NCBI GenBank assembly: GCA_019347575.1
Contig: JAHWKY010000018.1
Coordinates: forward strand, 1-64,000
Direction: 5' to 3'
From: Actinomycetota bacterium
GTDB lineage: Bacteria > Actinomycetota > Nitriliruptoria > Nitriliruptorales > Nitriliruptoraceae
Length of the DNA: 64,000 nt
Shown: positions 1-64,000 of the stretch, in pieces
Position numbering within the stretch: the first letter of the stretch is position 1
Layout: every line of letters starts with the position of its first letter
Made by a program: the position numbers and the translations under genes
Notes under the pieces: generated by a model
Database searches by the model: none
What the model was told of the DNA's origin: nothing
The model's input: only the letters and a program-made list of their open reading frames with translations

Positions 1-512
1 GGCACAACGCTACGCACGCCTCTTCAAGCCGCCGGCGACGTCTGGGTGTCCGGCATGCGGGGCCAACTGCTCTGTAGTAGTACGCACTAGAACGATACAA
101 GCCTGTCCCCAAGGGCCGCGCGGCTGCGCGATATCACTCGGACAGGTGTTCGGCGCAGTGCAGTTACGCGCTCGCCAACCAACCGATCGAACCCCCCATC
201 AGGGGACTTCCGAGCGCGTCGCGACGCGCTCCGAGCTCTGACGGCCCTGAGGTGCGTACCTCGCCCGACGGGAGACCCGGAGAGGTCAGGCCGAGGCGGA
301 GCGCCCTCGAAGATCGGGGCCTACGAGCCGATCCACGGGGGCATCCGGAGGCCCACATCGTGGGTGATCGCGCTGATCTCCGTGAGCGAGCGGTGATCGA
401 CGCGACCCGTTCCGGTTCGCGCACCCCGCAACACCCAAGAGCCTCCCTCCGGCGGGAGGAGACTTTCCCGGCGTCGTCCAGCCGTGCGGTGTGATGTCCC
501 GGAGCCCCAGCC
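1..512. other. Non-coding left edge with palindromes
   Basis: I see no credible gene in this stretch. Short reading frames exist on both strands but have no ribosome binding site and an arginine/serine-rich shadow composition. The region does hold secondary structure: a perfect 20-bp palindrome at 212-231, a small CCCC-ATCA-GGGG hairpin near 194-205, and 7-bp arms CCTGTCC (102-108) and GGACAGG (140-146). It could be the trailer of the gene starting at 2423, or belong to something left of the window. No RNA family is recognised. Confidence 0.5.
442..459 (-). terminator. Possible hairpin terminator after the Ldi-like gene
   Basis: CCTCCC at 442-447 pairs with GGGAGG at 454-459 around a six-base loop, about 55 bases beyond the stop codon of the minus-strand gene that ends at 513. 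There is no T-tract, so if it terminates it is of the U-tract-less kind common in GC-rich actinobacteria. It may also be only an RNA-stabilising hairpin. Confidence 0.35.
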
Positions 513-2423
513 TCAGGGATGCACGGTCACCTCGGTGCGGCCGTCAAGGTCGACCTCGAGGTCGGCCGCCCCGTGGGCGTCTGCGGTGATCTCGCGCGTG
601 ACCCCGCCCCGCACGGCGTAGCTGGTGCCGGGCACGAGGCGACCGAGGCGTAACCGGACGCGTCCAGCGCCGTTCCCCGGCCGCAGCACGAGGTCGAGCG
701 CGCGGCCGTCGGTCGCCGCTCGCGCGACCAGACAGTCGGGGTAGGGAGCCTCGGCCAGCACCGGACCCGCAGCGACCGCGGGGGGACGCCCGCGGGTCAC
801 GAGATCGCGCAGACCGTCGCGACGGTTGGAGCGCGCGAGCAGGAGCATGCCGTGCGCCTGCAGCGAGGCGTCGTAGCGGCGCATGCCGTCACGGTCGTCG
901 GGTGTGTGCACCGCCTCGAGCGAGGCGTTGGCAGCATCGACGATGTCGTCGTCGCCCATCTCGGCGGCGGCCATCATGACCATGGCGTGCGCCGACACGT
1001 CGCTGGGCTTGTAGTTGCCCACGTCGATCTTGTCCCATCCGCGCAGGCTCATGTGGATGCGACCGTCCTCGACGCGGAGCAACTCGTGCCGCACGATCTC
1101 CCACAGCCGGCGCGCCGCCACCGGGACGATGGGGTTGGACAGCCACACCGTGCCCGCGTCGGCCATGGTCGAGGTGAGTGAGGGGATCGTCAGGCCGAGT
1201 CGGCTCGACCGGATGGCGGTCACCCGTCCGTCGGCGGTCAGGAACTCCTCGTCCATCGACGTGGCGAACCGGTCGACCACGTCATCCGCGTAGGTCGTGC
1301 CGTGGAGCCGATCGTGGACCACCAGGCAGTTGACCCCGATGGCGTTGCAGGCGGTGTAGATCCAGTTCGGCTCGCACGGGAACATCCCCCACGGTGAGCG
1401 CACGAAGTTGTGGTGGACCGCGGACGTGATGCTGGTGTGGTCGTGGCTGTAGCGACGCCGCTCGTCGTGCACGAACGTCAACGTCCCGGGCTCGTCGAAG
1501 CGGGTGTCGCCGGTGACGGTCTCGTACAGGCCCGCCATCAAGCCGATGTAGCCCGACAGCATGATGTTGTCGCGCGAGATGGGGTCCGGATCGAGGCTGA
1601 GGTTGCCCCACAGGTTCTCCCACTTCCAGTAGCTCCAGACGCGCTTGTTCAACGTCTTCTGCACGAGCTGGCGCTGCGCGAGCTCGGAGTAGCCCAGGAA
1701 CGCGGGGGTGTGGTCGTAGGCCGCGAGCGCGAGCGCCCACTGGGCGAAGTTGATCTGGTAGCGGATCGCCGCGGTCTGGAACTGGTCGACGATGTCGAAG
1801 CCCTCGAAGCCGTCGATGGGCTGCAGAGCGACGTTGAGCAGGTAGCGCTGGACCCCGAGTTCGCGCTCCGACAGCTCGCGCGTCTCGGGCAGGGGGCGGG
1901 GATCGACGTCGACCCGGAGGGTGGACAGGTAGGCGTTCCGTGCCGCGCCCCGACGGCGCGCAGCCCGGTAACCGAGCCGTCCCGCCGCCTGCCCGCCGAC
2001 CAGCGCGACCACGGCTAGCACCGGGACGGCGACGCGTGCCCAGTCCCAGGTGTCGCCGACGAACGCCGCGGCCAGGCCGGCCGAGCCGAGCCACACCAGT
2101 GGCGGGGCGACGATCATCCCGGCACCGAACCAGGCGAAGAGGGCGACGAGCATGAGCACGACGGTGATGACCGCGAACAGGATCGAGCCGGCGTAGAGCC
2201 AGCCGCCTCCCGGTGCGATGACGCCGAGCCCGAACGCCTGCCACGCGGGTGAGGCATCGAGGACGACCGGCAGTGCGCCCAGTGTGGCCACCAGCAGGTA
2301 ACCGAGCGTGGTGCGTCGAAGTCTGGCGGCCACGAGTGGTCCGTGAGGACGGTCGCGGATCGGCAACCGCAGGTCCGGGACCGTCGGCCGGATCGCGACG
2401 AGCCCCTCGGTCGACTGGGTCAT
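513..2423 (-). CDS. Membrane protein with linalool dehydratase/isomerase-like domain
   Basis: This 636-residue protein has about four hydrophobic segments (residues 38-145) followed by a domain resembling Castellaniella linalool dehydratase/isomerase, the enzyme that interconverts myrcene, linalool and geraniol. Shared landmarks are KRVW (260-263), DPIxxDNIM (279-288), LMxGLYxxVTG (295-305), CEP (350-352) with a second Cys at 359 (CEPNWIYTACN), and DRLHGTxY (371-378). Both active-site cysteines of the known enzyme (C171 and C180 as I recall them) are kept, but the position of its H129 is Tyr292 here. The known enzyme is periplasmic without the multi-helix part, so the fold is clear and the reaction is not. 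The ATG start has GAGAGGTGGA upstream. It is divergent from the binding-protein gene at 2537. Confidence 0.82.
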   Translation of the reverse strand: MTQSTEGLVAIRPTVPDLRLPIRDRPHGPLVAARLRRTTLGYLLVATLGALPVVLDASPAWQAFGLGVIAPGGGWLYAGSILFAVITVVLMLVALFAWFGAGMIVAPPLVWLGSAGLAAAFVGDTWDWARVAVPVLAVVALVGGQAAGRLGYRAARRRGAARNAYLSTLRVDVDPRPLPETRELSERELGVQRYLLNVALQPIDGFEGFDIVDQFQTAAIRYQINFAQWALALAAYDHTPAFLGYSELAQRQLVQKTLNKRVWSYWKWENLWGNLSLDPDPISRDNIMLSGYIGLMAGLYETVTGDTRFDEPGTLTFVHDERRRYSHDHTSITSAVHHNFVRSPWGMFPCEPNWIYTACNAIGVNCLVVHDRLHGTTYADDVVDRFATSMDEEFLTADGRVTAIRSSRLGLTIPSLTSTMADAGTVWLSNPIVPVAARRLWEIVRHELLRVEDGRIHMSLRGWDKIDVGNYKPSDVSAHAMVMMAAAEMGDDDIVDAANASLEAVHTPDDRDGMRRYDASLQAHGMLLLARSNRRDGLRDLVTRGRPPAVAAGPVLAEAPYPDCLVARAATDGRALDLVLRPGNGAGRVRLRLGRLVPGTSYAVRGGVTREITADAHGAADLEVDLDGRTEVTVHP

Positions 2424-2536
2424 GCCGGCTCCACCTCTCGACGTACTCGTCGCATCGAATGCGTTAGACGATTAAGATGATATAACGAGGTGAGCGTGCG
2501 TCAAGAGACGGGCTCGGCGCGCTCGGGAGGTTCGAG
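2424..2536. promoter_or_regulatory. Divergent promoter region with GTTAGACGAT motif
   Basis: This 113-bp gap separates the minus-strand Ldi-like gene and the plus-strand transport operon. It contains an A/T-rich core (about 2463-2487), unusual in this DNA, with GTTAGACGAT at 2463-2472. The same ten bases recur at 20311-20320 in the other divergent promoter of this locus. TATATC read on the minus strand near 2478-2483 could be a -10 box for the Ldi-like gene. The plus-strand gene has GGGAGG at 2525-2530. A shared regulator is inference. Confidence 0.45.
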
Positions 2537-3913
2537 GTGACCGTGCTTGGGCGCATCGCGGGGTGGATCCGCGATGCGATCAGCGCCGTCACGCCGGGTC
2601 AACGCTGGACCTCCGCGCTCTCGCTCGCGATCGCGACGGCCGTGGTCTCGTTCGGGCTGCCGCCCCTCCAACAACCGGTCGTGCAGCGGCCCGCGACCAC
2701 CCCCGCCGCGCCGATCGCGGCTCCGCCGACGGTCGCCGATCCGTCCCCGCCCGCCCCGCCCGCACCATCCCCGCCGCTCTTCGGCACCACTCCACCCCGA
2801 CCGGCGACGCAGCAGCCACCACCAGCGCCCCCGCCACCGACGGCACCGGCCCCGCCCCCGGAGCCAGGTGTGACCGTGCCGACGCTGGTGCTCCTCGCGT
2901 CGTCCGAGGGCACGCCGGGGCGCACCGACGCGGACATCGCCCGCGCCATCGCTGCGGACCGCGGCATGGACGCCGAAGTGGTGACCGGCGAGCTGCACGA
3001 TGCGGCCGTGTGCGACCGAGCCGCCGGACGCGATCGGCTCGTGGTGTCGAGCCTCGGCGTCGCGCCCGCGGTACGCGACTGCCTCATCGCGTCGGGCGCG
3101 GTACCCCTCGGCTACGACGTGTCGGGGACCTCGCTCGAACGCGACGGCCCGCTCGCCATCAGCACGGCCCAGGGAGTGGTGTCGGCGCTCGTCGATCTCG
3201 CGACCTGGCTGGGCAGCAGCGATGGCCCCATCGGGCTCGTCTCCACCCAGGAGCTCGAGGTCGCCGTCGCCCCTGCGCTCGGTGCCGTCGAGGAGGCCGG
3301 CCTCAGGTTCGACCGGACCGCCTACGTCGCGGACGGTCCGGAAGGGGAGCCCGACGTCAGCTCGGCGGTCCTCGAGTTCGCGTCGGCAGGGATCGCCACG
3401 GTCGTGTTCGCGGCACCGGTGGAGGTGCAGCGCAGCTGGACGCTGAAGGCCGGCCTGGTCGCGCCCATGACGCGCTACGTCGTCGCGGACGTCACCGACG
3501 CCGTCCTCGACGAGACCTACCCGCCCACCTTCGACGGCGCCGAGGTCCGCACGGTCCTGCGCTTCCCGTGGTCCACCCGCGACGGCGAGGAGCCGACGAC
3601 CCGGGCGCGGTGCCGCGAGGTGTGGGAGGCGGCCGCACCACCCGGGGTCCCGGACCCGCTCGAGACCGCCCGCGCGCTGGCGTGGTGCCAGCACCTCGAC
3701 CTCGCGACAGCCCTGCGCGCCGCTGCTACAGCTGGCACCGCCATCCGCGAGTACCTCGCCGAGACCAGCGTCCCCTCGCTGCTGACCTCCGACCTGATCC
3801 CGTCCGACACCACCTGGGGCCCGACCGAGCCCGTGACGTTGCGCTGGTCCGCAGCGTGCGCGTGTTGGTCCCAGCACCGCACCGAGACCGCGGACATCGC
3901 CGTCGTGGGATGA
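2537..3913 (+). CDS. Membrane-anchored ABC substrate-binding-like protein 1
   Basis: This 458-residue protein has an uncleaved-looking N-terminal helix (about residues 22-42), then a proline/alanine/threonine-rich linker to about residue 115. A type-1 periplasmic-binding-protein-like domain follows. It shows weak but real kinship to the binding protein at 9433: both end in a Cys-x-Cys-Trp motif (CACW here, CTCW there). There is no lipobox, so the protein is probably tethered by the helix rather than by lipid. It probably captures substrate outside the cell for the importer formed by the ATPase that follows and the fused permease at 10953. The GTG start sits 6 bases after GGGAGG. The stop overlaps the next start (ATGA). 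The ligand is unknown. Confidence 0.7.
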   Translation: MTVLGRIAGWIRDAISAVTPGQRWTSALSLAIATAVVSFGLPPLQQPVVQRPATTPAAPIAAPPTVADPSPPAPPAPSPPLFGTTPPRPATQQPPPAPPPPTAPAPPPEPGVTVPTLVLLASSEGTPGRTDADIARAIAADRGMDAEVVTGELHDAAVCDRAAGRDRLVVSSLGVAPAVRDCLIASGAVPLGYDVSGTSLERDGPLAISTAQGVVSALVDLATWLGSSDGPIGLVSTQELEVAVAPALGAVEEAGLRFDRTAYVADGPEGEPDVSSAVLEFASAGIATVVFAAPVEVQRSWTLKAGLVAPMTRYVVADVTDAVLDETYPPTFDGAEVRTVLRFPWSTRDGEEPTTRARCREVWEAAAPPGVPDPLETARALAWCQHLDLATALRAAATAGTAIREYLAETSVPSLLTSDLIPSDTTWGPTEPVTLRWSAACACWSQHRTETADIAVVG

Positions 3914-4662
3914 CCGAGCCAAGCCGCACCCCGCTGCTCGAGGTCGACGGCCTCGAGGTCAGCTACGGCCCCCTCCAGGTGCTGTTCGGGGTCTCGTTGC
4001 ACGTGGACGAGGGCGAGGCCGTGGCGCTGCTGGGCACCAACGGGGCGGGTAAGTCCACCCTGCTCAACACCGTCTCGGGTTTGCTGCACCCGACGGCGGG
4101 CTCGATCGTGTTCGATGGCCGCGACGTCACCCGGCTGCGCCCCGATCAGCGGGTCGGCCTGGGGGTCGTCCAGGTCTCGGGGGGTCGCGCGACCTTCCCG
4201 TCGCTGACGGTCGAGGAGAACCTCCGACTCGGGGGCTACCCGTTCTACGCCGACCGCGCACGGGTCAGCGCCCGCGTGGACGAGGTGCTGGAGCTGTTCC
4301 CCGAGCTCCGGATGCGTCTGAGGCAGGCGGCGGGGACGCTCTCCGGTGGTGAGCAGCAGATGATGGCGGTCGGACGCGCCCTCATCACCGATCCCCGTCT
4401 CCTCATCATCGACGAGCTGTCACTCGGACTCGCGCCCGTGGTCGCGGGCAAGATCCTCGACGTCGTGGACCGCCTCCGCGAGCAGGGCGTGACGATGCTC
4501 GTCGTCGAGCAGTCGATCCACGTCGCGTGCGCGATCACGGACCGGGCCTACTTCCTCGAGAAGGGCGAGGTGCGCTTCGCCGGGCCCACCACCGAGTTGC
4601 TCGAGCGCGGCGACCTCGCGCGCTCGGTGTTCTTCGGGGCCGCGCAGGGGACGGGCGCGTGA
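3910..4662 (+). CDS. LivF-like ABC transporter ATPase
   Basis: This 250-residue ATPase is of the branched-chain amino acid type. It has Walker A GTNGAGKST, signature LSGGEQQM, Walker B LLIIDEL and the LivF-type ending VVEQS in place of a canonical H-loop. It should energise uptake together with the ATPase domain at the C-terminus of the protein starting at 10953. The ATG start overlaps the preceding stop as ATGA, so translation is probably coupled to the binding protein. The signature here is canonical, unlike the LSTGT form in its partner. Substrates of this subfamily range from amino acids to aromatic and steroid-like acids, so specificity cannot be read from the ATPase. Confidence 0.88.
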   Translation: MTEPSRTPLLEVDGLEVSYGPLQVLFGVSLHVDEGEAVALLGTNGAGKSTLLNTVSGLLHPTAGSIVFDGRDVTRLRPDQRVGLGVVQVSGGRATFPSLTVEENLRLGGYPFYADRARVSARVDEVLELFPELRMRLRQAAGTLSGGEQQMMAVGRALITDPRLLIIDELSLGLAPVVAGKILDVVDRLREQGVTMLVVEQSIHVACAITDRAYFLEKGEVRFAGPTTELLERGDLARSVFFGAAQGTGA

Positions 4663-4769
4663 TGCTCCTGGGCCTGGAGTTCCCGCCCGACCTCGTGTTC
4701 GGCCTGGTCGAGAGCTGCCGCTGCTACGTCGCCATCAGCGACTTCCGCCCGTTCTACGTCGACGGCTGA
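4662..4769 (+). CDS. Possible 35-residue coupled small protein
   Basis: A short frame starts at the A of the preceding TGA (TGATG) and runs 35 codons to a TGA at 4767. The peptide begins MLLGLEFPPDLVFGLVES, then has a Cys-Arg-Cys and an aromatic-rich tail ending FRPFYVDG. The base composition looks coding and the overlap would allow translational coupling. There is no known family and no independent ribosome binding site. It could equally be an untranslated spacer before the gene at 4792. Confidence 0.3.
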   Translation: MLLGLEFPPDLVFGLVESCRCYVAISDFRPFYVDG

Positions 4770-4791
4770 GCAGAGAGCGAGAGGAGCGACC

Positions 4792-7425
4792 ATGAAGGTC
4801 CTGGTCACCGGAGCGTCCGGCGTGTTCGGCCGTGCCACCACCGAGCGGCTCGCGATGGAGGGCCACGACGTCGTCGCCACGTCACGCAGCTACCCCAAGT
4901 ACCTGCCGGCCGGTGCGGAGTGGATCCGAGCCGACATCCGCGACGAGACTGCCGTCGCCAAGGCCATGGCCGGCTGCGATGCGGTCGTACACATGGCGTG
5001 GACACTGTTCCCACTCGAGACGCGCGAGGCGACACGCGAGGTCGACGTCGGCGGGACCGTGAACGTGCTGTCGGCGATGGAGCGCACCGGTTCTGAGCGG
5101 TTGGTGTTCTGCTCCTCGGTCATGGCGTACGGGGCGAGCCCGCTGCACCCGAACCGGCTGGTGGAGACCGACGAGCGTCGACCCGCCCCCGACCACGGCT
5201 ACTCCGTCGACAAGCGCGACTGCGAGGACCTGATCGAGGCGGCGGGCGCCGACGCGCTGCTCGTCCGCCCGAGCGTCGTGGCGGGGCGGGGCGTCGACAA
5301 CGCCACGCTGGAGGGCCTCGCGCTACCGGTCATCCCGACCATCCGTGGCGTCACCTCGCGGATGCAGTTCATCCACCCCGATGACATCGGCCGCTTCTTC
5401 GCGCTCGGGGTGGTGTCAGAGCTCACCGGTCCGGTGAACCTCGGCGCCGACGACGTCCTGACGCTCGAGGAGGTCGCGCGCATCCTGGGCAAGCCGACGA
5501 TCGCGCTCTCCGAGTCGGTGCTGCGGAAGGCGTCCGGGCTGGCCCAGCGCTACGACCTGGCTCACCTTGATCCGGGTTCGTTCGATGCGATGGTGAGCTT
5601 CCCGATCGTCGACACCACCCGGCTCAAGGAGGAGTTCGGCTTCCGCTGTGCCTGGAGCAGTGCTGAAGCGGTGCACGACCTGCGTCGAGCGAGTCAGCGC
5701 TTCTTCTTCCTGGGTAAGAAGCGCGTCGACATCCCCTGGCGCCTGCTCTACCCCTCGCTGCACAACCCCGACAACGTGCCGCCTCCCGATGGGGAGGAAC
5801 TCGTCCCCGCCGCGGACGCCGACGTCGCCGGCGAGTTCGACAGCCTCATCGATCCGCGCCTCGACGCCTTCACCGCCGCCAACCTGTCCGAAGCCTTCGC
5901 CGGCCCCCTGACCCCCCTGACCCTCGAGTACGCCGCGAGCGCGATGCGCAAGGGCGGGGAGGTCATGGCTCACCTCATCTCCGCACGGGAGCCGCTCGCG
6001 ACCCAACTCACCACCAGGCCGGCGAGCGTGTTCGGTCACGGCCTGTACGGCAACCTGTCGATCATCCACGCGATGGTGCAGGCGATGCCGGGGGGCGATA
6101 CCTCCGCCCTGTGGGACGAGGCGCTGTTCGGCGGCATGACGGTCGAGGAGGACGAGGAGGTCGCGACCGACCCACCGGGCCCGCTCGGTGCTGCGGCGCA
6201 GGCGCTCCACGTGCTGCCACGGGTCGCCGGGTTCAGCATCGAGATCGACACCGTGGAACGCGAGGCGCGGCGCCTGTGTGTGCCGGAGGCGCGCCTGCCG
6301 CAGCTGACGGACGAGCGGCTCCACGCCCGGCTCGCACTGCTGCGTGACACGGTCGAGCAGGCGTGGAGCGTGTCGACCACGGCGACCGCGATGTCCACGG
6401 GCATCAACACGCTGCTCGAGCAGCAGGCGCCGGGCGCCATCTCCGCGATCCGTTCGGGCACGGAGGATCTGCCCAGCGCGCGCGCCTTGCGAGCGGTGGA
6501 ACGGCTCGCCGAGCTGGCTCGCTCGCAACCCGACGTGCTCGACATCCTCCGCGACCAGGAGCCCGCAGCCGCACTCGTGGCCGTCCGGTCGGCGTCGCCG
6601 TCGTTCGCGTCCGCGTTCGACGAGGTCATCGCTGCACACGGGCACCGCGGCCCTCGCGAGACCGAGCTCGCCAACCCCGTGTTCGCCGACGCGCCCGAGC
6701 GGCTGCTCGACGCCGTGGCGAAGCACCTGAGGCGCGCACCCGCCCCGCCCTCGACCACCACCGAGATCCCGGGCAGGATCCGGCCGCTGGTACGGATCGC
6801 CCAGCGCTACCAGCGCGAGCGCGAGCGTGCGCGCGACGCCCTGATGCGACTCACCCACGCCTACCGACAGACCGCCCGCGAGTGCGGCCGGCGCCACGTC
6901 GAGCGGGGCGTTATCGACGACATCGGCGACGCCTTCTACCTGTTGTCGCGCGAGCTGATCGTTCCCCCCGACAACGCACGCGAACTCGTCGCGCAGCGCC
7001 GTGCCGACCGCGAGCGACTCTCGAAGGCCGAGATGCCGATCCACTTCCAGGGGAGTTGGGCGCCGGTCGACACCGAGCACCCACCCCTGCGAGCGGGCGA
7101 GAAGCTCACCGGTCTCAGCGCATCCGCTGGCGTGGTGAGCGGTCCGGTCCGCGTTCTCGATCTCGACACGATCGGCGATCTCCAGCCGGGTGAGGTCCTA
7201 GTCGCGCACCTGACGGACACCGGCTGGACACCGCTGTTCGCCTACGCCTCGGCGGTCGTGACCGACGTCGGAGGCCCGATGTCGCACGCCGCGGTCGTCG
7301 CTCGCGAGTACGGCATCCCGTGCGTCGTGCAGACCGTCGACGCGACCACGCGTCTGCGCACTGGTCAGACCGTCGAGATCGACGGCGCGGCGGGCACCGT
7401 GACCGCACTGGACGACGGCTTGTGA
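4792..7425 (+). CDS. SDR fused to RPH/PEP-synthase-like swivel protein, copy 1
   Basis: This 877-residue fusion starts with an extended short-chain dehydrogenase/epimerase (residues 1 to about 305): NAD loop GASGVFG at 7-13, CSS at 107-109, and YSVDK with catalytic Tyr137 and Lys141. A linker leads to a helical domain with the NxSEAFxGPLTPLT motif also found in rifampin phosphotransferase and PEP synthase. It ends with a PEP-utiliser mobile domain whose GGPMSH carries the phosphorylatable His832. No ATP-grasp domain is present. The SDR should oxidise or reduce a hydroxyl/keto group; the rest resembles a phosphotransfer machine without its ATP-binding part. GAGAGGAG precedes the ATG. The stop overlaps the next start (GTGA). 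Its paralog is at 17625-20285. Confidence 0.85.
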   Translation: MKVLVTGASGVFGRATTERLAMEGHDVVATSRSYPKYLPAGAEWIRADIRDETAVAKAMAGCDAVVHMAWTLFPLETREATREVDVGGTVNVLSAMERTGSERLVFCSSVMAYGASPLHPNRLVETDERRPAPDHGYSVDKRDCEDLIEAAGADALLVRPSVVAGRGVDNATLEGLALPVIPTIRGVTSRMQFIHPDDIGRFFALGVVSELTGPVNLGADDVLTLEEVARILGKPTIALSESVLRKASGLAQRYDLAHLDPGSFDAMVSFPIVDTTRLKEEFGFRCAWSSAEAVHDLRRASQRFFFLGKKRVDIPWRLLYPSLHNPDNVPPPDGEELVPAADADVAGEFDSLIDPRLDAFTAANLSEAFAGPLTPLTLEYAASAMRKGGEVMAHLISAREPLATQLTTRPASVFGHGLYGNLSIIHAMVQAMPGGDTSALWDEALFGGMTVEEDEEVATDPPGPLGAAAQALHVLPRVAGFSIEIDTVEREARRLCVPEARLPQLTDERLHARLALLRDTVEQAWSVSTTATAMSTGINTLLEQQAPGAISAIRSGTEDLPSARALRAVERLAELARSQPDVLDILRDQEPAAALVAVRSASPSFASAFDEVIAAHGHRGPRETELANPVFADAPERLLDAVAKHLRRAPAPPSTTTEIPGRIRPLVRIAQRYQRERERARDALMRLTHAYRQTARECGRRHVERGVIDDIGDAFYLLSRELIVPPDNARELVAQRRADRERLSKAEMPIHFQGSWAPVDTEHPPLRAGEKLTGLSASAGVVSGPVRVLDLDTIGDLQPGEVLVAHLTDTGWTPLFAYASAVVTDVGGPMSHAAVVAREYGIPCVVQTVDATTRLRTGQTVEIDGAAGTVTALDDGL

Positions 7426-8504
7426 GCGATCGCCTTCGCGTGGCCGTCTGGGGCACGGGCGACGTCGGTCACTACGCACTGCGCGGCGTCATCAGCCATC
7501 CCGACCTCGAACTGGTGGGCGTGAGGGTCGCCACGCCCTCGAAGGTCGGGACCGACGCGGGTGCGTTCATCGGTTGGGATGCGGTCGGCGTGGCCGCGAC
7601 CGATGACGACGACGAGATCCTCGCCGCACGCCCCGACTGCCTCGTCTACGCGGGGCGCTCCCGGACGTGGGAGCCCGCCCTCACCTACCTCGAGGCGGGC
7701 GTGAACGTGAGCTACCTCGGCCTGACCGGGTTGCTGCATCCTCCGACGCTCGACGAGGAGATCCGCGGACCCATCGAGAAGGCGGCCCTGCTGGGTGACG
7801 CCTCGCTCTGCTACGGCGGCATCGATCCGGGCTTCGCGACCCAGCTGCTCCCCCTCGTGCTGACGGCGGTGAGCGAACGCATCGACCTGCTGACGCTCTA
7901 CGAGGTGCGCGACTACGACCCGCTCCCTCCCCACCAGCTCGATTACTTCGGCTTCGGTCACCCGGACACCACAAACGCGTCCAAGTTCGCGCGTGGTGGC
8001 CTGGCGCGCACGTGGGGGTCGTCACTGCACGCGCTCGCGGACGCGCTGGGGATCACACTCGAGGGCATCACCGAGTACCACGAGACCACCCCCGCCCCGG
8101 AGACCTTCACGATCCCGGCACGGATGATCGAGGCCGGGACCATCGCGGCGGTCCGGTTCGGGCTCATCGGTCACGTATCTGGCGAGCCGCGCCTGCGGGT
8201 CGAGCACGTCAACCGCCTCCGCCGCGACCTCGTCCCCGAGTGGCGCGTGCAGCAGGGCTACGGCGTCGAGATCGACGGCGAGCCGTGCTACCGGCTGCAC
8301 CTCGACCTGTGGGACCGCGGCGGCAAGCAGCAGCGCCCCGCGCTCTACGGCACCGCCATGTACGGCGTCAACGCCGTCCCCGCGCTCTGCGCCGCCCCGC
8401 CGGGGATCGTCTCCCCGTTGGAACTGCCGCTGTTCGGCTGCCGCAACGTGGGCGGCCGCCACCAGGACGACAACTGGTCGATCAGTCACCGCATCGATGG
8501 CTAG
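7422..8504 (+). CDS. DapB-like NAD(P)-dependent oxidoreductase
   Basis: This 360-residue protein has an N-terminal Rossmann fold (RVAVWGTGDVGHYALRG) like dihydrodipicolinate reductases and 2,4-diaminopentanoate dehydrogenases. The remainder matches the larger DapB-like proteins often annotated only by that nucleotide domain. The GTG start overlaps the previous stop as GTGA, so it is translated with the SDR-swivel fusion and probably acts on the same or a neighbouring intermediate. It is not the lysine-pathway DapB: it is about 100 residues longer, and I do not see that family's signature catalytic stretch. The reaction is unknown; NAD(P) use is a safe inference. Confidence 0.7.
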   Translation: MSDRLRVAVWGTGDVGHYALRGVISHPDLELVGVRVATPSKVGTDAGAFIGWDAVGVAATDDDDEILAARPDCLVYAGRSRTWEPALTYLEAGVNVSYLGLTGLLHPPTLDEEIRGPIEKAALLGDASLCYGGIDPGFATQLLPLVLTAVSERIDLLTLYEVRDYDPLPPHQLDYFGFGHPDTTNASKFARGGLARTWGSSLHALADALGITLEGITEYHETTPAPETFTIPARMIEAGTIAAVRFGLIGHVSGEPRLRVEHVNRLRRDLVPEWRVQQGYGVEIDGEPCYRLHLDLWDRGGKQQRPALYGTAMYGVNAVPALCAAPPGIVSPLELPLFGCRNVGGRHQDDNWSISHRIDG

Positions 8505-8516
8505 CGAGGAGACCGA

Positions 8517-9446
8517 GTGACCTACGACGTGACGTTCACGCCCGACGTGGCCGCACAGCTCGCCGACGACGACTTCCACGTGGTCGAGGTCGAGCGCGCC
8601 CCGGAGTCCTGGCACGACCCGCCAGCGCCGGAGCAGCCCCGCCTGCTCCGCCACGACGGGCAACGACTGGTCCTCGGCCTCGGCCCCGACGACACCTCGG
8701 ACGACACGTACACCACCGTCGAGGTCGCCTCGACGAAGCGCTTCGACCAGGACCTGCTCGACCGGCTCGCGGCCGAGGGTTCGATGCGGGTCGTGATCCC
8801 GGGGCGAGAGGCGATCTTCCGGGACGTCGTGTTCAGCCCCGAGTTCGGTGATGATCGTGCCGCGAAGGAGACCGTCACGGCTGGTCTGGTGTTCCAGTCC
8901 TGGCGCGGCATCAGCGAGGGCGTCCACAACGCCGCCGCCCGGGGCGAGCGCCCCGCCTACATGGCCGCCTCGATCATGTACCTGGGCGGGCCCGGCCTGG
9001 TCCCGGCGGTGATGAACCGGTCCCTGACCGGACGCCGGCGCCTCCTGGCCCTCGTCATCGACTTCAACGTCGGGATGCAGTGGACGCAGTCCCTCGACGT
9101 GGATCCGTGTTCCCCACACGACTACACGATCCGCTGGTACCCCGATCGGGACGTGTCGTTCCGCGTGGGCGACACCGAGGTGGCCCGCTACCGCGACGGT
9201 CGCCGCCAGGTCGCCGCGATGAAGCTGCTCCCGAAGTTCCGCCGCGGCATCGACCTGATCGGCCACCGCTACCTGACCGCTGACCCCTGCCACATCGACG
9301 CGTGGCTGAACTGCTCGGCGACCGGCAACACGCCGGACGTGCACAACGGGCGTCGCTTCCGCCACCGTCTGTCGCTGTCGCTGGCGGGGTTCGGCATTCG
9401 CCCCATCCACCTGTCCGACCGGGAGGTGGATCGTGGGGCGGCGTGA
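8517..9446 (+). CDS. Uncharacterised beta-sandwich-like protein A
   Basis: This 309-residue protein is of no family I can name. It has no signal peptide or membrane segment. It pairs with the protein at 13780: both have a YTT(V/R) strand, then a (V/I)MPGR-like block (VIPGREAIF here, VMPGRTAIF there), then a W-containing block before an H/GNxAAR-type stretch (VFQSWRGIS here, LQDWTGID there) and a strand rich in aromatic residues (YTIRWYPDRDVSF). This suggests a beta-rich fold, possibly of the concanavalin type, binding a ligand. The GTG start has GAGGAG upstream, 13 bases after the DapB-like stop. It overlaps the next gene by 14 bases, so it belongs to the transport/conversion operon. Confidence 0.6.
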   Translation: MTYDVTFTPDVAAQLADDDFHVVEVERAPESWHDPPAPEQPRLLRHDGQRLVLGLGPDDTSDDTYTTVEVASTKRFDQDLLDRLAAEGSMRVVIPGREAIFRDVVFSPEFGDDRAAKETVTAGLVFQSWRGISEGVHNAAARGERPAYMAASIMYLGGPGLVPAVMNRSLTGRRRLLALVIDFNVGMQWTQSLDVDPCSPHDYTIRWYPDRDVSFRVGDTEVARYRDGRRQVAAMKLLPKFRRGIDLIGHRYLTADPCHIDAWLNCSATGNTPDVHNGRRFRHRLSLSLAGFGIRPIHLSDREVDRGAA

Positions 9447-10956
9447 TCTGCGGCGAGGCAGCCCGCTGTTCTGGTGGGCGCTGGGGATGGCTGCCGGGCT
9501 GTTCGCGAGCTCGCTCATCGGTCGCGGCACGCCGCCGACGCCGTCCGTCGCCTCCGGCGACCTCGGCGCCGAGGCGACGACGGCGCCGACGGGTCCAACG
9601 GCCGACGGGACCGAGCGCCCGACCGACGCGGCCACCGGGTCCCCGTCCGCCGCGATCCCCTCTCCCGCTGGCCCCTCGAGCGGCGGACCGGCGAGCGCCG
9701 CTACGGCGAGCCCGGACAACGGCGCGGCCGCGCCCGGCGGGCCACCTCCAGCATCCGGCCCCGGGCCGTCCTCCGGCTCCCCTGGAGCCAGCACCGAACC
9801 CATCCGCATCGGGATCGGCGTGCCCGAGCTCGGGGCGCTGGCCAACATGGGGCCGAACTTCGATTTCGGCGACGTGCGCGACCACTTCGAGGCCATCCAC
9901 GCCGACTGGCAGGAGCGTGGCCTGATCCCGATCGAGGGTCGGGAGGTCGTGTTCCACTACCGCAGCTACAGCATCATCTCGGCCGAGGAGCAGCGCGCGG
10001 CCTGCGTGGGCTGGGCCAGTGACGACCAGGTGATGGCCGTGATCGCGATGCAGTACTTCTTCGCGACCGAGTGCGTGCCCTACGAGCACCGGCTGCCGCT
10101 GTTCATGGACTCGGGCCTGCACCCCGAGCGCATGGAGCGCTTCGCCCCGTACGCCGTCACGCTGCTTGCCGACTACGGCCGGATCTCGCGAAACTGGGTG
10201 TACTGGGCGCACGAGCGCGGCCTCATCCAGGGCAAGCGCCTGGGCCTGTACTACGGCGCCGGGAACATCGACGGCATCGACCCGGGCGTGCGTCAGGCTC
10301 TCGACGAACTCGGCTACGAGCTGGTCGAGGAGGTCACCACCAGCTCGTCGGCCACGGGCGGCCCGCAGGACGGGGTCGCCGCGCAGCGCTTCGCGGCGGC
10401 ACGGGTCGAGGTCGCGATCCTCGCGGTCAGCAGCCTCGCCCAGACCAACTTCATGCACTCGGCCAACGGCCTCAACTACCGCCCGACCTACCTCGGGGCC
10501 GACTTCTTCACCGTCACCGCGGACACCGCCGCGAGCACCTTCCCGGCGGACCAGTACGACGGCACCTACGCCATGACCTCGTACCGCTTCGGCGAGGTGT
10601 CCGCGGGTCTGGGGCACACCCCGGAGGCGCAGTTCTGCATCGACCGCTACGCCGCGCACAGCGGCCGACGCATCGACCCACAGCAACGGCCCGCCGAGTG
10701 GTTCATGCTCCTGGCCGGCTGCGACGTCGCCGCGGTCGTCCACGAGGGGCTGGTCAACGCCGGCAACGCCGTCGACAAGGACCGCTTGATAGCCGGCATC
10801 GAGCAGATCGAGAGCAAGCCCCTGGGCATCGTCAGCGACGTCACCTTCGGACCGGGTGACCACACCGGCGCAGAGCTGCAACGCACGCTGCAGTGGCACG
10901 CCGACTGCACCTGCTGGATGGCGATCGGAGCGTTCGAACCCTGGTTCGTGCCGTGA
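9433..10956 (+). CDS. Membrane-anchored ABC substrate-binding protein 2
   Basis: This 507-residue protein has an N-terminal membrane helix (about residues 10-30), a Thr/Pro/Ala/Gly/Ser-rich linker to about residue 115, then a full type-1 periplasmic binding domain of the LivJ kind starting PIRIGIGVPELG. It ends in CTCW plus a short tail. It is longer and more typical than its relative at 2537, and neither has a lipobox. Two anchored binding proteins for one importer suggest either two ligands or a relay. The GTG start lies inside the end of the preceding gene (14-base overlap). Its stop overlaps the permease start as GTGA, so it should be made stoichiometrically with the permease. Confidence 0.8.
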   Translation: MGRRDLRRGSPLFWWALGMAAGLFASSLIGRGTPPTPSVASGDLGAEATTAPTGPTADGTERPTDAATGSPSAAIPSPAGPSSGGPASAATASPDNGAAAPGGPPPASGPGPSSGSPGASTEPIRIGIGVPELGALANMGPNFDFGDVRDHFEAIHADWQERGLIPIEGREVVFHYRSYSIISAEEQRAACVGWASDDQVMAVIAMQYFFATECVPYEHRLPLFMDSGLHPERMERFAPYAVTLLADYGRISRNWVYWAHERGLIQGKRLGLYYGAGNIDGIDPGVRQALDELGYELVEEVTTSSSATGGPQDGVAAQRFAAARVEVAILAVSSLAQTNFMHSANGLNYRPTYLGADFFTVTADTAASTFPADQYDGTYAMTSYRFGEVSAGLGHTPEAQFCIDRYAAHSGRRIDPQQRPAEWFMLLAGCDVAAVVHEGLVNAGNAVDKDRLIAGIEQIESKPLGIVSDVTFGPGDHTGAELQRTLQWHADCTCWMAIGAFEPWFVP

Positions 10957-13766
10957 CCTTCCCGTTGGGCTTCGAGGTACCACCCGAGGCGATGCTCGGA
11001 CTCGTGACCGGGTTGACCTACGGGTTGCTCGGCGTCGGTATCACGCTGATCTACAAGGCCAACCGGATCCTCAACTTCGCGTACGGCGAGATGGGTGCGC
11101 TGACGGCGCTGCTGTTCGTGCACCTGGTGGCCGGTCGATCCTGGCCCTACTGGGTGGCGCTTCCGGTGGCGCTGGCGGTGGCCGGGGCGGTGGGTGCGGC
11201 GATCGAGGTTGGGATCATCCGCCGGCTCGCACGCACGCCCCGTCTCCTCGTGCTCGTGGCCACGATCGGACTCGCGCAGCTGCTGTTCGTGTTGAGCACG
11301 CTGGTTCCGCGTGAGGGCCTGGGACAGGCGAGCTTCCCACTGCCGTTCGCACCGACCATCCAGATCGGTTCGGTCACGGTGCCGCCCGGGCACGTGCTGA
11401 TCCTCGTCGCCGCGCCGGTCATCACGGCCGCCATCGCGCTGTTCCTTCGGCGGTCACGGATCGGGCTGGCGAGTCGGGCCGCCGCGGACAACGAGGACGC
11501 CGCCCAGCTCACCGGCATCCCCGTGCACCGGATCTCGCTGGCGATCTGGATCCTGGCCGGCATCCTGGCCGTGGTCGGCGCCATCCTCGTCGGCCCCACC
11601 CGTCCGGTGCTCTCGAACGTCGCGACCGGTCCCGACCTGATGCTCCGCGGTCTGACCGCTGCGGTGTTCGGTGGGCTCGTGAGCCTGCCGATGACGCTCC
11701 TCGGGGGCGTCCTCGTCGGCGTCGCCGAGTTCCTGGTGCTGTGGAACTACCCGACCGGCGGTGCGCTCGAGCTGGTCCTGCTCGTACTCGTGGTCGGTCT
11801 CGTCCTGTGGCGCACGGACCTCGGCGCCACCGTGCGCGACGCCGGAGCCCGCACCCTGTCGTTGGTCGGTTCCGCCTCCCGGCTGCGCCACGACCTGGCA
11901 GCCGATCCGCGTGTGCGCCGGGCACGGCGCGCGGCGGCGATCGTCGCGGTCGTCGTTCTGGGCCTGCTGCCGCTCGCGCTGACCAACTCGCACCGGGTGC
12001 TGCTGTCGACCATCGCGTTGTTCGCCGCGATGGGCTGCACGCTCGTGCTGTTGACCGGCTACGCCGGCCAGGTCTCGCTGGGCCAGTTCGCGTTCGTTGC
12101 CATCGGTGCCGTCGTCGGCGGCAAGCTGCACAGCCTCGGGTACCCGCCGGGCACCGCGGTCGTGTGGGCCACGGCGATCGGGGCGCTCGTGGCGCTCGTC
12201 GTGGGCCTTCCGGCTCTCCGGATCCGGGGGCTGTTCCTGGCGGTCACGACCCTGTCGCTGGCCGTCTTCACCTCGACGTGGTTGGTCAGCCAGCCGTGGC
12301 TGGTACGTGACGTGACGGGCGCGTCAACGCTCGAGATCCCGCGACCCGAGCTGCTCGGGATCGACCTGCAGAGCGAACTCGCCTACGCGTGGTTGAGCCT
12401 CGGCGTCCTGGCGGTCGTGGGCGCGATCGTCACGCACATCCCACGGACCGGACTCGGTCGTTCGATCGTCGCCGTGCGCGACAACGAGCCCTCGGCCGCG
12501 AGCCTCAGCGTCGAACCGTGGCGGGCCAAGCTGGTCACCTTCGTCGTGTCGGGCGCGCTCGCCTCGTTCGTCGGCTACTTCTACGGCGGCCTGCTGGTGT
12601 CGTTCTCCTCCCAGCCACAGGAGGTCTTCGGGCCGGGCCAGTCACTGCTGCTGGTCGCCATGGTCGTCTTCGGCGGCGCGGGGTCGGTGACCGGAGCGAT
12701 CGTCGGGGCGCTGTTCGTGCACGGCTCGGTGTTCGTCATGGCGCCGCTCGTCAGCTCGTTCGCGGGCGACCGGATCGCCGCCGTACTGAGTGGCGCCGGC
12801 CTCCTCGTGGCGGTGCTGCAGTTCCCGCAGGGTCTCGCCGCTGAGCTGTTCCGCATCCGCGACCGCATCGCGGCCCGGATCGCCGGCGCGGCGCCGTCGC
12901 GCGACGAGGGAAGCGCGACCACAGCGCCCCGACTGCAGCAGCGATCGGAGGCAGAGCGAGCCGAACCCACCGATCTCGACGATGCCCTGCGCTGCGAGGA
13001 CGTCGTCGTCCGGTACGGCGGTATCACCGCGGTCGACGGGGTCACTCTGCACGCTGCGGCCGGCGAGATCGTCGGGCTCGTGGGACCCAACGGGGCTGGG
13101 AAGACCACGTTGTTCGACGTGCTGTCCGGCCACATCCGAGGCCAGGCGGGACGGGTGCTGCTCCACGGCGAAGACATCTCCGACCTGTCTCCGGCGCTGC
13201 GGGCGCGTCTCGGGCTGGGGCGTACGTTCCAGCAGGCTCGTCTCTTCGACGATCTGACCGTGGTCGAGACGCTCCAGGTCGGACTCGAACGACACCAGCC
13301 GTACGAAGCGGTCCCAGCACTGCTCGGCCTGCCCCCGGATCGCCGGGATGGGCGCACCAAGCGCGAGGCAGCCGACGACATCGTGGAGCTGTTCAACCTC
13401 GGTGAGTACGCCCACCGACCCATCCGGGAGCTGTCGACCGGGACGCGCCGGCTCGTCGAGCTTGCCACGATGGTCGCGCTCGCCGCCCCGGTGCTGTTGC
13501 TCGACGAGCCCGCCGCGGGAGTCGCGCAGCGAGAGGTGGAGGCGCTGACGGGTGTGCTGCAGGACGTCCGTGGCCACCTCGACGCGACGATCGTCCTCAT
13601 CGACCACGACGTGCCGATGGTGAGCGCCATCTCGGACCGGCTGTACGTCCTGGCCGCGGGACGGGTCATCGCCGAGGGCGATCCGGACACCGTACGGGAC
13701 GACCCCGCCGTCATCGAGGCCTACCTCGGTAGGGACGACCGGGCGCTGGTGCGTTCGGGGACCTGA
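10953..13766 (+). CDS. Fused LivH-LivM-LivG ABC transporter
   Basis: This 937-residue chain joins three parts normally encoded separately. A LivH-like permease (about 1-295) is followed by a LivM-like permease (about 320-640, with GYAGQVSLGQFAF and GLGRSIVAVRDNEPSA) and a charged linker. A LivG-like ATPase fills about 690-937: Walker A GPNGAGKTT, Walker B VLLLDEP and a divergent LSTGTRR signature. With the LivF-like ATPase at 3910 this makes a complete importer core. I use the GTG at 10953, which overlaps the preceding stop; the frame is open another 60 bases upstream inside the binding-protein gene. Two-part LivM-LivG fusions are common in actinobacteria; the three-part form is less usual. 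Confidence 0.87.
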   Translation: MTFPLGFEVPPEAMLGLVTGLTYGLLGVGITLIYKANRILNFAYGEMGALTALLFVHLVAGRSWPYWVALPVALAVAGAVGAAIEVGIIRRLARTPRLLVLVATIGLAQLLFVLSTLVPREGLGQASFPLPFAPTIQIGSVTVPPGHVLILVAAPVITAAIALFLRRSRIGLASRAAADNEDAAQLTGIPVHRISLAIWILAGILAVVGAILVGPTRPVLSNVATGPDLMLRGLTAAVFGGLVSLPMTLLGGVLVGVAEFLVLWNYPTGGALELVLLVLVVGLVLWRTDLGATVRDAGARTLSLVGSASRLRHDLAADPRVRRARRAAAIVAVVVLGLLPLALTNSHRVLLSTIALFAAMGCTLVLLTGYAGQVSLGQFAFVAIGAVVGGKLHSLGYPPGTAVVWATAIGALVALVVGLPALRIRGLFLAVTTLSLAVFTSTWLVSQPWLVRDVTGASTLEIPRPELLGIDLQSELAYAWLSLGVLAVVGAIVTHIPRTGLGRSIVAVRDNEPSAASLSVEPWRAKLVTFVVSGALASFVGYFYGGLLVSFSSQPQEVFGPGQSLLLVAMVVFGGAGSVTGAIVGALFVHGSVFVMAPLVSSFAGDRIAAVLSGAGLLVAVLQFPQGLAAELFRIRDRIAARIAGAAPSRDEGSATTAPRLQQRSEAERAEPTDLDDALRCEDVVVRYGGITAVDGVTLHAAAGEIVGLVGPNGAGKTTLFDVLSGHIRGQAGRVLLHGEDISDLSPALRARLGLGRTFQQARLFDDLTVVETLQVGLERHQPYEAVPALLGLPPDRRDGRTKREAADDIVELFNLGEYAHRPIRELSTGTRRLVELATMVALAAPVLLLDEPAAGVAQREVEALTGVLQDVRGHLDATIVLIDHDVPMVSAISDRLYVLAAGRVIAEGDPDTVRDDPAVIEAYLGRDDRALVRSGT

Positions 13767-13779
13767 CAGGAGGACGACC

Positions 13780-14757
13780 GTGAGTCAGACCGTGACCTCG
13801 AGCGACTACGCGCGTGTCGCCACGGGCGACACGATCTTCGACGCCAACGGGCGGCGGGGTCGCCCCGAGAACCTCACGTACCGCGAAGCGCTCCACGCGA
13901 CGTACCGTGGTCCGTACACGAACTGGGAGACCAAGCCCTGGGACGGCCTCGTCTCCAACCGTCCCGGGTTGATCGATAGCGACCCGGAGCGTGGACTGAT
14001 CCTGACGATGCCAGCGGGGCAGGCCGAGGACGGCTCGTACACGACGCGGGACTTCGCCAGCGCTCCACACGGTGTCGACTACGCCAGCCACTTCGTGGAC
14101 TGGGCACGCGATGACAGCGCCCATCCCAACCTCGTCATGCCGGGCCGGACCGCCATCTTCGACGGTGTGCGACTCGACGTGCTCCACCTCGGCGACGGCG
14201 TCAAGGGCACCGGCGGCTGCTGCCTGCAGGACTGGACCGGCATCGACTTCGAGACCATGGCCATCCACGGCAACACGGCACGGTCGCGCTACCAGGGCTT
14301 CGGGTTCGCGTGGCTGCCCCAGGACTCGCTGTTCCCGCGCCTGCACCGTCTGGGCGAACGCTTCTCGCGGTACCAGGATGCGTTCAGCGAGCCCGTCGGC
14401 GAGGGCATCGCCCCGATGTACGTGATCCTGGCGCAGATCGGCGGCTGGGCGAAGGCGCGCAAGGTCCACGTCGATGCGGACGCACCGCACACCGTGGCGT
14501 TCCACTGGACCGCCGATGGTCGGACCCTTCAGTGCTGGCTCGACGAGCAGCTCGCGCTCAGCGTCACCGAGGGCGACTGGGCCATCCCCGCGGGGGTGCA
14601 CACCCGCGGCCGCGCGCGCTTCAACCGCTCCGGCCTACACGCGTGCGCGTGGCAGGACAACGGGTCTGGCAACCCCGAAGTCGGCGGTGTCGCCGGCAAC
14701 CCCGAGGACGACCAGCCCTACAGCGTCGAACGTCTCCGCATCATCGAGACCGCCTGA
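13780..14757 (+). CDS. Uncharacterised beta-sandwich-like protein B
   Basis: This 325-residue protein is related to the one at 8517 by shared blocks (YTTRDFAS, VMPGRTAIFDGV, the LQDWTGID stretch, and an aromatic strand HTVAFHWTADGRTL). It has no signal peptide, membrane helix or metal motif I recognise. Six tryptophans and many Asp/Asn/Gly turns fit a beta-sandwich ligand-binding fold, but that is inference. The GTG start follows AGGAGG at a normal distance, 13 bases after the importer stop. It is the last gene of the operon that starts at 2537, and a 50-bp dyad lies directly downstream. Confidence 0.6.
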   Translation: MSQTVTSSDYARVATGDTIFDANGRRGRPENLTYREALHATYRGPYTNWETKPWDGLVSNRPGLIDSDPERGLILTMPAGQAEDGSYTTRDFASAPHGVDYASHFVDWARDDSAHPNLVMPGRTAIFDGVRLDVLHLGDGVKGTGGCCLQDWTGIDFETMAIHGNTARSRYQGFGFAWLPQDSLFPRLHRLGERFSRYQDAFSEPVGEGIAPMYVILAQIGGWAKARKVHVDADAPHTVAFHWTADGRTLQCWLDEQLALSVTEGDWAIPAGVHTRGRARFNRSGLHACAWQDNGSGNPEVGGVAGNPEDDQPYSVERLRIIETA

Positions 14758-14776
14758 CACGAGCGGCGTGATCGGA

Positions 14777-14826
14777 TGAACTTGAATACTTGGATACACC
14801 ACAACGCCCCCAAGTATTCAACCTCG
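14777..14826. repeat. 50-bp dyad element, copy 1
   Basis: This is an imperfect inverted repeat of two 17-bp arms (consensus CGAACTTGAATACTTGG and its complement) around a 16-bp centre. The perfect core pairs 14782-14793 (TTGAATACTTGG) with 14810-14821. It is A/T-rich against its surroundings. It aligns without gaps to the reverse complement of 35794-35843, 36 of 50 positions matching, with most differences in the centre. Here it lies between two convergent genes and covers the stop codon of the kinase gene ending at 14818, so it could serve as a two-way terminator. Confidence 0.75.
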
Positions 14827-16770
14827 TGCGTTGGCGGTCGGGCGCTGCAGCCCGACCGATGCGGTCTCGATCGCCGCGCCATGCCACCCGCTCAGGAGCT
14901 GACCCTCCACCGATCCCTCGTGCCCGCCCTCGGCGATCTCAGTCCGAGGCAGCCGCACGACGAAACGCGCACCCCCGAGCGGGGTGTCCTCAACGCGGAC
15001 CGATCCTCCGTGGAGGTGGACCAGCCGTTGCACGAGCGCGAGACCCACTCCCGTCCCGGGTGATGGGTGCGACGGGTCGAGTCGCAGGAAGGCCTCGAAG
15101 ACCCGTTCCTTGTCCTCATCGGGTACGCCGGGGCCCTCGTCCTGCACGCTGAGCACCAACGCGCCGGGCACCGCTCGGAGCACGACATCGATACGCGTAC
15201 CGGTGGGCGCGTACTTGACCGCGTTGAGGACGAGGTTGTCGATGATCCGCTCGCAGGCGGCAGGGTCGACCGAGGCGGCGACCACGTCGGCATCGACGTT
15301 GACCTCGTGTGAGGTGATCTCGAGCCGGGCGACGGCCCGACGCAGGAGGGCGTGGAGTTCCGTGGGCACGTAGCGCGGCCCGATCATCCCGCGACCGAGG
15401 CGTTCCACGTCGAGCAGGTCTCCCAGCAACGCGTCGAGACGGCGCGCCTGCGCGTCGAGCCGCCCGATGAGCTGTTCCGACACCTCCGTCGGCAGGTCAG
15501 CGAAGCGGCGGTGCAGCGTCTCGGATGCCGCAAGCACAACCGCCAGCGGCGTGCGCAGCTCATGCGACACGCTCGACAGGAACGCGTCCTTCGCCTGCCG
15601 GAGTTCGGCGTCCTCGATGACCGCGCGGGCGTGAGAGGCGACCGCAGCCAGGACCGTCATCTCCTCGTCCCGGAACCCGTCGACGTCGCTGAGGGGGTCG
15701 CGCGCCACGAACGCGATGTAGCGGCCCTGACCGAGTGCGAGCGCGTGGGTGATGGCGGTGCAGCGACCACGCTGGTCGAGGGTCCGTACCGGAGCTCCCT
15801 CCTCGAGCGAATCCGCGAGTGCATCGGGCACGTCGGCAACGCGGATCAACGGCGAGACCTGATCGTCGGCGCCGACGGTCATGGACCACGTGTTCCCGCC
15901 GGAGCGTCGGAGGTACAGCTCGAGCGTGTCGGCCCGCGTGTGGGTGCGCAGGGTCCGCGCAACTGCCGCCAGGATCCCGTCGAGATCCTGGCTCGCCTGG
16001 GTGTCGCGCGCCAGGGTGTAGAGCATCCCAAGGACCTGGCGGTCGGCACGCTCGTCGAGGTAGCGCTTGTAGCCCTTCGCCAGGAGCACGACCGGCACCG
16101 TGAGGATGACGGCTGCCTCCGGGCGTAGGACCACGACGAGCACGGCGATCAACGCGATGGCCGTGGTCGCGACGGCCATCGGGAACGCCAGCCGGAAGAC
16201 GTCACGCAGGACCCGGCGGTCGAAGGTGCCGTTGGACACGCTGATCGCGAGCCAGACGCACCCGCTCCCTGACAGGGCTGCCGTCACCGTTCCTACGAAC
16301 GCTGCCGCCAGGGCCTCGATGGACGGGTCGACCGGGGGCGTCCCGGTGGCGGGGCCGACCACGGCCCAGAACACCCCCAGGAGGATGCCGGCCTCGAGCG
16401 TGTACGTGCTGAGGTTGAACACGAGCTTGATCGGCTGGCGGCGGTCCACGAGCATGGCCAACAGGCCACCGCCGAGCCGTGCCACGACGACCTCGAGAGG
16501 ACCGATCAGGAACAACCCAGCCACGAGCGGCAGTTCGGTCAGCAGGAACGAGTGCGACTCCCCGCGGACGTGCAGCACCAGCGGGTAGCGCTCGACGAGA
16601 CACGAAGCGGCGAGCAGTGCCATCCACACGACGCCGAACTCTGCGATGGGCCCGTCGCGCAGGCGCTCGGCGAGGATCACGAGGCCGGTGCCGGCGACGC
16701 ACACGAGGACCGCCAGTCCCGACACGACGGTCAGGGACTGGCTGCCGCCCGGTCGTGTGCGGGTTGCCAT
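14818..16770 (-). CDS. Membrane sensor histidine kinase with GAF-like domain
   Basis: This 650-residue kinase has six or seven membrane helices in the first 220 residues, then a GAF-like sensing region. The HisKA domain has its phospho-accepting His in SSVSHELRTPL. The ATPase domain has N-box NLVLNAVKYAP, G1 DEGPGVP and G2 GTGVGLALV. It would autophosphorylate in response to a membrane or cytosolic cue. No response regulator is nearby, so its partner is elsewhere. I choose the ATG at 16770 over a GTG at 16776 because GAGGAAGG sits five bases before the ATG. An A/T-rich stretch around 16855-16875 probably holds the promoter. Confidence 0.88.
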   Translation of the reverse strand: MATRTRPGGSQSLTVVSGLAVLVCVAGTGLVILAERLRDGPIAEFGVVWMALLAASCLVERYPLVLHVRGESHSFLLTELPLVAGLFLIGPLEVVVARLGGGLLAMLVDRRQPIKLVFNLSTYTLEAGILLGVFWAVVGPATGTPPVDPSIEALAAAFVGTVTAALSGSGCVWLAISVSNGTFDRRVLRDVFRLAFPMAVATTAIALIAVLVVVLRPEAAVILTVPVVLLAKGYKRYLDERADRQVLGMLYTLARDTQASQDLDGILAAVARTLRTHTRADTLELYLRRSGGNTWSMTVGADDQVSPLIRVADVPDALADSLEEGAPVRTLDQRGRCTAITHALALGQGRYIAFVARDPLSDVDGFRDEEMTVLAAVASHARAVIEDAELRQAKDAFLSSVSHELRTPLAVVLAASETLHRRFADLPTEVSEQLIGRLDAQARRLDALLGDLLDVERLGRGMIGPRYVPTELHALLRRAVARLEITSHEVNVDADVVAASVDPAACERIIDNLVLNAVKYAPTGTRIDVVLRAVPGALVLSVQDEGPGVPDEDKERVFEAFLRLDPSHPSPGTGVGLALVQRLVHLHGGSVRVEDTPLGGARFVVRLPRTEIAEGGHEGSVEGQLLSGWHGAAIETASVGLQRPTANARG

Positions 16771-16979
16771 CGCCACCTTCCTCGATCGCAGGCACCGTGG
16801 CGATCCACCCCACGGCCCCGAACCACGCGCTCTGGTGTCTCACGTTCTGTGATGGTTGAAGCACATTAAGTGAACACCCCCTCGGGCCGGTGACGGATGG
16901 CACGGTATGACCATCTTCCGCCCACCCAGTCGGAGGGGCCCGAGCGGACGGGTCGTCAGTGCGACATCGCGAACGTCGG

Positions 16980-17483
16980 TCAGTCCGGGTTGCCCGGGAA
17001 CGCTGGAGGGACGGTCCGTCCGCTCCACAGATCGTCGTCGATGACCTGCAGCACCAGTTCCTCGAGCATCCCGGTGTCGAACTCGAGCAGGTGGTACAGC
17101 TCTAGGCTCTCGCCAACCGCCGAGTGCCACCGGACCAGGACCTCGTCGTCATCCCGGTCGAGCTCGACCGACAGCGCCCGTTGCGGCCGCACGTCGACGG
17201 TGGCGAAGCGCGCGAGGTACTCCTCGCCGCTGGCGCTCCAGCCCGCGCGGACGGTCACGCTCGATCCCAGGTCGCGGACCTTCTCGACGAGCTCGGCGAG
17301 GCGATCGGCCAACTCGGCGTGACGCGCATCCTGTCGCTGCCGCCGCTCGCGCTCCTCCTGCGCCCGTCGCTCCTCGGCGGCCTCGACCGCGCGGTCCATC
17401 TCCTGCTCGGCGCTCGCTCGCTCCTGGGCGAGCTGCTCGTTGCGCGCCACACGTTCGCGGAGCCGGGCTTCGAAATCACTCAC
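16980..17483 (-). CDS. Coiled-coil protein of unknown function
   Basis: This 167-residue protein has a long charged helix (about residues 5-85, rich in E/R/A/Q, very likely a coiled coil). A C-terminal beta-rich part of about 80 residues follows with acidic patches (VELDRDDDEVLVRW, HLLEFDTGMLEE). It has no signal peptide. I use the GTG that gives MSDFEARLRERV; an ATG 51 bases upstream would add a stretch with no clear purpose. The gene stands alone between the kinase and the second SDR fusion. No family is recognised. Confidence 0.6.
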   Translation of the reverse strand: MSDFEARLRERVARNEQLAQERASAEQEMDRAVEAAEERRAQEERERRQRQDARHAELADRLAELVEKVRDLGSSVTVRAGWSASGEEYLARFATVDVRPQRALSVELDRDDDEVLVRWHSAVGESLELYHLLEFDTGMLEELVLQVIDDDLWSGRTVPPAFPGNPD

Positions 17484-17624
17484 GTTCGCCGTCCTGGTGG
17501 GCGTCCAGGCGAAGGTAACGCTAGTGGTCGCCATGTCGGCGTTCAGGGGCCGCAGGATCACCCGTCGGAGGCGATACGACCAAGCTCATGGTGCTCACGA
17601 GACGACGACCCGCCGCGCCCAGCG

Positions 17625-20285
17625 TCACAGGTAGGCGCCTCCACGCTCACGCGGCGTCGGCGCCCCGCCGCTCAGGAGTCGTACCGTCCCCGTCGTGCCG
17701 TCGACCTCGATGAGGTCGCCGGTGCGGATACGGGTCGTGGCGTCCTGCGTTCCGACCACGGCGGGCACGCCGAACTCACGTGCGACCACGGCGGCGTGGG
17801 ACATCGAGCCACCGAGGTCGGTCACGATCGCCCCGGCGTAGGCGAACAGCGCCGTCCAGCCGACGTCGGTGACCTTGGTGACCAGCACCTCGCCGGGCTC
17901 AAGACCATCCAACGACTCCAGCACGCGCGCGCGTCCGACGTAGGTCCCCGGCGCGGCGGGCAGACCTTCGATGGTGTCGCCCTGCCGACGCTCCTCGGTC
18001 GGCTGCCAGCCGATCGTCAGGAAGCCCGGCAGGTGCTGCGACGCCAGCCGCTCGCGCTCACGGCGACGACGCGCGACCACGGCGGCGGTGTCAGCCGGTG
18101 GATGTTTGACCTCGTCGAGCGTGAGGTAGAAGACGTCGTCGCCAGAGGGGAGAGTCCCGGCCTCAGCCAGGCGGGCGCCCCGCTCCCTGGCAGCCAGGCG
18201 CAGGGCGTGGGTGAGACGCATCGCCGCATCGCGCGCACGCTCCCGGGTCCTCAGCTGCTTGCCGGCAAGCGACACCAAGCGCCGCTGGATGAACCCTCGC
18301 GGCGTCGCGGCCTCCGACGCGCGACCGGTCGCCCCCATGGCCTTGGCGATGGCTTCGATGAGCAGGTCAGGGCGGTCGGCGAAGACGTCGTTGGCGAGCT
18401 CGGTCTCCCCCGGTCCGCGGTGTCCGACCGTGTCGAGGAGCCACTCGAGATCGCGGGCGAAGCCGGGATGTGACCGCCGTACCTCAGCGAGTGCGTCACC
18501 GGGCGACCGTGACCGCAGCACCTCCGTCAGCGCGCCATCGTCACGCGCTCGCCGGGCGAGCCGCTCGACACCCTGGATCGTGGCGGCGCTCGCCAGGCTC
18601 GCCCCACCGGTCCGCAGCCGCGCCGCCGCCTCGACCCCGACGACGCGCTCGAGGGTGCTCCACGCCCCCCCGGAAACCATGTTCATGATGCACGCCACGT
18701 TCCAGGCCTGGACGAGCTGGTCGTGCACGAGCCCGAGGTGTGCGACGAGTCGCGGATCCGACAGCGCGCGTAGCTGTGCGGGAGTCAAGGTCAGCTCGTC
18801 CGCATCCGCGTGCGCCCGCTCCGCCTCGCGAGCGAGGCCGGCCATCCGCGGGGCTCCCCGGAAGGCCAGTCGCAGGCCCTGCACGACGTCACGCAACGTG
18901 GGGCGGGGACGCTCGGTCGGCATCGGCTTGCCGAGGTACTGGTGGTCGATGTCGCCCGGCGTCATGCCGGGAACCATCTCCGACATCTGCCTCGTGGCGG
19001 AGATGTTGACGTACATGCGGTGGCCGAGCGAGACCGGTCCACGATGCACCAGCTCCTCGGCCACCGGACCGGAGAACCCGAAGATGTCGGAGATGCCCTG
19101 CGCTGAGGCACGCAGGGCGTTGAGCGCCACGGTGAGCGTCAACGGGGTCATCGGCCCCGGGAAGGCCTCGGACACGTTGGTCGAGGTGTACTCCTCGTAG
19201 CGTGGGTCCAGGGGACAGTCGAACTCCCCCCGGTATGGCTCGGGGAGCAGGTCGACCAACACACCGCCATCGCTCGGACGCGTGGGGATCGGTTCAGGTT
19301 CGACGTACGGCAGGCGCCACGGCAGGCCGAACACCTTGGGACCCACGCTGACGAAGCGCGAGCCGGCGCGTGCCATGTCGCGGGCCGTCTCGGCGCTCGA
19401 CCAGGCGAGGTCGAAGCCCCAGTCCTCGCGCAGCCGCGTCGTGTCGACGATGGGGAAGTCGCGCAGCGCAGCCATCGCCTCCGGGTCGACCTCGCTGGCA
19501 CCGAGCCGGAACATCGCCTTGACCATCTTCAGAGCGGCGTCCTCGCTGAGCTCGACGTAGCGGCGTCCGGTCAGCTCCGCGAGCTGACGCATGTCGAGCT
19601 CGTCGTCAGCGGCGACGTTGACCGGCCCGGTCGGCCCGCCGAGCGCCGCCGTGGCGAAGAAGCGCCCCGCGTCGTCCTGGTGGACGAACTGGAACGTCAT
19701 CCCGGCACCCTTGATGCCGGTGACGACCGGTGCGGTGAACACCCGCGCAACCGAGTTCTCGACGCGGCGACCGAGCACGGTCCCGAGTCGTACCAGCACG
19801 TGATCGAGACCGCTCGCGGAGATCTCCTGCTCCATCAACTTCTTGTGGAACGCGTAGTCGAAGTCCGGCGACGCGTGGAGCTCGTCCGTCTCGCGCCAGC
19901 GTCCCTCGTGACCGGGGTCGGACCCGTACGCGGTGACCGACGAGCAGAACACCAGGCGCCTGACGCCCTCGTCCAGGCAGGCGTCGATGAGGTTGCGGGT
20001 GCCACCGACGTTTATGGCTTCGGTCTCGTCGTGGGTCAGTCGGACGCTGACGGCCCACGCGAGGTGGACCACCGCGTCGACCCCCACGACGGCCTTGCGG
20101 ACCGCGTCGGCGTCGCGGACGTCGGCCGCGACGAACGCGACGTCATCCGGGAGCGCGGCGGGGCGGTTGCGTGCCATGAGGGTGACGTGCGCGCGGTCAC
20201 GGAGGTGACGCATGACGCCGGTGCCGACGGCACCGGTGCCACCCGTCACGAGGACCCGTGGCATCCCGAGCGCTCCGTCCCCCAT
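17625..20285 (-). CDS. SDR fused to RPH/PEP-synthase-like swivel protein, copy 2
   Basis: This 886-residue paralog of the protein at 4792 has the same order: SDR domain (TGGTGAVGTG nucleotide loop, CSS, YAFHK as the catalytic YxxxK), linker, helical domain with NVSEAFPGPMTPLT, and mobile domain with GGSMSHAAVVARE carrying His830. There is no ATP-grasp domain. A short tail (about 15 residues) extends beyond the mobile domain. The ATG start at 20285 follows TAGGAGG by six bases. It is divergent from the third member of the family at 20368, and the shared 82-bp gap suggests common control. The reaction is unknown; the pairing of redox and phosphotransfer parts is the notable point. Confidence 0.84.
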   Translation of the reverse strand: MGDGALGMPRVLVTGGTGAVGTGVMRHLRDRAHVTLMARNRPAALPDDVAFVAADVRDADAVRKAVVGVDAVVHLAWAVSVRLTHDETEAINVGGTRNLIDACLDEGVRRLVFCSSVTAYGSDPGHEGRWRETDELHASPDFDYAFHKKLMEQEISASGLDHVLVRLGTVLGRRVENSVARVFTAPVVTGIKGAGMTFQFVHQDDAGRFFATAALGGPTGPVNVAADDELDMRQLAELTGRRYVELSEDAALKMVKAMFRLGASEVDPEAMAALRDFPIVDTTRLREDWGFDLAWSSAETARDMARAGSRFVSVGPKVFGLPWRLPYVEPEPIPTRPSDGGVLVDLLPEPYRGEFDCPLDPRYEEYTSTNVSEAFPGPMTPLTLTVALNALRASAQGISDIFGFSGPVAEELVHRGPVSLGHRMYVNISATRQMSEMVPGMTPGDIDHQYLGKPMPTERPRPTLRDVVQGLRLAFRGAPRMAGLAREAERAHADADELTLTPAQLRALSDPRLVAHLGLVHDQLVQAWNVACIMNMVSGGAWSTLERVVGVEAAARLRTGGASLASAATIQGVERLARRARDDGALTEVLRSRSPGDALAEVRRSHPGFARDLEWLLDTVGHRGPGETELANDVFADRPDLLIEAIAKAMGATGRASEAATPRGFIQRRLVSLAGKQLRTRERARDAAMRLTHALRLAARERGARLAEAGTLPSGDDVFYLTLDEVKHPPADTAAVVARRRRERERLASQHLPGFLTIGWQPTEERRQGDTIEGLPAAPGTYVGRARVLESLDGLEPGEVLVTKVTDVGWTALFAYAGAIVTDLGGSMSHAAVVAREFGVPAVVGTQDATTRIRTGDLIEVDGTTGTVRLLSGGAPTPRERGGAYL

Positions 20286-20367
20286 CACCCGCCTCCTAAG
20301 TACTAACCTAGTTAGACGATACCGCTTCGCGCGTGCTGAGGCACGCCTCCACCAGGGGGACGGGACG
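20286..20367. promoter_or_regulatory. Divergent promoter with CTAAC-CTA-GTTAG operator-like site
   Basis: This 82-bp gap lies between two divergent swivel-protein genes. It contains CTAACCTAGTTAG at 20303-20315, a 5-bp-arm palindrome of the type bound by TetR-family repressors. It runs into GTTAGACGAT (20311-20320), which also occurs at 2463-2472. The minus gene has TAGGAGG and the plus gene CAGGGGGA as ribosome binding sites. Control by a common repressor not encoded in this window is inference. Confidence 0.5.
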
Positions 20368-22026
20368 GTGGCGATCGACACGTCGGACCTCGACGACGAG
20401 CTGTGCACGTGGCCGGGGACACGGTCGCTGTGGACCCGTGGCAACGCGGTCGACCAGTGGCCGCACCCGGTGACACCGCTGACCCAGGATCTCGTCCTGG
20501 CGAACCAGGAGCGCGGCATCGGGGTGGCGTTCGACCAGGAACTGGGATTGCTCGACGATCCGGGCCCGTGGTCGTTCGCGGGCTGCTTCTACGGTTGGAC
20601 GTGCGTCGCCGTCGAGCCCGTCGCCCGGATGGCCGACGCGATCCCGGGGTTCTCCGCCGCAGCGGTCTACGAGCAGTACTTCTCGGTGGAACGTGATCCC
20701 GCGGCACCCGAGGTGCCACGACGCAAGCTGGTCAACCCGCTGCCCCTGATCCCCCTGGGTGCCCGCTTCGCCCGGGCGTCGCGGTCCTTCCCACGCCGTA
20801 TCGCGCGGTACCGCGACGAGGGCGCCAGACAGCTCCGAGCCGATCGGACACGTGACTGGAGCGATGAGACCGACGGGGCGCTCCTGGAACGTCTCGACGC
20901 CGCCCCGCCCCGGATCACCGCGTGGCGCGTGCCGCTCGTCCTCAGCAACGTCATCGCAGCGCCGCAGTTCGAGAAGGTGACCGCGCAGCTCCGCACCCTC
21001 GACGACGGTGACGGCTCGCTCGTCCCGAGGCTCCTCGGCGGAGCGGGCGGGTACGAGGTTGGCGACGCCACGGCAGCCCTCGCGGACGTGGCGGCAGGAC
21101 GCTCGAGCCTCGAGGCGTTCGTCGACCGCTACGGCCACCGCGGGATCAACGAGTACGAGCTCGCCGCGACTCCCTGGGCTGACGACCACGACGGTCTCGC
21201 CCGCCTCGTCGACCGCGTGGGTACACGGTCACAACCGGCGGGGCGCGGGGCGCAGGCGCGCGCCGAGGCCCTCGACGAGCTGCGTGCCCGCACGTCGCGG
21301 TCGAGGTACCGACGGGTGATCGCGAAGCTCGGCCGGCTCGACGAGCAGATGCGACTGCGCGAGAACGCCAAGTCCCACGAGGTCATGCTGGTGGCCAGCC
21401 TGCGCTACGTCGTACGCGAGGTGGGGCGCCGCCTCGCGGACCGAGGACTCGCCGACGCACCCGATGACGTGTTCTTCCTCCGGCCCCCCGAGCTGAGGAC
21501 CGGCCTCGAGCGGGGACTCGACCTCCACGACGTCGTGACGCGTCGGCGCCGGACCCACGAGACGGCAGCGACGCTCGATCTCCCGCTGATGCTCGAGGTC
21601 GAGCGCGGCCACCTCGGGCCCATACCACCCGAGCGCTTCACCGCCCTCGGCCTGCTGCCGCCAGCTCCGGAGCCCACCGAGGTCCAGCGTGAGCTCCACG
21701 GCCTCGGCGTCGCACCGGGGGTCGTCCGGGGTCGGGCGCGCATCGTGAGCGACCCGCACATCGCCGAGTTCGAAGCTGGCGACATCCTCGTCGCCCGCAG
21801 CACCGACCCGGCCTGGACCCCGCTGTTCCTGCACGTCGGCGCGGTCGTCATCGACCTGGGGGGACCCATGTCGCACGGCGCGATCATCGCCCGGGACCTC
21901 GGCATCCCGTGCGTCATCAACGTCAAGCGCGGTACGACCGACCTGCAAGACGGAGCGACCATCGAGGTCGACGGCGTCTCGGGGACCGTCCGCGTCGTCG
22001 ACGCGGCCACCTCGAGCACCGGGTGA
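20368..22026 (+). CDS. Stand-alone RPH/PEP-synthase-like protein lacking ATP-grasp
   Basis: This 552-residue protein covers only the helical and mobile parts of the rifampin phosphotransferase/PEP synthase family. It begins near WTRGNAVDQWPHPVTPLT, the motif that in full-length enzymes follows the ATP-grasp domain, and ends with GGPMSHGAIIARD (His503). It lacks both the ATP-grasp domain and the SDR domain of its two neighbours. It may receive phosphate from a separate partner, use PEP-like chemistry, or have become a binding protein. I choose the GTG at 20368 because CAGGGGGA precedes it. The stop overlaps the next start as GTGA. Confidence 0.8.
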   Translation: MAIDTSDLDDELCTWPGTRSLWTRGNAVDQWPHPVTPLTQDLVLANQERGIGVAFDQELGLLDDPGPWSFAGCFYGWTCVAVEPVARMADAIPGFSAAAVYEQYFSVERDPAAPEVPRRKLVNPLPLIPLGARFARASRSFPRRIARYRDEGARQLRADRTRDWSDETDGALLERLDAAPPRITAWRVPLVLSNVIAAPQFEKVTAQLRTLDDGDGSLVPRLLGGAGGYEVGDATAALADVAAGRSSLEAFVDRYGHRGINEYELAATPWADDHDGLARLVDRVGTRSQPAGRGAQARAEALDELRARTSRSRYRRVIAKLGRLDEQMRLRENAKSHEVMLVASLRYVVREVGRRLADRGLADAPDDVFFLRPPELRTGLERGLDLHDVVTRRRRTHETAATLDLPLMLEVERGHLGPIPPERFTALGLLPPAPEPTEVQRELHGLGVAPGVVRGRARIVSDPHIAEFEAGDILVARSTDPAWTPLFLHVGAVVIDLGGPMSHGAIIARDLGIPCVINVKRGTTDLQDGATIEVDGVSGTVRVVDAATSSTG

Positions 22027-23045
22027 CCCCGCCGCGCGAGTACGGCGACGCCGACGAGCTCGCCCACCCGGCCGGTCCCGACCCATCGTGGCAGGAGAGC
22101 TGGTTGGTCGTGGCCGGCGACCTGCACCAGGACATCGGGGTGTTCGCTCGGATCGGTCGCTACCCGGGGTCGGGGACCGCAGACGTGGCCCTCGGGGTGT
22201 TCGACCGTGAGCACCGCTTCCGGACGGTCCTGACCGGCGTCCCGCTGTCGCCCGAGGACGGCGACGAGGTCCCCGTCGGGGCGTGTCGGATCCGCTACGA
22301 CGGTGCGCTGCGCCTGCACTTCGACGACGCCGATGCGAGCGTCGACCTGCGCTTCGACGATGTGACGCCCCGCTGGCGGTACTGGGACGTCGCCGCCGAG
22401 CCCGAGCTCGCCGCCCGCATCGCCGCGGACCACTTCCAACGGTCGGGGCGCGTCACCGGCACGGTGCGGATCGGGACGAGCATCCACCGCTTCGACGGGC
22501 TCGGCCATCGCGATCACTCGTGGGGACCCCGGGCGTGGAGCGACGTCCGCACGAGCCGGTGGTTCGTCGGGACGAGCGGGGCGGAACTGTCGTTCACGAT
22601 GGCACTCATCGGCCTCGGAACCGAGCCGGTGCGGACGGTCGGCTACGTCGTGCGGAACGGCGCCCCGACCAGGATCGCCTCCGCCGATGTCGTCGTGCAC
22701 CTCGAGGTCGATGGTTACACCCACCGGGGCGGCGCGGCCCGGGTCGTGTTCGCCGACGGGACGACCCTGGGGTTGCACCACCGGGTGATCGACGGCGTCG
22801 TGATGCCGCTGCACGGGCTCCGGGTGGTCGAGGGCATCGGCCGCGTCGTCACGGATGACGGGCTCGAGGGGTTCGCCGATCTCGAGGTCTGCAACCATCC
22901 CGATGGGCGCCCGTCCGCGGACACCCGCGCCGCCCCGGCCGTCGCCGCGAACGACCGTGACGGCCTACACCGGAGGTCGCTGCCCGTGACCGATGGAGCC
23001 GCGCTCCGCGTGACCGCCTCAGGCGGAGGTGACCTTCAGGGGTAG
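22023..23045 (+). CDS. CrtC/AttH-like lipocalin-type protein
   Basis: This 340-residue protein contains GLGHRDHSWGPRAW, a hallmark of proteins related to hydroxyneurosporene synthase (CrtC) and AttH. These have two lipocalin-like barrels and in CrtC hydrate carotenoid double bonds. Many actinobacterial relatives are annotated only as DUF7064/DUF7065, as I recall. Binding a long hydrophobic substrate would fit the isoprenoid theme suggested by the Ldi-like gene at 513. The start overlaps the stop of the swivel protein (GTGA), so the two are translationally coupled. The C-terminal 40 residues are low-complexity and probably disordered. Confidence 0.65.
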   Translation: MTPPREYGDADELAHPAGPDPSWQESWLVVAGDLHQDIGVFARIGRYPGSGTADVALGVFDREHRFRTVLTGVPLSPEDGDEVPVGACRIRYDGALRLHFDDADASVDLRFDDVTPRWRYWDVAAEPELAARIAADHFQRSGRVTGTVRIGTSIHRFDGLGHRDHSWGPRAWSDVRTSRWFVGTSGAELSFTMALIGLGTEPVRTVGYVVRNGAPTRIASADVVVHLEVDGYTHRGGAARVVFADGTTLGLHHRVIDGVVMPLHGLRVVEGIGRVVTDDGLEGFADLEVCNHPDGRPSADTRAAPAVAANDRDGLHRRSLPVTDGAALRVTASGGGDLQG

Positions 23046-23193
23046 CGCGTCGACGGTCACGCCGTCTCCCCTTCCTGCCTCGTCCACGGTGTGCTCCTCT
23101 CGCTACCGTCAGGCACGCGCGCCCCAGCCTGAGGACGAGCCATCCTCTGAAGAAGTCAGACATCAGTGCCGGACCCCAGGAGCGTCCACCCTC

Positions 23194-23937
23194 ATGCACC
23201 CAGCCACGGTCCCCGCGACGACCGCCGAGGTGCTCGGGCGCACCATCACCTTCCCCGTCCGCATCCGCACGGCACGGCTGAACGCCGCCGTCTTCCGCGC
23301 CGCGAGCGACGTGGCCACCACGTGCCTGCCGCCGGGGCTGACGCCCGTGCTCATCGCCCCGGGGACCACCCTGGTCGCCGTGTTGGTCGTCGACTACAGC
23401 GACAACGACCTCGGTGACTACGACGAGCTCGGGATCACCGTGCCGTGCTTGCCGTCGGGATCGGCCCAGCCATCGCTGGGCGAGCTGCTCGGGGGTCTAC
23501 GCAGTGGGGCGATGGGCACCTACGTCATCCACCTTCCGGTCACGCAGGAGTTCACTCGCGCCGCCGGCAACCAGCTGTGGGGTCTGCCCAAGACCGTCGA
23601 CGACCTGGCCGTCCGTCGCAGCGACCGGGTGGTCACGTGCTCGTGGCGACGAGACGAACGGGAGATCGCGCGGGTCGCGCTGCCGTCACGGCCGGGTGGT
23701 CAGGACGTCGGCGTCGAGGTGGTCGGCTACGCGGGGTCGCCGGACGGTCTGATCGCGACCTACAGCCGTATGGCACTCAGTGGCGTGTCGCTCCATGCCG
23801 GGGGGCGCATCCGGTTCGGTGATCACCCCGTCGGCCGCGAGCTGGCGCGGCTGTTCCGTTCCGATCGTGCCATCGCCTCGGTGGCGGTGGAAAACTTCGC
23901 GTGCGAGATCGACCCGGCGGTGCCGCTGGCCACGTGA
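23194..23937 (+). CDS. Acetoacetate decarboxylase-family protein
   Basis: This 247-residue protein resembles the acetoacetate decarboxylase fold. It has GTYVIHLPVTQEFTRAAG and WGLPKTVDD; the lysine of the latter lies in the region where the Schiff-base lysine of the family sits. Family members include true decarboxylases and aldolase/dehydratase-like enzymes on other keto acids. The ATG at 23194 follows CCAGGAG. A 148-base gap with no feature I can name separates it from the gene ending at 23045, so it may have its own promoter. It lies at the end of the conversion locus and faces the flavodoxin gene (7-base gap). Confidence 0.7.
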   Translation: MHPATVPATTAEVLGRTITFPVRIRTARLNAAVFRAASDVATTCLPPGLTPVLIAPGTTLVAVLVVDYSDNDLGDYDELGITVPCLPSGSAQPSLGELLGGLRSGAMGTYVIHLPVTQEFTRAAGNQLWGLPKTVDDLAVRRSDRVVTCSWRRDEREIARVALPSRPGGQDVGVEVVGYAGSPDGLIATYSRMALSGVSLHAGGRIRFGDHPVGRELARLFRSDRAIASVAVENFACEIDPAVPLAT

Positions 23938-23944
23938 GCCGGGC

Positions 23945-24616
23945 TCACCCGATGTGGCCGCGGTGGACCTGCTCCTCGTCGAACGTGTTGCCCTCGGCGG
24001 GGATCGGGTGGGCTCTCAGGATCCGAGCCAGGTGCACCGTGTTGTGCGCCATCCACCGGCACGTGCGCTGCGTGTAGGCGTGGTCCTGCCCGCCTGCCTC
24101 GATGAACGATGGGCCGGGCCCTGCCGCACCGACCCAGTACGTGTCCGCGTTCGGCGGGATCGCCAGGCCGAGATGGCTGAGGTTGAACAGCGTGGTCTCG
24201 GCGGCGGCGTGCGCCCCGTCCTCGTTGCCGGTGACAACGACCCCGCCCACCTTGTTGTACAGCGGGTACTGACCCACCTCGTTGCGCTCGTTGTAGGTCC
24301 CGTCGAGGCGCTCGATGACCAGCTGCGCGACCGAGCCGCGCACGCCGAACCAGATCGGCGTCGCGATCACGAGGATGTCGCACGCCTTGACCTTCTCGAG
24401 GATCTGTGGCCACTCGTCACCCTCGCCCTCATCGGAGGTGACCCCGAACGGGATGTCGTGATCGACGACGCGGATCACCTCGGACGTGACGTTCATCTGG
24501 TCGTACCACGAGATGACCATGTCGACCAGTGCCTGGGTGTTGCTCACCTCGGGGGAACGCTTGAGCGTGCAGTTCAGGAACAGCGCTCGGAGCGAAACCG
24601 CTTCGATCTCAGCCAC
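23945..24616 (-). CDS. Flavodoxin-like NAD(P)H-dependent FMN reductase
   Basis: This 223-residue protein has a flavodoxin-like fold: strand LRALFLNCTLKRSP with the phosphate-binding turn, ATPIWFGVRGSVAQ for the isoalloxazine loop, and GGVVVTGNEDGAH. It belongs with the NADPH-dependent FMN reductase/WrbA-like group, which reduces quinones or flavins in the cytosol. The GTG start follows GGAGG. Two 27-bp repeats (24635-24696) lie in its leader. The DsrE-like selenoprotein gene is next upstream on the same strand, 156 bases away, so the two might share a transcript. Confidence 0.82.
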   Translation of the reverse strand: MAEIEAVSLRALFLNCTLKRSPEVSNTQALVDMVISWYDQMNVTSEVIRVVDHDIPFGVTSDEGEGDEWPQILEKVKACDILVIATPIWFGVRGSVAQLVIERLDGTYNERNEVGQYPLYNKVGGVVVTGNEDGAHAAAETTLFNLSHLGLAIPPNADTYWVGAAGPGPSFIEAGGQDHAYTQRTCRWMAHNTVHLARILRAHPIPAEGNTFDEEQVHRGHIG

Positions 24617-24634
24617 GACAGCCTCCTGGTCGGG

Positions 24635-24696
24635 TCGTGCTACCGCTTCGCTACTTGAGCAGCTCGCGATCGTGCTACCGCTTCGCTACTGGAGCA
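24635..24696. repeat. Two tandem units of the GCTACCGCTTCGCTACT family
   Basis: A 27-bp unit beginning TCGTGCTACCGCTTCGCTAC occurs at 24635-24661 and, with one change (TTGAGCA to TGGAGCA), at 24670-24696, 35 bases apart start to start. It matches the 33-bp unit repeated four times at 38365-38496 (GCTACCGCTCCGCTACTTGAGC). The copies lie just upstream of the ribosome binding site of the flavodoxin-like gene. Confidence 0.75.
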
Positions 24697-24772
24697 CTCG
24701 CGGCGCCGGAAGGTAGTCCGACGCCGCGCTGGCCGGCCCGGGTCGTTCGCGGACCGGCCAGCGCCCTCAGCG

Positions 24773-25135
24773 TCAGATGCTCACGACCCGGTCGGCCGCG
24801 ACCACGGCTTCGGCGAAGTCCTTCGGGGAGATGAACCGTGCGTTCTTCCCCTCGAGATCGCTGTCGAGGACCCCACGGGCCCTCCCACAGCCACCTCAGA
24901 CGTAGACCGGGACCTCGTGCTCGATCACCTTGGACCACAGCTCCTCGAGCGGGGGCCACCCCACACCGTGCACGTGCTCCACGATGTCGTCCTTCATGAA
25001 GTAGGTGGCCTCCGCCAACAGACCGATCTGGGGCTGGTGACCAGCCTCGATCGCTCCGATCGCGCTCACGAACGGGATGCTCCCTCGAGTGGGATCATCC
25101 GATCCGTGACTCGTCGTGTACAGGATCGTCGCCAA
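24773..25135 (-). CDS. DsrE-family protein, probable selenoprotein (UGA = Sec80)
   Basis: Read through one in-frame TGA (24896-24898), this is a complete 120-residue DsrE/DsrF-like protein. It starts at a TTG five bases after AAGGAGGA. MATILYTTSHGSDDPTRG and the PPLEELW segment are typical of the family. After residue 79 (VPVYV) the TGA falls where relatives have Cys; the next residues are GGC, giving U-G-G-C, a redox UxxC motif. The frame then continues GRARGVLDSDLEGKNARFIS to a TGA at 24773-24775. Conservation after the TGA argues against a dead gene. A hairpin meeting bacterial SECIS rules follows (24866-24884). DsrE-like selenoproteins have been reported in other bacteria, as I recall. 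SelA/SelB/SelC genes are not in this window. The alternative is a Cys-to-stop mutation in a decaying gene. Confidence 0.8.
24866..24884 (-). promoter_or_regulatory. Candidate bacterial SECIS hairpin
   Basis: Read on the minus strand, GAGGGCCC pairs with GGGUCCUC preceded by G, forming an 8-bp stem (seven Watson-Crick pairs and one G-U) around a three-base loop GUG (24874-24876). The loop begins 19 nt after the UGA at 24896-24898 and its first base is G. Bacterial SECIS rules as I recall them are 16-37 nt to the loop, a loop of 3-14 nt and a G among the first two loop bases; all are met. The stem lies inside the coding region, as expected in bacteria. Confidence 0.75.
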
Positions 25136-25221
25136 GCGTCCTCCTTCCGCCGCCGGCAACCGGTCGAGCATCAGGCGGGCGGAGGCCGCTCGTCAAGGGG
25201 TTCGGTGGATCCGACTGGCGG

Positions 25222-26037
25222 CTACGTGAGGCGGTCCAGCCAGCCGACGATCAGATCCCCCAGACGGTCCGGTGCCTCGAGCGACGGGAGGTGAGCCACA
25301 CCGTTCATGACGGCGAACTCGGCGTGCGGCACGCGCTGGGCGACCTCGGACGACAGCCACACGATGCCGGGGACGTCGAGGCTGCCCACGATGACGAGCG
25401 TGGGGACCTCGATCTCGGTCAGACGCCTGAAGGACTCGGGGCGCTCGGACTGAGGGCCGGGGTCGGGGGCCCGGAGCGCGACAGGGTTCATCGCCAGGAA
25501 ACGCTCGCGGACGGCAGCATCGACCCGTCCCCCGTGGCCAGGACCATCGAGCCACAGCTCCGCCTCGTGGCGGTTCGCCGCTTCGATGTCCCCACGCCCC
25601 GCCGCCTCCTCGGCCGCCGTCTCGAGTTCGGCTTCGCGAGGCGAGGAGGGTGGCCACGGGACGCCGGAAGCCGCCGTCCCGATCAGGACGAGCCCGAGCA
25701 CCCGATCGGGGTGCGAGAGGGTGGTGTCGAGGGCAACTGCGCCCCCCATGGAGTTGCCGACCAGCACCACACGTTCCACCCCCCGCTCGTCCAGCACCCC
25801 GACCAGATCATCGACGTGCGAGAACGGTTCTGCCTCGTAGGTCGACTCGCCGAACCCGCGTCGGTCGTAGGCGATGACGCGGTAAGAGCCGGCGAGCACG
25901 GAGCGGACATCGTCCCAGCTCGTGCGGTCGGCGACCCCGGCGTGCAGGAGGACCACGGCATCGCCGGATCCCGCATCGTCACCGATGATCACCGCGGCTC
26001 CGGCGGACACCTCGAAGCAGGTGACGGGATCGGACAC
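25222..26037 (-). CDS. Alpha/beta hydrolase
   Basis: This 271-residue cytosolic hydrolase has the oxyanion strand VVLLHAG, the nucleophile elbow GNSMGG, an acid candidate in the VGSLDVPG loop and the catalytic His in NGVAHLPSLE. The family covers esterases, lactonases and haloperoxidases, so the substrate is open. I place the start at GTG 26037 (MSDPVTCFEV), which follows GGGAGGGG; the frame is open further upstream into the next gene but without a better site. The pterin dehydratase gene lies 14 bases upstream on the same strand, so the two form a likely pair. Confidence 0.85.
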   Translation of the reverse strand: MSDPVTCFEVSAGAAVIIGDDAGSGDAVVLLHAGVADRTSWDDVRSVLAGSYRVIAYDRRGFGESTYEAEPFSHVDDLVGVLDERGVERVVLVGNSMGGAVALDTTLSHPDRVLGLVLIGTAASGVPWPPSSPREAELETAAEEAAGRGDIEAANRHEAELWLDGPGHGGRVDAAVRERFLAMNPVALRAPDPGPQSERPESFRRLTEIEVPTLVIVGSLDVPGIVWLSSEVAQRVPHAEFAVMNGVAHLPSLEAPDRLGDLIVGWLDRLT

Positions 26038-26051
26038 GATGCCCCTCCCAG

Positions 26052-26330
26052 TCAGGTCGCCGCCTCGTCGCACGCAGCCGCGAGGTCCAGATCCTTCTGG
26101 GTCACTGCCCCGGCGCTGTGCGTCGACAGCTCGATCCACACCTTGTTGTAGACGTTGCGGATCTCGGGGTGATGGTCGGCCGCCTCGGCAGCGTCGGCGA
26201 CCCGGTTGATGAAGGTGATCGCGTCCATGAAGGAGTCGAACGCGTACTCCCGCGATACCACCTCGCCGTCGTACTCCCAGCCCTCGCCCAGGGCGGCTTC
26301 GATGGTCGAGCGGTCCAGTGGTTCAGCCAT
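26052..26330 (-). CDS. Pterin-4-alpha-carbinolamine dehydratase
   Basis: This 92-residue protein matches the family in length and in its core DHHPEIRNVYNKVWIELSTH, with the paired active-site histidines at the start and the further His in STH. It dehydrates 4a-hydroxy-tetrahydropterins and is found in many bacteria with no aromatic amino acid hydroxylase nearby, as here. The usual T-H-x-x-G-G-[LV]-T ending reads THSAGAVT, so one glycine is Ala. The ATG at 26330 is divergent from the Lon-domain gene at 26364 with only 33 bases between, implying short or leaderless transcripts. Confidence 0.9.
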   Translation of the reverse strand: MAEPLDRSTIEAALGEGWEYDGEVVSREYAFDSFMDAITFINRVADAAEAADHHPEIRNVYNKVWIELSTHSAGAVTQKDLDLAAACDEAAT

Positions 26331-26363
26331 GGGGCCAGTCAACCACTCAGGTACGGTCGCTGC

Positions 26364-26966
26364 ATGGCCGTCCTGCCGATGTTCCCCCTCGGGAGCACCG
26401 TCCTCCCCCACGTGCTGCTGCCTCTGCACGTGTTCGAGGAGCGGTACCGCGCCTTGGCGCGCCGGCTCTCGGCGGAGCCCGACTTCGGCACGGTGCTGAT
26501 CGAGCGCGGCCACGAGGTCGGTGGCGGCGACACCAGGTTCACGCACGGCACGCTCGTGCGCACCCTCGACGCCGAGGAGCTGCCAGACGGACGCTGGGTG
26601 GTCGCCGCGGTCGGCGTTCAGCGGTTGCGGGTTCTGGAGTGGCTCGATGACGACCCCTACCCGCGAGCCGAGATCGAGCTGCTCGAGGATCGCCCCGCCG
26701 CCTCCGAGGAGGCCGATCGCGTACCGCAGCTGCAGGCACGTCTCGAGCAGGTGCTCGACCTGCACCGCCAGGTCGGCGGTGGCGTGCCCGACGTGGACAC
26801 GACCCTCGCCCCGGACCCCGTCGTCGCGACGTGGCAAGCCGCAGCACTCGCTCCGCTGCAGCAACTCGACCGCCAGCAGCTGCTGGGGATCGACGTCCCG
26901 GCAGCACGGCTCGACCGGGTCCTTTCGCTGCTCGACGACACCGAGCAGCTTCTCCAGGCCTTGTAG
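26364..26966 (+). CDS. Lon N-terminal (substrate-binding) domain protein
   Basis: This 200-residue protein is a stand-alone version of the Lon protease N-domain. It opens with LPMFPLGSTVLPHVLLPLHVFEERYR, seen family-wide as FPL...vLfPg..lPLhiFEpRYr, has a beta-barrel part to about residue 110, and ends in helices. It has no ATPase or protease domain. Such proteins are common in actinobacteria and are thought to bind proteins; the role is unproven. The ATG has no clear Shine-Dalgarno sequence. Confidence 0.85.
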   Translation: MAVLPMFPLGSTVLPHVLLPLHVFEERYRALARRLSAEPDFGTVLIERGHEVGGGDTRFTHGTLVRTLDAEELPDGRWVVAAVGVQRLRVLEWLDDDPYPRAEIELLEDRPAASEEADRVPQLQARLEQVLDLHRQVGGGVPDVDTTLAPDPVVATWQAAALAPLQQLDRQQLLGIDVPAARLDRVLSLLDDTEQLLQAL

Positions 26967-27032
26967 GGCCGCGCCAAGATGCGATGTGAACCACTGCTAA
27001 CGTTGCATCTGGCGATCGTGGAGGCGACCCGG

Positions 27033-28190
27033 GTGCGCACGAGCCCGTTCACCGATGAGCACGACCAGCTGCGCGCTGCCGTCCGGCGCTGGGTCGAGGA
27101 CGAGCTCGCCCCGCACAACCGCGAGTGGGAGGACGCCGAGCTCTTCCCCGACGAGGTGTTCCACCGCGCCGGCGAGCTGGGGTTCCTCGGCCTGTCGATG
27201 CCCACCGAGTACGGCGGCCAGGGGGGCGACTACTGGTCCACCGTCGTGTTCGGCGAGGAGATCATGCGCTGCGGCAACGGCTCCATCCCGATGGCGCTCG
27301 GCGTCCAGACCGACATGGCGACGCCTCCCATCCTGAAGTTCGGCACCGAGGAGCAGAAGCAGGCCTACCTCGTGCCAGCCCTGGCCGGGCAGAGGATCGC
27401 TTGCATCGGCATCAGCGAGCCCGAGGCTGGCAGCGACGTGGCCCGCATCCGTACCCACGCGCGCCGCGACGGGTCCGACTGGATCATCAACGGCTCCAAG
27501 ATCTTCATCACGAACGGGGTGCGCGGCGACTTCGTGACGATGGTGGTGCGCACGGGCGAGTCGCTCGACCCGGCGGATCCGTGGAGCGGCATCTCGCTGT
27601 TCCTCGTCGATACCGACCTGCCCGGCTTCCACGTCGCCCGCAAGCTCGACAAGGTCGGGATGCGCGCGTCGGACACGGCCCAGCTGCACCTCGAGGACGT
27701 CCGCGTGCCGGGCGATGCCCTCCTGGGCGTCGAGGGCCAGGGCTTCAAGCAGATCATGTGGGAACTGCAGGGTGAGCGACTCATCGCCGCGATCCAGGCG
27801 GTAGCCGGGGCGCAGCTGACCTTCGAGCGCTCGCTCGCGTACGCCAAGGAACGCGAGGCGTTCGGCCGCCCCATCGGGCGGTTCCAGGTCCAGAAGCATC
27901 GGCTGGTGGACATGGCCACGCGCATCGAGGCGGTGCGCCGACTGCTCTACGACTGCTGCGACAAGTGGAACCGGGGCGTGTACGCCGTCACCGAGATCGC
28001 CCAGGTGAAGCTCGCCGCGGCCCTCATGGCGTTCGACATCGCCGACGAGGCGATGCAGCTACACGGCGGCTACGGCTACAGCACCGAGTTCCCTATCGAG
28101 CAGTCCTGGCGCGACGCCCGGCTCATCCGCATCGGGGGCGGCACCGACGAGGTGCAGCGCGAGATCGTCGCCAAGCTCATGGGACTGTGA
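27033..28190 (+). CDS. Acyl-CoA dehydrogenase 1
   Basis: This 385-residue flavoprotein carries the family signatures GISEPEAGSDVA (FAD/substrate site) and MQLHGGYGYSTEFPIEQSWRD. The residue before GT in the C-terminal signature is Gly (IGGGTDE) rather than the medium-chain-type catalytic Glu. A Glu in GERLIAA (about residue 250) sits where isovaleryl-CoA and long-chain dehydrogenases keep theirs, so the enzyme should be active on branched or long chains. I prefer the GTG at 27033, which follows GGAGG by eight bases, over an ATG at 26979. It is followed 10 bases later by a second copy, probably one operon, and would pass electrons to ETF. Confidence 0.9.
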   Translation: MRTSPFTDEHDQLRAAVRRWVEDELAPHNREWEDAELFPDEVFHRAGELGFLGLSMPTEYGGQGGDYWSTVVFGEEIMRCGNGSIPMALGVQTDMATPPILKFGTEEQKQAYLVPALAGQRIACIGISEPEAGSDVARIRTHARRDGSDWIINGSKIFITNGVRGDFVTMVVRTGESLDPADPWSGISLFLVDTDLPGFHVARKLDKVGMRASDTAQLHLEDVRVPGDALLGVEGQGFKQIMWELQGERLIAAIQAVAGAQLTFERSLAYAKEREAFGRPIGRFQVQKHRLVDMATRIEAVRRLLYDCCDKWNRGVYAVTEIAQVKLAAALMAFDIADEAMQLHGGYGYSTEFPIEQSWRDARLIRIGGGTDEVQREIVAKLMGL

Positions 28191-28200
28191 GGAGACCGCT

Positions 28201-29424
28201 ATGACCGCACTCGACCTCACCCCGACGACCGCCAACGACCAGACGGCGCTCCCGCTCTATGCCGAGGAGCACGGGTCGCTGCGCGAGAGCGCTCGCGCGT
28301 TCGTGCAGAACGAGCTCGCCCCTCACGTCGAGGACTGGGAGACCGCCCGCGACTACCCACGCGAGGTCTTCGCCAAGGTCGCGGCACAGGGCTACTTCGG
28401 GCTGAAGTTCGACGAGCGCTGGGGAGGGTCCGGCCCCGACTACCTCGCCCAGGCGGTGTGGATCGAGGAGCTCGCCAAAGCCGGCTCGGCCGGGGTCGCC
28501 GCGGACCTCGGGGCGCACAGCGACCTCGGGATGCTCTACGTCGATCGCGCGGGCACGGACGAGCAGCGGGAGCGCTACCTGCGCCCCGGCATCGCCGCCG
28601 AGACGCTCGGGGCGCTCGCCATCACCGAGCCCGGCGCAGGCTCCGACGTCGCGGCCATCGCCACGCGTGCCACCCGCGACGGGGGCGACTGGGTCCTCAA
28701 CGGCGAGAAGATCTTCATCACCAACGGGGCGTGGTGCGACTGGTACGTGGTCGCAGCCAAGACCGACCAGGACGCCGGCCACGGCGGCATCTCGCTGTTC
28801 ATCGTCGACGCCGGCTCCCCCGGCGTGGAGCGGTCGCGGATGAAGATGCTGGGGTGGCGCACCTCGCACACCGGGCAGATCTCGTTCACGGACGTCCGTG
28901 TGGGGGACGAGGCGTTGCTCGGTGACGAGGGCTCGGGTTTCCTCACGATCATGAGGAGCTTCGTGTGGGAGCGGCTATCGATGTCGCTGGGTGCGGTGGC
29001 CGGGGGTGAGGCGGTCCTGCAGAAGGCCATCGCCTACGGGCGCGAACGCACCGCCTTCGACCGGCCCGTGGTGAAGTTCCAGGTGTGGCGCCACCGCTTC
29101 GCCGACCTCTCCACGAGGCTGGCGACGGCGAGGGCCCTCACCGAGCACGCGCTACGTCTGTGGGTCGCGGCGCACGAACGGGGCGAGGACGCGACCACCG
29201 GGAGGGAGGGCGACGTGCTCCTGCGGACCGCGTGCATGGCCAAGCTGGTCTCCCAACGGCTGGCCTTCGAGGTCGCCGACGAGTGCGTGCAGATCCACGG
29301 GGGCTACGGCTACATGATGGAGTTCCCCGCACAGCGCCACTGGCGCGATGCTCGCCTCGGCCCCATCGGCGGCGGCACCGACGAGATCATGCGCGAGATC
29401 ATCGCCAAGACCTACGGGTTGTAG
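28201..29424 (+). CDS. Acyl-CoA dehydrogenase 2
   Basis: This 407-residue acyl-CoA dehydrogenase is related to its upstream neighbour, with ITEPGAGSDVAAI, VQIHGGYGYMMEFPAQRHWRD and IGGGTDEIMREI. As in copy 1 the C-terminal Glu position is Gly, and the candidate base is the Glu of VWERLSM. A 10-residue insertion (AHERGEDATTGREGD region) separates it from copy 1. GAGGAG precedes the ATG, 10 bases after the first gene's stop. Two tandem enzymes suggest either different chain types or a heteromer, as in some steroid side-chain dehydrogenases; nothing here decides. Confidence 0.9.
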   Translation: MTALDLTPTTANDQTALPLYAEEHGSLRESARAFVQNELAPHVEDWETARDYPREVFAKVAAQGYFGLKFDERWGGSGPDYLAQAVWIEELAKAGSAGVAADLGAHSDLGMLYVDRAGTDEQRERYLRPGIAAETLGALAITEPGAGSDVAAIATRATRDGGDWVLNGEKIFITNGAWCDWYVVAAKTDQDAGHGGISLFIVDAGSPGVERSRMKMLGWRTSHTGQISFTDVRVGDEALLGDEGSGFLTIMRSFVWERLSMSLGAVAGGEAVLQKAIAYGRERTAFDRPVVKFQVWRHRFADLSTRLATARALTEHALRLWVAAHERGEDATTGREGDVLLRTACMAKLVSQRLAFEVADECVQIHGGYGYMMEFPAQRHWRDARLGPIGGGTDEIMREIIAKTYGL

Positions 29425-29569
29425 CCCAGCCAGGGGCTGCTCGGACGGTTGACCGTCCGTCGATGGGAGGGTCGTCGACACCGCCGGCCGGACGGGCTCG
29501 CGTCACGCACCGTGGCCACGGCGCCCCGATGCTGGTGAGGACGGACCGCCCCGACCGAGGAGAACCGAC

Positions 29570-29725
29570 ATGGGTCTCGTCCTGCTCCTGCTCCTGCTCG
29601 CGCTGCTGTTCGGCGGCGTGGGTCTGTTCGTGGAGGGCCTCAAGTGGGCGCTCATCATCGCCCTCGCTCTCGTGATCGCCAGCGCCGTGACGGGCTACCG
29701 CAGCCGCACGGTCATCCACCGGTGA
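29570..29725 (+). CDS. Small hydrophobic membrane protein (51 aa)
   Basis: A short frame starts at ATG 29570, about seven bases after GAGGAG, and encodes 51 residues. It has two hydrophobic stretches (MGLVLLLLLLALLFGGVGLF and ALIIALALVIASAVTGY) and a basic tail (RSRTVIHR). This looks like the short two-helix proteins of unknown function common in actinobacteria, some annotated as hydrophobic or lmo0937-like. The strong hairpin at 29752-29782 just downstream supports a real transcription unit ending here. Confidence 0.7.
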   Translation: MGLVLLLLLLALLFGGVGLFVEGLKWALIIALALVIASAVTGYRSRTVIHR

Positions 29726-29751
29726 CGCGGAGTTCGACCTCCATATGAGGC

Positions 29752-29782
29752 ATGCTCCCTCGCTGTCGTAGCGAGGGAGCAT
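29752..29782. terminator. Perfect 13-bp stem-loop
   Basis: ATGCTCCCTCGCT at 29752-29764 pairs perfectly with 29770-29782 around the five-base loop GTCGT. It lies 27 bases after the small membrane protein gene and would end that transcript, though no T-tract follows. The only purine-rich ribosome-binding candidate for the GNAT gene (GAGGGAGC, 29773-29780) is inside the 3' arm, so read-through RNA would hide it. Confidence 0.7.
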
Positions 29783-29786
29783 CCGT

Positions 29787-30278
29787 CTGTCCAGCCTCAC
29801 CGTCCGGGAAGCGACCGCGCGAGACGACGAGCGCGTCGCGGCGTTGACGCTCGCCGCCTACGACGCGGTGGGTCGCGTCAGCGACGAGTACCGCGAGGTG
29901 CTCGCCGACGTCGCCGCGAGGCGGCGGGGCGCGACCGCGGTCCTCGTGGCCGAGCTCGACGGCGAGGTCGTCGGTTCGGTCACGTACGCGACCAGCGACA
30001 ACGAGTACTTCGACTACGACCCGGCCCAGGGCGACTGCGGCTTCAGGATGCTCGCGGTCGCCCCGGAGGCCTGGGGAGGCGGCGCCGGGGCGGCGCTGAT
30101 CGACGCCTGTGTGGCCCGTGCTCGGGCGGACGGGTGCTGGCGCATGACCATCCAGTCCATGGAGTACATGACCCGCGCGCACGAGATGTACCTGCGTCGC
30201 GGGTTCCGCCGCGCAGCGGCCCTCGATGCCTCCTGGCCGAGCGGCTGCGCGTACGCCTTCGTGCTCGACCTCAGCTGA
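29787..30278 (+). CDS. GNAT-family acetyltransferase
   Basis: This is a 163-residue GNAT enzyme. The N-terminal strand LTVREATARDDERVAAL is typical of the family, so the gene must begin before the first available TTG (29844). The frame closes at a TAG at 29769, and the only start between is CTG at 29787, which is therefore the best candidate. The acetyl-CoA site reads MLAVAPEAWGGGAGAAL (motif A), and motif B is in the MYLRRGF stretch. It transfers an acetyl group to an unknown amine. The stem-loop at 29752-29782 overlaps its ribosome-binding candidate. Confidence 0.8.
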   Translation: MSSLTVREATARDDERVAALTLAAYDAVGRVSDEYREVLADVAARRRGATAVLVAELDGEVVGSVTYATSDNEYFDYDPAQGDCGFRMLAVAPEAWGGGAGAALIDACVARARADGCWRMTIQSMEYMTRAHEMYLRRGFRRAAALDASWPSGCAYAFVLDLS

Positions 30279-30285
30279 TCCCTGG

Positions 30286-30687
30286 TCAGCCCATCGTGGC
30301 GGCGTGTCGCGGGGCGATGTGGATGATGACGCGCTCCGCATCGGACTTCTTGTCGGGGTACTTGTCCTTGCCGAGGTAGCGCTTCGCGAGGTGATCGATG
30401 AAGCGCTTGTCGGGGTCCTCCTCGGTCTCGACGACCTCACCACGGAGTTCGAGGTAGCGGTAGGGGTTGTCCGGATCGAGGATCGTCATCGAGACCCGCT
30501 TGTCCCGCTGGATGTTGCGGTACTTCTGCCGATCCGTCGTGGTGCTGACCCGCAGCTCGCCGCCGTCCCAGTCGAACCAGATGGGGTGAGCCTGTGGCTC
30601 GTGGTCCGGGCCGATGCTGGACAGCACCCCGATCGCCGGGGCTTCGAGTAGATCCTCGTGCGTGGCAGGTATGACGTCGGTGGTCAT
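30286..30687 (-). CDS. PPOX-class F420/FMN-dependent oxidoreductase
   Basis: This 133-residue split-barrel protein is of the pyridoxamine-phosphate-oxidase-like group. It shows HPIWFDWDGGELRVST, RNIQRDKRVSMTILDPDNPYRYLELRGEVVE and a basic KRYLGKDKYP stretch, all typical of actinobacterial F420-binding members. It probably reduces or oxidises a small molecule with F420; members act on biliverdin, quinones or are uncharacterised. GGAGGAA precedes the ATG at 30687. It converges on the GNAT gene with a 7-base gap and is divergent from the SRAP gene. Confidence 0.85.
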   Translation of the reverse strand: MTTDVIPATHEDLLEAPAIGVLSSIGPDHEPQAHPIWFDWDGGELRVSTTTDRQKYRNIQRDKRVSMTILDPDNPYRYLELRGEVVETEEDPDKRFIDHLAKRYLGKDKYPDKKSDAERVIIHIAPRHAATMG

Positions 30688-30812
30688 CCGTCGTTCCTCC
30701 GGTGGGCGACGCTTCGACGTTACGCGTCGTACCGGAGTCCGCAGGCGCAGACCGCGGCCTTCCGGGCACCGTAGCTGGGGCAACGGCGCCGCCAGGTCCT
30801 ACCCTGCGTGCC

Positions 30813-31517
30813 ATGTGTGGACGCTACGTCTCGTTCTCGGAAGCCGATCAGCTAGCGCAGTTCTTCGACGTCGGCGAGGTGAGCACCGAGTCGCTCGACG
30901 CGCGCTACAACGTCGCCCCGACGCAGGAGGTCTACGCGATCATCCAGCGCGACGGGGACCGTCGCCTCGGGACCCTGCAGTGGGGCTTCGTACCGTTCTG
31001 GGCCGAGGACCCGAGCAAGTCGCGCAACCCGATCAACGCCCGCATCGAGGGCATCCACGACAAGCGGATGTTCAGCCAGGCCTTCGAGCGACGGCGCTGC
31101 ATCGTGCCCGCCGACGGCTTCTACGAGTGGAAGAAGACCGACGAGGTCACCGCCAAGGGCAAGCCCAAGAAGCAGCCCTTCTACATCCACGATCCCGACG
31201 GTGATCCGCTCGCGTTCGCGGGCATCTGGTCATCGTGGCGTCCCGAGGGCGACGAGAACGCCGAGCCCGTCTACTCCGTCGCCATCATCACGACCAAGGC
31301 CAAGGGCCCGATGGCCGAGGTCCACGATCGCATGCCGCTGATGCTCCCGGGCGAGCTGTGGGACCGCTGGCTCGATCCCGACGTCACCGACGTCGCCGCG
31401 GTCGAGGAGCTCGTGAAGGACCTCGACGCCCCGGACCTCGAGCTGTACGAGATCTCCACCCGCGTGAACAACGTCCGCAACGAGGGCCCCGACCTCATCG
31501 CCCGGGAAGGAGGTTGA
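30813..31517 (+). CDS. SRAP/HMCES-family DNA-protein crosslink protein (YedK-like)
   Basis: This 234-residue protein belongs to the SOS-response-associated peptidase family. It begins MCGRY, and Cys2 forms a covalent thiazolidine link with abasic sites in single-stranded DNA after Met removal. Other family residues are YNVAPTQ, the Glu of DGFYEWKK, and HDRMP with its His. Length matches the E. coli homolog (about 220). It shields abasic sites during replication. I pick the ATG at 30813 because Cys must be residue 2; no Shine-Dalgarno is evident. Confidence 0.93.
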   Translation: MCGRYVSFSEADQLAQFFDVGEVSTESLDARYNVAPTQEVYAIIQRDGDRRLGTLQWGFVPFWAEDPSKSRNPINARIEGIHDKRMFSQAFERRRCIVPADGFYEWKKTDEVTAKGKPKKQPFYIHDPDGDPLAFAGIWSSWRPEGDENAEPVYSVAIITTKAKGPMAEVHDRMPLMLPGELWDRWLDPDVTDVAAVEELVKDLDAPDLELYEISTRVNNVRNEGPDLIAREGG

Positions 31518-31551
31518 ACCGCTGAACCGGTGCGTCCGGTTCAACGGTTCG
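31516..31551. terminator. Two-way hairpin terminator
   Basis: Nested inverted repeats pair GAACCG (31516-31521) with CGGTTC (31545-31550), and inside them GAACCGG with CCGGTTC around TGCGT. The structure starts at the stop of the SRAP gene and faces the convergent carboxypeptidase gene ending at 31575, so it could stop transcription from both sides. Confidence 0.65.
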
Positions 31552-31574
31552 ACCTTCGGCGTAGCCGGGGGAGG

Positions 31575-33911
31575 TCAGCGGAGCAGCCAGAGGAGCACGA
31601 CCCGACGGCGGCGGACGACCGCGGCGATCGCGAGGAGCAGCCCGGCCACGACGGCCGCCTGGCCGGTCTGCACCCCGGCCGGAGCGAAGCCCTCGACGGG
31701 CGTGCCCGCACCCGCGTCGCCGGCCGCCACGGCCCCGACGCCGAGAGCATCGGCGTCGTGCTGGATGGCGTTCTCCAGGATGAACAGGCCCGAGTAGGTC
31801 AGCCCGTAGTCGCGCAGTCCGTAGCGGTGGTCCTGCTCCTCGGTCGGCGTCGGCAGCGCCCCGCCGATCACCCGGATCTGACCCGCGCCGAGCGGGAGCT
31901 CGCCGAGGCTGACCCGGTCGCTCCCCGTCGTCCCGATCACGTGACCGCCGGCCCCCGTGAAGGCGGCCCGGTCGACGATCGTCATCGGCGACGCGCCGTT
32001 GCCGATGCCGTAGCCGAGGATCGCCGCCTCGACGAGCTGGCGTGCGTTGCGCCGCAGCCCCTCGACCATCGGGTGGCCGAAGTCGAGGATGTCGGAGTAC
32101 GGCTGGTACACGCGGACGTCGTCGACGTCGGCAGCCGGGACGACGCCCATGCTCGCGAGCGCGTGCAGCGCCCGGTCGGTGAGCACGAGGTTGCCGCCCC
32201 GCTCGACCCAGCCCTCGATGTTGGCGTAGTACGCCTCCTCGTCGACCGACCGCCCCTCGGTGTCCTCCGGCAGGGGCACGTCCGCGAGCACGAGCGTGTC
32301 GAGCGCGTCCAGCGCGGTCGGGTCGGAGGCGACATCCGCGGACGACAGGGACACGAACGGCCGGTCACCCATGAGTCGGCTGGTGTCCTCGAACCAGCGC
32401 ATGTTGGTCACCGAGTAGGGCCGCTGCTCGACCGGCTGACCATCGGCACCTATCCCGTCTGCGGCCGGACCGGGCAGACGCCCCGCACCGTCCTCGTCGC
32501 TGTCGGTCACCACGTCGGGGTTGAACACGTACCCGGCGCGGCCGAGTGGGTCGACGACGACGTTGTTGTCGTTGAACTCCTGCTGCTGGTACAGCGCGTA
32601 CGCCATCGCGGTCTCGATGATCGCGCGTGACCCGTTAATGTGGTTCTCCTGCAGGTACACGTTCCACACCTTGTCCGGCACGGTGTGGTTGAGGAAGATC
32701 TCGTAGTCCATGCCGGTGACGCCGAGATCGGTGGCCATGTAGTCCCCGATGAACCCGGTGTCGGTGTAACCCAGCGTGTCCCAGACCGTGGCCCAGTGAG
32801 CCGGCTTGGTGGGGATCGCGTTCGAGACCGGGAACCCGTGGTCCTCGACCCCTCCGCCCTCGTTGCCGCCGGTCGCTTCCTCGATCTCGTTCTGGATACC
32901 GAGGTAGAGCGTCTCGTCCACCACCGACTTGGTGCGCTCGGCGATGGCCATCAGGCGCCGGTGGTCGACCGAGTCGAACTGCCCTGCCGGGTACATGATG
33001 TCGATGTAGGCGCGCGAGGTGAGCTCGCCGTGGATGTCGGCGCCGTACGCCATCTTCCCGTCGATGCCCGCTTCAGCCACCTCGTGCATGAACCGGGTGC
33101 CGAAGAGCATCTCGGTCTCCTGCAGCGGGTTGCGGCTGGAGCTGATGCGCCCGATCGTCGGCATCTGGCGATTGAGGTCCGTGCCGATCGAGTTGCCGCG
33201 GGCGTAGAGGCGGTTGCCGCCACCGCCAGTGGGGTTGACCTCGCCGACGACCCAGCCGTCGATGTTGAAGTCGACGAGGTAGACGACCTCACGCTTCAGC
33301 ACCTCGCGGACCGAGTAGGTGTGGAAGATGGGCTCGCGTCCGGTCGTGGACGTGTAGTTGGGCTCGCCGTCGCTGATGTGGCCGTGGGGACCCAGCGGGT
33401 CCTCGGCGCCCATCGCGAGATCCTCCGCGGTCCGCAGACCGCCCTCGAGCCCGCCGCGCTCGTTGCCGTGCACCGACAGGGAGAACAGCAGCGTCTCCTT
33501 GTCCTCGTCGGGGACGGTGTGATCCGTGATCTTGATGACGAAGATGTCCTGGCCGTCGCCGGTGTCGTTCTCGGTGTTGGCCCGGATCCGGTCCGGTCCG
33601 GCGCTGACCGCCGCGTCGTCCTCGTAGCGATCGCGGAGCGTGAACACCGAGATCCAGCGCGGGTACAGCTCGGCGAGGTACTCCGCGCCGTGCTGGTACT
33701 CACGGAAACCGGCGGCGTTCGGGGTGTACTGCACGTAGGCGCGACTCAACGCCGCTTCGGGGAACACCCGGCCACCGCACACGGCGCGGGGCGGCCCTCC
33801 CTGGTAGCCGTCAGTGCAAACCGGCGTCGCCGACGCCGGCAGCGTCGGCACGACCAGCATGGCAGCGAGCGCCGTCGTGATGGCGAGAACGCGAACGGTC
33901 GGACGACGCAT
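31575..33911 (-). CDS. Secreted M14 zinc carboxypeptidase with C-terminal anchor
   Basis: This 778-residue protein has a signal peptide (residues 1-28, ending PASATP). Its M14 domain shows the zinc motif HGNE (His148, Glu151), a DLNRQ substrate-carboxylate motif and a DIHGE segment that can supply the third zinc ligand. The second half (about 440-720) resembles a class I glutamine amidotransferase/flavodoxin-like module. A membrane helix followed by RRRR (about 750-770) anchors it at the surface. It probably trims peptides or peptidoglycan stems outside the cell. I use the ATG at 33911, with GGAGGGGA upstream and the signal peptide directly after; the frame stays open upstream but reads as antisense to the next gene. 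Confidence 0.85.
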   Translation of the reverse strand: MRRPTVRVLAITTALAAMLVVPTLPASATPVCTDGYQGGPPRAVCGGRVFPEAALSRAYVQYTPNAAGFREYQHGAEYLAELYPRWISVFTLRDRYEDDAAVSAGPDRIRANTENDTGDGQDIFVIKITDHTVPDEDKETLLFSLSVHGNERGGLEGGLRTAEDLAMGAEDPLGPHGHISDGEPNYTSTTGREPIFHTYSVREVLKREVVYLVDFNIDGWVVGEVNPTGGGGNRLYARGNSIGTDLNRQMPTIGRISSSRNPLQETEMLFGTRFMHEVAEAGIDGKMAYGADIHGELTSRAYIDIMYPAGQFDSVDHRRLMAIAERTKSVVDETLYLGIQNEIEEATGGNEGGGVEDHGFPVSNAIPTKPAHWATVWDTLGYTDTGFIGDYMATDLGVTGMDYEIFLNHTVPDKVWNVYLQENHINGSRAIIETAMAYALYQQQEFNDNNVVVDPLGRAGYVFNPDVVTDSDEDGAGRLPGPAADGIGADGQPVEQRPYSVTNMRWFEDTSRLMGDRPFVSLSSADVASDPTALDALDTLVLADVPLPEDTEGRSVDEEAYYANIEGWVERGGNLVLTDRALHALASMGVVPAADVDDVRVYQPYSDILDFGHPMVEGLRRNARQLVEAAILGYGIGNGASPMTIVDRAAFTGAGGHVIGTTGSDRVSLGELPLGAGQIRVIGGALPTPTEEQDHRYGLRDYGLTYSGLFILENAIQHDADALGVGAVAAGDAGAGTPVEGFAPAGVQTGQAAVVAGLLLAIAAVVRRRRVVLLWLLR

Positions 33912-33988
33912 CGGGGATCCCCTCCAGGAGCTGGTTGGAGGTCTTCGCCGGTGCCGCGCCCGACTCCTGCTCCGCACCACGAGCCGAC

Positions 33989-35779
33989 TCAGTCCCCCGC
34001 CGGAGCGGGGGGGCGCGGGTAGCGCGGCAGGTCCCCCTCGGCCTCGGCGCGAGCTGCCCCGAGGAAGCGGTAGGTCCACTCCTCGGCGAGCTTGCGGGTG
34101 CCGCAGAACACGATCGGGACGGACGGGTAGCGCACCTGGATGCGCGCGAGCTGGTCGGCCACGAAGCCCGGCTTGACGTGGTCGAGCTTGAACAGCTCCG
34201 CGTAGGCGCCTTCGACCACGACCGCGGCCCGTTCGAGCGACCCCAGCTCGGCCAGGGTGAACGCGAGCTTGCCGTCGACCAGCCGCGCAGCGAGGTCGGC
34301 CACGCTCTTGCGTTCCACGGCGGCGACGACGCGGTCGCCGACGCGCACACCGTAGTCGCCGACGGGCAGCGCCTCGCGTGCCACCTCGGCCTGCTGCCGG
34401 CTGAAGCGGTAGCCGTAACGCTCGCGGGTATCCGCGACGATGCGCAGGTCGTCGTGTCCCGACGCTCGCCGCGAGGGGATGCGGACGCCGGGGCGCGACT
34501 GCTTCGTCGTCCTGGCCGTCTGCCAGAAGATCATCTCGCGCCCGCGCCCCGAGGTGAACACGAACTGCGACCGCTTCTCGATCGGCCGGTCGACCACGAG
34601 GTCGATGGCCTTCCCGCGCCGCTCGCACACGAGTACGCCAACCTCCTCGACCACCTCGGCATCCGCGGGCCACGTGTCGATGCGGTGGCAGTACACCTTC
34701 GAGGTCCGCGGCCACGGTTCCCGCGCTGCCAGCAGCAACGGTCCGCCGTGCACGGGTAGGGACAGCAGGTACGGCAGGGTCGAGCGCGGGTTGGGGTTGC
34801 GGGCGACGACGAAGCGGGGGCCGCTCGGTGGAGGGGCGGGTGCGATCAGGGGTACGTCGACGTCGGCGGGTTCGAGACCGAGGATCCAGCCCTCGACCGA
34901 GGTGACCGCGGGGTCATCGCGCGGGGCACCCTCGGCCCGCGTCCCGAGCAACACGCCGAGCATCCCGAACAGGCCCAGCACGGCGTCGTAGCGATCCTCC
35001 CCGTTCGCGTCGTCCCCGAAGCCCTCGGCCACCGCCGCACGCAGCGGCTCCGCGACGTCGAAGCCGACCCGGGCGGCGTACGCGAGCAGCGCCCCGGCCG
35101 CCGCCGCGCGCACCTGCGGATCACGCTTGCTACCGCGCAGCTCGACCCCGACGTGGACCGCGGCCTCGGCCGGGTACGTCTCTGCCACGACCACGCCCGG
35201 AGCGTCGAGGAGGTCCGCGAGCGCCCCGTCGAACGGCCACAGCCGCGCCCCGCCGTCCACCCACGGCAACAGCACGTCGCGCCACATCGCCAGGCTCGCC
35301 TTGCCGACCTGCTTGCCGCCGATGGTCCAGAACAGCTCGGCGCCGCCGGGGCGGTGCGGGGTCGGCTGTTCGCAGCGGCGCAGCAACTCCTGCGCCGGAA
35401 GGCCGAGCCCCCGCGCGAGGTGGTCCTTCGACGCCCCGCCGGGGCGCCGCGGGTAGAACGGTCGCCGCAGCGACACCTCGTCGGGGCGCTCGGCCACGTC
35501 GAACCAGGTCTCCCACTCCTCGGAGCCGAGGCGATCGAGGAAGTCGCGGAACGAGTCCGCCCCGACCGCCGCCGCGTACGCGCGGGGCAGCCCGATCACG
35601 ACGTCGAAGCCGGCGAGCACGGTGTGCTCCGGATCCTCCAGCGCCGCCCCGAGGGCATCGTCAACAGGCTCCGGGACGTGCGCCTCGTAGCGACCGTCGT
35701 CGCCGCGCACCGCCGTCGCGACCCAGCGCTTCCGCGCAAGCGCGGACCAGTCCGCGTGCACGATCACGTCCGCCGGCAC
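33989..35779 (-). CDS. DUF429-like domain fused to ERCC4 nuclease
   Basis: This 596-residue protein joins two parts. The N-terminal 300 or so residues resemble DUF429, a predicted RNase-H-fold family (VIVHADWSALARKRW, GFDVVIGLPRAYAAAVG, VVVAETYPAEAA). The C-terminal 160 residues are an ERCC4/XPF-type nuclease with IVADTRERYGYRF, LPVGDY and the catalytic VERKSVADL. ERCC4 domains cut branched or flap DNA, and in bacteria often occur alone or with defence genes. The GTG start at 35779 follows GGGGAGG. The 50-bp dyad lies directly upstream. I know of no studied protein with this pairing. Confidence 0.75.
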   Translation of the reverse strand: MPADVIVHADWSALARKRWVATAVRGDDGRYEAHVPEPVDDALGAALEDPEHTVLAGFDVVIGLPRAYAAAVGADSFRDFLDRLGSEEWETWFDVAERPDEVSLRRPFYPRRPGGASKDHLARGLGLPAQELLRRCEQPTPHRPGGAELFWTIGGKQVGKASLAMWRDVLLPWVDGGARLWPFDGALADLLDAPGVVVAETYPAEAAVHVGVELRGSKRDPQVRAAAAGALLAYAARVGFDVAEPLRAAVAEGFGDDANGEDRYDAVLGLFGMLGVLLGTRAEGAPRDDPAVTSVEGWILGLEPADVDVPLIAPAPPPSGPRFVVARNPNPRSTLPYLLSLPVHGGPLLLAAREPWPRTSKVYCHRIDTWPADAEVVEEVGVLVCERRGKAIDLVVDRPIEKRSQFVFTSGRGREMIFWQTARTTKQSRPGVRIPSRRASGHDDLRIVADTRERYGYRFSRQQAEVAREALPVGDYGVRVGDRVVAAVERKSVADLAARLVDGKLAFTLAELGSLERAAVVVEGAYAELFKLDHVKPGFVADQLARIQVRYPSVPIVFCGTRKLAEEWTYRFLGAARAEAEGDLPRYPRPPAPAGD

Positions 35780-35793
35780 GCCACCTCCCCGCT

Positions 35794-35843
35794 CGAACTT
35801 GTGTACTCGGGGGCAACCGAGTGCATCCAGGTATTCAAGTTCG
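35794..35843. repeat. 50-bp dyad element, copy 2
   Basis: This is the second copy of the element at 14777-14826, in inverted orientation. Outer arms CGAACTTG (35794-35801) and CAAGTTCG (35836-35843) pair perfectly, and an inner ACTCGG/CCGAGT pair (35805-35810 with 35817-35822) closes a smaller hairpin. It lies in the 253-bp gap between divergent genes, four bases from the ribosome binding site of the nuclease fusion, so here it could act as an operator or leader hairpin. No other gene is visible in this gap. Confidence 0.75.
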
Positions 35844-36032
35844 TGTGAGGTTCCACCGCACGTCCGCGCCGAGCTCGCGACCCGGCCAGCCGCCCCGAAC
35901 CCCGCCGTTCGCTCAGCGCACGCCAGTTCGACCATCGGACACCGACCGTTCAACCTCCGCGTCCCAGCACGACCGCCGGCATCCCAGCCCGCACGCCAAC
36001 GAACGTCCCGCCACGTCCCGAGGTCTCTCTCC

Positions 36033-36719
36033 GTGCTGCCCCTCGTCCGCACCCTGTCTCTGCTCGCGCGCGCCGCCATCCTCGGGGCGCTCGTCGCGCT
36101 TCTCGCCGCAGCACCGGCTTGGGCGGCGCCTCTCAGCGGCCCGAAGGCTGCGGCGACCGCGCACGAGCGGCCCAACGTGATCGCGGTCTACGACGGCGTG
36201 CAGCTGCTGGAGCCGTCCGACGAGGCGCTGGCGATCGGGTTCCACGAGGCCGGTGGGAACCACCCAGCCCTGGTGCCGGTCGGGCGCATCCTGCGCAACG
36301 AGAACCCCGCAACGACCGGGCGCACCGCGAGCCGTCCGTTCCCTGACGTCCGCGTGCTTCCCGGTCGTGGGCGGGGCGGCCCCGCAACGGGCGCCGTCGA
36401 CGTGGCGCTGCCACCCGGCACCGACGTGCGGGCACCCGTGACGGGCACGATCGCGGCCGTGAGCCCCTACGCGCTCTACGGCGGCACGATCACTGACATC
36501 CTGGTCGAGATCGAACCGGAGGGTCGCCCCGACGTCCGGGTCGTGATGTACCACCTGGAAGACGTCCAGGTAGCAGTGGGCGATGCGGTCACCGCCGGGG
36601 ACACCGTGATCGCCGGTGGAGCGCGCACGCTGGCGGTACAGAACCAGATCGACCGGTACGCGACCTCGTGCCCGTGTCCTCACGTGGACATGCGCATGCG
36701 CGTGGCCACGCCCGAGTAG
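36033..36719 (+). CDS. Secreted M23/LytM-like domain protein
   Basis: This 228-residue protein has a signal peptide (MLPLVRTLSLLARAAILGAL to AAPAWAAP). The C-terminal domain follows the M23 peptidase pattern: GAVDVALPPGTDVRAPVTGTIAAV, then YHLEDVQVAVGDAVTAGDTVIAGG and a final HVDM. The usual first zinc motif HxxxD reads G-A-V-D with no His, so the site is incomplete and the domain may bind rather than cleave peptidoglycan. I start at GTG 36033 because the signal peptide follows; upstream residues are low-complexity. It converges on the radical SAM gene. Confidence 0.7.
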   Translation: MLPLVRTLSLLARAAILGALVALLAAAPAWAAPLSGPKAAATAHERPNVIAVYDGVQLLEPSDEALAIGFHEAGGNHPALVPVGRILRNENPATTGRTASRPFPDVRVLPGRGRGGPATGAVDVALPPGTDVRAPVTGTIAAVSPYALYGGTITDILVEIEPEGRPDVRVVMYHLEDVQVAVGDAVTAGDTVIAGGARTLAVQNQIDRYATSCPCPHVDMRMRVATPE

Positions 36720-36748
36720 CGCCGGTAACGCCGCCTCCCCGGTAGCCG

Positions 36749-38083
36749 CTACCCCACCGCTGCCCGGTCGCGGATCATCGTCTCGGCGATGGCCCGGTCC
36801 GCGACCGAAGCCTCGGTGCCCAGGCGCGCCACGGTGTCACGGACGTGGACCTCGGTGAACCGCTCGTAGTAGTGCTCGATGTCGTCGGGTGTCAGATCCG
36901 GCAACCTCAGGATCGAGCGGCGGTGGTTCGCCGGGAGCTCCTCGTAGTCGTCGGGGAGGTAGCCGTTGTCGCGGCACACGCGGAACAGCTCGGTGCCCTC
37001 GTACGGGTAGAAGACGAAGTAGCCGAAGTCGGTCGGGGCGAGCCGCTCGTGCAGCGCCAGCGTCATCTCGATGTCGTCGCGGGTCTCGCCCGGAGTAGCG
37101 ATGATGTAGTTGGCGGTCACCATGATCCCCACGTCCTGGGTCCACCGGAAGACGCGCTCGAACTGCTCGTTCGTGGCGAAGCGCTTCATGATCTCGCGCC
37201 GCACCCGTTCGCTGCCCGATTCGACGCCGTACGTGATGTGGCGACAGCCAGCCTCGGCGAGCTCCTCGAGCATCCGCGGGTTGACGGTCTCGACACGAGC
37301 GTGCAGCGAGAAGCCGACGCCGACCTCCTCGCGGTACCACGCGCAGAACTCACGCACCCACGCGTGGTTGATGGTGAAGGTGTCGTCGAGGAAGATCACG
37401 TAGCCGAGGCCATCGCGGATCGCCTCGAACTCCGCCTTGACGTTGTCCAGCGACCGTCGCCGGCCGTAGGACTTGTAGCCGTCGTCGTACAGATCGCTGA
37501 ACTGACGCGCCGCGCAGTAGGTGCACGGGAACGGACACCCTCGCTGGGTGACGAAGTGCCGCAGGCTCGGATGCTCGTCGAGGTGGTCGCGCGCCATGAA
37601 CGGCAGCGCGTCGATCGGCTCGAACGGCTCGCGGATCAGCGCAGGTGGACCGCCCCGCGCCCCGATGCTGCGTATCCCGTCGCGCGGGAAGCCACCGGCC
37701 TCCAGCGCCCCGACCAGCTCGAGCATGGCGACCTCGCCCTCGCCGAGGCAGGCGTAGTCGAAGCCGGGTGCCGCGAGGACGCGCTGGCTCGCGAAGGTGG
37801 GGTGCAGCCCTCCGGCGATCACCGGGATGTCGAGGTGCTCACGCACGTGGCCGACGACCTCGCGCGCGCGCAGCCACTGCCGGCTCGTCAGCGACACCCC
37901 GATCAGGTCCGGGCCGACCGCGCGGACGTGGTCGACGACGCGGTCGAGCGGCGCGTCGTAGGCGACGCGGTACATCGACGACTCGTGCCCGTGTTCGCGG
38001 AGGTAGGCGCCGATGAACGCCGCCCCGATCGAGGCCACCGCCCAATCGGCCTCGTGGTCGATCTCGAGGAAGAGGATGCGCAC
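36749..38083 (-). CDS. B12-binding radical SAM enzyme
   Basis: This 444-residue protein has an N-terminal cobalamin-binding-like domain (residues 1-140) and a radical SAM domain with the cluster motif CPFPCTYC (CxxxCxxC). GVESGSERVRREIMKRF and ANYIIATPGET follow, and it has a BchE/hopanoid-methylase-like layout. It should use SAM and cobalamin for a methylation, cyclisation or rearrangement. The canonical DxHxxG of corrinoid binding is not obvious, so B12 could be base-off or absent. The GTG start has GGAGG seven bases upstream and lies 2 bases after the stop of the PhyH gene, a clear operon and likely common pathway. Confidence 0.85.
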   Translation of the reverse strand: MRILFLEIDHEADWAVASIGAAFIGAYLREHGHESSMYRVAYDAPLDRVVDHVRAVGPDLIGVSLTSRQWLRAREVVGHVREHLDIPVIAGGLHPTFASQRVLAAPGFDYACLGEGEVAMLELVGALEAGGFPRDGIRSIGARGGPPALIREPFEPIDALPFMARDHLDEHPSLRHFVTQRGCPFPCTYCAARQFSDLYDDGYKSYGRRRSLDNVKAEFEAIRDGLGYVIFLDDTFTINHAWVREFCAWYREEVGVGFSLHARVETVNPRMLEELAEAGCRHITYGVESGSERVRREIMKRFATNEQFERVFRWTQDVGIMVTANYIIATPGETRDDIEMTLALHERLAPTDFGYFVFYPYEGTELFRVCRDNGYLPDDYEELPANHRRSILRLPDLTPDDIEHYYERFTEVHVRDTVARLGTEASVADRAIAETMIRDRAAVG

Positions 38084-38085
38084 GC

Positions 38086-38982
38086 CTACACCTCCGAGTA
38101 GTGGGGGAACCGGGCGGGATCCAGTGGGGCCCCGGGGGCCGGATCGAGCTGGTAGAGGTAGGGGTGCGGGGCACGATCGGGAGCCCAGCGGGCCTCCGGG
38201 GTCACGAAGCTGAGCGACCACGCGCGCCGGTGACGGTGGCTGCGGTTGGGCGGCGACGCGTGCCACACCCAGGGATCGTGGGCGAGCCCCTCCCCCGCCC
38301 CGCACGGCGCCGACTCGATGTCGGCCTCGCGCCCCGCGATGTCGATGGTGGGCAGCGCCTCGTGGGGTTGCGCTACCGCTCCGCTACTTGAGCGCTCGGG
38401 TTGCGCTACCGCTCCGCTACTTGAGCGCTCGGGTTGCGCTACCGCTCCGCTACTTGAGCGCTCGGGTTGCGCTACCGCTCCGCTACTTGAGCGCTCACCT
38501 CCGCGGTCGGCGCCGGGCACGAAGTCCGCGGGGCGTCGCTCCCCGAGCAGGTGGGTGCCCACCACGTAGCGCAGGCAGCCGTTGTCCTCGTCGGCGTCGT
38601 CGAGCGCGATCCACAACGTGACACCGAGGGGAGCATCGAGCGGCCAGTACGAGCGGTCCTGGTGCCAGCGGACCTCCTCACGGGTGCCGGGCGGCTTCCA
38701 CACGACGTGGTCCTGGAACAGCACGACCCGATCGACCCCGAGGACGCGTCGAGGGGCCTCGGCCACGGAGCTGGCCCCCAGCACCGCCGCGAACGCGGGC
38801 AGTCGGCGCCAGGGATCGTGACGGAGCACGCCGTAGGGCCCGTCCGGTACCGCGTCGGGCACGAACCCATCCAGCTCCGCGCGCAGGTCCGCGACGGTGG
38901 CGTCGTCGAGGACGCGGCCGAGCCGCGTGTAGCCGCGCTGCGCGAGCTCGCGGTCGGCGATCGAGGTGGTCGCTGCGCTCAC
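38086..38982 (-). CDS. PhyH-family Fe(II)/2-oxoglutarate dioxygenase with in-frame repeat insert
   Basis: This 298-residue protein is of the phytanoyl-CoA dioxygenase family, with the metal motif HQD (His107, Asp109) in RWHQDRSYWP and a distal His in the WVWHASPPNRSHRHRRAW region. Residues 163-206 are four copies of an 11-residue unit (ERSSSGAVAQP, registered on the DNA repeat at 38365-38496) inserted in frame between the two halves of the metal site. Without it the protein would be about 254 residues, near family size. It probably hydroxylates a lipid-like substrate. The GTG start is 84 bases after the hemY stop; the radical SAM gene follows 2 bases later. Confidence 0.85.
   Translation of the reverse strand: MSAATTSIADRELAQRGYTRLGRVLDDATVADLRAELDGFVPDAVPDGPYGVLRHDPWRRLPAFAAVLGASSVAEAPRRVLGVDRVVLFQDHVVWKPPGTREEVRWHQDRSYWPLDAPLGVTLWIALDDADEDNGCLRYVVGTHLLGERRPADFVPGADRGGERSSSGAVAQPERSSSGAVAQPERSSSGAVAQPERSSSGAVAQPHEALPTIDIAGREADIESAPCGAGEGLAHDPWVWHASPPNRSHRHRRAWSLSFVTPEARWAPDRAPHPYLYQLDPAPGAPLDPARFPHYSEV
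38365..38496. repeat. Four exact 33-bp tandem repeats inside the PhyH gene
   Basis: Four identical units of 33 bp tile 38365-38397, 38398-38430, 38431-38463 and 38464-38496. Each contains GCTACCGCTCCGCTACTTGA and the palindrome GAGCGCTC. Because 33 is a multiple of three, the array is translated as four 11-residue blocks. The same core occurs twice at 24635-24696 in a non-coding leader, so the unit is an interspersed element that has entered a gene. Confidence 0.92.
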
Positions 38983-39047
38983 CGCTCCCCCGATCGAGGT
39001 CCGCAGCGAGGGTACGGCGGGGCGCGTGCCCGGACGGGTGCCCGCGT

Positions 39048-39065
39048 GGGCACGAGCTCGTGCCC
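39048..39065. terminator. 18-bp palindromic hairpin after hemY
   Basis: GGGCACGAGCTCGTGCCC is a perfect palindrome one base past the hemY stop codon (39067-39069). A competing hairpin uses the same GGGCAC with GTGCCC at 39039-39044 around GCGT. It probably ends or attenuates the hem transcript ahead of the PhyH gene. No T-tract is present. Confidence 0.5.
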
Positions 39066-39066
39066 G

Positions 39067-40425
39067 TCAGGTCACCAGGCGCCTCGCCAGCAACTGCGCC
39101 GCGGCGACGCACGACGCGACCCCGACTCCGTCGTAGCCGGCCCCGGCGAGGTGGAGCGGGCCGACCTCGGCGAGCTGCGTCCGTGCCGACCCGATGCGGT
39201 CGAGGTGCCCGGGCTCGTACTGCGGGAGCGCACGCTCCCAGCGGGTGACGCGGATCGCCAGCGGTTCCCCCCGGATGCCGAGCATCTGCTCGAGGTCGCT
39301 GATCACGGTACCGACGATCGCTCCGTCGTCCGGTGGCAGGCCGGAGTCGCCCGCCCGGCCGACCGACGCGCGCAGGAGCACCTGCTCGTCACGGCGCTGG
39401 TGGGCCCACTTCGCGTCGACGAACGTGACCGCCTTCACCAGTCGCCCCTCGCGACTGGGCACGAGCATCCCGCTGCCCTCGGGAAGTGACTGCACGACCG
39501 GGCGCGGGTAGACCAGCGCGATGGTCGCCACGCTCGCATAGTCGATCCCCGCGAGCGTCTCAGCGACGCGGGGCGCCAGCGGCTCGACCAGCGGAGCCGC
39601 GCGGTGCGCCGGGACGGCGAGCACGAGAGCGTCCGAGGTGATCGCCGTCCCGTTATCGGTCTCCACGACCGCTCGGCTGTCCTCGTGAGCGATGCGACGT
39701 GCACCCTCGCCGTACCGGATCGAGCCGCTCGGTAGGTCATCTGCCAGCGCGACCGCGAGACGCCCCATGCCCCCGTCCCGCAAGGTGAGGAACATCGGGC
39801 CACCGTCATCAGCGGCGGCGCGCCGTCGCCGTCGCAGTGCGAGCAGCAGGCTCCGCCCCGACCGAGCAGCGTCCGCGAGGACCGGGGTGGTCGCCTCGAC
39901 GCTGAGGCGGTACGGATCGCCCGCGTAGACGCCGCCGAGCAGCGGATCGACCAGGACGTCGACGACCTCGCGTCCGAAGCGCGACGCGACGAGGGCACCG
40001 ACCGAGCGGTCGGCGGTTACGGCGTCGCGGGGCTTCACCAGATCGAGCGCCGCCCGGGCGACACCGCGCCACGACAGCACACCGGAGCGCAGCAGCGGCA
40101 CCACCTCGGTCGGGACACCCAGGATCGTCCCGCTCGGCAGGCGCCGCAGGCCGCCCCGGGTCCACACGGACACGCGCGAGGTGGCCGGGGCGACCAGTTC
40201 GTCACCAAGTCCCAGCCGCCGGACGAGCCGTTCGACGTGCGGTTGGCGAGCCAGGAACGAGTCCGCCCCGAGGTCGAGCGCGACGCCGCCGACCTCCTCG
40301 GAGCGCAGCTTGCCACCGACCCGCTCGGTCGCCTCGAGGACCACCACGTGCGCGTCGTGGTCGCGGTGAAGGAACCACGCGGTCGCCAGGCCGCTGATGC
40401 CGGCGCCGACCACCGTGACCTTCAT
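39067..40425 (-). CDS. hemY: Coproporphyrinogen III / protoporphyrinogen oxidase (HemY/CgoX)
   Basis: This 452-residue FAD enzyme has the dinucleotide fold VVGAGISGLATAW, the GG doublet ATERVGGKLRS and the C-terminal FAD motif LHLAGAGYDGVGVASCV. In actinobacteria this protein normally oxidises coproporphyrinogen III to coproporphyrin III in the coproporphyrin-dependent heme route, with ferrochelatase acting next, which matches the adjacent hemH. The ATG overlaps the hemH stop. It is the third gene of hemE-hemH-hemY on the minus strand, and the hairpin at 39048 follows. Confidence 0.93.
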   Translation of the reverse strand: MKVTVVGAGISGLATAWFLHRDHDAHVVVLEATERVGGKLRSEEVGGVALDLGADSFLARQPHVERLVRRLGLGDELVAPATSRVSVWTRGGLRRLPSGTILGVPTEVVPLLRSGVLSWRGVARAALDLVKPRDAVTADRSVGALVASRFGREVVDVLVDPLLGGVYAGDPYRLSVEATTPVLADAARSGRSLLLALRRRRRAAADDGGPMFLTLRDGGMGRLAVALADDLPSGSIRYGEGARRIAHEDSRAVVETDNGTAITSDALVLAVPAHRAAPLVEPLAPRVAETLAGIDYASVATIALVYPRPVVQSLPEGSGMLVPSREGRLVKAVTFVDAKWAHQRRDEQVLLRASVGRAGDSGLPPDDGAIVGTVISDLEQMLGIRGEPLAIRVTRWERALPQYEPGHLDRIGSARTQLAEVGPLHLAGAGYDGVGVASCVAAAQLLARRLVT

Positions 40426-41342
40426 CGCGAGCTCGCGCGCTCGATCACGACATCGGCCAGCAGCGAGAGCAGACGCGGGTCGTCGTTGGGCATGGCCGTG
40501 CGCTGCATCTCCAGGCCGTGCTCAGCCGCGACCTGGTGCGCCTCGATGTCGACGTCGTAGAGCACCTCGAGGTGGTCGGCCACGAAGCCACACGGGCACA
40601 CGACGACCGCCTCCATCCCGTGAGCGTCGGCGAGGGCGGGGAGCACCTCGAGGATGTCGGGACCCAGCCACGGTTCGGACGTGCGCCCCGCCGACTGCCA
40701 CGCGATCGAGCGTCTCTGCAGATCGAGCCGTTCGGACACGAGCTCGGCGGTCTCACGTAGCTGCATCGGGTAGGTGCCGCCTTCCGCAACGATACGGGTC
40801 GGCAGCGAGTGGGCGGTGAAGAGCACGTGCGTTCGCGCCCGGGCGGGCTCAGGCACCCGCTCCATGGCGGTAGCGACCTCGTCGCCGAGGTAGCCGATGT
40901 AGTCGGGGTGGCGGTACCACGACTCGATCCCGCGGAAGCGGACGTCGCGACCCAAGGCGGCGCGGGCGCGCTCGTGGTACTGACCGACGCCGAGGCCGGA
41001 GCGGTGCGGCGCCAGAACCAACCCGACGACGTCGTCGTGCCCAGCCGCGACGATGCGCTCGGTCGCGTCCTCGATGAAGGGGGCGGCGTGCTTCATGCCG
41101 AGGAACACCTCGAAGCGCCCGGTCTCACGGCTCTCGAGCTGTGCCTGCAGGCCCGCAGCCTGGCGCTCGGTGATGTCGCGCAGCGGCGAGGCGCCACCGA
41201 TGGCTTCGTACCGGGCGACGAGGTCGGCGAGCAACTCGGGGGTCGGGGCGCGGCCGCGCCGGATGTGTGTGTAGTAGTCCTCCACCTCGTCGAGACCGGC
41301 GGGTGTCCCGTACGCCATGACGAGCACGGCGACGTCAGCCAC
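40422..41342 (-). CDS. hemH: Ferrochelatase (CpfC/HemH)
   Basis: This 306-residue ferrochelatase shows the start VLVMAYGTPAGLDEVEDYYTHIRRG, the metal-site histidine in LFTAHSLPTRI and the acidic/aromatic WLGPDILEVL, then CPCGFVADHLEVLYDVD. It inserts iron into coproporphyrin III in the actinobacterial route. The CPC motif near the C-terminus may take part in cluster or metal binding, as in other actinobacterial enzymes. The GTG start overlaps the end of hemE by eight bases and its stop overlaps hemY (ATGA), so the three are translationally coupled. Confidence 0.94.
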   Translation of the reverse strand: MADVAVLVMAYGTPAGLDEVEDYYTHIRRGRAPTPELLADLVARYEAIGGASPLRDITERQAAGLQAQLESRETGRFEVFLGMKHAAPFIEDATERIVAAGHDDVVGLVLAPHRSGLGVGQYHERARAALGRDVRFRGIESWYRHPDYIGYLGDEVATAMERVPEPARARTHVLFTAHSLPTRIVAEGGTYPMQLRETAELVSERLDLQRRSIAWQSAGRTSEPWLGPDILEVLPALADAHGMEAVVVCPCGFVADHLEVLYDVDIEAHQVAAEHGLEMQRTAMPNDDPRLLSLLADVVIERASSR

Positions 41343-42369
41343 GGACCCGGCCCTCCTCGTGCACCAAGGTGACGACCTGCTGGAGGATGGCGGGATCGCT
41401 GGCCGGGAGCACCCCGTGCCCGAGGTTGAACACGTAGGCCGGGTGGTCGCCCGACCGGTGGAGCACGTCGCGGACGCGTTCCGCGACCACCTCCCAAGGC
41501 GCGAGCAGGCTCGTGGGGTCGAGGTTGCCCTGCAACGCGACGACGTCGCCGACGCGGTCACGCGCCGCGTCGAGCGGGGTCCGCCAGTCGACCCCAACGA
41601 CGTCGGCGCCCGCCTCCGCCATCATCGGCAGCAGCTCGCCGGTGGTCACGCCGAAGTGGATCCTCGGGACGCCGAGCGGCGCCAGCTCGGAGAAGATCCG
41701 CTGCGAGACCGGCAGCACGTGCTCGCGGTAGTCGGCGGGAGCGAGCGCACCCGCCCAGCTGTCGAACAGCTGCACCGCCTGCGCCCCTTCCTCGACCTGG
41801 GCACGCAACGTCGCAACCGCGACGTCGCCCAGTCGTTCGAGCAGCGAGCGGAACAGCTGGGGTTCGGTGAACATCATCGCCTTGGTGCGCGCGTAGCTCT
41901 TCGACGGTCCGCCCTCGATGAGGTAGCTCGCGAGCGTGAACGGCGCGCCGGCGAACCCGATGAGCGGGACGCTCAGCTCCCGGACGAGATCGCGGACCGT
42001 CGCGACGACGTAGGGGAGGTCCTCGTCCGCCTCGAGGGGACGCAGCCGGTCGAGGTCCTCCGCCCGTCGGAAGGGCTGCTCGACGACGGGGCCCACGCCG
42101 GCGCGGATCTCGATCGGCAGCCCGATCCCGACCAGCGGCGTGACGATGTCGGAGAACAGGATCGCGGCGTCCACGCCGTAGCGCCGGACCGGCTGGAGGG
42201 TGACCTCGACCGCGAGCTCGGGGGTGGACACGACGTCGTGCATCGAGTGCTCCGCGCGGATGGCGCGGTACTCGGGCAGTGCACGCCCCGCCTGGCGCAT
42301 GAACCACACCGGCACGGTGTCGTGAGGCTCACCACGACAGGCACGGAGGAAGGGGCTACCAGGGGACAC
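41335..42369 (-). CDS. hemE: Uroporphyrinogen decarboxylase
   Basis: This 344-residue protein fits HemE: VPVWFMRQAGRALPEYRAIR near the start (family W-x-MRQAGR-x-LPEY), the catalytic-pocket DAAILFSDIVTPL, GFAGAPFTLASYL and HFGVTTGELL. It decarboxylates uroporphyrinogen III to coproporphyrinogen III. I choose the GTG at 42369, giving normal length; the longer open frame upstream is proline/arginine-rich and has no ribosome binding site. It is the first gene of the hem operon, and the 127-bp gap to the aldehyde dehydrogenase gene should hold both promoters. Confidence 0.95.
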   Translation of the reverse strand: MSPGSPFLRACRGEPHDTVPVWFMRQAGRALPEYRAIRAEHSMHDVVSTPELAVEVTLQPVRRYGVDAAILFSDIVTPLVGIGLPIEIRAGVGPVVEQPFRRAEDLDRLRPLEADEDLPYVVATVRDLVRELSVPLIGFAGAPFTLASYLIEGGPSKSYARTKAMMFTEPQLFRSLLERLGDVAVATLRAQVEEGAQAVQLFDSWAGALAPADYREHVLPVSQRIFSELAPLGVPRIHFGVTTGELLPMMAEAGADVVGVDWRTPLDAARDRVGDVVALQGNLDPTSLLAPWEVVAERVRDVLHRSGDHPAYVFNLGHGVLPASDPAILQQVVTLVHEEGRVRG

Positions 42370-42496
42370 GGGGCCTCGGGGAGGAGCCGGGAGCGGTACA
42401 CGGTACCGACCGGCCGCTCGGCGGTGACACCCGGGGCGCGGCCTGGTCCACGGCGACCTACCGTTGAGGTCGCCGTCAGCGCCTGGAGGTAGCGCC

Positions 42497-43864
42497 GTGA
42501 CCACGACCGTGAACCCCACGACCGGCGAGCCGCTCGAGGAGTACCCCGACCACGATGCCGACGAGGTCGCGTGGCGTCTCGCGCGCGCCTGGACCGGCTA
42601 CGAGCACTGGGCCGCGCGCCCGCTCGACGAGCGCCTCGACCTGCTGCGATCGGTGGCGGACTCGCTCGAGTCGCGCAAGCCCGAACTCGCCCGCCTCATG
42701 ACGCAGGAGATGGGCAAGCCCATCGCGCAAGCCGAGGCCGAGGTCGACAAGTGCGCCTGGGTGTGCCGCCACTACGCCGAGCACGCCCCGAAGTACCTCG
42801 AGCGGCGTGAGATCGACACCGACGCTGCCCGCAGCTACGTGCGGTTCGATCCACTGGGCCCGGTGTTCGCCGTGATGCCGTGGAACTTCCCCCTCTGGCA
42901 GGTGTTCCGCTTCGCGGCCCCGTCCATCGCGCTCGGCAACGTCGGCCTGCTGAAGCACGCCACCAACGTGACCGGCTGCTCACTCGCGATCGAGGGGGTC
43001 TTCGCCGGGGCCGGGGCGCCCGATGGCGTCTTCCAGGCGCTGCTGATCGACCACGACCAGGCGGCGACGGTCATCGCCGACGAACGCGTGCGGGGCGTGA
43101 CGCTGACCGGTTCGAACTCGGCCGGGAAAGTCATCGCATCCCGGGCTGGGGAACACCTCAAGAAGACGGTGCTGGAACTCGGGGGTTCGGATCCCTTCAT
43201 CGTGCTCGACGACGCCGACCTCGACCGAGCTGCCGAGGTGGGCGTGAACTCGCGCCTGATCAACTCCGGCCAGTCGTGCATCGCCGCGAAGCGCTTCATC
43301 GTGCACGCAGCGGTCGCGGACGCCTTCATCGAACGCTTCCGCGCCCGGTTGGAGGCGTTGAGCATCGGCGATCCCTCCGATCGCGACACCGAGGTGGGTC
43401 CTCTGGCCCGGGAGGACCTGCGTGACGACCTGCACGACCAGGTGCAGCGCTCACAGAAGGAGGGCGCGACCCTCGTGACCGGGGGCCAGCCCCTGGATCG
43501 GGCGGGCTTCTTCTACGCGCCGACCCTGCTGACGGACGTCGGACCGCACGTGCCGGCCGGAGCCGAGGAGACCTTCGGACCGGTCGCCGCCGTCATCACC
43601 GTTGCAGACGACGACGATGCCGTCGCCATCGCCAACAGCACCGAGTTCGGGCTCGGAGCCAGCCTCTGGACCCGCGACCTCGACCGCGCGGAGCGGTTGG
43701 CCGGGTCCATCCAGGTGGGGAGCGTGTTCGTCAACGAGCTGGTCAAGTCCGATCCCCGGGTGCCGTTCGGCGGGGTCAAGGGCTCCGGCTACGGCCGCGA
43801 GCTGGGCGAGTTTGGCATCCACGAGTTCGCCAACATCAAGACCGTCTGGGTCGAGCACCCCTGA
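42497..43864 (+). CDS. NAD(P)-dependent aldehyde dehydrogenase (succinate-semialdehyde type)
   Basis: This 455-residue aldehyde dehydrogenase has MPWNFPLWQVFR, the catalytic Glu in LELGGSDPFIV and the nucleophile Cys in NSGQSCIAAKRF. Lengths and motifs are closest to the short succinate-semialdehyde dehydrogenases (GabD/Sad type, about 455 residues). It oxidises an aldehyde to its acid in the cytosol. The GTG at 42497 follows GGAGGT. It stands alone, divergent from hemE, and is followed by a 93-bp repeat and the RNase P RNA on the other strand. Confidence 0.9.
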   Translation: MTTTVNPTTGEPLEEYPDHDADEVAWRLARAWTGYEHWAARPLDERLDLLRSVADSLESRKPELARLMTQEMGKPIAQAEAEVDKCAWVCRHYAEHAPKYLERREIDTDAARSYVRFDPLGPVFAVMPWNFPLWQVFRFAAPSIALGNVGLLKHATNVTGCSLAIEGVFAGAGAPDGVFQALLIDHDQAATVIADERVRGVTLTGSNSAGKVIASRAGEHLKKTVLELGGSDPFIVLDDADLDRAAEVGVNSRLINSGQSCIAAKRFIVHAAVADAFIERFRARLEALSIGDPSDRDTEVGPLAREDLRDDLHDQVQRSQKEGATLVTGGQPLDRAGFFYAPTLLTDVGPHVPAGAEETFGPVAAVITVADDDDAVAIANSTEFGLGASLWTRDLDRAERLAGSIQVGSVFVNELVKSDPRVPFGGVKGSGYGRELGEFGIHEFANIKTVWVEHP

Positions 43865-43890
43865 ACCCCGACCGCTACGACGAACGTCCG

Positions 43891-43983
43891 GGTCCCCATG
43901 CGCCCCGAGCGGCCGAGACCGCGCTCTCGGCCGCGGATGTACCGCGACGGCCCTATCGACGACGCGGATGCGGCGTCGCCAAG
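43891..43983. repeat. 93-bp hairpin-rich interspersed repeat, copy 1
   Basis: The unit begins GGTCCCCATGCG, contains a CCGAGA-CCGCGC-TCTCGG hairpin, then CCCTATCGACGACGCGGATG and ends GGCGTCGCCAAG. Two further copies occur at 62037-62129 and 62168-62260 in the same orientation. This copy fills the gap between the aldehyde dehydrogenase gene and the 3' end of the RNase P RNA, and compensated changes in the hairpin (CGGCCGAGA here, CCGTCGAGA in the others) keep it paired. Confidence 0.82.
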
Positions 43984-43987
43984 ATGA

Positions 43988-44366
43988 GGACGAGTCGGGG
44001 TGTAAGCCGGATCCTGTCCCCGGCGGTGGTTGCCCGCCGCCGGGTGGCGACCATCCATCTGGGACGCCGGTCACCCGACGCCTCGTGCGGCCTACCTGGG
44101 ACGTGACGGGCGGGCCACCCTGTCCCTGCTTGGCCTTGCTCCAGGTGGGGTTTACCGAGCCGCCCCGGTCACCCGAGGCGCTGGTGGTCTCTTACACCAC
44201 CTTTCCACCCTTGCCTGTGCTGCCGGAGCAGCCATCGGCGGTCTGTTTCTGTGGCACTGTCCGCGTGTCACCACGCCTGGGCGTTACCCAGCACCCTGCC
44301 CTGTGGAGTCCGGACTTTCCTCACCGGAGCGCGAAGCTCCGGCGCGGCCGCCTCCCCGACTCGTCC
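43988..44366 (-). ncRNA. rnpB: RNase P RNA (class A)
   Basis: Read on the minus strand, the sequence has the hallmark core GAGGAAAGTCCGGACTCC followed by CAGGGCAGGGTG, and further along ACAGAAACAGACCGCC and the 3' GGATCCGGCTTACA. The ends pair: GGACGAGTCGGGG and its complement at 43988-44000 and 44354-44366 form helix P1. The length of about 379 nt is right for an actinobacterial class A RNA, the catalytic part of the tRNA 5'-maturation enzyme. A possible -10 (TACCCT) lies about 16 bases upstream on the minus strand. Confidence 0.97.
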
Positions 44367-44394
44367 AACACCTGAGGGTACGTGACGCGGCCGG

Positions 44395-44442
44395 ACTTCT
44401 CCCCCGGTCGTCCTGGATATCCAGAGAGACCGGGGGAGAAGT
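44395..44442. terminator. 15-bp stem hairpin ahead of rnpB
   Basis: ACTTCTCCCCCGGTC at 44395-44409 pairs perfectly with 44428-44442. Inside the loop is the palindrome CTGGATATCCAG (44413-44424). It begins at the stop codon of the minus-strand gene ending at 44443, so it should end that transcript and insulate rnpB. Confidence 0.75.
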
Positions 44443-44955
44443 TCAGGCGAGCTGCTTGAACACGAAGCCGAGGGTCACCTCGGCGACCGTCCCCTCGGCA
44501 TCGGAGACATCGACGTCGACGTCGCAGACGGCGCGTTCCCCAGCATCCACGGCCGCCTGGATGGCCGCGGCCTCGTCCGTCCCGAACGTCGCGGTCGCCA
44601 CCAGCTCGCCCCGCGCCGGCTTGCGGTAGCGCACGCGCAGGTCGCGCACCAGCGGCAGGTAGCCGGCCGCGTACAGGGGACCGAGGCGCGAGCCCACCGC
44701 GGTCGCCCCCGCGAGCTCGGCCGGAGCGAGCTCGGCGATGGCGTGGACGGTTCCGATGTGGTTGTCGAGCGGAGGGTCCTCGCGCAACACCGTCTGGGCG
44801 TGTCCCGGTTCGACCGAGCGGACCTCGACACCCGTGTGCTGGTTGAACGGCAGGCGCTCTCCCGCCTCCGCGAGGACGTCGGCGAGCGGCTGTCCGCCCG
44901 CATCGGCGACCTCGAGCAGCTCGCGAGCGAACGCTGTCGCGTCGAACGGTTCCAC
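44443..44955 (-). CDS. Hotdog-fold thioesterase-like protein (DUF4442-like)
   Basis: This 170-residue protein resembles the DUF4442 hotdog group: PFNQHTGVEVRSVEPGHAQTVL, then DNHIGTVHAIAELAPAELAG, where the Asn-His and His-Ala segment matches the acyl-thioesterase active region, and a long beta strand DLRVRYRKPARGELVATATF. Such proteins hydrolyse or bind acyl-CoA; the specificity is unknown. The start is ATG 44955. It is a single-gene unit closed by the hairpin at 44395-44442 and divergent from the aminotransferase gene. Confidence 0.82.
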   Translation of the reverse strand: MEPFDATAFARELLEVADAGGQPLADVLAEAGERLPFNQHTGVEVRSVEPGHAQTVLREDPPLDNHIGTVHAIAELAPAELAGATAVGSRLGPLYAAGYLPLVRDLRVRYRKPARGELVATATFGTDEAAAIQAAVDAGERAVCDVDVDVSDAEGTVAEVTLGFVFKQLA

Positions 44956-45068
44956 ACGATCCCTCCGGCCGAACGAGCCGCTACAGGAAGTGGTGCCTCA
45001 CCGAACCAGGGTCACGCTCGCGACCACGGAGTCGCGCCACCACCCCCGACCTGACACGATGCAGCCCC

Positions 45069-45875
45069 GTGAGCACCGAGACCGCCCCGACCCGTGTCCC
45101 GACGCCGATCGCGTGGATGGAGGGTCGGGTCGTTCCCGCGTCCGAGGCGACCGTGCCTCTGCTCGACGACGGGTTCCTGCGCGGGGACGCGGTGTTCGAG
45201 ACCATCCTCGTCCGCCACGGGCGTACCCACGCCCTCGACCGTCACCTCGCCAGGATGCGGCGGTCGGCCAAGACCGTCGGCGTGCGGATCCCGGTCCTGC
45301 GTCACGTCGTTGGCGATCTGCTGGCCGCCTGGGGCGACCGGGATGGGGCCCTCAAGCTCGTCGTCACTCGCAGCGGGCTCGTCCGCGGCCTCCTGTCGCA
45401 ACCGGTGTGGCCGGAGGTGCTCGCGCTCGTCGCGGTCGAGGTGCCGTGGCGCACCGCGCTGTCGGGCGCCAAGACCCTGTCGTACGCGACCAACCAGTGG
45501 GTCACCCGGCACGCCCAGGAGCGGCACGGTGACGACGGCGTGATCACAGTGGACGGCATCGTCCACGAGCTACCGACCGCCGCGATCGCGTGGGTCCGGA
45601 ACGGGACGGTGCACGCACCCGACCATCGCGAGCTGCCGATCCTGGAGTCGGTGACGCTGCGCGAGCTGCGCGAGATCACCGACGTCGAGCTCGGCGTGTA
45701 CGAGCTCGACCAGCTCCGGGGCGCCGACGAGGTGTTCGTGCTGTCCGCCACACGGCCACTCCTCCCGGTCCACGCGCTCGAGGACGTAGCCTTCGCCGCA
45801 CCGGGCCCCCTCAGCACCGAGCTGCGCGACCGGTTCGCCCAGCACATCGAGGCGTCGCTCGACCCCCGCCCCTGA
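45069..45875 (+). CDS. Class IV aminotransferase / aminodeoxychorismate lyase-like
   Basis: This 268-residue PLP enzyme of fold type IV has DDGFLRGDAVFETI near the N-terminus, the PLP lysine in GAKTLSYATNQ, and the C-terminal LRGADEVFVLSATRPLLPV that binds the cofactor phosphate region. Family members are PabC (4-amino-4-deoxychorismate lyase, folate), D-amino-acid aminotransferase and IlvE. Its short length and lack of neighbours fit PabC or a D-amino-acid enzyme better than IlvE. The GTG at 45069 is the first start that gives a full domain. Confidence 0.85.
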   Translation: MSTETAPTRVPTPIAWMEGRVVPASEATVPLLDDGFLRGDAVFETILVRHGRTHALDRHLARMRRSAKTVGVRIPVLRHVVGDLLAAWGDRDGALKLVVTRSGLVRGLLSQPVWPEVLALVAVEVPWRTALSGAKTLSYATNQWVTRHAQERHGDDGVITVDGIVHELPTAAIAWVRNGTVHAPDHRELPILESVTLRELREITDVELGVYELDQLRGADEVFVLSATRPLLPVHALEDVAFAAPGPLSTELRDRFAQHIEASLDPRP

Positions 45876-45947
45876 GGGTCTCGCACGACGGGGAGGCTCG
45901 ACGAAGGACGGGGCCGCCTCGCCCAAGCCCGGCGCGGTCCGACTACC

Positions 45948-47387
45948 GTGGGAACGCACAGATCCGAGGCAGCGGAAGACGTGGCACGAGGCCGCAAGGG
46001 CAGGACCGACCGCCGGCTGGTGATCGTCGCCAACCGCCTACCGGTCAAGCGGGTACGCGGTGCGTGGCGGGCCAGTGCCGGCGGCCTGGTGACGGCGTTG
46101 CGTCCGGTCATCGAGGAGCAGGGCGGCGCCTGGATCGGTTGGGACGGGGGTGCGGAGGACATCCCCCAGCGGGTCGAGGGCTTCAACGCCGACCTGCACC
46201 CGGTCGGTCTGAGCCGCGCCCAGATCCAGGGTTACTACCACGGCTTCGCGAACCGGACCCTGTGGCCCTTGTTCCACGATCTGATCGAAGCACCGATCAT
46301 CGACCGTCGGTGGTGGGAGGTCTACCGCGACGTCAACCACGACTTCGCCGATGCGACCGTCAAGGTCGACACCGACAACGCGCTCGTGTGGGTCCACGAC
46401 TACCACCTGATGCTCGTGCCTCAGCTGCTCCGCGAGCGCGGTCTGACCGGCCCCGTGGGGTACTTCCTGCACATCCCCTTCCCACCGCCCGAGCTCGTTG
46501 CCCGACTACCGTGGCGTGACGAGCTACTCGAAGGGCTGCTCGGTGCCGACGTCGTGGGTTTCCACACCGAGCGGTACCGCACCAACTTCGTCGACGCGGT
46601 CCGCCGAGTCGTCCCCGACGTCGCCGTGCGTGGCAGACGGCTGGTGCTGCCCGACGGCCGCCGTGTCCGCACGATCGCACGAGCGATCTCGATCGACGCC
46701 GACGAGTACGCCGCCCTGGCGACCAACCCACGCACCGAGCAGGAACTCGAGACGCTCCGGGCGCAGTTCGAGGGTCGACGCGTGCTCCTCGGCATCGACC
46801 GCCTCGACTACACCAAGGGCATCAGGCATCGGCTCCAGGCCATCGAGCAGCTGCTCGAACGGCGTGGGGACCTACGTCGCTCGGTCGCGTTCGTGCAGGT
46901 CGCGGTGCCGAGCCGGGATGACGTCAAGGAGTACCGCGAGCTGCGAGAGGAGGTCGAGTACACGATCGGCCGCCTCAACGGCCGGTTCACCGAGCCCGGC
47001 TCCGACGTGCCCGTCCACTACCTCTACCGCTCGGTGCCACCGCCCCGCCTCGCCGCGTACTACCGCCTCGCTGACGCCATGCTGGTCACACCGTTGAAGG
47101 ACGGCATGAACCTCGTCGCGAAGGAGTTCGTCGTCGTCCAGAACGCGGCCGAGGGCTCCGGAGCGTTGGTGCTCAGCGAGTTCGCCGGCGCGGCCCTCGA
47201 GCTCGACGGGGCGCTGCTGTGCAACCCCTTCGACGTCGAAGGCCTGTCTCTGAAGATCGAAGACGCGCTCGCCCTACCCGAGCAAGACCGCCGAAGACGT
47301 CTCCAGCGGATGGCATCTCGGGTACACCACAACGATGTGTACGCGTGGGTGCGTGCACAGTTGGGCGAGCTCGCGGAGGTCTCGTGA
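45948..47387 (+). CDS. otsA: Trehalose-6-phosphate synthase
   Basis: This 479-residue GT20 enzyme makes trehalose-6-phosphate from UDP-glucose and glucose-6-phosphate. It shows VIVANRLPV, the glycine-rich SAGGLVTAL, WVHDYHLMLVPQLLR, FFLHIPFP-like GYFLHIPFPPPE, GIDRLDYTKGI and the donor-site DGMNLVAKEFV. The start is uncertain: GTG 45948 has no ribosome binding site; GTG 45981 has only a close GGAAG. The stop overlaps the start of the phosphatase-glucosidase fusion (GTGA), so synthesis and dephosphorylation are co-produced. It probably answers osmotic or drying stress. Confidence 0.95.
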   Translation: MGTHRSEAAEDVARGRKGRTDRRLVIVANRLPVKRVRGAWRASAGGLVTALRPVIEEQGGAWIGWDGGAEDIPQRVEGFNADLHPVGLSRAQIQGYYHGFANRTLWPLFHDLIEAPIIDRRWWEVYRDVNHDFADATVKVDTDNALVWVHDYHLMLVPQLLRERGLTGPVGYFLHIPFPPPELVARLPWRDELLEGLLGADVVGFHTERYRTNFVDAVRRVVPDVAVRGRRLVLPDGRRVRTIARAISIDADEYAALATNPRTEQELETLRAQFEGRRVLLGIDRLDYTKGIRHRLQAIEQLLERRGDLRRSVAFVQVAVPSRDDVKEYRELREEVEYTIGRLNGRFTEPGSDVPVHYLYRSVPPPRLAAYYRLADAMLVTPLKDGMNLVAKEFVVVQNAAEGSGALVLSEFAGAALELDGALLCNPFDVEGLSLKIEDALALPEQDRRRRLQRMASRVHHNDVYAWVRAQLGELAEVS

Positions 47388-50038
47388 GGCGGTACGCGGA
47401 CGACCTGTCGGCGATCCTCGCACAGCTTGGCGACCTCGAACGACGGTTCCTGATCCTCGATTTCGACGGGACGCTCAGCTGGATCGTCGACCACCCCGAC
47501 GACGCCCAGCTCGCCGACGGCGCCGAGGCGGCGGTCCGCGAGCTCGCGGACCGCATCACCGTCGTCGTCCTCAGCGGTCGCAGCGCAGACGATGTCAGCT
47601 CGCGGCTCGGCGACCTCGCGCTCACCGTCATCGGGGGTCACGGCACGGAGGTGATCCAACGCGACGGCGAGCGTGCGGCCGTCGGCGATGTCGGAGACGT
47701 CACCGCCGAGCTCGACGAGATCTGGAGCGAACTCGAGCAGCTCGTGGACGCTTCGAGCGGTTGGCAGCTCGAGCGCAAGAAGACCTCGATCGCGGTGCAC
47801 CACCGCCGGGTCGCACCCGAGGTCGTCGCCCACCAGCTCCCCGAGGTCGCTTCCACCCTCGAACGGCACACCGCCGACGGCTGGCAGCTGCTGCGCGGCA
47901 AGGCCGTCCTCGAACTGCGGCGCGCCGGCACCGACAAGGGCGACGCCGTACGGTGGATCGCGCGGGAGCACCCAGGGTTGATCCCGTTTGTGCTCGGCGA
48001 CGACGTCACCGACGAGGACGCGTTCGAGGCGGCCGAGGATCTGGGCGGCGATGCCATCCTCGTCGCCGACCGACCCCGTCCCACGGCGGCACGGTGGCGG
48101 CTCGAGGATCCCAACCGCGTCGTGGAGTTCCTCCGGAAACTCGCCGTCGGCGAGGCCGACCGTCCGGTGGTGCGGGTCGAGACCGACGGTCGCCACCCGA
48201 TCGGGTCCTACGGGATGATCGGGGACTCGCGCACGGCCGCGCTCGTGTCCCCCGACGCCTCGGTGGACTGGCTCTGCGTCCCGAGGTTCGATTCCCCCAG
48301 CGTCTTCGCGGCGCTGCTCGACCCCGTCCGTGGTGGTCGTTTCCGCATCCGGCCGGCGGGTCCAGCCCTCACCGTCCAGCGCACCTACCTCGGCGAGACC
48401 AACGTCCTCGTCACACGGTTCGTCGACCGCGGGAACCCGGTCATGACGGTCACTGACTTCTTCGTGTACTCACGCGTGAACGCGTTCGACGCGACCCACA
48501 CCGGTCACCTGCTCCTCCGCCGTGTCGAGGCCTTCCGCGACGTCACCGTCGACGTCGATTTCCAGCCGAGGTTCGACTACGCGCGTGCACGGACCGATGT
48601 CGAACTCGTCGAGGACGGCGCCGTGGGGCGCGCAGGGGTCGACTGGATCCGCGTGCGCTCACCCGAGGTGGCCTTCCAGGTACGCACCCACGAAGACGGT
48701 CTCCCGGCTGCGGTCGCCCAGCTCGACCTGCATCCCGGAGACGACCTGTGGTTCCGGCTCGAGACGACCGGGAGCGAACGCGGCCCCCACAACCACCTGT
48801 CCCCTGCGGAGCTGCTCGACCTCACCGTCCGTACCTGGGGCCGCTGGGCGCACTTGATCGACTACACGGGGCCCTGGCGCGACCTGGTCGTCCGCTCGGC
48901 TCTGCTGCTGAAGGGCTTGGTCTACGAGCCCACGGGCGCGCTCGTCGCCGCCCCGACGACGAGTCTTCCCGAGACGCTCGGAGGCGAGCGGAACTGGGAC
49001 TACCGGTTCGCCTGGATCCGCGACTCGGCGTACGTGCTCGAGACGTTCCTGCGCATCGGGCACGCGCGCGAGGCCGAGACCTTCATCCGCTGGCTGTCCG
49101 AGCTCAGCGACCGCATCGGCGGTGCCAACGCGCTCCGGCCGCTGTACCGCATCACCGGCGAGGAGGATCTCACGGAGTTCGAGCTCGAGCACCTCAACGG
49201 GTACGCCGACTCGCGCCCCGTGCGCATCGGCAACGGTGCCGCCAGCCAGCTCCAGCTCGACATCTACGGGGCCGCCATGCAGCTGGGCTACCTCACCGAG
49301 CAGTTCGGCGGCGAGGTCCCCGCAGCTCGCTGGCCCGTGATCCGTGAGTTGGTCGGGACCGTCATCGAGCGCTGGCGCGACCCCGACAGCGGTCTGTGGG
49401 AGATCCGCTCCGCTCCGCGCCACCACACCTTCAGCAAGTTCCAGTGCTGGCTGGCGGTCGACCGCGCGATCCGCATCGGTCGCGGACTGGGGCTGCGTGC
49501 TCCCTACGAGCGCTGGCAGGGCGTCGCCGACGAGATCTCGGACTCGATCCTCGAGCACGGCTACGACGACGAGGTGGGTTCGTTCGTCCAGGCCTACGGA
49601 TCGAAGGAGCTGGACGCATCGGTGCTGCTGCTGCCCCTCCGCGGGTTCCTCCCTCCCCGCGATCACCGGGTGCGCGGCACCGTCGCCGCGGTCCGCCGTG
49701 AGCTCGAGATCGCGGACGGTTTGCTCCTGCGGTACCGGTCCCGCGACGGCCTCCGAGGCGAGGAGGGCGCGTTCCTGATGTGCTCGTTCTGGCTCGTCGA
49801 GTTGCTCGCTCGCATGGGCGAGCTCGACGAGGCCGTACGCATCTTCGAACGTCTGGTGTCGTTCGCCGGCACGCTAGGGCTGTACGCGGAGGAGCTCGAC
49901 CCCGCGACGCACGAGCACCTCGGGAACTTCCCTCAGGGGTTCACCCACATGGGCCTGATCGGCGCAGCCACCGCGATCGACGAGGAGCTGCACGCGCACG
50001 AGCGATCGGTCCGCGGCATCAACTCCACCCGCGTGTAA
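47384..50038 (+). CDS. Trehalose-6-phosphatase fused to GH15 glucosidase/trehalase
   Basis: This 884-residue fusion starts with an OtsB domain (residues 1 to about 255): HAD motif DFDGTL, SGRSADDV, the Lys in GKAVLELR, and GDDVTDEDAF. The rest is a GH15 glucoamylase/trehalase-like enzyme with N-terminal beta-sandwich (GSYGMIGDSRTAALVSPDAS) and barrel motifs RNWDYRFAWIRDSAYVLE, SGLWEIR and YAEELDP. Mycobacterial GH15 proteins include true trehalases, so one chain may form trehalose from the phosphate and also split it, or the GH15 part may act on another glucoside. It is coupled to otsA. Confidence 0.93.
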   Translation: MRRYADDLSAILAQLGDLERRFLILDFDGTLSWIVDHPDDAQLADGAEAAVRELADRITVVVLSGRSADDVSSRLGDLALTVIGGHGTEVIQRDGERAAVGDVGDVTAELDEIWSELEQLVDASSGWQLERKKTSIAVHHRRVAPEVVAHQLPEVASTLERHTADGWQLLRGKAVLELRRAGTDKGDAVRWIAREHPGLIPFVLGDDVTDEDAFEAAEDLGGDAILVADRPRPTAARWRLEDPNRVVEFLRKLAVGEADRPVVRVETDGRHPIGSYGMIGDSRTAALVSPDASVDWLCVPRFDSPSVFAALLDPVRGGRFRIRPAGPALTVQRTYLGETNVLVTRFVDRGNPVMTVTDFFVYSRVNAFDATHTGHLLLRRVEAFRDVTVDVDFQPRFDYARARTDVELVEDGAVGRAGVDWIRVRSPEVAFQVRTHEDGLPAAVAQLDLHPGDDLWFRLETTGSERGPHNHLSPAELLDLTVRTWGRWAHLIDYTGPWRDLVVRSALLLKGLVYEPTGALVAAPTTSLPETLGGERNWDYRFAWIRDSAYVLETFLRIGHAREAETFIRWLSELSDRIGGANALRPLYRITGEEDLTEFELEHLNGYADSRPVRIGNGAASQLQLDIYGAAMQLGYLTEQFGGEVPAARWPVIRELVGTVIERWRDPDSGLWEIRSAPRHHTFSKFQCWLAVDRAIRIGRGLGLRAPYERWQGVADEISDSILEHGYDDEVGSFVQAYGSKELDASVLLLPLRGFLPPRDHRVRGTVAAVRRELEIADGLLLRYRSRDGLRGEEGAFLMCSFWLVELLARMGELDEAVRIFERLVSFAGTLGLYAEELDPATHEHLGNFPQGFTHMGLIGAATAIDEELHAHERSVRGINSTRV

Positions 50039-50047
50039 GGGGAGCCA

Positions 50048-50944
50048 GTGGCTCGCGACGACGTCACCGCTCGGGCCGCCTCGCGACTCGACCAGCTCGA
50101 GCGCAACCTCGCGCAACCGGCAGTGCGGCTGGCGGTCCTGCTCTCGGTCCTGGCGGTGACGGTCGGTCTGCACGCCGCCACCGAAGATCCCCGGTGGGTG
50201 TGGCTGGCCGCGCTGCCAGCGCTCCTGGCTGGCCTGGTGGGGGGAGCGGGGTCCGGTCTCGTCGTGGCTGGCGTGCTGAGCGGTGGAGCGATCGTCACCG
50301 ACGCGGCACACGGGCTCCAGACGAGCGAGGCGGTCAGCGTCGTCGCCCGCACGCTCTCGCTGCTGGCGCTGGGCGTCACAGGTGGGGTGATCCAGCGCAT
50401 CGAGAGCGAACGCGACACCGCACTGCTGCGCAGCGCCACCGAGGATCCCGTCACCGGTCTGCTGAACGTGCGGGCCTTCTACGACGGGCTGCGCGAGCTG
50501 CGAGACCAGGGCCAGACGTTCAGCATCCTCCTCGCGGACGTCGTGGGCATGAAGCAGCTCAACGAGGAGTTCGGCCACCCCATCGGCACCGAGGCGTTGC
50601 GTGCCCTCGGTCACGCGATCCGCCACTCCGTCAAGCGGGACGACCTCGTCTCACGGATCGGCGGAGACGAGGTCGCGATCGCGCTCGTCGGGGCGGATCC
50701 CCAGGGTGCACGCGCGGCAGCACGCCGGCTGGGGCGGGTGCTCGCGGACGAGGAGTTGATCCTCCCCGACGGCTCTTCGCTGGAGGTCCACGTCTACTTC
50801 GGCATCGCGACGTACCCGGAGAACGCCTCGGACGAGGTCCGGCTGCTCCGTGCGGCCAACCACGCCGTCGACGCCGCGCGGAACCAGGGCCCCGATCAGG
50901 TCGCGGTGAGCACCGACGTCCCCGAGCCGCTCGAAGGTCGGTGA
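50048..50944 (+). CDS. Membrane GGDEF-domain protein
   Basis: This 298-residue protein has three or four N-terminal membrane helices (about 22-120) followed by a GGDEF domain, the c-di-GMP synthase fold. The active loop reads RIGGDEVAIAL, so G-G-D-E is kept and the fifth residue is Val. DPVTGLLNVRAF is the usual domain start. The metal-binding strand LLADVVGMKQLNEEFGH keeps Asp and Asn. The product-inhibition RxxD site reads KRDD, so feedback may be weak. The GTG starts 10 bases after the GH15 stop, with GGGGAGCC upstream. Whether it is active cannot be told from sequence alone. Confidence 0.87.
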   Translation: MARDDVTARAASRLDQLERNLAQPAVRLAVLLSVLAVTVGLHAATEDPRWVWLAALPALLAGLVGGAGSGLVVAGVLSGGAIVTDAAHGLQTSEAVSVVARTLSLLALGVTGGVIQRIESERDTALLRSATEDPVTGLLNVRAFYDGLRELRDQGQTFSILLADVVGMKQLNEEFGHPIGTEALRALGHAIRHSVKRDDLVSRIGGDEVAIALVGADPQGARAAARRLGRVLADEELILPDGSSLEVHVYFGIATYPENASDEVRLLRAANHAVDAARNQGPDQVAVSTDVPEPLEGR

Positions 50945-50948
50945 GCGG

Positions 50949-51686
50949 TCAGCTGCTGACGACCAGGATGCGGCGGCACTCGGGGCAGCGGGTCAACGGC
51001 GGGCCATCCAACAGCTCACCGATCTCCGCGCGCGGCAGTTCGATGCGACAACCCGTGCACATGTCGCCCTTCAGCTCTCCCACGCCGATGCCACCGAACT
51101 CGGCCGCGGCCGCGTCGTAGCTGGCCAGCATGTCCGCCGGGAGCGTCTCACGTTCGCGATCGACCACCGCCTTGGCCTCCGCCAGGTCGGCGAGCAGACC
51201 CTCGGCAGCCTCGTCACGCGCCGTCGTGAGCCCGGCGATCTCGGTGTCGAACTCGTCGCGCTTGGCCCCGAGCTGGTCCATCTCCTTGGTGATGGTGTCA
51301 CGCCTCTCCATCGCCTCGAGCAGGTGGTCCTCGTGCTCGCTGATGCGTCGCTGGGTCGAGTCGATCTCGGCCCGCATCCCCTGCAGTTCGCGTGGGTTGG
51401 AGATCTCGCCGGAGTACAACCGCTGCTGCTCGTCGGCCTTGCGCTGAGTGAGCAGCCCCACCTCGCCCTCGAGCTTGTTCACCTCGCCGGAAGCCACCTC
51501 CAACTGGACGCGCCGTTCGTCGTGGGCGCGGTCGACGGTCTCACGCTTCACGGCCACGTCATCGAGGGCCTGCTGTTCCTGGAGGTTGTCCAGCTGGTGT
51601 TGCAGACGACGGACATCCTTGTCGGCCCGCTGGAGGCGCAGCAGCGCTTGGAGTTGCTCGGGTGTCGGCGTGGACTCTTCGCTCAC
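50949..51686 (-). CDS. Coiled-coil C4 zinc-ribbon protein
   Basis: This 245-residue protein is almost entirely helical coiled coil (residues 12-190) with a C-terminal zinc ribbon: CTGC and CPEC (CxxC...CxxC). It is the conserved actinobacterial family near the NIF3-like gene, related to chlamydial CT398, thought to bind nucleic acid or RNA-processing factors. The NIF3-like gene is upstream on the same strand with a 13-base gap. The ATG is at 51686, with the gene ending 5 bases from the convergent GGDEF gene. Confidence 0.87.
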   Translation of the reverse strand: MSEESTPTPEQLQALLRLQRADKDVRRLQHQLDNLQEQQALDDVAVKRETVDRAHDERRVQLEVASGEVNKLEGEVGLLTQRKADEQQRLYSGEISNPRELQGMRAEIDSTQRRISEHEDHLLEAMERRDTITKEMDQLGAKRDEFDTEIAGLTTARDEAAEGLLADLAEAKAVVDRERETLPADMLASYDAAAAEFGGIGVGELKGDMCTGCRIELPRAEIGELLDGPPLTRCPECRRILVVSS

Positions 51687-51699
51687 AGGACCTCCACGG

Positions 51700-52824
51700 T
51701 CAGCCGGACCACGGGTCGGTGGGAGTTCGAGACCGTACCACCTCGGCCGTCAGGCCCCGTGCGGACGCCTGGTGCCGGAGCCGGTCGATCCACGCCGGCA
51801 GCGCCGCGACCTCGGTCGCGTGGTGGCCAGCATCCACTAGCGCGAGCCCACGCTCCAGCGCGTCGAGGGTCACGTGGTGACGCAGGTCGCCGGTGACGTA
51901 GACATCGACGTCCGCAGCGAGCGCCGCAGCGAGGAGCGAGTCACCCGCTCCCCCGACGACGGCGACACGGCGCACCAGGGCGTCAGGGTTGCCGGCGAAC
52001 CGCAGATGCGGCGACGGGAGGTCGTCGCGGATCCGCGCCGCCAGCGCACGCAACGGCAGCGGCTGCGGCAGGGTCCCCACCCGGCCGAAGCCGATGTCGG
52101 CGTGCTCGAGCAGCGGCACGAGGTCGTAGGCGACCTCCTCGTAGGGATGGGACGCGAGCAGGGCGCGCACGACGCGGCCGATCCCGCCGCGCGGCACCTC
52201 GATCTCGAGCCGGTCCTCTTCCTCGGCGTTGTCCGCCCCGACCTCACCAGAGTGCGGGACGGCGCCCGCTCGAGGGCGGAACGTCCCCGTGCCTGAGACG
52301 CGGAACGAGCAGCGCTCGTACTCGCCGATCGTCCCCGCCCCAGCCGCGGCCAACGCATCGAGCACGGTCTCGGTGTGGTCTGAGGGCACGAACGTGACGA
52401 GCTTGACGCGTGACGAACTCCGCATCTCGCTGGTCAGCGGGACCACGTCGTTCAGTTCCAGCAGTCGCACGACGGGCTCGGACGTCCCAGCGCCGTCGCT
52501 CGCCACGTCGAGGTTGGTGTGGGCGGCCGCGACCGCGACGTGCGCTCGTGCTGCGGCGAGCGCCGTGGCGCCACTAGCCGTGTCCGGGGTGAGGCTCTCG
52601 AGCGGCCGGAAGAGCAGGGGGTGGTGAGCCAGCACGAGGGTCGGCGTCGCGTCCTGGGTCGCCTCCTCGATCACGCCGATGGTCACGTCGAGCGACACGA
52701 GGACGCGTTCGACCGACCACACCGGATCGCCGACCTGCAGGCCCACGTGGTCCCACGACGCCGCGTGAGCCGGCGGGTAGAGCGCGTGGACCAGCGAGAG
52801 CCAGTCGCCGACGGTGTCGGGCAT
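51700..52824 (-). CDS. NIF3-like dinuclear metal-centre protein
   Basis: This 374-residue member of the NIF3/YbgI family is a toroid-forming dimetal protein of debated function (GTP cyclohydrolase I type 2-like). The metal ligands are visible as AHHPLLF, AAHTNLDVA and the C-terminal DAGHHATE. An inserted domain (about residues 135-255, PII-like HTETVLDALAAAGAGTIGEYERCSF) is standard for the longer form. It is upstream of the zinc-ribbon gene, a conserved pair in actinobacteria. The start is ATG 52824. Confidence 0.93.
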   Translation of the reverse strand: MPDTVGDWLSLVHALYPPAHAASWDHVGLQVGDPVWSVERVLVSLDVTIGVIEEATQDATPTLVLAHHPLLFRPLESLTPDTASGATALAAARAHVAVAAAHTNLDVASDGAGTSEPVVRLLELNDVVPLTSEMRSSSRVKLVTFVPSDHTETVLDALAAAGAGTIGEYERCSFRVSGTGTFRPRAGAVPHSGEVGADNAEEEDRLEIEVPRGGIGRVVRALLASHPYEEVAYDLVPLLEHADIGFGRVGTLPQPLPLRALAARIRDDLPSPHLRFAGNPDALVRRVAVVGGAGDSLLAAALAADVDVYVTGDLRHHVTLDALERGLALVDAGHHATEVAALPAWIDRLRHQASARGLTAEVVRSRTPTDPWSG

Positions 52825-52857
52825 GCCGTGCTCCTGTCAGACCGACAAGAGCCTACG

Positions 52858-52929
52858 TGGGTCCGGAGGGTGTCGAACCCCCGACCTTCCGCTTGTAAGG
52901 CGGACGCTCTCCCGTTGAGCTACGGACCC
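52858..52929 (-). tRNA. tRNA-Val (anticodon TAC)
   Basis: On the minus strand the sequence folds as a tRNA: acceptor GGGTCCG/CGGACCC, D-arm TAGCTCAACGGGAGAGC, anticodon stem TCCGC/GCGGA with loop CTTACAA giving TAC, and T-arm GGGGGTTCGACACCCTC. The discriminator is A and CCA is not encoded. It reads GUA and by wobble other valine codons. Confidence 0.96.
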
Positions 52930-52956
52930 GAGGCGCAAGGGTACGGCGGTCGCCGG

Positions 52957-53958
52957 TCAGAGCGGTTCCGGGGCGTGGTGCAGATCGGTCGGCTCGCCCC
53001 GACGGTCCGCACGAACGGACGTGACGATGGCCACGGTGAGGATCGCCGCGATGATCGCCAACGAGAGCGCGATCGGGAGGTGGTAGACGTTGACGATCAG
53101 CATCTTGACGCCGACGAAACCGAGGATCGCGGCGAGCCCGAGGTCGAGGTAGCGGAAGCGGCCCGCCATCCCGGCCAGCGCGAAGTACAGCGCGCGCAGA
53201 CCGAGGATCGCGAAGGCGTTCGAGGCGAACACGATGAACGGCTCGCGGCTCACCGCGAGGATCGCAGGGACCGAGTCGATCGCGAAGACCACGTCGGTGG
53301 CCTCGACCAGGACGAGCACTGCGAACAGCGGCGTTGCCAGGAGCGCCCCGCTGCGGCGAGTGAACATCTTCTGCCCGTCGTACTCGTTGGTCGACGGCAC
53401 GACCCGCCGGACCAGCTTCAACACCGGGTTGTCCTCGGGGTGCACCTCGGTCCCGCGGTGACGCACCATCTTGAAGGCGGTGTAGAGCAGGAACGCCCCG
53501 AACACGTACAGCAGCCAATCGAAGCGGTCGAGCAACGCCACGCCGGCGAAGATGAAGATCGCGCGCAGGACGAGCGCCCCGAAGACGCCCCAGAACAGCA
53601 CGCGGAACTGGTACTTCGCCGGCACGCTGAAGTAGCTGAAGATGACGGCCCAGACGAAGACGTTGTCGACCGACAGGCTCTTCTCGATGAGGTAGCCGGC
53701 GTAGTACTCACCAGCGACGCGGGCACCCTCCCACCACCACAGGATCAGTCCGAACGCCAGACCGAGCGCGATCCACACCGCCGACTCGATCAGCGCCTCG
53801 CGGAACTTCACCTCGTGCGGAGTGCGGTGCACGAGGAGCAGATCGAGCAGCAGCAGCACCACGATCGCGACCACGAGCGCGCCCCAGACCCAACCGGGCA
53901 CGGTGATATCCACGAACCTGCCGGCAGGCGCGCCGGCAGCGATCACGAAGTTCGGCAT
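52957..53958 (-). CDS. TerC-family integral membrane protein
   Basis: This 333-residue protein has about nine membrane helices and the TerC signatures EKSLSVDNVFVWAVIFSYF, VFWGVFGALVLRA (here RVLFWGVFGALVLRAIFI) and VEATDVVFAIDSVPAILAVS, whose acidic residues are thought to bind divalent metal. Related proteins export manganese or support tellurite resistance and metalation of secreted enzymes. I choose the ATG at 53958 (MPNFVIAAG), which follows GGAGGG; an upstream ATG at 53979 lacks a ribosome binding site. It is a single gene next to the tRNA-Val. Confidence 0.92.
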   Translation of the reverse strand: MPNFVIAAGAPAGRFVDITVPGWVWGALVVAIVVLLLLDLLLVHRTPHEVKFREALIESAVWIALGLAFGLILWWWEGARVAGEYYAGYLIEKSLSVDNVFVWAVIFSYFSVPAKYQFRVLFWGVFGALVLRAIFIFAGVALLDRFDWLLYVFGAFLLYTAFKMVRHRGTEVHPEDNPVLKLVRRVVPSTNEYDGQKMFTRRSGALLATPLFAVLVLVEATDVVFAIDSVPAILAVSREPFIVFASNAFAILGLRALYFALAGMAGRFRYLDLGLAAILGFVGVKMLIVNVYHLPIALSLAIIAAILTVAIVTSVRADRRGEPTDLHHAPEPL

Positions 53959-54028
53959 GGAGAGAGGCCCTCCGAGCATCGGTGTGGGTGTTCGTCCCGT
54001 CTACACGGAGTGAACACGCTCACCGCGT

Positions 54029-54457
54029 TCAGAGGTCGGCCATCAAGGCGTCCATCCGGTCACGCACCGCCGTGAGCACACGCGCGCCGAAGACCGGCTC
54101 CTCGGCCAAGAGCTGCGCGTACGCGTGGCGATCCAACACGAGCGCCCGCATCGGGCTGATCGCACGCACCGACGCGGTCCGCTCATCACCCTGGAACGCG
54201 GAGATCTCGCCGAAGAAGTCGGGCGCCTCCAGGACCGCGAGCTCGCGCCCCCCCAGGGTCACCACGGCCCTGCCTTCGACGATCACGAACACCTCGGTAC
54301 CGACCTCGTCCTCGACCGTCAGGAGGTCACCGTCGCGGACGTCGATGAGCTCGGAGTGATCGAGCACGTCGGTGAGCGTCTTGGTGTGGACCCCGTCGAA
54401 CACCGGCATGCTCGCCAGCGTCGCGAGGATGGCGTCACGATCGACAGCATCGGTCAC
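54029..54457 (-). CDS. Stand-alone cyclic-nucleotide-binding domain protein
   Basis: This 142-residue protein is a single cNMP-binding beta-roll without the DNA-binding domain of Crp. It shows MPVFDGV, VEDEVGTEVFVIVEGRAVVTLGG, the phosphate-binding cassette FFGEISAFQGDERTASVRA, and a C-terminal helix. The Arg and Ser/Thr of the cassette (GEISxF...RTAS) are present, so binding of cAMP or a relative is plausible. The GTG at 54457 follows GGGGGAG. It is downstream of the cell-wall protease gene but separated by a hairpin. Confidence 0.85.
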   Translation of the reverse strand: MTDAVDRDAILATLASMPVFDGVHTKTLTDVLDHSELIDVRDGDLLTVEDEVGTEVFVIVEGRAVVTLGGRELAVLEAPDFFGEISAFQGDERTASVRAISPMRALVLDRHAYAQLLAEEPVFGARVLTAVRDRMDALMADL

Positions 54458-54476
54458 GGTCGTCTCCCCCTGCCGG

Positions 54477-54495
54477 GCCCCGTCCCCTACGGGGC
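54477..54495 (-). terminator. Hairpin between protease and cNMP-domain genes
   Basis: GCCCCGT (54477-54483) pairs with ACGGGGC (54489-54495) around CCCCT, 44 bases past the stop of the minus-strand gene ending at 54540 and just ahead of the next gene. It could end or reduce read-through; no T-tract is seen. Confidence 0.5.
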
Positions 54496-54539
54496 AGTCG
54501 CAGCCTACTCCGACGTCCGTCCCGGTCGCTGCACCAGCG

Positions 54540-56129
54540 TCACTCCGCCTGGACGTTGCCGCTCCCCTGTGCATCGCCGGTCTCGATGTTCCGGCGTGCC
54601 TGATCGAGTTCGAACTCGAGAGGCCACACGTTGGTCGTGCACACGCCCGTGTCGATGGTCTGCTGGTCCATCACCGGGGCGGGCTTGCCCGCTCCCGCGT
54701 ACTGGCGACACTCGTAGTGGTCGAGCTCGAGCCAGTGGCCGAGCTCGTGCAGCACGACGTAGTGCCGATAATCCTCGATCGGCCGTCGCGACCAGGCGTC
54801 CTCCTGTGGCCCCTCGCGCCACCGCTGGTCGTTGATGTAGACCTCGTCCCCGACACGGCAGCTGTAGCTCGCGTCGCATCCGGGCGCCGCCGCCTCGACG
54901 TCCTGCGGTGACGACAGCAGGACGGTCAGGTCCGCGGTGTCGTCGTCTCGGGGGACGCGGGTCCAGCGGACGTCGTTGTCCAGTGACCAGCCGCGCTGGT
55001 CGGTGAGGGTCCAGTCCACGTGCTCGGCGAAGTACCGGGGATCCGCGTGCACGGGCCCGTGGTCGTCCGCGACGTCGACGGCGTAGCGCACGTCGTGTGA
55101 CGGCGGCTGCGCCGCTTCGGCCGTCCTGCGCAGGACGCGGTCGGTCACGGCCTGTTGGAGACCCAGAGCATGCACCGCAGCGATGGTTTCGCTGCGGTCG
55201 ACGACCCACTGGAGGAGGTCGTAGGTCAGCTCATCGGGGCGCCGGGTGAGGACCATCGGCGCGCGCGACTCACCGGCGAACGGCGCGGCGGCGAGAGCGT
55301 CCGGGAACTCGTCACCCCGCGCCAACACCACCGCGCGCTCCTCGATGCCGGCGTGGCGCACGCTCCACGTCGCGACCCTCGCGGCGGTATCGGTCCGGTC
55401 ACGGCCGGCGACCCGCACCGTCGTGATGCCCTGCGCTTCGATGCGTCGCGCGACGTCCACATCGACGGCCAAGCGACCCCCGACGAGCACGGCTCGCTCG
55501 ATCCCCAGCTCGTCCAGCGCCTCGACCGTCGCTGCCGGCACCTCCTCGCGACGGGTCAGCAGGATCGGGAACGGTCCGGCGAACGCTGCGGGACCGGCCG
55601 TCAGCGCGTCCGGGAAGCGCTCACCCGAGGCGATGAACGCGGTGCGCTGACCCTCGACGGTGCCGATCTCCCCCTCGAGGGATCGGGCGATCTCGGCTGC
55701 GGTGGCGTAGCGATCGGCCCCCGCTACGCGATCGACCTCGTAGCCAGCCTGTCGCAGCTCGTCGGCGACGTCGTCGCTCAGCGCAGCCGTGCCGCCGAGC
55801 AAGGTCACGGCCGCTGCCTCGAGCGCGTCCAGCGCCTCGTAGGAGCGCTCGGGGACCGCGGCGTGGTGAGCCAGCAGGATGGGGTGGCCACCGTCACCAG
55901 CGAGCGATGCGGCGGCCAGCGCATCGGGGAAGTCATCGGCCCGTGCCATCAGGACACGCTCAGAGGATCCGAAGGTGGCCTGGGCGAGCTCGGCGGCGGT
56001 CCCGACTCGCGTCGCGCCACCGACCCGATCCGTCCGGGGATCCTCCGGACTCGCCGCGACGGACGTCGAAGGGGTCAAGGGCAGCGCAAGCGCGACGACG
56101 GCGAGGATCCCCATCGCGATCCGGGACAT
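54540..56129 (-). CDS. Secreted cell-wall-binding metalloprotease (CW_binding_2 + DUF3152-like)
   Basis: This 529-residue secreted protein has a signal peptide (1 to about 25), then three cell-wall-binding-2 repeats (about 30-300) with the recurring RVxGxDRxxTAAxxA and (S/A)xxFPDALxA blocks. The C-terminal protease domain (about 340-520) carries HELGHWLELDH, an HExxHxxxxxH zinc site, and PVMDQQT as a Met-turn candidate, typical of DUF3152. The usual Gly of the metzincin motif is Glu here. It probably binds cell-wall polymer and processes surface proteins. The ATG follows GGAGGT. Confidence 0.88.
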   Translation of the reverse strand: MSRIAMGILAVVALALPLTPSTSVAASPEDPRTDRVGGATRVGTAAELAQATFGSSERVLMARADDFPDALAAASLAGDGGHPILLAHHAAVPERSYEALDALEAAAVTLLGGTAALSDDVADELRQAGYEVDRVAGADRYATAAEIARSLEGEIGTVEGQRTAFIASGERFPDALTAGPAAFAGPFPILLTRREEVPAATVEALDELGIERAVLVGGRLAVDVDVARRIEAQGITTVRVAGRDRTDTAARVATWSVRHAGIEERAVVLARGDEFPDALAAAPFAGESRAPMVLTRRPDELTYDLLQWVVDRSETIAAVHALGLQQAVTDRVLRRTAEAAQPPSHDVRYAVDVADDHGPVHADPRYFAEHVDWTLTDQRGWSLDNDVRWTRVPRDDDTADLTVLLSSPQDVEAAAPGCDASYSCRVGDEVYINDQRWREGPQEDAWSRRPIEDYRHYVVLHELGHWLELDHYECRQYAGAGKPAPVMDQQTIDTGVCTTNVWPLEFELDQARRNIETGDAQGSGNVQAE

Positions 56130-56496
56130 GTGACCTCCGCTTGCTGCAGAGTTGGGCGTGGACCACGAACGTGCACGGTCACGGCGCCGCCTCGGCCCAC
56201 GCGGCCCGGCCAGCAGCGGGGTGGTTGGGCCACTCGAACGGTTCGCACTGGACGGAAGTCCACCATCGCGGCTCGCCGCACTATCACCGTGCTCGCCGAC
56301 GTTGCCGTCGCCGGCACGGCTCGATCATCGCCACCGCCCAGGAGGATGGTCTACGTGGACCCGGAGACCGACATGGTCGGTCGTGGCATCGCCGTCCGCC
56401 AGATCGCAATCCGTTGCTGCGGGTCTCGGAGGAGGTGGCGCCGGCTGACGGCCTGGCGAGCTACGCCCATCGCCTCGGCTTGGCGCACGGAGGCGG
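56130..56496. other. 367-bp gap with possible eroded frame
   Basis: The leftmost part (56130-56160) is the leader of the protease gene. The rest has no confident gene. A frame from GTG 56355 (MDPETDMVGRGIAVRQIA, preceded by AGGAGG) and another ending at a TAG at 56498 (NPLLRVSEEVAPADGLASYA) look coding but differ by one base, as if a short gene of about 48 codons had suffered a frameshift near 56400-56410. No family is recognised, so I do not list it as a gene. Confidence 0.3.
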
Positions 56497-56970
56497 CTAG
56501 CTGGCCGCGCCAGTCGGCACCGGAACGACGTCGCTGGCCTCCTCGGGGGCGACGACGCCGACCACGACGGACGCGCGGTCGCAGATGGCCCGGGCCTTGA
56601 CGAACGTGCGGTGCTCGCCATCGGTGACGAGCAGTTCGGCCTCGAGGACCTCGTCCTCGCTGACGAGGATCTCCAGCTCGGGATCGGCTTCGAGCTCCAG
56701 TCGGATCTGTACCGGTGTGCGCTCGACGTAGGCGGTGACGTTCGTCAGCGGCGCCGTCTCGGTCACCTGCGTGATCTCGGCGCCCTCCGGCAGGACGAGT
56801 CCCTCGACCTCGGGTGGCTCGGCAAGAGGCTCAGGGGCTTCACCACACGGCGGTAGTCCGGTCAACGGTCCGGTCGGGACGTCGGCGAGGTTGGCCTGCA
56901 TCGTGTCGTCACCGCCGCATCCGGTCAGAGCGATGGCGATGACGATCGACAGGAGCAGCGTTCGCGGCAC
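56497..56970 (-). CDS. Small lipoprotein of unknown function
   Basis: This 157-residue lipoprotein has a signal sequence MPRTLLLSIVIAIALTGC with lipobox LTGC, so it is lipid-anchored outside the membrane. The mature part has a proline/glutamate-rich stretch and two or three beta strands (VQIRLELEADPELEILVSEDEV). The gene reads from GTG 56970, chosen because the signal peptide begins there. It is divergent from the sugar-type permease gene. No family is recognised; it might accompany the transporter. Confidence 0.65.
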   Translation of the reverse strand: MPRTLLLSIVIAIALTGCGGDDTMQANLADVPTGPLTGLPPCGEAPEPLAEPPEVEGLVLPEGAEITQVTETAPLTNVTAYVERTPVQIRLELEADPELEILVSEDEVLEAELLVTDGEHRTFVKARAICDRASVVVGVVAPEEASDVVPVPTGAAS

Positions 56971-57045
56971 GGGGTCCCGTCCGGTCGATGCTGGTGGGGG
57001 CGCCGAAGCGTACGTCGCACACCGGCCTTCTAGACTGCGCCGCCG

Positions 57046-57873
57046 ATGAGCCGTCGCGTCCTGTCCCGTCACGTCGTACCGGGGCTGCTCGCGTTGGTGT
57101 TCCTGTTGCCCCTGCTGTACCTCATCCTGGGATCGCTGCGTGCACGTGGACTGCCGCCGCCTCGTGGATTGGAGCTGATGCCGGCGGGGGCGGGGCTCGG
57201 GGCGTACCGGTCGCTGTACGACCTGCTGCCGGTAACGACCTACCTGCGCAACTCGATCGTCGTTGTCGCCGTGGCCGTGCCGTTGACGGTCCTCGTCGCG
57301 TCACTCGCGGGGTTCGGCATCCGGATGTTGCGACCGCGGGCACGTCGCTGGGCGATCGGAGCCACGCTCGTGGTCATGATGGTCCCGGTCACGGCCGTGT
57401 GGGCCACACGCTTCGAGCTGTTCCGGTTGGCGGGGATCATCGACACGCTGATCCCGCTCGTGGCGCCGGCTCTGCTCGCCACCAGCCCCTTCCTCGTGCT
57501 CGTGTACATCTGGGCGTTCAGCCGCGTCGCCGACGAGCACTTCGAGGCCGCGGTGCTAGAAGGCTCCGGCGGGTTGCGGATGTGGTGGTCGGTGGGGATG
57601 CCACAGGTGCGCACCGCCACGCTGGCGGTCATGGTCCTCGCCTTCACCTTCCACTGGAGCAACTTCATCGACCCCCTGCTGTACCTCAACAGTCAGGGCA
57701 ACTTCACGCTGCCGATCGGTCTCGATGTCTTGCGCCTGCTCAACCCCACCGACTGGCCGCTGCTGTTGGCCGGTGGCGTCGTGGTCGCACTGCCCGTGAT
57801 CGCGGTGCTGCTCGTAGGGCAGCGGTTCTTCCTGTCCGACGAGGGCATCGAGCGACTACTGGGAAGGTCGTGA
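57046..57873 (+). CDS. Sugar-type ABC permease (MalG-like)
   Basis: This 275-residue permease has six membrane helices and the EAA loop EAAVLEGSGGLRMWWSVGMPQVRT that docks the ATPase. It belongs to the CUT1 carbohydrate importers. The ATG comes about 10 bases after a TAGACT box (57031-57036), so the transcript may be leaderless. It is first in an operon with the binding protein (1-base gap between stop and next start) and the MalF-like permease. The order permease-binding protein-permease is unusual; MalG-type genes normally come last. Confidence 0.9.
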   Translation: MSRRVLSRHVVPGLLALVFLLPLLYLILGSLRARGLPPPRGLELMPAGAGLGAYRSLYDLLPVTTYLRNSIVVVAVAVPLTVLVASLAGFGIRMLRPRARRWAIGATLVVMMVPVTAVWATRFELFRLAGIIDTLIPLVAPALLATSPFLVLVYIWAFSRVADEHFEAAVLEGSGGLRMWWSVGMPQVRTATLAVMVLAFTFHWSNFIDPLLYLNSQGNFTLPIGLDVLRLLNPTDWPLLLAGGVVVALPVIAVLLVGQRFFLSDEGIERLLGRS

Positions 57874-57874
57874 C

Positions 57875-59176
57875 GTGAAGCGTCCACGGTTCCGGCTCAT
57901 CCTCGTCGTCGTACTGGCGCTCACCGCAACAGCGTGCGGAGGTGCCGGCGACACCGACGGCGGCACCGGCGAGGACGGTCAGGTGGCGCTTCAGTTCGTG
58001 CTGTTCGGGGACGCCACCGAGACCGCGGGCTACAACCGGATGCTCCAGGAGTTCGAGTCGGAGAACCCCGCCATCGACGTCACGCTGAGCCCTGTCGCCA
58101 GCCAGGATGAACTCCTCGCCAAACTCACGACCTCGTTCGCCGGTGGCCAGCCTCCCGACGTGTTCCTCATCAACTTCCGCAAGTACGGCCAGTTCGCCAG
58201 CCAGGGTGTGCTCGAGGAGGTCGATCCCTACCTCGAGGACAGCGAGGTGCTCGACGCCGAGGACTTCTTCCCGGTCGTGTTCGACCCGTTCCGCTTCGAC
58301 GGCGAGATGCTGACCTGCATGCCGCAGAACGTCTCGTCGCTGGTCGTGTACTACAACCGGGACCTGTTCGAGGCAGCGGACCTGCCCCTGCCGACGGAGG
58401 GGACGGAGGGGTGGACCTGGGACGAGTTCCTCGCCGCCGCGCAGGCACTCACGAACGGCGAGGTGTACGGGCTGGGCACGGAGCCGTCGCTCATCCGGAT
58501 CGCCCCGTTCGTGTGGTCCCACGGCGGCGAGGTCGTCGACGACCTCGAGGACCCCATGACCCTGATGCTGGACCAGGGCCGAGCACGGGACGCGCTCGAC
58601 TGGTTCCTCGACCTCTCGCTGGTCCACGGGGTCGTGCCCCCCGGCGTCGAGGAGCAGTCCGAGAGCAGCGCGTCGCGCTTCCTCAACGGCCGGCTCGGCA
58701 TGTACCTCAACTCGCGCCGTGTCACACCCACCATGCGCGAGATCGAGGGCTTCACCTGGGACGTCGCCCCGCTACCGGTCGCGCCGGGCGGGCAGCCGTT
58801 CACGATGCTGCACTCCGATGCGTACTGCATGGCCGGACCGGGCGAGCACCACGAGGAGTCGTGGCGCCTCATCGAGTTCGCCATGAGCGAGCGCGGTCAG
58901 CTCATCCTCGCCGAGTCGGGGCGGACGGTCCCATCGCGACGCGATGTGGCGACCTCCGACGTCTTCCTCGAGTCGGACGAGCCCCCCGCATCAGCGCACG
59001 TGTTCGTCGACAACGCCGAGATCCTCCGTGCGACGCCCCACACGGCGAACTGGACCCAGGTCGAGAAGGCCGCCGACGACATCCTCGAACAGATCTACTA
59101 CGGCCGCACCGACCGCGACGAGGGCATGCGGCGGCTCATCGAGGAGACCCGCCGGCTGTTCGGCAGCGGCGGGTGA
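57875..59176 (+). CDS. Sugar-type ABC substrate-binding lipoprotein
   Basis: This 433-residue family 1 solute-binding protein has a lipoprotein signal (MKRPRFRLILVVVLALTATAC) and the domain start VALQFVLFGDATETAGYNRMLQEF. It shows GGQPPDVFLINFRKYGQFA and the typical RFLNGRLGMYLNSR and HEESWRLIEFAMSERGQ blocks. It captures an oligosaccharide or sugar-alcohol outside the cell for the two permeases flanking it. The GTG start is 1 base after the permease stop. The stop overlaps the next permease start (GTGA). Confidence 0.92.
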   Translation: MKRPRFRLILVVVLALTATACGGAGDTDGGTGEDGQVALQFVLFGDATETAGYNRMLQEFESENPAIDVTLSPVASQDELLAKLTTSFAGGQPPDVFLINFRKYGQFASQGVLEEVDPYLEDSEVLDAEDFFPVVFDPFRFDGEMLTCMPQNVSSLVVYYNRDLFEAADLPLPTEGTEGWTWDEFLAAAQALTNGEVYGLGTEPSLIRIAPFVWSHGGEVVDDLEDPMTLMLDQGRARDALDWFLDLSLVHGVVPPGVEEQSESSASRFLNGRLGMYLNSRRVTPTMREIEGFTWDVAPLPVAPGGQPFTMLHSDAYCMAGPGEHHEESWRLIEFAMSERGQLILAESGRTVPSRRDVATSDVFLESDEPPASAHVFVDNAEILRATPHTANWTQVEKAADDILEQIYYGRTDRDEGMRRLIEETRRLFGSGG

Positions 59177-60093
59177 GGGTCGCGGCGCGACGTGGATCCG
59201 AGACCGCACCCGCCGCTGCGACCGGGAGCCGGCTCGTGCGGGGCGCGGGCTGGTACACCGCCCCGTTCGCGCTCGGGGTCGCGCTGCTCCTGGTCATCCC
59301 CGCGCTGACCACCTTCTACTACGGGTTCACCGACCACACCGGGCTGGGTGATCCCCGCTTCAACGGCGTCGCCAACTTCCGCCGCATGGGCAGCGACCCC
59401 TTCTTCCACGCGTCGCTGCGCGCGTCGCTGATCTTCGCGGCGATCGCGGTCCCGCTGAGGCTGTTCGTCGCGACCGGGATGGGCCTGCTGCTCGCCGCGC
59501 CCCGGCGCCTCGGACGCTGGTACCGCGCCGCGGTCTACGTGCCCACGGTCGTGCCCGACATCGTCCTGGCGCTCACGTTCCTGTGGGTGTTCAACCCGCT
59601 GTACGGGCCGATGAACGGGATGCTCGGGGCGCTGGGTCTGCCCACTCCCGCCTGGCTCGGGACGACGTGGGGAGCGCGGGGCGCGATCGTGATCATGATG
59701 CTGTTCCCCGTGGGAGAGGCCTTCCTCGTCGTGCTCGCGGCGCGCCGGTCGCTCGACCCGTCGGTGTACGCGGCAGCTGCGGTCGACGGGGCGTCGCCGT
59801 GGCAGACGCTGCGCTACATCACCCTCCCCCAGCTCGCCCCGCTGCTGCTGCTGCTCGCCGCGCGCGACGTGATCCTGACCCTGCAGGTCAACTTCGTCCC
59901 CGCGTACGTGCTGACCGACGGCGGCCCCGGCAACGCCACGCTCTTCCTCCCCATCTACATCTTCGATCAGGCGTTCGAGTTCCTCGGCTTCGGCTACGGG
60001 GCGGCCCTCACGCTCGTGCTCATGGTCATCACGATGGGCTTCATCGCCCTGCCCCTGCTGGTCATCCGCCGCTGGGGCTTCCTGCGCCGCTGA
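59173..60093 (+). CDS. Sugar-type ABC permease (MalF-like)
   Basis: This 306-residue permease has six predicted helices and the EAA-type loop YAAAAVDGASPWQTLRYITLPQL; the second position is Ala for Glu. NATLFLPIYIFDQAFEFLGFGYGAAL is typical of MalF-like subunits. It completes the importer apart from its ATPase, which is not in this window and is probably a shared MsmK-like protein. The GTG start overlaps the binding-protein stop. A long hairpin follows at 60146-60193. Confidence 0.9.
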   Translation: MRVAARRGSETAPAAATGSRLVRGAGWYTAPFALGVALLLVIPALTTFYYGFTDHTGLGDPRFNGVANFRRMGSDPFFHASLRASLIFAAIAVPLRLFVATGMGLLLAAPRRLGRWYRAAVYVPTVVPDIVLALTFLWVFNPLYGPMNGMLGALGLPTPAWLGTTWGARGAIVIMMLFPVGEAFLVVLAARRSLDPSVYAAAAVDGASPWQTLRYITLPQLAPLLLLLAARDVILTLQVNFVPAYVLTDGGPGNATLFLPIYIFDQAFEFLGFGYGAALTLVLMVITMGFIALPLLVIRRWGFLRR

Positions 60094-60145
60094 TCCGACG
60101 GGGCGGGGCGCCGGGTGCGGGGCGGGGTGGACAAGCCTGATCTCG

Positions 60146-60193
60146 TCGATGTATGCATTTCGGTGCCATCTGGCACCGGAACGCGTACATCGA
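60146..60193 (+). terminator. 22-bp stem hairpin after the importer operon
   Basis: Arms at 60146-60167 and 60172-60193 pair around ATCT: outer TCGATGTA with TACATCGA, inner CGGTGCC with GGCACCG, and between them two G-U pairs and one A-C mismatch on the plus-strand RNA. It is 53 bases after the MalF-like stop. It probably ends the importer transcript, though it has no T-tract, and is longer than a usual terminator stem. Confidence 0.55.
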
Positions 60194-60275
60194 CCGCTGC
60201 GATGGTGCGATGCGTCACGGCGGGGGCGACGGGGCGGCGGGGTAGCCTCGGGGCTCCCCTGGTGTCGGAGTGACC

Positions 60276-60557
60276 GTGAGCGACCAAGAGCAGCCGCAGA
60301 GCCCACAGATCTCGGTGAACGTCCCGGACGAGATCAAGTTCGGGGAGTACGCCAACTTCCTCGTCGTGTCGCACTCACCCCACGAGTTCACCCTCGATTT
60401 CTGCCAGCTCCTGCCCGGTCAGCAGGGGTCGGTCCGCGCCGAGGTGGTCACCCGGGTCAAGATCGCCCCGACCCTGGCTGGCAAGATCATCCAGGCGCTC
60501 AACACGAACATGAGCAACTACGAGGACAAGTACGGGGCGATCCCCGTCGTCGGCTGA
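60276..60557 (+). CDS. DUF3467 protein
   Basis: This 93-residue protein fits DUF3467: ISVNVPDEIKFGEYANFLVVSHSPHEFTLDFCQLLP and RVKIAPTLAGKIIQALNTNMSNYEDKYG are family-typical in order and spacing. The function is unknown; the fold is a small beta-rich domain. I use the GTG at 60276, with GGAG 5 bases upstream, over a GTG at 60270. It is followed 5 bases later by the HAD gene, so the two may be co-transcribed. Confidence 0.88.
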   Translation: MSDQEQPQSPQISVNVPDEIKFGEYANFLVVSHSPHEFTLDFCQLLPGQQGSVRAEVVTRVKIAPTLAGKIIQALNTNMSNYEDKYGAIPVVG

Positions 60558-60562
60558 CCCAG

Positions 60563-61444
60563 GTGACCGTCCCGCCCCGCCTCCCTGACGGGGTCGTGGC
60601 CGGTGGGCGCTTCGAGCGGTGGGAGCCCGCCCGACCGGCTTACCTCGTCGCCGATGTCGACGGCACCGTGGTGCGTCCCGATGGCGTGACCCCCGAAGGT
60701 CTCGAGGCCCTCGTCGCCGACCTGCAGGCCGCCGGCGTCCGAGTGGGTCTCGCGACCGGGCGCATGCGTCCGTCGGTCTCGGACCTGTGGCAGCGGCTCG
60801 GTGCCGCCGGTCCACACGTGCTGCACAACGGCGCGGAGGTATTCGGCGACGGGGCCATCGTCGCCACCTGGCCGCTGACGCGGGACGAGGTCGGAGCGCT
60901 CATCGATCTGGCCCATCGCCGTGACGTGTACCTCGAGGTCTACGTCGAGCACGGCTTCTACGTGACCGACGACCGCGCACCCGAACGGGACCACTGGCCC
61001 ATGCTCGGCCACGATCCGCTGGGGTTCGTCGATGACCTACCTGACGGGTCGGTGTTCCCGAAGGCCACGTTCGCGCTGACCGCGCCCGCGGAGACCCACT
61101 TCCTGGACGACATCGAGGCCCTCGGTCTGATCGCCGGACCGGCCCAGTCGCCGCAGACGCCGCACCTGCACTACGTCAACGCGAACAACCCCGCCGCCGA
61201 CAAGGGTCGGGCGGTGACACACGCCGCCGCACACCTCGGTGTCGAGCTCGCGGCGGTCGTGGCGGTCGGCGACGGCGCCAACGACCTGTCGATGTTCGGC
61301 GTCGTGGGCACGGCCATCGCCATGGGCCAGTCAGCCCCGGCGATCATCGCGGCGGCTCACCTCGTGGTCCCCGACGCGGCCGACGACGGGGTGATGACCG
61401 CACTCGAAGCGGTGCGTGCGCTGTGTCGCGCCGGCGGTGCATGA
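60563..61444 (+). CDS. HAD-superfamily phosphatase (Cof type)
   Basis: This 293-residue HAD hydrolase has motif I DVDGTV (nucleophile first Asp), motif II in LATGRM and motif III/IV Lys-Gly-Asp as KGRAV ... VGDGANDLSMF, with a C2-type cap between. Cof-type members dephosphorylate sugar phosphates, flavin or pyridoxal phosphates. The GTG at 60563 is the first start giving the complete domain. The ribosome binding site is weak, so translation may depend on the DUF3467 gene just upstream. Confidence 0.9.
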   Translation: MTVPPRLPDGVVAGGRFERWEPARPAYLVADVDGTVVRPDGVTPEGLEALVADLQAAGVRVGLATGRMRPSVSDLWQRLGAAGPHVLHNGAEVFGDGAIVATWPLTRDEVGALIDLAHRRDVYLEVYVEHGFYVTDDRAPERDHWPMLGHDPLGFVDDLPDGSVFPKATFALTAPAETHFLDDIEALGLIAGPAQSPQTPHLHYVNANNPAADKGRAVTHAAAHLGVELAAVVAVGDGANDLSMFGVVGTAIAMGQSAPAIIAAAHLVVPDAADDGVMTALEAVRALCRAGGA

Positions 61445-61555
61445 CAGCCAAGGTGGTGGCCGAACGCGGCAGCACGGTCAGCCGAAGCCGATCTCGGCGC
61501 CTAGAAACCCTTACGGCGACGCGGACGTTCCGTTGCGCTTACCTAAGGTGGTCCC

Positions 61556-61975
61556 GTGATCTCGGATCTCGCACCCCACCAGCGCGCCCGTGTCGCGGCG
61601 GCCCCCGCGGCACGACTCGCCACGGTCCGCCCCGACGACACGCCGCACCTGGTCGTGATCACGTTCGCGCTCGAGGACGACCGCCTGGTCACCGCCATCG
61701 ATCACAAGCCCAAGTCCACCCACGACCTCCAGCGCGTGCGCAACATCGCGGCCAACCCCGCCGCCAGCGTCCTCGTGGACCACTACGAGGACGACTGGTC
61801 ACGCCTGTGGTGGGCACGCGGCGACGGGCAGGCCCACCTCGTCGCGGATGGCCCCGAGTACGACCGCGCCGTCGCGCTGCTCGTGGCGAAGTACGGTCAG
61901 TACCGCGCGCAGCGCCCCGCGGGCCCCGCCATCATCGTCGACATCTCCCGCTGGACCACCTGGTCCGCCGCGTGA
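61556..61975 (+). CDS. PPOX-class F420-dependent oxidoreductase (Rv0121-like)
   Basis: This 139-residue split-barrel protein shows ARLATVRPDDTPHLVVITFALEDDRLVTAIDHKPKST, VRNIAANPAASVLVDHYEDDWSRLWWARGDG and a C-terminal Trp-rich strand, fitting the actinobacterial family to which mycobacterial Rv0121 belongs. It is thought to use F420. The GTG is preceded by TTGCGC and TACCTA at suitable spacing, so a leaderless promoter is possible. It differs from the split-barrel gene at 30286, so the window holds two members of the superfamily. Confidence 0.9.
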   Translation: MISDLAPHQRARVAAAPAARLATVRPDDTPHLVVITFALEDDRLVTAIDHKPKSTHDLQRVRNIAANPAASVLVDHYEDDWSRLWWARGDGQAHLVADGPEYDRAVALLVAKYGQYRAQRPAGPAIIVDISRWTTWSAA

Positions 61976-62036
61976 CGCAACGGGCCCTCGGGGCCCCTTG
62001 CCGACCCAGCGCTAGAGACCGCGCTCTCGGCCGTAG

Positions 62037-62129
62037 GGTCCCCATGCGGGCCGAGCCGTCGAGACCGCGCTCTCGACGGCGGACGGCTTGCGACGGCTCT
62101 ATCGACGACGCGGAGCGGCGTCGCCAAAG
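62037..62129. repeat. 93-bp hairpin-rich interspersed repeat, copy 2
   Basis: Same unit as 43891-43983: GGTCCCCATGCG start, GTCGAGA-CCGCGC-TCTCGAC hairpin (62058-62077), CTATCGACGACGCGGA and GGCGTCGCCAA end, with a one-base deletion before the end. A fragment of the hairpin (GAGACCGCGCTCTCGGCC, about 62015-62032) lies just upstream and a fragment of the tail (CGGATGCGCCGTCGCC, 62132-62147) just downstream, suggesting repeated insertion or partial duplication. Confidence 0.8.
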
Positions 62130-62167
62130 GGCGGATGCGCCGTCGCCCCGGCATGGCGGAGTCCACG

Positions 62168-62260
62168 GGTCCCCGTGCGATCGAAGCCGTCGAGACCGCG
62201 CTCTCGACGGCGGAAGCGTTGCGAAGGCCCTATCGACGGCGCGGATGCGCCGTCGCCAAG
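62168..62260. repeat. 93-bp hairpin-rich interspersed repeat, copy 3
   Basis: This third copy runs GGTCCCCGTGCG to GCCGTCGCCAAG with the GTCGAGA/TCTCGAC hairpin at 62089-62108. It ends 8 bases before the stop codon of guaB (62268), so it lies in the trailer of that gene and may form part of its transcript end. Confidence 0.8.
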
Positions 62261-62267
62261 GGCAGGG

Positions 62268-63784
62268 TCAGTCGTGGCCCGGGACCTGGTAGTTGGGGGC
62301 CTCGTGGACGACGTCAACGTCGTGGACGTGGGACTCCCGGGCGCCGGCGACGGTCTGGCGCACGAACCGGGCGCGGGTGTGTAGCGACGCCACGTCGCGC
62401 GCCCCGAGGTAGCCCATCCCCGACCGCAGCCCTCCTTCGAGCTGCCCGACGACCTCGCCGACGCTGCCGCGGTACGGCAGCAGACCCGAGACACCCTCGG
62501 GGACGAGCTTGACCGGCTCGGCCTCGTCGGCACTGGCCTGGAAGTAGCGGTCGGCGGAGCCGGCACGCATAGCGTCGACGGATCCCATGCCGCGGTACTC
62601 CTTGTAACGCCGCCCACCGACGAGCACGAGCTCGCCGGGAGATTCGTCGGTCCCGGCGAGGAGGTTGCCGACCATCACCGCGGTCGCTCCGGCGGCGAGC
62701 GCCTTGACGAGATCGCCGGAGTAGCGGATGCCGCCATCGGCGACGCTGGCGATACCCACCTCAGCCGCGACGGCCGCGCAATCCAGGACCGCGCTGAACT
62801 GCGGCATGCCGACGCCGGTCACGACGCGAGTCGTGCAGATCGAACCCGGACCGACCCGACCTTGACGATGTCCGCGCCGTGGTCGGCACACGCACGGACC
62901 GCGTCGCCGGTGGCCACGTTGCCGACCATCAGGACGACATCAGGGAAGCGGTCCTTGAGCTTGCCCGCGAACTCGAGGACGCCAGCCGAGTGGCCGTGCG
63001 CCGAGTCGACGGCGAGCAGGTCGACCCCGGACTCGACCAGAGCCTCGGCGCGCGCGTCGCCATCAGCGCCGACGCCGACCGCCGCCCCGACGAGCAGCCG
63101 ACCGCGGTCGTCCTTGGCCGAGTTGGGGTACTTGCGGACCTTCTCGACATCCTTGAACGTGAACATCCCCACGAGTCGCCCGTCCTCGACGATGGGCAGC
63201 TTCTCGACCCGGTGCTGCTGCATGAGGTCGCGCGCCTGCTCGAGGCTGGTCCCACGCCCCGCCGTGACCAGATCATCGATCGTCATGAACTCGCGGACGG
63301 CCCGATCGGGTGAGGCTCCGAGGCGCAGGTCGCGGTTGGTGACGATCCCGACGAGTCGCTGCTCGCCATCGACCACGGGGAAGCCGCTGACCTTGTAGCG
63401 GGCCATGAGTTCGAACGCCTTGCCTACGGCGTCGTCGGGGCGCAGCGTGATGGGGTCGGAGATGAACCCCGACTCGGAGCGCTTCACCGACTCGACCATG
63501 GCCGCCTGCGCCTCGGCGGACGTGTTCTTGTGGATGATCCCCAGGCCACCGTGACGGGCGATCGCGATCGCCATCTCGGCCTCGGTGACCTTGTCCATGG
63601 CGGCGGACAGCAGCGGCAGGCGGAGGTGGACGCGCGCGTGGAGGCGGGTGGCGACATCGACGTCGCGCGGAAGCACCGCGGAGTCCTGGGGCACCAACAG
63701 AACGTCGTCGTAGGAGAGGGCCTGCGGGATGTCGTCGACCACGGGGCGCTCCGTCTCGGATCCCGCCGAGGGTACGTCAATCAA
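62268..63784 (-). pseudogene. guaB: IMP dehydrogenase, split by a one-base frameshift
   Basis: Two adjacent frames together give a complete 505-residue IMP dehydrogenase, the NAD enzyme making XMP for GMP synthesis. The first (from TTG 63784) has ALSYDDVLLVP, two CBS domains (about 100-225) and GADIVKVG; the second, in another frame, resumes [18 protein letters not shown] with the catalytic Cys and runs to the stop at 62268. The shift is at the CCC run 62855-62857 (minus-strand GTCGGG-TCGG, where GTCGGGGTCGG would restore the frame). guaB is usually essential and the rest is intact, so a sequencing error is at least as likely as a true mutation. The TTG start overlaps the stop of the next gene (TTGA). 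Confidence 0.88.
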
Positions 63785-64000
63785 AGGTCGAGAGGCTCCA
63801 GGCGCCCCCTGGGGAGAGCCCCGTGGCCCAGGCGGGTGGCGAGGAAGCGGTGGATGGGGCGGATGTCCGTCCCGACGGGCAACGGGACGAAGGTGCGGTC
63901 ACCGGGCGTGGAGGCATCGGCGCTCTGGCGCTGCACCTCGAGTATCGGGTCGCCGAGCACGTGTCGGACGCGCACGACGTAGACCTCGTTCCAGTCGACC
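63781..64000 (-). CDS. Partial gene upstream of guaB (C-terminal end only)
   Basis: The last 72 codons of a minus-strand gene that begins outside the window end at a TGA (63781-63783). The visible part includes NEVYVVRVRHVLGDPILEVQ, a proline/threonine turn and RFLATRLGHGALPRGRLEPLDL. The stop overlaps the guaB start as TTGA, so the two are translationally coupled and probably one operon. An inside ATG-like start is not needed, because the frame is open to the window edge. No family is recognised from this fragment. Confidence 0.6.
   Translation of the reverse strand, partial: VDWNEVYVVRVRHVLGDPILEVQRQSADASTPGDRTFVPLPVGTDIRPIHRFLATRLGHGALPRGRLEPLDL

Follow-up and report, generated by a model that had tools for sequence, protein, structure and literature searches.

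The gene and its reading frame

The window, by which we mean the whole 64,000-nucleotide stretch of DNA that was analysed, carries on its minus strand a gene of the DsrE family that is interrupted by an in-frame TGA (Table 1). The gene begins with TTG at 25135-25133, the in-frame TGA is codon 80, and the terminal TGA is at 24775-24773. Under the standard code, the open reading frame covers 24896-25171 and ends at the in-frame TGA after 91 residues. The sequence-only reading had held that an intact DsrE protein is obtained only when this TGA is translated, and the profile search bears this out: Pfam DsrE (PF02635) spans residues 4-119 of the readthrough protein (E 7.7e-11, 42.6 bits, cut-off 22.7), so there is homology on both sides of the in-frame TGA. 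The 40 residues past the TGA, which the same reading had called protein-like, are conserved in every close relative, up to a shared C-terminal strand. It had also described a U-G-G-C motif where relatives would have C-x-x-C; the motif does sit at the DsrE active-site cysteine, but the second half of that claim was wrong, as the close relatives carry Sec. From sequence comparison, the gene is almost certainly a genuine selenoprotein gene with Sec at residue 80.

Table 1. Features of the DsrE-family gene in the window.
Feature	Position	Strand	Basis
Predicted DsrE-family selenoprotein gene, 120 residues, TTG start, terminal TGA	24773-25135	minus	Pfam DsrE match across the in-frame TGA
Shine-Dalgarno-like AAGGAGG preceding the TTG start	25140-25146	minus	Sequence reading
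In-frame TGA, predicted selenocysteine U80	24896-24898	minus	TGA there in all close relatives (protein similarity)
U80-G-G-C83, putative redox motif at the DsrE active-site cysteine position	24887-24898	minus	Alignment with YchN and Sulfolobus 3mc3
Predicted SECIS upper stem-loop, 8 pairs, loop GUG	24866-24884	minus	Fold, covariation, spacing, G23/U24 rule (PMC8659212)
Extended fold including predicted lower stem	24853-24898	minus	Minimum-free-energy structure of the window sequence alone

Its neighbours in the window encode an NADPH-dependent FMN reductase (23945-24616), an alpha/beta hydrolase and a pterin dehydratase. When the genes beside the retrieved loci were clustered, no functional partner was recognised. 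The biggest of the clusters runs on the + strand and takes in part of the DsrE gene, namely its frame up to the TGA; the remaining clusters are antisense or common to near relatives.

Other features of the window are worth recording. Immediately 3' of the DsrE gene lie two copies (24637-24661 and 24672-24696) of a repeat about 25 bases long, GTGCTACCGCTTCGCTACTTGAGCA, which recurs as a diverged four-copy array at 38370-38493 with a 33-base period; the number expected by chance is 0. A 12-base core of the repeat is also found near fdhA (L009, L069) and on contig 13 (L070). A class A RNase P RNA lies on the minus strand at 43987-44363 (266.7 bits).

The hairpin after the TGA

Positions 24884-24877 pair with 24873-24866 to form the stem, which begins 11 nt past the TGA, and the GUG loop (24876-24874) lies 19 nt past it; these are exactly the positions that the sequence-only reading had claimed. 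Counting from the U of UGA, the loop bases are G23, U24 and G25. Bacterial SECIS elements are expected to start about 11 nt after the UGA and to have G23 and U24 in the apical loop (PMC8659212). The proposed fit to these rules stands for the spacing, G23 and U24, but not for U17, which is said to be essential in the E. coli SECIS (PMC8659212) and is missing from the window hairpin; this counts against the SECIS reading. A 51-nt fold has an energy of -31.6 kcal/mol, compared with -18.8 +/- 2.7 for shuffled sequences (z -4.7), and none of 200 shuffles was as low. Counting both strands, the window has 1235 TGA triplets. Two of them are followed by all eight pairs at this spacing, and adding the G at position 23 leaves just the codon-80 TGA. 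An Rfam search of the window had no match at the SECIS, and its sole matches were the RNase P RNA and one tRNA.

A comparison of relatives supports the SECIS, as the hairpin is kept through compensatory changes. Over 50 distinct sequences the eight stem pairs are 87% formed, versus 31-59% when the partner strand is slid by one to three bases. We counted 47 two-sided changes in the stem (18.9 in shuffles) and obtained a covariation score of 0.345 (0.141 in shuffles); on all three measures (pairing, two-sided changes and covariation), every one of 500 shuffles fell short of the observed value. A DNA pattern with positions 19-28 fixed supplied most of the 50 rows, which leaves the outer pairs, free in the pattern at 15-18 and 30-33, as the informative ones. 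Pair 18-30, for example, is C-G in 22 sequences, G-C in 18, U-G in 6 and A-U in 2. The codons under the loop (Ala-Arg-Gly/Ala) are GCC-CGT/CGG-GGG/GCG in 26 of the 26 TGA genes that were found by protein similarity, while Cys paralogues mostly have CGC-GGC there instead of GCC-CGK-GSG. Because the element is near-invariant in sequence (GCCCGKGSGG), the family lends itself to direct searches at the DNA level.

Relatives found by DNA pattern

We ran a 35-base DNA pattern that takes in the TGA, the codon of the second Cys and the bases of the loop on the contigs of named genomes, the genomes bearing relatives being largely MAGs. The pattern hit 119 stretches, of which 80 are listed, and all 81 matches in the listed stretches are DsrE homologues when the TGA is read through (E 3e-18 to 7e-57). 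Among the matches listed are MAGs of Actinomycetota, Chloroflexi, Acidobacteria, Rokubacteria, Planctomycetota, Deltaproteobacteria, Poribacteria, Gemmatimonadetes, Dormibacterota and others. The pattern had zero matches in viral contigs. Overall, the TGA and the hairpin are conserved in well over 100 related genes from at least ten bacterial phyla. The pattern set is preselected for TGA plus SECIS and is uninformative on Cys forms. SelB was found in 27 of 34 pattern-match genomes.

An actinobacterial case had been expected to be notable, and this expectation failed: the family is widespread in Actinomycetota and in other phyla. The closest relative of the window gene among the matches listed is a copy in an Acidobacteria MAG (71% identity), which in the tree is nearer to the window gene than any other actinobacterial copy among those matches. 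This suggests gene transfer between phyla, with branch support of 83-86, under the 95 mark.

Relatives found by protein similarity

Searches by protein similarity took relatives irrespective of the TGA, and they are the sole basis for what we say about the absence of Cys forms. They covered three phylum samples, namely 396 genomes of the host phylum, 400 of Chloroflexota and 395 of the phylum to which the Desulfobacterales locus L110 belongs (about 1190 genomes). At residue 80 the relatives have TGA in the same codon, and the protein is conserved beyond it.

Host phylum. There are 27 TGA places in 26 of the 396 genomes. The near relatives that lack the TGA (L048, L062, L014-L016) have Ser at the Sec position and Ser three residues later.

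Chloroflexota. We found 41 TGA places in the 400 genomes, and every match above 86 bits has the TGA. Fourteen regions near the boundary have TGA, Ser-x-x-Ser or C-x-x-C; the loci with C-x-x-C (L264, L265, L266, L268; 68 to 72 bits) belong to distant DsrE subfamilies.

Phylum of L110. The three close matches all have the TGA. More distant DsrE groups in this sample mix Cys with a few TGA forms. Three members of these distant groups (L211, L214, L221) have an in-frame TGA (U-V/I-P-C) beside relatives with Cys, suggesting that Sec was gained or lost more than once within the DsrE family.

In the three phyla and about 1190 genomes, protein similarity gave no Cys orthologue of the TGA clade. Since all close relatives across the three samples have the TGA, Sec is, on these alignments, the rule in the DsrE clade of the window gene. 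Its sister clade has Ser-x-x-Ser (L014:786-1145, L016:1486-1845, L048:1498-1857, L062:1495-1854, L259-L263, L267, L269), so both redox residues were either lost in it or never present. We also observed a second DsrE copy in genome G450 (L272, G450:C74) with two in-frame TGAs, one of them early in the gene and without the conserved hairpin sequence.

Selenocysteine machinery

The host assembly is 4.9 Mb in 120 contigs, with 98.8% completeness and 4.6% contamination. A check for selA, selB, selC and selD found the first three. tRNA-Sec scores 76.8 bits and is called by ARAGORN as tRNA-SeC with anticodon tca; SelA (396 bits) and SelB (63.6 bits) are encoded by adjacent genes on contig 26. A formate dehydrogenase gene adjoins selA/selB and has its own in-frame TGA, NQARI-TGA-HSS (L069:6478, minus strand). 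Its hairpin starts at position 15 after the UGA and has G23 and U24 in the loop, which is the same register as the DsrE hairpin.

The part of the check that failed is SelD, for which a profile search of the 120 contigs gave nothing above the cut-off. The best weak match (L066) looked like ThiL (thiamine-monophosphate kinase) when examined by eye. Since SelD is over the cut-off in 20 of the 26 related TGA-positive genomes, each carrying its own TGA, an assembly gap is the likely cause in the host; the alternative is a divergent gene.

SelB is enriched with the TGA gene in the host-phylum sample, where it is present in 21 of 26 genomes with the gene and 206 of 370 others (Fisher p 0.009). The control here is the 396-genome sample, which replaced hand-picked negatives that were uninformative as a control. 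Five of the 26 TGA-positive genomes have no SelB match, which counts against the selenoprotein reading; three of these five are at least 90% complete, but are in 220-470 contigs.

Fold and proposed function

The AlphaFold model of the 120-residue protein has a mean pLDDT of 97.1, and Foldseek matches it to YchN, DsrE, TusD, 3mc3 and 3pnx (E 4e-6 to 1e-4). Pfam DsrE is matched by 13 of the 13 members of family set A1. With the family consensus as query, residue 80 falls on the C-K-T-C motif of E. coli YchN and, in Sulfolobus 3mc3, on the YVC cysteine. Cys83 and Arg87, both encoded beyond the TGA, are invariant.

The product would be a small soluble selenoprotein of the DsrE/DsrF fold. Judging from the conserved parts, the UGA at codon 80 would be decoded by tRNA-Sec carried by SelB bound to the hairpin. 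The selenol at residue 80 would replace the active-site cysteine of known DsrE proteins, with Cys83 as the second thiol. Sec80 may then act as the nucleophile and attack an S-S, S-sulfane or peroxide bond; Cys83 would resolve the adduct to a selenenylsulfide, which a cellular thiol would reduce. A related archaeal DsrE is reported to transfer thiosulfate (PMC4175335), and this, together with the alignment of residue 80 with the cysteines of YchN and 3mc3, makes thiol/selenol redox or sulfur transfer the most likely chemistry by homology. We lean towards the redox role.

Alternative explanations

We considered three explanations that do without selenocysteine at codon 80. The TGA could be an ordinary stop, which would leave either a pseudogene or a functional product of 79 residues followed by untranslated sequence. 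The standard code does end the frame there, but conservation of the protein runs on past the TGA, through the invariant Cys83 and Arg87, in all close relatives, and the TGA itself is kept in well over 100 related genes, so we regard an ordinary stop as very improbable. If TGC (Cys) had been misread or misassembled as TGA, this would agree with the Cys that distant DsrE subfamilies have at this position. However, the same TGA, always with the hairpin, is in independent assemblies of many phyla, and no Cys orthologue turned up in the genomes searched by protein similarity; the TGA and hairpin shared by relatives refute such an error, and the chance we leave to it is negligible. We found no supporting point for a reassigned code, in which UGA would be an amino acid organism-wide and no selenocysteine would be involved. 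TGA terminates the window gene and many related genes, the genome has tRNA-Sec, SelA and SelB, and a reassigned code would leave the hairpin unconserved, yet the hairpin covaries. We give this next to no credence.

The explanation that deserves more weight accepts that Sec is inserted and differs on function. The protein could be mainly a selenium or sulfur carrier (a sulfurtransferase, DsrE/TusD-like) and not an oxidoreductase. U80 occupies the active-cysteine position of DsrE-fold proteins, and the characterised members transfer sulfur or thiosulfate (PMC4175335). On the other side, the retrieved loci have no recognised neighbour in common, be it TusA, Dsr, Hdr or another, and a U-x-x-C pair is what redox selenoproteins typically have (PMC13188914). 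We consider a carrier role a serious possibility, though the less probable one, and a redox selenoprotein is still the reading that we prefer.

A possible Sec-only subfamily

The clade of the window gene may be a separate Sec-only DsrE subfamily of ten or more phyla, with passage between phyla, no Cys form and a Ser-Ser sister, that has been largely overlooked because gene finders stop at UGA. We put this forward tentatively, as somewhat less than an even bet. Standard gene calls do end family members early, as they would the window gene at 24896. If the proposal is true, a Sec-only subfamily would be a selenoprotein function where cysteine does not substitute. With no Cys orthologue in the roughly 1190 genomes sampled and a sister clade that has Ser-x-x-Ser, the family is well suited to testing why some proteins retain selenocysteine.

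Comparison with known DsrE proteins

E. coli YchN (PDB 1jx7) and the archaeal DsrE3A-type protein (PDB 3mc3) share the fold, with an active or conserved cysteine at the place of U80. In YchN the U-x-x-C site reads C-x-x-C, and both proteins use Cys where the window protein has Sec; identity over the fold alignments to YchN and DsrE3A-type proteins is merely 15-19%. DsrEFH and TusBCD (PDB 2hy5, 2d1p) also have the DsrE fold, with the active residue in the same region as in the window protein. However, these are heterohexamers with DsrF/H or TusB/C, and we saw no such partner genes beside the window gene. Against the TusD equivalog TIGR03012, the window protein scores 12.9 bits, where the cut-off is 89.25.

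DsrE-like selenoproteins have been in the literature since 2005, in line with the remark of the sequence-only reading that they are reported elsewhere. Two DsrE-like UxxC sequences (PF02635) came from the Sargasso Sea (PMC1088965), one from the bacterial genomes of 2006, in Desulfovibrio vulgaris (PMC1794560), and 19 and 2 from the GOS data as 'DsrE 1' and 'DsrE 2' (PMC2398784); the type is also covered in a review (PMC13188914). These published proteins have the same Pfam domain, the UxxC motif and a SECIS just past the UGA, and we liken the window clade to the D. vulgaris and GOS representatives (WP_014524487.1, GOS DsrE 1 or 2) by their descriptions alone. The published sequences are few, whereas the window clade is common in Actinomycetota and Chloroflexota with no Cys form found, and its spread far exceeds the handful reported in the literature that we examined. 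We found no description there of the clade's breadth or of its lack of Cys forms, and these are the points of interest. The DsrE-like UxxC selenoprotein is already a known type, and the window gene is an added and very well supported member of it.
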